A DNA stretch of 18,310 nt from Planctomycetota bacterium (GTDB taxonomy: Bacteria; Planctomycetota; Phycisphaerae; Sedimentisphaerales; Anaerohalosphaeraceae): NCBI GenBank assembly GCA_003644175.1, contig QNBS01000004.1, positions 1-18,310 of the forward strand. Reading direction: 5' to 3'. Below the pieces are notes generated by a model. The model saw only the letters and a list, made by a program, of their open reading frames with translations, searched no databases and was not told the origin of the DNA. Shown piece after piece: positions 1 through 18,310 of this stretch. The first letter of the stretch is position 1, and each line of letters begins with the position of its first letter. The position numbers were made by a program, and so were the translations under genes.

Positions 1-370
1 CCTGCGGCGCATCCAGCAGCGTCTTGCCAAGTGCCAGGTTGCCCCGCAGCATCGCTATCAGTTGCGGTTTAGCCGAAATCTCCCTCACCGAAACCGACGT
101 CATCCCCTTGTCGTCGGAAAACGTCAGGTCGGTAAGCAGGATTCCCTTGAACCAGCCCACCGACAGCGTCTTTGCATCGACCTGGCCGTTGATAGCGCGA
201 CTAATTTTAGACAATATCAGTTTCTTGCCGCCGGGCGACGACAAATACGCCGGCAGGATAATAACAATCGCCGGTACGACACCGGCGGTCGCAACCAGCA
301 TCCACTTGAGCACCCTGAACCTGCGTGATCGTTTCGGAGGGCTTTTCTTCCGGTCTCTTGCCGCTTCCAT
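1..370 (-). CDS. AsmA-like membrane-anchored protein, N-terminal part (cut by window edge)
   Basis: The minus-strand frame opens at an ATG at 368-370 and runs off the left edge without a stop, so only about 123 N-terminal residues are visible. A basic start (residues 6-20, rich in K and R) precedes one hydrophobic segment at about 23-43. Then comes an amphipathic segment with GKKLILSKISRAINGQVDAK and a GWFKGILLTDLTF-like strand. This layout, one anchor followed by repeated 'basis function' beta strands, is typical of AsmA/DUF748-type proteins, which sit in the inner membrane and reach into the periplasm, where relatives are linked to lipid transport or outer-membrane assembly. The start is supported by a GGGG/GGACGAG purine stretch just upstream. 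It follows frr by about 130 bp in the same direction. The family call rests on a fragment and the exact subfamily cannot be given. Other frames here are shadows. Confidence 0.6.
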   Translation of the reverse strand, partial: MEAARDRKKSPPKRSRRFRVLKWMLVATAGVVPAIVIILPAYLSSPGGKKLILSKISRAINGQVDAKTLSVGWFKGILLTDLTFSDDKGMTSVSVREISAKPQLIAMLRGNLALGKTLLDAPQ

Positions 371-503
371 GCTCTCGTCCCCAAAAAAAGATATCAAAAC
401 TGTCCACCCGGCCGTAACCGACCGGCGCCGCATCGCATGCGGGCGCTTACACCCCTCTGCCCCGTAACGCTCCTCCGCCTGTACGTATGCTATCGGCCAG
501 GTA
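371..503 (-). other. frr to AsmA-like gene intergenic region with small hairpin
   Basis: This 133-bp gap holds a perfect hairpin CCGCAT-CGC-ATGCGG at 428-442 but no T tract after it on either strand, so it is not a convincing terminator. A run of T on the minus strand (plus-strand A run near 386-392) lies next to the ribosome-binding region of the downstream gene. No clear promoter was seen. Confidence 0.3.
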
Positions 504-1064
504 TCAGTCTAACATTATCTCGTCGCTCTTGGCCTTGACGATACCGTCGATCTTGTCCGTGAATTTCCTGGTCAGGTTATCGATATCTTTCTTGCCCTTG
601 TCGCGGTCGTCTTCGGTGATAACCTTGTTTTTCTGCTCCTCGTCCAGCGCCTTGTTGGCGTCACGTCTGATATTGCGAACAGATACCTTGGTTTTTTCCC
701 CTAATTGCTTAACCTGCTGGGCGAGTTGATCGCGCCTTTCCCCGCTCAGCGGGGGGACGCTTAGCCTGACGACCTTGCCGTCGAGTATCGGGGCAAGGCT
801 CAGTTCGCTGTTTTTGATGGCCTTTTCAACTTCCTTCAGGGCGGCGGGGTCAAACGGCTTGATTATGATCATATCGGCATCAGGTGTCGCGATAGTCGCC
901 ATCTGCTTGAGTGGCGTGGGCGCGCCGTAATACTCCACGCTGAGGTTCTCCACTAATCCCGCCGAGGCCCTGCCGGTCCGCACCGAACGCAATTCGGCCT
1001 GCAGAAACTCCACCGCCTTTTCCATGCTGTTTTCATGCTCTGTAATGATTTTCTGTGTAGGCAT
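504..1064 (-). CDS. frr: Ribosome recycling factor
   Basis: 186 residues, the normal length for RRF. RRF binds the post-termination ribosome and, with EF-G, splits it into subunits so it can be reused. Recognisable family segments are RSVRTGRAS at 26-34 (domain I helix), PPLSGERR at 104-111 (hinge with domain II) and VRNIRRDAN at 129-137, followed by a long charged helix rich in DDRDKGKKDIDNLTRKFTDK. The start at 1064 is preceded on the minus strand by TTGGAG about 10 bases away. It lies 41 bp downstream of pyrH in the same direction, the usual pyrH-frr pairing, and very likely shares its transcript. The gap between them is a tandem duplication that copies the Shine-Dalgarno sequence. Confidence 0.97.
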   Translation of the reverse strand: MPTQKIITEHENSMEKAVEFLQAELRSVRTGRASAGLVENLSVEYYGAPTPLKQMATIATPDADMIIIKPFDPAALKEVEKAIKNSELSLAPILDGKVVRLSVPPLSGERRDQLAQQVKQLGEKTKVSVRNIRRDANKALDEEQKNKVITEDDRDKGKKDIDNLTRKFTDKIDGIVKAKSDEIMLD

Positions 1065-1068
1065 TCGT

Positions 1069-1108
1069 CAAACTCCAATTGACCCTTAACAAACTCCAAT
1101 TGACCTTA
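1069..1108 (-). repeat. Imperfect 21-bp tandem duplication with duplicated Shine-Dalgarno
   Basis: Plus-strand units CAAACTCCAATTGACCCTTA (1069-1088) and CAAACTCCAATTGACCTTA (1090-1108) are offset by 21 bp and differ by one base. On the minus strand each unit reads TAAGG(G)TCAATTGGAGTTTG, so it carries a TAA and a GGAG. The distal copy contains the pyrH stop codon; the proximal copy sits in front of frr and provides its ribosome-binding site. Confidence 0.85.
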
Positions 1109-1825
1109 TCGGGCGATCCGCGTGCCGACCTTCTCGCCGCGAATCGCTTTTTCGATACTGCCCGGTGTAAACATGTTTAAAACCACAATCGGGACATTGT
1201 TCTCGCTGCAAAGGCTGATCGCCGCCGGGTCTATGACCTTGAGGCCGCGGCGGAGAACATCCTTGTAGGAAATTTTTTCCATGAGCTGTGCTTCGGGATT
1301 TTTCAGCGGGTCGTCGGTATACACGCCGTCGACCTTGGTTGCTTTGATGAGAATATCGGCCTCCAGTTCAGCCGCCCGCAGCGCCGCACACGTGTCCGTG
1401 GAAAAGAAAGGATTGCCCGTTCCGCCGGCTAAGATGACGACCCTGCCGGATTCGAGATGCTTGACGCACCTTCTCTGTATGAACGCCTCACAAAGTGCGG
1501 GCACTTCGATGGCGCTCATGACCCGCGCCGGCCGATGCGCCCTCTCCAGCATTTCCTGAAGGGCGCAGGCATTGAGCACCGTCGCCAACATACCCATGTA
1601 ATCGGCAGTGTTGCGAGGGATCGGGTTTTGGGCCGAAAAGGTCTGTCCGCGCAGGAAATTGCCTCCTCCCACCACAACAGCCACCTGCGGTCCAAGCTCG
1701 CATACCCGGGCGATTCCGGCGGCGACCGCCTCGACCGCCTCAATATCGAGCCCGAACTCGCCGGGCCTGCAAAAACTCTCGCCCGACAGTTTAAGTAAAA
1801 TCCGTTTGTATTTAATATCAGCCAT
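1106..1825 (-). CDS. pyrH: UMP kinase
   Basis: 239 residues, normal for the bacterial UMP kinase of the amino-acid-kinase fold, which phosphorylates UMP to UDP with ATP in pyrimidine nucleotide synthesis. Visible motifs are KLSGESF at 12-18 (phosphate-binding Lys and loop), GGGNFLRG at 53-60, RNTADYMGMLAT at about 71-82, GGTGNPFFSTDT at 134-145 (UMP and base recognition) and KATKVDGVYTDDP at 161-173. The start is preceded on the minus strand by AAGG about 5 bases before ATG. It is the first gene of the leftward pyrH-frr unit and is divergent from rpsB-tsf. A minus-strand TATAAT lies about 55 bp upstream of the start. The product is certain from sequence. Confidence 0.97.
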   Translation of the reverse strand: MADIKYKRILLKLSGESFCRPGEFGLDIEAVEAVAAGIARVCELGPQVAVVVGGGNFLRGQTFSAQNPIPRNTADYMGMLATVLNACALQEMLERAHRPARVMSAIEVPALCEAFIQRRCVKHLESGRVVILAGGTGNPFFSTDTCAALRAAELEADILIKATKVDGVYTDDPLKNPEAQLMEKISYKDVLRRGLKVIDPAAISLCSENNVPIVVLNMFTPGSIEKAIRGEKVGTRIAR

Positions 1826-1880
1826 AATCCTTACAGCAACTCCCTAAAAAAGTCTCTGACAATTCGCGGCGCCGGCGGCT

Positions 1881-1886
1881 ATTATA
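1881..1886 (-). promoter_or_regulatory. Probable -10 element of the pyrH-frr promoter
   Basis: A perfect TATAAT on the minus strand (plus-strand ATTATA) lies 55 bp before the pyrH start, giving a leader of about 50 nt. No good -35 hexamer is present at 16-18 bp spacing, so the promoter is either weak at -35 or helped by an activator. Confidence 0.5.
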
Positions 1887-2204
1887 CACCCATCTCAACC
1901 GATTACCAGTCATATAAATTGCTATTTTCGGCTCACCCGGCGGCGTTTAGGCCGGGCCCGTGCAAGTCGCGCCGGCCCGCCGGGACTATCGGCGTCGCTC
2001 CGGGAAACAATGAAGCCGGCTGTAGTCTTGTGTCCTGTGTCTTCTGCATCTTCCCGGCGTGTCGCCGGTGGATGCATATCGGCCTGCGACCCCCTCTGCG
2101 GCGATTATTTTCCCTGTTTTCACGAAAAAACTCGCCCCATCACCGGTTTCGCACAAAAAACTCGCCAACAAAAATGCAAATTTCGCCGTATTTCGCAAAA
2201 AATC
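1887..2204. other. Divergent control region between pyrH and rpsB, with A-tracts
   Basis: I see no convincing gene in this 318-bp stretch; the open frames crossing it show no recognisable protein. The rpsB-proximal part carries A-tracts centred near 2127, 2157, 2172, 2180 and 2199. Two of these lie in a 12-bp direct repeat AAAAAACTCGCC (2125-2136 and 2155-2166) spaced 30 bp. The last tract (2197-2202) lies just upstream of the rpsB -35, where an UP element or bent DNA would act. Confidence 0.5.
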
Positions 2205-2233
2205 TTGACACACGCTCCATGTTGCAGTATTGT
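2205..2233 (+). promoter_or_regulatory. Sigma70-type promoter of rpsB-tsf
   Basis: TTGACA at 2205-2210, a 17-bp spacer, then TATTGT at 2228-2233. The -35 is a perfect match, the spacing is optimal and an A6 tract lies directly upstream. Transcription would begin near 2240, giving a leader of about 64 nt before the GTG start of rpsB. Confidence 0.8.
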
Positions 2234-2303
2234 GATCCAACTCTTCTATCAGTGGCGATAAAGGAAAACGAGACAGATACTTGTTGATTGGAGGCTGAAT
2301 TTT

Positions 2304-3260
2304 GTGAGTAAGGAACTGGCCCGCGAGCTTATAGGCGCCGGCGTACACTTTGGTCATGCGGCCAGTAGATGGAACCCGAAGATGAAACCGTACATTTTCG
2401 GCACCCGCGGCATGATCCATATCATTGACGTAAAAGAGACACTAAAGGGGCTTATCATTGCAAAAAAGCTCCTTGCCGATGTGGTTTCTTCGGGAAAAGA
2501 TGTTGTTTTTGTTGGGACCAAACGCCAGGCTCAAAAGGCCGTTGCCAACGCGGCGGAGAAATGCGGGATGCATTATGTTTGCGAGCGTTGGTTAGGGGGC
2601 ATGCTGACAAACTTCAGGACGATTCGGTCGAGACTTCAGCGACTGGAGGAGTTGGAGAAGCTTGCGGCCAGCGGCAAGATGGAAGCCGAAAGCAAGAAGC
2701 AGGCCTCGCGACTGAAACGGGAGATGCGCAAGATACTGACTAATCTTGGCGGCGTTCGGAAGATGAACCGTCTTCCCGGCGTTGTCGTTGTCGTGGATGT
2801 AAAAAAGGAACTCACCGCCCTTCGTGAAGCCAGGAAGCTGGGTCTGATGTGCGTGGGGATTATCGATACGGATTCGGATCCGGACAACGTGGATGTGGCG
2901 ATACCGGCAAACGACGATTCGATCAAGGCTGTCGATATACTGCTCAGCGAACTCGTTGAAGCGGTGGCCGCCGGTAAGATGATGGCGAGAACGGCGCCAA
3001 GGCCGGCAGGGGCGGTGAGAGGACGCTCAAGGAGAAGGGCGCTTGCAAGGGCGGTGGAGGAGACCGAACAAAAGGCCCCCGATCAGCCGGCTGAAACGGC
3101 TGCGGTCGATGCCGGAGGCGCAGCCGCAGCAGCAGTGAGCGAGGCTGCTCCGGCGAGCGATGAAGTCGTGCCTGTTGAAACGGAGACCGTTGCCGTGAAA
3201 AGCACCGATCCCGCCGACGCCGAAGGCAAGACGGCGCCTGCGGAGAATCAGAGCGAATAA
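2304..3260 (+). CDS. rpsB: Small ribosomal subunit protein S2 with long C-terminal extension
   Basis: 318 residues against about 230-260 for a usual S2. The core (1 to about 226) shows GVHFGHAASRWNPKMKPYIF, IIDVKET, the GGMLTNFRTIRSR segment at about 98-110, VVVVDVKKE and the DTDSDPDNVDVAIPANDDS segment at about 188-206, all typical of S2, a late-assembling 30S protein that contacts S1 in bacteria that have it. Residues 227-318 form a tail: a basic patch RGRSRRR (about 239-245), then an Ala/Glu/Pro-rich acidic low-complexity stretch. The GTG start is chosen because GGAGG lies 9 bases before it and the S2 family begins at this point. It is first in rpsB-tsf, with a strong promoter upstream. 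Confidence 0.97.
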   Translation: MSKELARELIGAGVHFGHAASRWNPKMKPYIFGTRGMIHIIDVKETLKGLIIAKKLLADVVSSGKDVVFVGTKRQAQKAVANAAEKCGMHYVCERWLGGMLTNFRTIRSRLQRLEELEKLAASGKMEAESKKQASRLKREMRKILTNLGGVRKMNRLPGVVVVVDVKKELTALREARKLGLMCVGIIDTDSDPDNVDVAIPANDDSIKAVDILLSELVEAVAAGKMMARTAPRPAGAVRGRSRRRALARAVEETEQKAPDQPAETAAVDAGGAAAAAVSEAAPASDEVVPVETETVAVKSTDPADAEGKTAPAENQSE

Positions 3261-3344
3261 GACAGTTGGTTTGTGTTGCCTTTTTAATTTAACTTGAGAG
3301 CAAGCGGCGCAGATGATATATGTTGGTGTTTGCTTTGGAGCCTG

Positions 3345-3374
3345 CGGCCTGTGAGTGGCCGGAGTGTTTTTTTT
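3345..3374 (+). terminator. Weak terminator or attenuator between rpsB and tsf
   Basis: CGGCC-TGTGAGT-GGCCG (3345-3361) forms a 5-bp GC stem, which could be lengthened by two pairs across a mismatch. A run of eight T follows at 3367-3374, starting five bases after the stem. The short stem and the gap before the T run suggest partial termination. Only 30 bp separate it from tsf and I see no separate tsf promoter, so it would lower tsf transcription relative to rpsB, as is known for the E. coli rpsB-tsf gap. Confidence 0.45.
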
Positions 3375-3404
3375 GTACGTTGGACATAACGGGAGCTTTA
3401 GATA

Positions 3405-4265
3405 ATGGCTGAGATTACGGCTGGGTTGGTAATGAAACTCCGCAAGATGAGCGGACAGGGGATGATGGACTGCAAGAAGGCGCTGCAGGAGACCGGAGGC
3501 GACATGGATGAGGCCATGGCGCTTTTGCGTAAGAAGGGCCTGGCGACGTTGGAGAAACGCGCCGGGCGCGCAACCAGCGAAGGGCGGGTCGTGTGCCGCA
3601 GGAGCGACGACGGCAAGGCCGCTGCGCTTGCGACGCTTTGCTGCGAGACGGATTTTGTCTCCAAGAACGACGACTTTGTGGCGACGGCCGATATATTAGC
3701 CCAGTGTACTCTGCTCGCCGACGCCGACGAAGGGGCCGGCGCCCTGATGGAGACCGTTTATGACGGCAGGAAATTCTCGGAGTACCTGACCGATGCGGTG
3801 AGCAAGACGGGCGAGAAGACCGAGGTTGGGGATTTTGTACGGTACAAACTCAACGGTTCCGGCGTGATCGGCAGCTATGTTCACTTTAATAACAAACTGG
3901 GCGTTATGGTGCAGATTGCCACTTCGGCCGACGAGGTTTCGTGCGCCCTGGCCCAGGTGGCTACGGATATCGCGATGCACATTACGGCGATCAATCCGGC
4001 CGGCGTCGATAGAGACTCGATCGATCCGGCGGTGATCGCCAGGGAACGGGCGATTGCCGCAGAGCAGGTAAAGAACAAACCCGCCAACATCATCGACAAG
4101 ATCATCGAGGGCAAATTGGGCAAGTTCTTCAAGGAAAACTGCCTTGTCGATCAGCCCTTTGTCAAAGACGACACAAAGACGGTCGGCCAGGCCCTGGCCG
4201 AAGCCGCCAAAGCCGCAGGCGGCCAGGCAAAGATAAAGCGATTCGTACGCATGGAAATCGGCTAA
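3405..4265 (+). CDS. tsf: Elongation factor Ts
   Basis: 286 residues, close to the usual size. EF-Ts is the nucleotide-exchange factor that regenerates EF-Tu-GTP in the cytoplasm. The N-terminal UBA-like domain is clear (VMKLRKMSGQGMMDCKKALQ, about 9-28, and GGDMDEAMALLRKKG, about 31-45). The signature CCETDFV lies at 79-85 and contacts the EF-Tu nucleotide site. HFNNKLGVMVQI and a VATDIAMHI segment belong to the core domain, and the C-terminal GKFFKENCLVDQPFVKD motif is present. GGGAG lies 9 bases before the ATG. It follows rpsB by 144 bp and probably shares its transcript through a leaky terminator. Confidence 0.97.
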   Translation: MAEITAGLVMKLRKMSGQGMMDCKKALQETGGDMDEAMALLRKKGLATLEKRAGRATSEGRVVCRRSDDGKAAALATLCCETDFVSKNDDFVATADILAQCTLLADADEGAGALMETVYDGRKFSEYLTDAVSKTGEKTEVGDFVRYKLNGSGVIGSYVHFNNKLGVMVQIATSADEVSCALAQVATDIAMHITAINPAGVDRDSIDPAVIARERAIAAEQVKNKPANIIDKIIEGKLGKFFKENCLVDQPFVKDDTKTVGQALAEAAKAAGGQAKIKRFVRMEIG

Positions 4266-4456
4266 GACCCGATCCCAATAACCTCTCGTCGACCCGAGGC
4301 CTCTTTTGCCACAACCAGCCACCTCCAACCACCCCGGCACGCCGGGATAAACTCCTGTCACACGGATTGCGCAGATTTTTTTAGCCGCAAAAAAGCCTGT
4401 CCTGAGGGGAGACAAGGGGCATAGAGAGCCCATTTGATGTTGAGGAACGGCCGGAT
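4266..4456. other. Gene-free stretch after tsf
   Basis: No gene is visible. A weak hairpin TCTCG-TCGACC-CGAGG (4284-4299, outer pair T-G) is followed by a short TTTT at 4304-4307 and may terminate tsf. A second palindrome, CCCGG-CACG-CCGGG (4333-4346), has no T tract. T7-AGCCGC-A6 at 4376-4394 is a simple AT stem-loop. Read on the minus strand, the A6 becomes a T tract after an imperfect GTC-rich stem at about 4395-4421, but no minus-strand gene ends here. Confidence 0.35.
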
Positions 4457-4484
4457 TTGACTTGGGCGGATTCTGTGTTATATT
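4457..4484 (+). promoter_or_regulatory. Sigma70-type promoter of the small RNA gene
   Basis: TTGACT at 4457-4462, a 16-bp spacer, then TATATT at 4479-4484. Both hexamers match five of six consensus bases. Transcription would begin near 4490-4492, just before the first of two strong hairpins, and no protein start with a ribosome-binding site follows within the structured part. Confidence 0.7.
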
Positions 4485-4490
4485 TTATGG

Positions 4491-4587
4491 TTGGTTACGG
4501 GAACCTTGTCCGGGACCCAAAACGGTCCGGCAAGGATAATTACTTTTTGGCGTGTCATACCGTTCCCATATGGCACGCCTCTTTTTC
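4491..4587 (+). ncRNA. Candidate small RNA of about 97 nt with two hairpins and a possible pseudoknot
   Basis: Hairpin 1: arms 4504-4517 and 4524-4535 make 12 pairs with single-base bulges at 4509 and 4514 and a CAAAAC loop. A linker ending in T5 follows (4536-4548). Hairpin 2: GGCGTGTCATA (4549-4559) pairs with TATGGCACGCC (4569-4579), 11 pairs with one T-G, around a nine-base loop CCGTTCCCA. T5 comes at 4582-4586, so hairpin 2 is a textbook intrinsic terminator. GGGAAC at 4499-4504 is exactly complementary to GTTCCC (4562-4567) in the hairpin 2 loop, which would allow a 6-bp pseudoknot sharing one base with hairpin 1. It lacks the conserved parts of SRP RNA, 6S RNA, tmRNA or RNase P RNA. 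It could instead be an attenuated leader of the gene at 4836, but 250 bp separate them. Function unknown. Confidence 0.65.
4549..4586 (+). terminator. Intrinsic terminator of the small RNA
   Basis: An 11-bp stem (GGCGTGTCATA with TATGGCACGCC, one T-G pair) closes a nine-base loop and is followed after TC by five T. The opposite strand has no T tract after the stem, so the direction is plus, in agreement with the promoter at 4457-4484. Confidence 0.8.
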
Positions 4588-4835
4588 CTCTCTCCTGCCC
4601 TACTCCACTTCAGGGGAGCAGTATGTCAGCCCCTCCAAATCCATCTCTTCGGCCTGCTATTTTATTTTTCGGCTTAAATCCTGAAAACCCTGTTTTTTCT
4701 GTAACGTTAACCATATAATCGCGTCTGTAGTATAGCAAGCGGCCTTTTTTCGCATCTTGATGGATCAGTTTTCGGGGGGAAGGTCAGTTAAAGTGAGTAT
4801 TTGTTTTTTTCCTCCAGGATAAAGGTGTACTGTAA
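4588..4835 (+). other. Gap between small RNA and exported-protein gene
   Basis: I see no gene. A perfect TATAAT at 4714-4719 could be the -10 of a promoter for the gene at 4836, but the hexamer 17 bp upstream (TGTTTT, 4691-4696) is a poor -35. A stem CTG...CTCC/GGAG...CAG lies around 4597-4623 without a T run. T-rich runs occur near 4744-4751 and 4803-4811. Confidence 0.3.
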
Positions 4836-6269
4836 ATGAAAAAAGTTGTCATTACCCTCATCATTGGCATCGTAATCGGTATTTCGCTGACAACATTATC
4901 ATCTGTTCTGCGTAACCCGAAACAACCTCGCAATGCTCCCACTCGTACTGTCCAGGAAACCGTACACCCCAAGCCGGAAACCGTACACGCCAAGACGCCG
5001 GCCGAATTAGAAAATCTCCCGAAAGGCGCTATCGTCTTTGACCTCAGCTACGCCGGATTGACAGATGGTCGATACGGTTCATATTGGGGATTTGGCCGGT
5101 CACGCAATAATAACGATTCGTCGTTTATCAAGGAGGTGCGAAAAAAGGCCGGCGAGATTCAGGTTATCGAAAACCGCTATTTCCCCGAAGCCAGGCTCTC
5201 TGCAGTTGAGATGCTGGATAATAAGGCCCAGGCCTTATATTTTGATCTGGATCAAAATGGAAAATTGTCGGACAACGAAAAGATCCTCCCGCTAACACCA
5301 AAACCCGAAGATAATTCTTCGACGGTGGATTTTATGACTCCTGATTTTGACCTTAAGACCCAGGAAGGACGCACTGTGCGTTTCAGAACCCTTGCAAGGG
5401 TGAGCCATCGCGGATCAGACGGGAATGTCAACATCGACGTTATGTGGTCTCCGGCCTGCATTCTTCAGGGTTCCGCCTCGATAGATGGCGAGCCTGCGAG
5501 GCTGACACTTTTTACCAACGGCTTTAACGGGCGTTTTGACCGGTTTGGCCGCGGTCGATACAGCCTTGTAAAGGAAAAGGATTATGAACTTGAAATGGCC
5601 TTACGCTCCCGACAGACCTTGAGCAGTCTCATTAACTATAACGGACGGTTTTATCGCCTGAAAATCCTCGGCAGCAATGAAAAAGGTAAGGTCGTTAAGG
5701 CCGCTTTAGTAGAGGACACTTCGCCAAGAGGGACAGTCGCCCTGAATATCGAGGGGGACAATACCCTCAAGACAAAACTGGAAAGAGCGACGATTAACGG
5801 CAAGAGCGACAAGACGATCTATTTCAATATATCCGGCGGACAGACCGAATTGCCCGAAGGCGACTACGTACTCAGCCGAGGACAATTTAAGTATAGAGTC
5901 GGAAAGGCGCGCGGATGGAAGGTGGATTTTTCCAGGGGACCGGAATTTGTTATTACGCCCGACAAGGAAACTGTTATTACCATGGGCAAACCGGCCATGA
6001 GTATCCGCGCCGTTGATAACAATAAGCGGTATAACTCTGACGTAAAGCCGCAGAAAAGTTTCACAAAGGGTGCACGGATCTATATCGAGCCCACAATCAA
6101 GGGGATGGCAGGTGAGGTTTACGGAAGGTTTACCGAATGGAAGCAAAGGACGAACAAGAAGACGGGCGAATTGGAGGACAAGTGGAGATGGTCCGACAGC
6201 GCCCCGCATATCGTGATCGTGGATCCGGGCGGAAAAGAGTTTGTTTCCAAGAAGATGGAATATGGGTGA
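4836..6269 (+). CDS. Exported protein of unknown function, ending at an in-frame TGA
   Basis: 477 residues. Residues 4-24 are hydrophobic after MKK, so it is a signal anchor or signal peptide without a clear cleavage site. A Pro/Thr linker with a tandem ETVHPKP/ETVHAK repeat follows (about 40-52). DLDQNGKLSDNE at 137-148 fits the 12-residue calcium loop of EF-hand and dockerin repeats. The rest is rich in predicted beta strand and aromatic-charged repeats, with a final HIVIVDPGGKEFVSKKMEYG segment like the start of an Ig-type strand pair. AAAGGTG precedes the ATG by about 9 bases. I do not recognise a named family; the style resembles large exported proteins of Planctomycetota. The frame stays open for 45 more codons after the TGA (see 6270-6407), so this may be a truncated or recoded protein of 523 residues. 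Confidence 0.8.
   Translation: MKKVVITLIIGIVIGISLTTLSSVLRNPKQPRNAPTRTVQETVHPKPETVHAKTPAELENLPKGAIVFDLSYAGLTDGRYGSYWGFGRSRNNNDSSFIKEVRKKAGEIQVIENRYFPEARLSAVEMLDNKAQALYFDLDQNGKLSDNEKILPLTPKPEDNSSTVDFMTPDFDLKTQEGRTVRFRTLARVSHRGSDGNVNIDVMWSPACILQGSASIDGEPARLTLFTNGFNGRFDRFGRGRYSLVKEKDYELEMALRSRQTLSSLINYNGRFYRLKILGSNEKGKVVKAALVEDTSPRGTVALNIEGDNTLKTKLERATINGKSDKTIYFNISGGQTELPEGDYVLSRGQFKYRVGKARGWKVDFSRGPEFVITPDKETVITMGKPAMSIRAVDNNKRYNSDVKPQKSFTKGARIYIEPTIKGMAGEVYGRFTEWKQRTNKKTGELEDKWRWSDSAPHIVIVDPGGKEFVSKKMEYG
4956..4997 (+). repeat. 21-bp tandem duplication inside the exported-protein gene
   Basis: Two adjacent 21-bp units (4956-4976 and 4977-4997) start GAAACCGTACAC and differ at two bases. They encode ETVHPKP and ETVHAKT in the linker after the membrane segment, so the duplication keeps the frame and only lengthens the linker. 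Confidence 0.8.
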
Positions 6270-6407
6270 GGCGGAACCTGCGGGTTTTCGTGTGAAAGCC
6301 AAAAAATGGAAGTTGGAACCTATAAAGTTAAGATGACATTAAGAACCGGACCTCTTGCCGGAACCCTCGAAGAGGAAATAGAAATAACGATCGAAGAGAA
6401 AAAATAG
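6270..6407 (+). other. In-frame coding continuation after the TGA of the upstream gene
   Basis: After TGA at 6267-6269 the same frame runs 45 codons to TAG at 6405-6407. It reads GGTCGFSC, then VGTYKVKMTLRTGPLAGTLE, then EEEIEITIEEKK. That looks like the last strands of an Ig-like or alpha-macroglobulin-type beta domain (GTYKV...TGPLAG) and fits the strand pair just before the TGA. The only ATG inside (6306) has no ribosome-binding site, so independent translation of 33 codons is unlikely. A small stem (AACC-TGCG-GGTT with G-T extension, 6273-6288) follows the TGA. Options: a nonsense mutation, readthrough, selenocysteine or a sequencing error. Confidence 0.6.
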
Positions 6408-6490
6408 TAAGCGTTCACCCAAATTTTGAGACCAGGTGTAAATTTTAGTAAAACTCTGTCTTTGTCCGATAATAGATTTGTGGACTGGTA

Positions 6491-7459
6491 ATGGTTAGAA
6501 ATGTTTGGGTTATAGTTGCGGTTGCGGCGGTGGTTGTTGCTGTTTTTGGGGGGGTGGCGGCTTATTGGGAGATTACTTCGGCTGCGGCCGGCGGGGAGTT
6601 GGTTATCTTTCATGCCGGGAGTCTTTCTGTCCCGTTTGGGGAGGTGTCGGCTGAATTCGAGAAGATGTATCCGGATATTACAATCAAGGCCGAGGCCGCT
6701 GGTAGTCGGATGTGTGCGCGTAAGATTAGCGAACTTGGACGTGCGTGCGATGTTATGGGTTCGGCGGATTATAAGGTTGTCGGCAACCTGCTGATGGGCG
6801 AACATGTCGACTTTAATATTCGCTTTGCGCTTAATGAGATGGCTATCGCCTATACGGACGGGTCCAGGTGCAGTGTCGACATAACGGCGGAGAACTGGTA
6901 CGATATATTGGCCGGAGACGACGTCGCGTTCGGGCGGAGCGATCCGGATATGGACCCGTGCGGGTATCGAACATTGATGGTGTTTCAGTTGGCCGAGAAG
7001 CACTACGAGATACCCGGTCTTGCCGCCAGGCTTCGGGCTAAGGACAGGCACATTCGTCCCAAGGAGACCGACTTGCTGGCGTTGCTGGAGGCCGGCGAGA
7101 TTGACTATCTTTTCATATACCGGTCGGTGGCGGTCCAGCATGGGCTGAAAACGGTCCTGCTGCCGGATGAGATCAATTTGAAATCGCAGGCGCATGCGGC
7201 GCTGTATAATACGGCCGTGGTGGAAGTGTCGGGCAGGAGGCCGGGCGAGCCGATTACGCGCAGGGGCGAGCCGATGGTGTATTCGGTGACGATTCCGATG
7301 AATGCTCCGAATCGCCGGGCGGCCGAGGCGTGGGTGGCGCTGCTGCTGTCGGAGAAGGGACGGGAGATTATGGAAACCAACGGCCAGCGGTGTATGAGGC
7401 CCGCTGAAGTTGACGGGGCGGACAGATTGCCGGATTCGCTCAAGGAGTTTTTTGAATAA
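6491..7459 (+). CDS. wtpA: Tungstate/molybdate-binding protein of an ABC importer (WtpA type)
   Basis: 322 residues. Residues 5-25 form a hydrophobic signal or anchor without a lipobox Cys, so the protein acts outside the membrane by capturing tungstate or molybdate. The mature part has the WtpA/ModA-like oxyanion pattern: FHAGSLSVPF at 40-49, AAGSRM at 69-74, RKISELG at about 77-83, DVMGSADYKV at about 87-96, DPCGYR at 155-160 and YRSVAVQHGL at 210-219. DPCGYR and YRSVA-type motifs mark the WtpA group rather than E. coli ModA. WtpA relatives bind the metal with six ligands; I cannot assign the two extra acidic ligands with certainty. The ribosome-binding site is weak. wtpB starts 3 bp after its stop and wtpC overlaps wtpB, so this is one operon. 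Tungstate is the likelier substrate given aor nearby. Confidence 0.92.
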   Translation: MVRNVWVIVAVAAVVVAVFGGVAAYWEITSAAAGGELVIFHAGSLSVPFGEVSAEFEKMYPDITIKAEAAGSRMCARKISELGRACDVMGSADYKVVGNLLMGEHVDFNIRFALNEMAIAYTDGSRCSVDITAENWYDILAGDDVAFGRSDPDMDPCGYRTLMVFQLAEKHYEIPGLAARLRAKDRHIRPKETDLLALLEAGEIDYLFIYRSVAVQHGLKTVLLPDEINLKSQAHAALYNTAVVEVSGRRPGEPITRRGEPMVYSVTIPMNAPNRRAAEAWVALLLSEKGREIMETNGQRCMRPAEVDGADRLPDSLKEFFE

Positions 7460-7461
7460 AC

Positions 7462-8247
7462 ATGGCAAATCAACGGCAAATTGGATGGTTTAACCTGGTT
7501 TTGGCCCTGCTTGGGTCATGCGTGATTCTGTTTGTCGTGGCTCCGTTGGTCGGTATTGTGCTGGCGACGCCGGCTTCGGATCTGAAAGCGGCGTCGGTTG
7601 ACCGCGAGGTGCTCGAGAGTATCAGGCTGACGCTGGCGGCGGCCTTGTTTGCGACGGTAACGTCTGCGCTGGTGGGTGTTCCGTTTGCGTATTTGCTTGC
7701 CCGGAAGGATTTTTGGGGTCGGTCGATTGTTCTTGCCGTGATCGATCTGCCGATCATTATTCCGCATTCGGCGGCGGGGATCGCGTTGCTTACGGTTATC
7801 GGGAGGCAGTCATTAATCGGCAGGCTGTTCGGCAGGCCGCTGACGGGCACGACGGCGGGAATTGCGGTTGCTATGGCGTTTGTGTCCATACCGTTTTTGA
7901 TAAACGCCGCCCGCGAGGCATTCGGCAGTGTGGATACAAAGCTGGAGAAAGCGGCCCGTACCCTTGGCGCGGCGCCGTGGCGGGTCTTCTTTACGATATC
8001 ACTGCCGCTTGCCCGGCGTGGGATACTGTCGGGCCTGGTCCTTATGTGGGCAAGGGGCATCAGCGAATTCGGCGCGGTTGTTATTGTGGCTTATCATCCG
8101 ATGACGACTCCGGTGATGATATTTCAGCGTTTTAACGACTACGGACTCGGCGCGGCAACGTCGGTCGCCGTTTTGCTGATACTCATTTGCGTTGCGATAT
8201 TTATCATGCTGCGGGTTTTTCTTCGGCCCAAAGCAGAGGAGTTTTAA
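7462..8247 (+). CDS. wtpB: Tungstate/molybdate ABC transporter permease
   Basis: 261 residues, normal for ModB/WtpB-type permeases. About six hydrophobic segments are visible (around 10-34, 53-80, 88-112, 128-147, 186-210 and 232-252). The EAA loop that docks on the ATPase is at about 162-182: EKAARTLGAAPWRVFFTISLP, with the conserved Gly. The SALVGVPFAYLLAR and LPIIIPHSAAGIALL segments are typical of the family. The ATG lies two bases after the wtpA stop. The stop TAA overlaps the ATG of the ATPase gene by one base (TAATG), so translation is coupled. It forms the inner-membrane channel for the oxyanion delivered by WtpA. Confidence 0.94.
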   Translation: MANQRQIGWFNLVLALLGSCVILFVVAPLVGIVLATPASDLKAASVDREVLESIRLTLAAALFATVTSALVGVPFAYLLARKDFWGRSIVLAVIDLPIIIPHSAAGIALLTVIGRQSLIGRLFGRPLTGTTAGIAVAMAFVSIPFLINAAREAFGSVDTKLEKAARTLGAAPWRVFFTISLPLARRGILSGLVLMWARGISEFGAVVIVAYHPMTTPVMIFQRFNDYGLGAATSVAVLLILICVAIFIMLRVFLRPKAEEF

Positions 8248-9284
8248 TGCTCGAACTGCAATCCATCGGCAAACGGTTCGGGGCGTTTGAACTGAAAGAT
8301 GTCTCGCTGACGATCAATGACGGCGAATACTTTGTGCTGTTAGGCCCGTCCGGGGTGGGCAAGACGGTGCTGATGGAGATTATCGCCGGTCTGATACGGC
8401 CGGATAAGGGGCGGATACTGTGGGACGGGGAAGATATAACGTCAAGGCCTCCGGAGGCAAGGGGGTTTTCGGTTGTTTATCAGGATTATGCGTTGTTTGG
8501 GCATTTGACGGTTAGGCGGAATGTCGCGTACGGGCCGGCGGCGGCGGGAGCGAGCGCCGAGAAGATACGCCGGCAGGTGGCGGGATTAGCCGAGATACTG
8601 CGTATCGAAGAGATTCTGGATCGCTACCCAAAGAGCCTGTCGGGCGGGGAGCAGCAGCGGGTTGCACTGGCGCGGGCGTTGGCGGTCGGGCCGCAGTTGC
8701 TGCTGCTGGATGAGCCGTTGAGCGCTGTCGATGTGAATACGAGGCTGCGGCTGCGGAAGGAGCTTAAGCGAATCAATACCGAGTTGAATGTGCCGGTGCT
8801 GCATATAACTCACGATCCGCAGGAGGCGATAACATTGGGGGATCGAATCTGCGTTATGCTGGACAGCCGGATTCGCCAGGTGGGGACGGCGGCGGAGTTG
8901 TTTCACGAGCCCTGCGAGCCCGATGTGGCCAGGTTCCTTGGGATGCGAAATATACTGCCGGTGAACAGGGTGAAGGGGGGCGTGTGTTTTATAGACGACC
9001 GGCAGATAGAGGCCGGCGCCGCCGACGAAACGACCACTCACATCTGGATCAGGCCGGAGGAGATACTTATCTCGACAGAGGCGTTCGAGAGCAGTGCGAG
9101 GAATCAGTTCAGGTGCCTGGTGGCGGAAATCGAGCATCATGGCTCGCTGCCGGCGGTGCAGGTTGTCTCCGGGGCGATGAGCCTTACGGCGCTGATTACA
9201 TATCGCTCTTTCAAGGAATTGCAGATCGCCGTCGGCGCGGAGGTCTATATTACCTTCAAGAGTTCGTCTGTTCATTGCCTTTGA
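8247..9284 (+). CDS. wtpC: Tungstate/molybdate ABC transporter ATPase
   Basis: 345 residues from the ATG overlapping the wtpB stop. I prefer this start to in-frame ATGs farther up because GAGGAG lies 6 bases before it and the protein then begins MLELQSIGKRFG like its relatives. Motifs: Walker A GPSGVGKT at 33-40, Q-loop VVYQDYALF at about 76-84, signature LSGGEQQR at 131-138, Walker B LLLLDEP at 151-157, switch His at about 189 in ITHDPQEA. Residues after about 235 form a C-terminal regulatory part with a probable TOBE fold (IWIRPEEILIS, then CLVAEIEHHG), which in ModC-type proteins can bind oxyanion. It powers import by WtpAB. In sequence alone it could also be called modC or tupC; the WtpA partner favours wtpC. 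Confidence 0.93.
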   Translation: MLELQSIGKRFGAFELKDVSLTINDGEYFVLLGPSGVGKTVLMEIIAGLIRPDKGRILWDGEDITSRPPEARGFSVVYQDYALFGHLTVRRNVAYGPAAAGASAEKIRRQVAGLAEILRIEEILDRYPKSLSGGEQQRVALARALAVGPQLLLLDEPLSAVDVNTRLRLRKELKRINTELNVPVLHITHDPQEAITLGDRICVMLDSRIRQVGTAAELFHEPCEPDVARFLGMRNILPVNRVKGGVCFIDDRQIEAGAADETTTHIWIRPEEILISTEAFESSARNQFRCLVAEIEHHGSLPAVQVVSGAMSLTALITYRSFKELQIAVGAEVYITFKSSSVHCL

Positions 9285-9374
9285 CCGGAGAGGGGGGGCA
9301 GGAGCCATCCGGTGGTGAAAGTGAATATTCGTGATAGTTCAACGTACTATTAGATGATATTAGGGAGAATTGGA

Positions 9375-10703
9375 ATGGATCAATACTCATCCGGCAGGAA
9401 GTTCAATCTGAGTGGTTGGTATATTGTGCTGCTTTTGCTGATTTGCGTTGTCGGCCTGTTCGCGGCGTTTATCGTTACCGGCAAAAACAACCTCAAAAAG
9501 GAGATCGCCGCTATCCGCGCCGCAGGCTATCCGACAAACTATGAGGAACTGGACAAATACTACTCCATCCCCGAAGGCGTCCCCAACGCCGCCGATCTCT
9601 ACACCAAAGCGTTCGAGGCATATCAAAAGCCAAGCGGGGAGTTAGCCGATCACCTGCCCATGCGCGGTTCAGAGTACAGGGAGGAACCGCGAAGCCCACT
9701 CAACTCTAACAACGTCGAAGCCATAATCTTTGACTTGCAGGCCAACAAAGAGACCCTCGAATTGCTCGGCAAGGCCGCCGCCATCAAACACTGCAGATAC
9801 GACCTTGACTTTAGTCAGGGGGGAATATTGTATATCCCCAATTTGACTGAGATGAAGGGGTGTGCACAGTTACTGGCCGAACAGACGATGCTTCTTGCAC
9901 ACCAGGACGATGGGGACGCCGCCGTCAAGAACATCGCAAGACAACTGGCGCTGGCCGAGTCGCTCAAAAAAGAGCCCATACTGATATCGCAACTGGTGCG
10001 TATGGCATTAGTCGCGATCAGCTACTCGTCGGTGGAATACATACTGAACCAAACTACCTTGAACGATGAACAGTTGGCCGGCCTGCAGCAGCAATTGAGC
10101 CAAGCCTATCAAGATAACCCCATGGTAATGGGACTTATCGGTGAACGCTGCTTTATCATCAGCTATATCGGCGATCCACAACAATTGGGGATGCCCGCGA
10201 CCCCCGGCGGACTTCTGCGAATTACAGGGATTGCAGACAGAAATGCCATGGTGTCCCTGAAACTGATTGGGCAATACGCAGATGCGATGAAACTGCCTGG
10301 CCGGCAGCGGCTTTTACGATGTCGCGAAATTACCGCCGAGGTGGACGATTTGTCCATCTTTTATTCGCTTACAAAGATAATGATGCCCGCATTCGAAGGG
10401 GTCATCCAGATAGACATGCGAGTCGCCGCTGAGGTAGACTGTACCAGAGTTGCCCTGGGGATTGAGCGATATCGCCTGGCAAAGGGTTCTCTGCCGAAGG
10501 AGCTGACTGACCTGGCGCCGCAATACATCGACAAGGCGCCCATCGACCCATTCGACGGCAAACCCCTGCGGTATAAACTGACCGAGCCGGGCTATATTGT
10601 CTATAGCATCGGCGAAGATGGCGCCGACGAGGGCGGGCTGGAGAAAGATAAAGTAGCCCAAAGAGGCGATCCGCACGACTGGCCCATCATTGTGGAACAT
10701 TAG
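9375..10703 (+). CDS. Membrane-anchored protein of unknown function with pseudopilin-like tail
   Basis: 442 residues from the ATG at 9375. I chose this over the ATG at 9354 because AGGGAG lies 7 bases before it. One membrane segment at about 14-35 follows a short basic N-terminus. Next come a GYPTNYEELDKYY-like stretch and a long, mostly helical middle. The tail (about 389-442) reads PIDPFDGKPLRYK...YSIGEDGADEGG. This resembles the C-terminus of type II secretion major pseudopilins (PxDPWGxPxxY...SxGxDG), but there is no N-terminal pilin cleavage motif. Proteins of this style are frequent in Planctomycetota, as far as I know without assigned function. It follows wtpC by 90 bp with its own ribosome-binding site and no clear terminator between, so cotranscription is possible. 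It ends convergent to moeA. Confidence 0.8.
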   Translation: MDQYSSGRKFNLSGWYIVLLLLICVVGLFAAFIVTGKNNLKKEIAAIRAAGYPTNYEELDKYYSIPEGVPNAADLYTKAFEAYQKPSGELADHLPMRGSEYREEPRSPLNSNNVEAIIFDLQANKETLELLGKAAAIKHCRYDLDFSQGGILYIPNLTEMKGCAQLLAEQTMLLAHQDDGDAAVKNIARQLALAESLKKEPILISQLVRMALVAISYSSVEYILNQTTLNDEQLAGLQQQLSQAYQDNPMVMGLIGERCFIISYIGDPQQLGMPATPGGLLRITGIADRNAMVSLKLIGQYADAMKLPGRQRLLRCREITAEVDDLSIFYSLTKIMMPAFEGVIQIDMRVAAEVDCTRVALGIERYRLAKGSLPKELTDLAPQYIDKAPIDPFDGKPLRYKLTEPGYIVYSIGEDGADEGGLEKDKVAQRGDPHDWPIIVEH

Positions 10704-10740
10704 CGAGCGGGACAGCGGGCGTGAAACAGCATCGAGGGTG

Positions 10741-11913
10741 TCAGATCAGGGTAACCTCCACATCGCTGCCGGCATTGAGTTTTCCGACGCCGGCGGGAAT
10801 CTGTACGATACCGTTGGCGTGGGTGTAGGCGTGGATGTGTGCTGAGCCGTGATAGGCGAAGAAATTGACGGCGCCGTCCGCTTCGAGTTTCACCGGTCGA
10901 AATTCCGAGCGGTCGGCCTTGCGTTTTATGACATCCTTTGCCAGTCGCCCGCGTATGCGGGCGGGCCGGTAGTCTGCGCCCATGAGTTTCACCAGAAACG
11001 GCCTTACCAGGACCTCGAACAAGACAAATGTCGAGACCGGATTGCCGGGCAGGCCGAAAAAGTACTTGTTGCCTTTTGTTCCGAAGACGGTCGGTCTTCC
11101 CGGCTTGATTTTGACCTTTGCGAATTTGATATCAATGCCGTTGTCGCTTAGTATCTGGGGCACGAAGTCATAGTCGCCGACGGACACCCCGCCGCTGAAG
11201 ATTACGACATCGCATTGTTCAATCGCTGCGGCGAGGATCACGTCGATCGCCTCGGGTGTGTCTTTTGCAATGCCGAAGTATTTTGGTATGCAGCCGGCTC
11301 TTTGAATCTGGGCGCACAGTTGATAGCTGTTTGAGTTGCGGATCTTCGCAGCCGTTGGTTTCTGTCGCGGCTCGATGAGTTCGTCGCCGGTTGCAACCAC
11401 GCCGACACGCGGCATGGCGTAAACAGTCGCCGGATCGCAACCCACCGAGGCCAGGACGGCGATCTCGACGGGCCGAAGCACCGTGCCTGCGGCGAGAACC
11501 ATATCGCCGGCGCGAGCGTCTTCTGCCTTGCGGCGGATATTCGTTCGCCCGGACTTCTTTACTACATATACGAGCCCGTCTCTGGCCTCGGTATGCTCGA
11601 ACATTACGACGATGTCGGCGCCTTTGGGAACGACGGCGCCTGTCATGATCCGGCTGCACCGGCCGCCGGCGACAGCTTTTTGGGGCATATATCCTGCTGG
11701 TATTGTCTCGATCTCGGTCAGGCCTGCGTCGAGATCGGCCTGTCGGCAGGCAAAACCGTCCATCGCCGAGAGATCATGCGGGGGCATGTCCATATCCGAG
11801 GCGACATCGGCGGCGAGGACGCGGCCCAGACAGTCGCCCAGCGCGATGTCTTCGGCGGCCGTTTGGCCGGTGTTTTCGAGCACTATTCGAAAGGCCTCGT
11901 CAAAAGATATCAT
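10741..11913 (-). CDS. moeA: Molybdopterin molybdenumtransferase (metal insertion into the pterin cofactor)
   Basis: 390 residues from the ATG at 11911-11913. A longer frame begins at 11970, but AGGGA lies close upstream of the shorter start and MISFDEAF matches the family's N-terminus. MoeA inserts molybdate, or here probably tungstate, into adenylylated molybdopterin. Motifs: PPHDLSAMDGFA at 44-55, RIMTGAVVPKGAD at about 88-100, VATGDEL at 173-179, FSGGVSVGDYD at 239-249, KPGRP at 270-274 and GLPGNPVS at 287-294. It is divergent from aor and shares a 195-bp control region with it, which fits a role in making the AOR cofactor. No mog or moaB is seen in the window. Its promoter and an overlapping inverted repeat are listed separately. 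Confidence 0.95.
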   Translation of the reverse strand: MISFDEAFRIVLENTGQTAAEDIALGDCLGRVLAADVASDMDMPPHDLSAMDGFACRQADLDAGLTEIETIPAGYMPQKAVAGGRCSRIMTGAVVPKGADIVVMFEHTEARDGLVYVVKKSGRTNIRRKAEDARAGDMVLAAGTVLRPVEIAVLASVGCDPATVYAMPRVGVVATGDELIEPRQKPTAAKIRNSNSYQLCAQIQRAGCIPKYFGIAKDTPEAIDVILAAAIEQCDVVIFSGGVSVGDYDFVPQILSDNGIDIKFAKVKIKPGRPTVFGTKGNKYFFGLPGNPVSTFVLFEVLVRPFLVKLMGADYRPARIRGRLAKDVIKRKADRSEFRPVKLEADGAVNFFAYHGSAHIHAYTHANGIVQIPAGVGKLNAGSDVEVTLI

Positions 11914-11961
11914 GTGTTTTCCCTGTAAAGTGCGGTTTTCGGCTAAATCGCCCAATGGGCC

Positions 11962-11989
11962 ATTATCCATGCCAAACGCCCGGTGTCAA
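11962..11989 (-). promoter_or_regulatory. Sigma70-type promoter of moeA
   Basis: On the minus strand TTGACA (plus 11984-11989), a 16-bp spacer and GATAAT (plus 11962-11967). The -35 is perfect and the -10 matches five of six. The start of transcription would be near 11955, about 42 nt before the moeA ATG. Confidence 0.7.
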
Positions 11990-11995
11990 GGCGTT
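11975..11995. promoter_or_regulatory. Inverted repeat over the moeA -35 element (possible operator)
   Basis: AACGCC (11975-11980) and GGCGTT (11990-11995) form a perfect 6-bp inverted repeat with a 9-bp centre. The moeA -35 hexamer lies inside that centre. A dimeric repressor bound here would block moeA. The sequence does not match the ModE-type palindrome as I know it, so the regulator is unknown. Confidence 0.4.
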
Positions 11996-12042
11996 AAGTA
12001 GCCGATCTCCGTCGGGATTTTCAAATGCAGCGGTATATTGCC

Positions 12043-12063
12043 TTGACAGACGCCTGCGATAAT
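12043..12063 (+). promoter_or_regulatory. Possible aor promoter elements
   Basis: TTGACA at 12043-12048 is a perfect -35, and GATAAT lies at 12058-12063, but the spacing is only 9 bp. The hexamer at proper 17-bp spacing, CAGACT at 12066-12071, matches three of six bases. Either the promoter is weak and activator dependent, or TTGACA and GATAAT belong to different promoters. Confidence 0.35.
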
Positions 12064-12108
12064 GGCAGACTTTAGGCGGCTTGTAATGAATTATAAGGAG
12101 ATAAAGTC

Positions 12109-13905
12109 ATGGCTGGGTACTGTCAAAAGATTTTGAGAATCAATCTCTCCACCGGCTCCGTCAATACCGAATCACTCGACCTGACAACGGCAAAAAAGTT
12201 CATCGGTGGGCGTGGGCTGGGGACGTATATTTTTTCAGAGGAGGTGGATGCCGGGATCGATCCGTTTAGCGCCGACAATAAGATCATCTTCGCAGCAGGT
12301 CCGCTTACCGGTACATCGGCGCCGACCGGAGGAAGATATATGGTGGTCACGAAGTCGCCGCTTTCGGGCACTATCGCCAGTTCCAACTCGGGCGGTTTCT
12401 GGGGGGCCGAACTCAAGCACGCCGGCTACGACCTCATTATTGTCGAAGGAAAGTCGCCCAGGCCCTGTTACATACTCATCAACGACAGCGACGTGCAGGT
12501 CAAAGACGCCGAAAAATACCGGGGCAAGCTGGTATCCGAAACGACCGACGGGCTCATTGAAGAGACACAGCTTGCCAAGGCGCGGATTTTGACGATCGGG
12601 CCGGCCGGCGAGAAGGGGGCGCTTCTTGCCTCGATCATGAACGAAAAGTACCGCGCCGCCGGACGTTCGGGTGTGGGTGCGGTGATGGGCAGCAAGAATC
12701 TCAAGGCGATCGTGGTGCGCGGCACAGGCAAGTGCCGGCCCGCCGATAAGGAAAAAACCAAAGAGGCGATCAAGGCTGTCCGCGATAAGATCAAGCAGAA
12801 CGACGTTACGGCCAAGGGCCTGCCGACCTACGGCACGGCGGTTCTTGTCAACGTCATTAACGAACACGGCATGTATCCGACCAGGAACTTCCAGGAGGGC
12901 GTCTTTGCGACAGCCGACCAGGTCAGTGGGGAATCGTTGGCGGAGAAGCGATTGGTGCGCAACGTCGCCTGTTACGCCTGTCCGATAGCCTGCGGGAGGC
13001 GTTCGGTCGTCGATGGCGTCGAGGGCGAAGGTCCGGAGTACGAGACGTTGTGGGCTTACAGCGCCGACTGCGGCGTTGACGATCTCGATTCGGTTATCAG
13101 GGCCAACAACTTCTGCAACGAATACGGAATCGATACGATTTCGGCAGGCGCGACGATTGCCTGTGCGATGGAACTTTACGCCAAAGGCCTGATAAAAGAC
13201 GACGAACTCGACGGGCCGCCTTTGAATTTCGGGTCTGGCGTTGCAATCGTCGAGTGGTCCAGGAAGATGGGCGCACTGGAAGGGTTCGGCGAAAAGCTTG
13301 CACAGGGTTCCTACCGATTAGCCAAAAGTTACGGCGCGGCGGAACTTTCGATGTCCGTCAAGAAACTGGAAATGCCGGCTTATGACCCGCGCGGCGTGCA
13401 GGGACATGCCCTGAACTACGCCACTTCAAACCGCGGCGGCTGCCATGTACGGGGCTATATGATTTCGCCTGAGATCTTAGGCCTCCCCGAAAAGCTGGAC
13501 CGATTCGCAACCGAGGGCAAGGCGACATGGGTAAAGGCCTTCCAGGATTTGACGGCGGTTATCGACTCGCTGGGGCTGTGCCTCTTTACGTCCTTTGCAA
13601 TAGGCGCCGACGAATACCGCGCCATGTATAACGCAATCACAGGCGAAGAACTCACGACCGAACAACTGCTCGAAGCGGGCGACAGGATATACAATCTCGA
13701 ACGGCAGTTCAACCTCGCCGCCGGCATCAGCCCGGATCAGGATACGCTGCCGAAACGAGTTCTGGATGAGCCGATTTCGGAAGGTCCGTCCAAGGGCCAT
13801 GTCGCCGAATTAGGCAAGCTGCTGCCGGAGTATTACAAGGAACGCGGCTGGGACGAAGGCGGGATTCCCACGCAGGAGAAACTCGCCGAATTGGGCATTG
13901 GCTGA
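12109..13905 (+). CDS. aor: Tungsten-containing aldehyde:ferredoxin oxidoreductase
   Basis: 598 residues, close to the 605 of Pyrococcus furiosus AOR. The enzyme oxidises aldehydes to acids, or runs in reverse, in the cytoplasm using a tungsten bis-pterin and one 4Fe-4S cluster, with ferredoxin as partner. Cluster ligands are visible as CYACPIAC at 288-295 (Cys288, 291, 295) and Cys491 in DSLGLC (486-491), matching the known 288/291/295/494 spacing. The N-terminal beta domain has FIGGRGLGTYIF and AAGPLTGTSAPTGGRY; GRSGVGAVMGSKNLKAI at about 185-201 belongs to the pterin site. His446 in GGCHVRGY and Glu310/Glu312 in EGPEYETLW correspond to the proposed active-site His and Glu. There is no signal peptide. 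AGGAG lies 8 bases before the ATG. The moaD-like gene follows by 50 bp. The aldehyde cannot be predicted. Confidence 0.96.
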   Translation: MAGYCQKILRINLSTGSVNTESLDLTTAKKFIGGRGLGTYIFSEEVDAGIDPFSADNKIIFAAGPLTGTSAPTGGRYMVVTKSPLSGTIASSNSGGFWGAELKHAGYDLIIVEGKSPRPCYILINDSDVQVKDAEKYRGKLVSETTDGLIEETQLAKARILTIGPAGEKGALLASIMNEKYRAAGRSGVGAVMGSKNLKAIVVRGTGKCRPADKEKTKEAIKAVRDKIKQNDVTAKGLPTYGTAVLVNVINEHGMYPTRNFQEGVFATADQVSGESLAEKRLVRNVACYACPIACGRRSVVDGVEGEGPEYETLWAYSADCGVDDLDSVIRANNFCNEYGIDTISAGATIACAMELYAKGLIKDDELDGPPLNFGSGVAIVEWSRKMGALEGFGEKLAQGSYRLAKSYGAAELSMSVKKLEMPAYDPRGVQGHALNYATSNRGGCHVRGYMISPEILGLPEKLDRFATEGKATWVKAFQDLTAVIDSLGLCLFTSFAIGADEYRAMYNAITGEELTTEQLLEAGDRIYNLERQFNLAAGISPDQDTLPKRVLDEPISEGPSKGHVAELGKLLPEYYKERGWDEGGIPTQEKLAELGIG

Positions 13906-13955
13906 GTTGAAGGGTAGAGTCGTATGCCAAACCGCAATTTTGCAAGAGTTTTGTT

Positions 13956-14177
13956 ATGATCGAGGTCAGACTGTTTGCGACATTCAGGGACAACCGCTTC
14001 AAGGAAAGGCGGATGGATTTTCCCGAAGACGGGCTGCTCGAAGACCTTTTGGGGCAACTCGATATCGGCGCCGATGAAGCAGGGATTCTGCTGGTCAACG
14101 GCGACAGCGCAACGCCGGAGACGAAACTTCATGCAGGTGATGTTGTCTCCATATTCCCGGCGATTGGCGGGGGCTGA
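13956..14177 (+). CDS. MoaD/ThiS-type sulfur carrier protein
   Basis: 73 residues with a ubiquitin-like pattern: MIEVRLFATFRD as first strand, a helix around 26-35, ILLVNGDSA as middle strand, HAGDVVSIFPAIGGG as the end. The C-terminal Gly-Gly is the thiocarboxylate site of sulfur carriers, and the HAGDVVSIFPAIGG ending is typical of MoaD (L-x-DGD-x-V-x-x-PPVAGG-like). It probably supplies the dithiolene sulfur of the pterin cofactor. It starts 50 bp after aor in the same direction, with a weak AAGAG site, and no promoter lies between. MoaD-like genes beside aor are a known arrangement. No MoaE or E1-like (MoeB) partner is in the window. A ThiS-like role is less likely given the neighbours. 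Confidence 0.85.
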   Translation: MIEVRLFATFRDNRFKERRMDFPEDGLLEDLLGQLDIGADEAGILLVNGDSATPETKLHAGDVVSIFPAIGGG

Positions 14178-14192
14178 ACAAAAACCGACACA

Positions 14193-14210
14193 TGGCGGCA
14201 CTTGCCGCCA
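14193..14210 (+). other. GC-rich hairpin after the moaD-like gene
   Basis: TGGCGGC-ACTT-GCCGCCA is a perfect 7-bp stem with a four-base loop, 16 bp after the moaD-like stop. No T tract follows, so it is not a standard terminator. It may be a 3' end stabiliser or a Rho-associated structure for the aor transcript. Confidence 0.5.
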
Positions 14211-14264
14211 AAGAACCGGCCCGAAAATGCCGATATTAATATTTGGCCGCCCCGTGGGACAGGG

Positions 14265-14292
14265 TTGAGTTTTCTGATTATTATGCTATACT
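14265..14292 (+). promoter_or_regulatory. Extended -10 promoter of hemB
   Basis: TTGAGT at 14265-14270, a 16-bp spacer and TATACT at 14287-14292, with TGC just before the -10 (extended -10). The start of transcription would be near 14299, leaving about 39 nt before the hemB ATG. Confidence 0.7.
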
Positions 14293-14337
14293 TCTGCATC
14301 GAAAATGAAGTGTAGTGTTTTTGCCGGGAGTTTTAGA

Positions 14338-15309
14338 ATGGGTTTTCCAAAAGTGCGTATGAGAAGGCTTCGGACCAGCGATACGATGCGAAGGCTGGTG
14401 CGTGAAACGACGGTGAGCGTCGATGATTTTGTCTATCCGCTGTTTGTCCGCAAGGGGCAAGGGCTGAAGGAACCGATAGAATCCATGACCGGCTGCTGTC
14501 ATTTTTCGCCGGACACCATCGCTCACGAAGCGGCCGAGGTTGCCTCATTAGGCATACCGGCGGTGCTGCTGTTCGGCCTGCCCGAAAAGAAAGACGAAAT
14601 CGGTTCCGAGGCATGGGCCCCGGACGGCGCCGTTCAAACGGCGATCAGAGAAATCAGGAACGTCTGCCCCGATCTGCTCATCATCACCGACATCTGTCTC
14701 TGCGCCTACACCGATAGCGGCCACTGCGGGGTGATAAAAGACGACCGGGTCGACAACGATTCGACATGCCGGCTGCTTGCAAAGATGGCTCTGTCGCACG
14801 CCCGGGCCGGCGCCGACATTGTCGCCCCGTCGGACATGATGGACGGACGCGTCGCGGCGATACGTACGGCATTAGAAGATGAAGGCCTGTGCGATGTCGC
14901 GATCATGTCCTATGCGGCGAAGTTCGCCTCGGCATTCTACGGACCCTTCAGGGACGTGGCGGAATCGGCGCCTTCTTTCGGCGACCGGAGAACTTACCAG
15001 ATGGATCCGGCAAACGGCGACGAGGCCATGAGGGAAATCGCGCTGGACGTCGCCGAGGGCGCAGACATCATCATGGTCAAGCCCGCCCTGTGCTTCATGG
15101 ACATTATATGCCGTGCAAAGCAGCGGTTCGATCTGCCTTTGGCCGCATATTTTGTCAGCGGCGAATACATGATGATCAACGCCGCCGCAGAAGCCGGGCT
15201 GCTCGACAGGGACCAGGCCATGATGGAATCTCTCCATTGCCTCAAACGCGCCGGCGCCGATATTCTTATCACATACTTCGCAAAAGATGCCGCCGGACTG
15301 CTAAAATAG
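14338..15309 (+). CDS. hemB: Porphobilinogen synthase (5-aminolevulinate dehydratase), zinc type
   Basis: 323 residues, normal length. It joins two 5-aminolevulinate molecules to porphobilinogen in tetrapyrrole synthesis. The start at 14338 is preferred over 14305 because GGGAG lies 7-12 bases before it and MGFPKVRMRRLR is a normal HemB start. Active-site zinc ligands are Cys120, Cys122 and Cys130 in DICLCAYTDSGHCG, the Cys-rich variant rather than the Asp-rich magnesium one. Schiff-base lysines are Lys195 (SYAAKFASAFYGPFR) and Lys248 (ADIIMVKPALCFMD). RRTYQMDPAN at about 217-226 is the usual motif after the lid. It has its own extended -10 promoter. No other heme gene is in the window; the product could feed heme, siroheme or corrinoid synthesis. 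Confidence 0.97.
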   Translation: MGFPKVRMRRLRTSDTMRRLVRETTVSVDDFVYPLFVRKGQGLKEPIESMTGCCHFSPDTIAHEAAEVASLGIPAVLLFGLPEKKDEIGSEAWAPDGAVQTAIREIRNVCPDLLIITDICLCAYTDSGHCGVIKDDRVDNDSTCRLLAKMALSHARAGADIVAPSDMMDGRVAAIRTALEDEGLCDVAIMSYAAKFASAFYGPFRDVAESAPSFGDRRTYQMDPANGDEAMREIALDVAEGADIIMVKPALCFMDIICRAKQRFDLPLAAYFVSGEYMMINAAAEAGLLDRDQAMMESLHCLKRAGADILITYFAKDAAGLLK

Positions 15310-15340
15310 CCCGAATCGACCAACCGGGGCGGTTTGCTGT

Positions 15341-15368
15341 TTGGCAACGGGTTATAAGCTGCTATACC
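15341..15368 (+). promoter_or_regulatory. Extended -10 promoter of the kinase-like gene
   Basis: TTGGCA at 15341-15346, a 16-bp spacer and TATACC at 15363-15368, with TGC directly before the -10. Transcription would start near 15375 and give a leader of about 83 nt that contains a hairpin. Confidence 0.55.
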
Positions 15369-15390
15369 TGCCTTCGGGTCCGTCGGCTTT

Positions 15391-15417
15391 GAGGTTGAAC
15401 CTGTAATTCAAGGCCTC
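15391..15417 (+). other. Hairpin in the leader of the kinase-like gene
   Basis: GAGG+TTGAA (15391-15399) pairs with TTCAA (15407-15411) and CCTC (15414-15417), a 9-bp stem with a GG bulge and a CCTGTAA loop. It ends 26 bases before the ribosome-binding site AGGAG (15443-15447), so it does not hide it directly. No T tract follows. Confidence 0.45.
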
Positions 15418-15457
15418 CAGGCGCCCGGCCGATGAATGCAACAGGAGTAGCTGTTCA

Positions 15458-16882
15458 ATGGAAGTGGTATTCTTTATATACGGGTTGGGGTTTTTTATTC
15501 TCGGCTTTGCCGTCGCGCTGTATCCCAGGAAGAACAGCACATTTGCACTTGCCGAGCACCTGTACCTCATTGCCGGCTTCGGTTTCCTGCACGGCGTCAA
15601 CGAATGGCTGGACATGTTCATTCTCATCTATCAGTCATCCGACACGATGGTGCTTGAAATAATCCGTGCAGCCACGCTGCCGACGTCTTTTTTGTGTCTT
15701 GTGCACTTCGGCGCCAAGGTTATTCCGTTGAGTTGTCGGCGGTTCGGTTTCTTTCGTTTGCTGACACCGGTGCTGGCTGCGATCTGGCTGGCGGCCTTTC
15801 TGCTGGGCCGGCACAACCTTGGCATGTGGGACATATGGTCGCGATACCTGCTTTGTTTTCCGGGCGCATTTCTGGCGTCATGGGGGCTTATGTGCCAACT
15901 GCCCGATTTCCGAAAAACAGGATTCCCGCGCGTTGTTTCGAGCCTGAAGATTGCCGCCGGGTCATTCCTTTGCTATTCTGTTCTTGCGGGCCTTGTTGTG
16001 AAAAGGGCAGACTTCTTCCCGGCATCGGTTCTCAACTACCCCCTCTTTGAGCAATATCTCGGCGTTCCCGTCCAGGTCTTTCGCACGGTCTGTTCGGTGG
16101 CGATGGCGTTCGGCATCATACGCATCCTGAGCATCTTCCGCTGGGAGACTCGAACGGAACTGCGCCGATACCGCGACGAAATGGCCAAGAGTCATCAGAT
16201 GGCGGCGCTTGGAACCGTGGGCCAGACCATGGCCCAGCAACTCGCCGAGCCGCTGGCGGTTGCGCGAGTCTTTCTGGAGCGCCTCCTGGCTGATGGGGAC
16301 CGGAGTGTTCAAGATGGCAACACAAACAAAAGACTTCGCGACAGCCTGAAAGAGATTGAGCGTGCAAACGAGATTATCAAAAGTTTCTATTCGGCCGCCG
16401 ACATCACTCCCAGCCCGACAGCCGAACCCATTGACCTGCAGCAGATCGTAAGCAGGATTATTGCCGTCTTCGACGAAGACTCCCGACGGGTCGGTTTGGA
16501 GATTTTCACCACGGGAATGGATATTGTCCCTTGTATGAAGATTCCCTCGCGGCAACTGGAACAGGTCTTGTTCATACTCATTCAATATGTCATCGACACC
16601 GCACAGCAGCTCCGCCCGAACAAGCTGCTCATAAGCTCACAGGCCGGCGGCGGGCAACTGGTCTTGAGATTCGTCGACAACTGCGGCGGTATTGCCGCCG
16701 ACAAAGTGCAGGGTATTTTCAAACCGTTCTTCAAGTCCAAAGGGCAAACCTGGGATTCGGGTCTGGCCTTAGCCGTGGCAAACCGCATCGTCAAGGCCTA
16801 CGACGGCGACATCGGGGTCGAATCTGAAACCGGCCGGGGAACCACATTCGAGATTACACTACCCGCAGAAAGCGTCTACTAA
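15458..16882 (+). CDS. Membrane histidine-kinase-like protein lacking the phospho-acceptor His (probable pseudokinase)
   Basis: 474 residues. About seven hydrophobic segments in the first 225 residues form a membrane sensor region with no recognised domain. A DHp-like helix begins near 236. Where kinases have xxHExxxPL this protein has MAQQLAEPL (258-266), so Gln260 replaces His. The ATP-binding domain follows: the N-box segment QLEQVLFILIQYVIDTA (366-382) has Ile373 and Tyr377 where Asn is expected, G1 is DNCGGI (407-412), F box FKPFFKSK (421-428), G2 SGLALAVA (434-441, Gly to Ala) and G3 GRGTTF (459-464). The fold is kept but the catalytic residues are lost, so phosphotransfer is unlikely; signalling by interaction is possible. 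AGGAG precedes the ATG by 10 bases. No response regulator is adjacent. An extended -10 promoter and a leader hairpin lie upstream. Confidence 0.85.
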   Translation: MEVVFFIYGLGFFILGFAVALYPRKNSTFALAEHLYLIAGFGFLHGVNEWLDMFILIYQSSDTMVLEIIRAATLPTSFLCLVHFGAKVIPLSCRRFGFFRLLTPVLAAIWLAAFLLGRHNLGMWDIWSRYLLCFPGAFLASWGLMCQLPDFRKTGFPRVVSSLKIAAGSFLCYSVLAGLVVKRADFFPASVLNYPLFEQYLGVPVQVFRTVCSVAMAFGIIRILSIFRWETRTELRRYRDEMAKSHQMAALGTVGQTMAQQLAEPLAVARVFLERLLADGDRSVQDGNTNKRLRDSLKEIERANEIIKSFYSAADITPSPTAEPIDLQQIVSRIIAVFDEDSRRVGLEIFTTGMDIVPCMKIPSRQLEQVLFILIQYVIDTAQQLRPNKLLISSQAGGGQLVLRFVDNCGGIAADKVQGIFKPFFKSKGQTWDSGLALAVANRIVKAYDGDIGVESETGRGTTFEITLPAESVY

Positions 16883-16920
16883 TACCAATCCTGAGAGATT
16901 GTTGACCTCGGGTGGATGGT

Positions 16921-17202
16921 TCAATCGGCGAACTGAGGCAGGTCGTATGCGGACGAAGGAATGGCGGACAGGCGATCCAGTATGTCGTCTTCGGTCAATT
17001 GAAAGAGGGACTCGATGGTGACGCACAGATTGTGGTCGCCGGTCTTCTTGCTGAACCGACGAATGGTCTGCACTTTTTCCCTGAGGTCGCCTAATTCCAG
17101 AATCGCGTTTTCAAGGGCCTTGCGCCCCAACGCCTTGGCCCTGGCGGCCTGGCGGATTTCCCATACATACAAAGCTATCGCCATGAGACTATCATGGTCC
17201 AT
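16921..17202 (-). CDS. Small helical protein of unknown function
   Basis: 93 residues, minus strand. GGAG lies 8 bases before the ATG, which supports real translation. The sequence looks mostly helical and soluble: MAIALYVWEIRQAARAKALG, then ENAILELGDLREKVQTIRRF, then TIESLFQLTEDDILDRL. There is no signal peptide, membrane segment or Cys motif (one Cys only). I recognise no family. It is convergent with the kinase-like gene (38 bp apart) and lies 214 bp downstream of carB in the same direction. No clear terminator separates it from carB, so it may share that transcript. Confidence 0.65.
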   Translation of the reverse strand: MDHDSLMAIALYVWEIRQAARAKALGRKALENAILELGDLREKVQTIRRFSKKTGDHNLCVTIESLFQLTEDDILDRLSAIPSSAYDLPQFAD

Positions 17203-17416
17203 TTCATCAACTCCATAGTAAAAGCCCCGTATAGCAGAACGCCAATTCCAGCGGACATATTGCAGAAAAATTGCTTTCAGGCCGGATATTCCTATTTTAC
17301 GGCCAAATCAGGACACTCGGCATCCTTTTCGGTGGCGTAAATACCTGCTTTTCGGCACAATAATGCTATTCTGGTATGTCGTCCAGGGCGTTTCCGTAAA
17401 CGAGCCTTCCGATTGC
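17203..17416. other. Gap between carB and the 93-residue gene
   Basis: No gene is seen. A perfect small hairpin CGTTT-CCGT-AAACG lies at 17389-17402, 15 bp after the carB stop, but no T tract follows on the carB strand, so termination is doubtful. On the minus strand TGCTATAC (around 17231-17238) could be an extended -10 without a good -35. Confidence 0.3.
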
Positions 17417-18310
17417 TCAGCTTATCCCGGCATGATAGCTTTGCAGAGATTTTACGGTTGCGGCTCCCTTTTGTCTTGCAGCGATGCCTTTTGCCGTGGC
17501 TGCTGCTGCGGTTGTGGTGGTGATGTACGGTATCTTGTACTCGATGGCGGCCTTTCGGATATAAGAATCGTCATGCTGGCCTCGCTTGCCTATCGGAGTG
17601 TTCACTATCAGTTGAATCTGGTTGTTTTTGATTGCGTCGACGATATTGGGCCTGCCCTCATGCACTTTAAGAACGTGCTGCGTCTCTATGCCTTTTTCGG
17701 CCAGAAACTTGTGCGTTCCTTTCGTTGCCATAATCGTAAAGCCGAGTTTGCTGAAGGTTTCAGCGGTATCGACGATTGCTTTCTGGTCGGGTTCGGCAAC
17801 CGTTATCAGGACCGTTCCCTTCGATGGCAGTTGTTGCTGTGTTGCTTCCTGGGCCTTGAAGAAAGCCATGCCGTAGGAATCAGCCAGTCCCAACACCTCG
17901 CCGGTGGATCGCATTTCAGGACCCAGGATCGGGTCGACTTCATGGAACATGTTAAACGGGAATACGGCTTCCTTTACGCCGAAATGCGGGATTTGCTTGT
18001 GCTGCAAGTTCAACTCGGAGATTTTTTTGCCGAGCATGACCTGTGTCGCTATTCGCGCCATCGATATTCCGCATACTTTGGAGACCAGTGGAACCGTTCG
18101 CGAAGCCCGCGGATTGGCTTCAAGAACATAAACTACATCATCGGCAATTGCATATTGCATATTCATCAGGCCAATGACATTCAACTCGATCGCAATCTTC
18201 TCGGTGTATTCGCAGATTGTCTCAATGTGTTTTTGCGGAATTGAAACCGGCGGAATCACACAGGCCGAATCACCCGAATGTATGCCGGCAAGCTCGATAT
18301 GCTCCATAAC
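17417..18310 (-). CDS. carB: Carbamoyl-phosphate synthase large subunit, C-terminal part (cut by window edge)
   Basis: The minus-strand frame enters at the right edge and ends at TGA (17417-17419), giving about 298 C-terminal residues of a protein that is usually about 1,070. The fragment begins VMEHIELAGIHSGDSA in the second ATP-grasp half, continues NVIGLMNMQYAI and EANPRASRTVPLVSK (ATP and metal site), then GVKEAVFPF and GPEMRSTGEV. From about residue 165 comes the MGS-like regulatory domain (GTVLITVAE..., then NTPIGKRGQHDDSYIRKAAI), where UMP, IMP or ornithine bind in characterised enzymes. CarB makes carbamoyl phosphate for pyrimidine and arginine synthesis. Internal ATG codons near the edge are not the real start. 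The carA partner is not in view. Confidence 0.97.
   Translation of the reverse strand, partial: VMEHIELAGIHSGDSACVIPPVSIPQKHIETICEYTEKIAIELNVIGLMNMQYAIADDVVYVLEANPRASRTVPLVSKVCGISMARIATQVMLGKKISELNLQHKQIPHFGVKEAVFPFNMFHEVDPILGPEMRSTGEVLGLADSYGMAFFKAQEATQQQLPSKGTVLITVAEPDQKAIVDTAETFSKLGFTIMATKGTHKFLAEKGIETQHVLKVHEGRPNIVDAIKNNQIQLIVNTPIGKRGQHDDSYIRKAAIEYKIPYITTTTAAAATAKGIAARQKGAATVKSLQSYHAGIS

Follow-up and report, generated by a model that had tools for sequence, protein, structure and literature searches.

A probable, previously uncatalogued small-RNA gene downstream of tsf in a planctomycete genus

Introduction

Does the interval downstream of tsf in this planctomycete hold a free-standing small-RNA (sRNA) gene, and what would such an RNA do? 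The question was raised by an original prediction made from the letters of the DNA. We addressed it in the window, by which we mean the whole stretch of 18,310 nucleotides analysed here (contig C4 of G000, a 2.5-Mb draft genome that is 77% complete), and in other genomes.

Results

Parts of the candidate sRNA unit

The candidate unit lies between tsf, which ends at 4265, and a 477-aa open reading frame (ORF) that starts at 4836 on the same strand. Its parts are collected in Table 1. The promoter of the original prediction, TTGACT-N16-TATATT, was found in place and recurs at the two homologous loci described below. Also confirmed were the 12-bp hairpin with two bulges and a CAAAAC loop (hairpin 1), the T-rich linker and the 11-bp terminator stem. 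In the window, the arms of hairpin 1 read CCTTG[T]CCG[G]GACC and GGTCCGGCAAGG. The predicted RNA fold of positions 4485-4590 reached -37.1 kcal/mol, against -27.5 +/- 3.2 in shuffles (z -2.98), and 1 of 200 shuffled sequences folded as well. The promoter match is weak on its own, since four promoter-like sites (two of them with this -35 element) were counted at 3500-5500 of the window when 1.7 +/- 1.3 were expected. The terminator of the unit is absent from the list given by our terminator scan because its 9-nt loop exceeds the limit of 8 set for loops in that scan. A terminator-like site at 4284-4299, downstream of tsf, suggests that tsf transcription may end ahead of the sRNA unit.

Table 1. 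Features of the candidate sRNA unit, in coordinates of the window.
Feature	Coordinates	Strand	Basis or remark
-35 element TTGACT	4457..4462	+	read directly; same sequence in C510 and C317
-10 element TATATT	4479..4484	+	spacer 16 nt; TG ahead at 4476-4477
Predicted RNA, ~96 nt	4491..4586	+	5' end deduced from the position of the -10 element, 3' end from that of the T tract
Proposed pseudoknot, 5' half GGGAAC	4499..4504	+	partner GTTCCC 4562-4567; not conserved
Hairpin 1, 12 bp, loop CAAAAC 4518-4523	4504..4535	+	folding and three-sequence alignment
Single-base bulges of hairpin 1	T at 4509; one G of 4512-4514	+	read directly
Conserved linker ATAATTACTTTTT	4536..4548	+	predicted single-stranded; proposed pairing region
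Intrinsic terminator, 11-bp stem 4549-4559 / 4569-4579, 9-nt loop, tail TCTTTTT	4549..4586	+	

Homologous loci and their neighbourhoods

The unit stands above chance because all its parts recur together at two further loci. When 156 bases were compared by BLAST with 98 genomes, the window's own included, matches were obtained in two: G000 itself and G001 (planctomycete MAG AUK267), an 89% complete draft and the only other genome of the genus compared. G001 carries two homologues, hereafter C510 and C317, and the comparative evidence consists of three sequences (the window, C510 and C317) from two draft MAGs. C510 is 83% identical over 144 bases (E 3e-35). The C317 match is in two pieces split by an insert (E 2e-13 and 1.5e-8). 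Ungapped identities were 112/136 for the window and C510, 104/134 for the window and C317, and 103/135 for C510 and C317.

C510 lies 1.8 kb from tsf, on the same side of rpsB-tsf as in the window, with an extra 489-aa ORF in between, and its RNA is followed by a heparinase-like ORF; tsf is thus common to the window and C510 loci, at different distances from the RNA. The C317 RNA is flanked by an Rrf2 fragment and an incomplete unknown ORF, with no evident same-strand gene downstream until dapB, ~1.4 kb on. The DNA similarity of the C317 contig (4.2 kb) to the other two loci is confined to the RNA unit; in the window it covers 4449-4590, starting 8 bases ahead of the -35 element and reaching the T tract. 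This contig has no ORF in common with the other two loci but the frame across the RNA itself. This confinement, together with the lack of any shared gene, speaks for a free-standing unit and against a leader. Contamination is an unlikely source of C317, since the dapB on it, the single one of G001, matches a 128-residue piece of dapB in G000 with 91% identity. The stretch shared by G000 and C317 (dapB to a glycine-zipper ORF) stops at 2384, ~0.8 kb from the C317 RNA, and the gene order around both G001 copies departs from that of the sister genome within ~1-2 kb.

At all 28 loci examined in other family genomes, out of 35 other genomes where tsf was matched, pyrH comes after tsf in the same orientation. 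In the window (504-4265) and in G001, rpsB-tsf is divergent from pyrH-frr, and the RNA consequently stands downstream of tsf where the relatives examined have pyrH. This arrangement suggests a genus-specific rearrangement of the usually stable rpsB-tsf/pyrH-frr cluster, common to both species. Further on, the window holds at 6491-14177 a solute-binding protein (PF13531) and an aldehyde ferredoxin oxidoreductase (PF01314, PF02730), both matched in Pfam, along with ORFs which from the appearance of their sequences we take to be permease-, ATPase-, MoeA- and MoaD-like; this is probably a tungsten or molybdenum set. The ORFs at 4836-6269 (477 aa) and 9354-10703 (449 aa) gave no Pfam match at E<=0.01.

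These neighbourhoods bear on whether the RNA could act in cis as the leader of the gene downstream, as a riboswitch or an attenuator. Promoter, structured RNA and terminator do stand in this order upstream of the same-strand ORF at 4836, as such a leader would require. However, the downstream genes differ between loci (in the window the 477-aa ORF, which has no Pfam match; at C510 the heparinase-like ORF; at C317 the distant dapB), no Rfam family matches, and the alternative pairing GGGAAC/GUUCCC is not conserved. Neither the constant class of downstream gene nor the conserved alternative pairing of a riboswitch or attenuator was therefore found, and cis regulation is unlikely because no neighbour gene is common to the three loci. 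We consider a leader very unlikely. A ligand-binding RNA, which had been proposed as one option, is unlikely in the form of a leader. What all three loci do present, as predicted from their sequences, is the arrangement of a trans-acting sRNA: a promoter and a terminator of its own, and no constant neighbour gene. The prediction of an independent transcription unit of about 97 nt thus appears sound, with a length now put at ~96 nt and the parts kept in three loci, one of which (C317) shares no gene with the others.

Conservation of sequence and structure

Common to the three loci are the -35 element, the spacer, the -10 element, the two bulges, the linker and the terminator. The -10 element reads TATATT in the window and C510 and TATAAT in C317, always at a spacing of 16 nt. 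Each of the three sequences can adopt hairpin 1 with its full set of 12 pairs and the two bulges; 9 of the 12 pairs are invariant and the changes are one-sided, to G-U only. The bulge bases are T/C/C and G/G/A, and the loop is free to vary, with 1 of 6 positions invariant. Ten of the 13 linker positions are invariant, and the stretch AUAAUnACUnUU is common to the window, C510 and C317. The linker is predicted to be unpaired with a probability of at least 0.93 in the window and of 0.50-0.97 in C510; in C317 its 3' half is predicted to be mostly paired. Of the 11 pairs of the terminator stem, 7 are invariant and three, close to the loop, differ on both sides; a single mismatch was seen among the three sequences, in C317.

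The stems that were expected to be conserved are therefore kept in relatives, but the six-base complement GGGAAC/GTTCCC is not; changes on both sides of a pair were found in three terminator pairs, whereas those of hairpin 1 are one-sided and GGGAAC/GTTCCC has no compensatory change. Column shuffles reached the observed covariation score in 76 of 500 cases, which is not significant with three rows. Sliding the 3' partners reduced the paired cells from 98.6% to at most 45%, for a structure itself derived from one row.

Measured in 30-base steps, the window and C510 have an identity of 0.67-0.97 within the unit, compared with 0.53-0.77 upstream at 4266-4445 and with 0.17-0.30 at 4581-4640. The upstream flank at 4371-4445 is fairly similar too (0.73-0.77), and the identity of the unit (82%) is no higher than that at fourfold sites of four neighbouring genes (tsf, pyrH, frr, rpsB; 391/463, 84%), so that this pair alone is no proof of constraint. 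The case rests mainly on C317, where promoter, bulges, linker and terminator are all present without any shared flanking sequence.

C317 is predicted to fold best (-46.0 kcal/mol) into another structure, which pairs half of the linker; with the shared pairs enforced, C317 reaches -40.2; the bare shared structure of C317 is at -26.0, 20 kcal/mol above the best fold. An insert of 31 nt that includes the G-rich sequence GGGGAGAAAGGGG lengthens the hairpin 1 loop of the C317 copy (3207-3351). In the predicted best fold of this copy, part of the insert pairs with the terminator tail.

Could the unit be a decaying or neutral repeat, a hairpin-terminator piece copied within the genus, for instance as a passive mobile fragment? 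The copies are few and restricted to the genus, the gene order around both G001 copies differs from the sister genome as described above, and the identity of the orthologues (window and C510) equals the fourfold-site level, all of which a neutral repeat would explain. On the other hand, C317 lacks flanking similarity yet keeps the -35 and -10 elements, their spacing, the bulges, the linker and the terminator, and the three terminator pairs changed on both sides argue against neutral drift. We therefore judge a neutral repeat unlikely.

A small protein gene is extremely improbable. The original prediction had placed no gene in the stretch; two 75-aa frames, at 4457-4684 and 4491-4718, do overlap it and are both open in the window, but neither is conserved. 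The 4457 frame aligns weakly with a C317 frame (30 aa, 43%, E 7e-4), as expected from the shared RNA. In C510 a stop codon interrupts the same frame, the relatives differ by frame-shifting indels of 1, 2 and 31 nt, and the terminator falls inside the 75-aa frames. Stop and indels together are what a non-coding sequence would be expected to show.

The proposed pseudoknot

GGGAAC, ahead of hairpin 1, is indeed the exact complement of GTTCCC in the loop of the second hairpin, which had led to the suggestion of a pseudoknot or of a switch between folds. In the window the two segments can be joined by six Watson-Crick pairs (P 0.03 when both segments are shuffled); a one-base slide gives 5 bp in C510 (P 0.11), and C317 has three (P 0.93). 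In the aligned register, 70.6% of the cells pair, none with a compensatory change; this pair count was matched by 500 of 500 shuffles, and slid versions pair less (23.5-68.8%). The C of GGGAAC doubles as the first base of hairpin 1, so that the sixth pair would compete with the stem. In the minimum-energy fold of the window, GGGAA pairs with the T-rich tail, a rival partner to GTTCCC. With 6, 5 and 3 bp across the loci and no covariation, we rejected the pseudoknot as a conserved feature.

Distribution of the unit

Over the whole window, Rfam 15 gave no match at gathering scores, in agreement with the earlier statement that the family was not recognised. Three sub-threshold matches were obtained in 4400-4840 (E 0.088 to 6.4). 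The best (E 0.088) scored 18.9 bits of the 50 needed, on the opposite strand. The best on the same strand was TarB (RF02538), a Vibrio sRNA that shares ACUUUUUGGCG ahead of a GC terminator. At 13.7 bits (E 6.4) it stays below the gathering score of 80, and membership was rejected, the similarity being a chance match of linker and terminator.

A covariance model (R1) was built from the window, C510 and C317. Its E-values on these three loci (1e-30, 3e-31 and 6e-25) restate the BLAST result only, as the model was built from them. With R1, in genome sets that overlap and of which those above 40 genomes were searched with stricter filters that lose weak matches, 4 of 39 family genomes matched at E<=1 (the two of the genus and two weak matches, which were rejected), 2 of 161 order genomes at E<=0.1 (none outside the genus), 1 of 397 class genomes at E<=0.1 and 1 of 392 phylum genomes at E<=0.01, in both cases the window's own. 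Each of the two weak family matches had an E-value of 0.7-0.8 per genome; one (G008) fitted the -10 region and the terminator without hairpin 1, and the other (G015) had broken stems in the alignment. The 28 tsf loci of other family genomes gave no match at E<=10.

A 19-base linker pattern occurred in four stretches of genome contigs, two of which are the G001 loci. The other two, in Anaerofustis stercorihominis and, ahead of a tRNA-like sequence, in Proteobacteria bacterium SP340, were seen by eye to be without the hairpin and were set aside as chance matches. Three stretches with this pattern in viral contigs lie, by eye, within unrelated coding frames and were likewise discarded; the hairpin pattern gave none in viral contigs. 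Plasmids and phages gave no match at E 1e-5, and in the planctomycete and Phycisphaerae small-RNA literature no title describing this RNA was present among the matches listed. As far as the searched genomes show, the unit thus appears confined to one planctomycete genus, with two copies in one species.

Pairing partners, Hfq and CsrA

The complement of a linker 11-mer (AGTRATTATCC) occurs at six places in G000 and G001, three of which are the RNA genes themselves. The other three are all in G001, two inside coding frames and one near a start codon (C593); this last site is without counterpart in G000, and away from the RNA genes the 11-mer complement is absent from G000. Pairing with the 14 gene starts of the window revealed nothing convincing, with a lowest P of 0.035 among 28 tests. 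Hfq was found in none of five genomes (G000 and G001, which are incomplete drafts, and three others listed as 99% complete), the same search being positive in 5 of 14 control genomes. The encoded Hfq that goes with an Hfq-dependent sRNA was thus not detected. With its own promoter and intrinsic terminator, the unit resembles the intergenic trans-acting base-pairing sRNAs in general; it differs from them in that no Hfq was found (five genomes), in the short T tract of the three RNAs (4-6 T) and in having no Rfam family.

We keep as a tentative possibility a protein-binding sRNA, in which the two-bulge hairpin, with GGA on both sides of its base, would bind or sequester a protein such as CsrA. 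The invariant pairs and kept bulges of hairpin 1 would suit such a role, but the terminator stem is about as constant, so that little can be read from the invariance of hairpin 1. The stretch CAAGGAUAAU, invariant in all three RNAs, resembles the CsrA SELEX consensus RUACARGGAUGU as it is given in PMC7652899, and each RNA has 3-4 GGA. These GGA counts are, however, near chance (P 0.06, 0.11 and 0.28), and the GG of CAAGGA is stem-paired in the window and C510 (predicted unpaired probability 0.00-0.01); GGA pairing weakens CsrA binding, according to the same paper (PMC7652899). In C317 the predicted values for the two G are 0.01 and 0.69, the second being mostly unpaired. CsrA was found in four of five genomes, the window's own (C144:3903-4055 of G000) and three other family members, but not in G001, the 89% complete draft with two RNA copies. 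The several exposed GGA of a sponge of the CsrB/RsmZ/McaS type were not found in the predicted folds. The base-pairing sRNAs McaS and GadY, which bind CsrA, are described there as having at least two GGA (PMC7652899). The present RNA is like them in keeping two GGA near the base of hairpin 1 and in its CAAGGAU core; it is unlike them in that the GG of the invariant site is stem-paired in two of the three RNAs and the GGA number is near chance. The doubly bulged stem is a candidate protein contact.

Discussion

We consider it very probable that an expressed sRNA gene is present in the stretch. Judged from sequence comparison, it is probably a previously uncatalogued small-RNA gene of an ordinary kind. 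As to how it works, we lean, without strong confidence, towards a free-standing, genus-specific gene for an RNA of ~96 nt that acts in trans by base pairing through its linker. Transcription would run from the sigma-70-type promoter to the intrinsic terminator and yield the ~96-nt RNA. Flanked by the bulged hairpin on one side and the terminator stem on the other, the linker AUAAUnACUnUU would be the part that pairs with target mRNAs, hairpin 1 may stabilise the RNA or bind a protein, and pairing in trans would work without Hfq.

A more far-reaching version, which we find doubtful, is a new multi-copy regulatory-RNA family of one genus that arose with or after the move of pyrH-frr away from tsf. 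Its members would be free of Hfq, an unknown protein would recognise the two-bulge hairpin, the 13-nt linker would pair with mRNAs, and the copies, which differ by inserts in the hairpin loop, may divide the targets among them.

An sRNA gene of the kind favoured here overturns nothing known. Most phyla have contributed few small RNAs to the catalogues: table 1 of PMC9029176, part of an Rfam survey, gives 8 distinct annotated sRNAs in Planctomycetes-Verrucomicrobia-Chlamydiae versus 345 in Proteobacteria. With its comparative support, this free-standing candidate sRNA gene offers a concrete starting point for studying RNA-based regulation in bacteria of a lineage in which Hfq was not detected.
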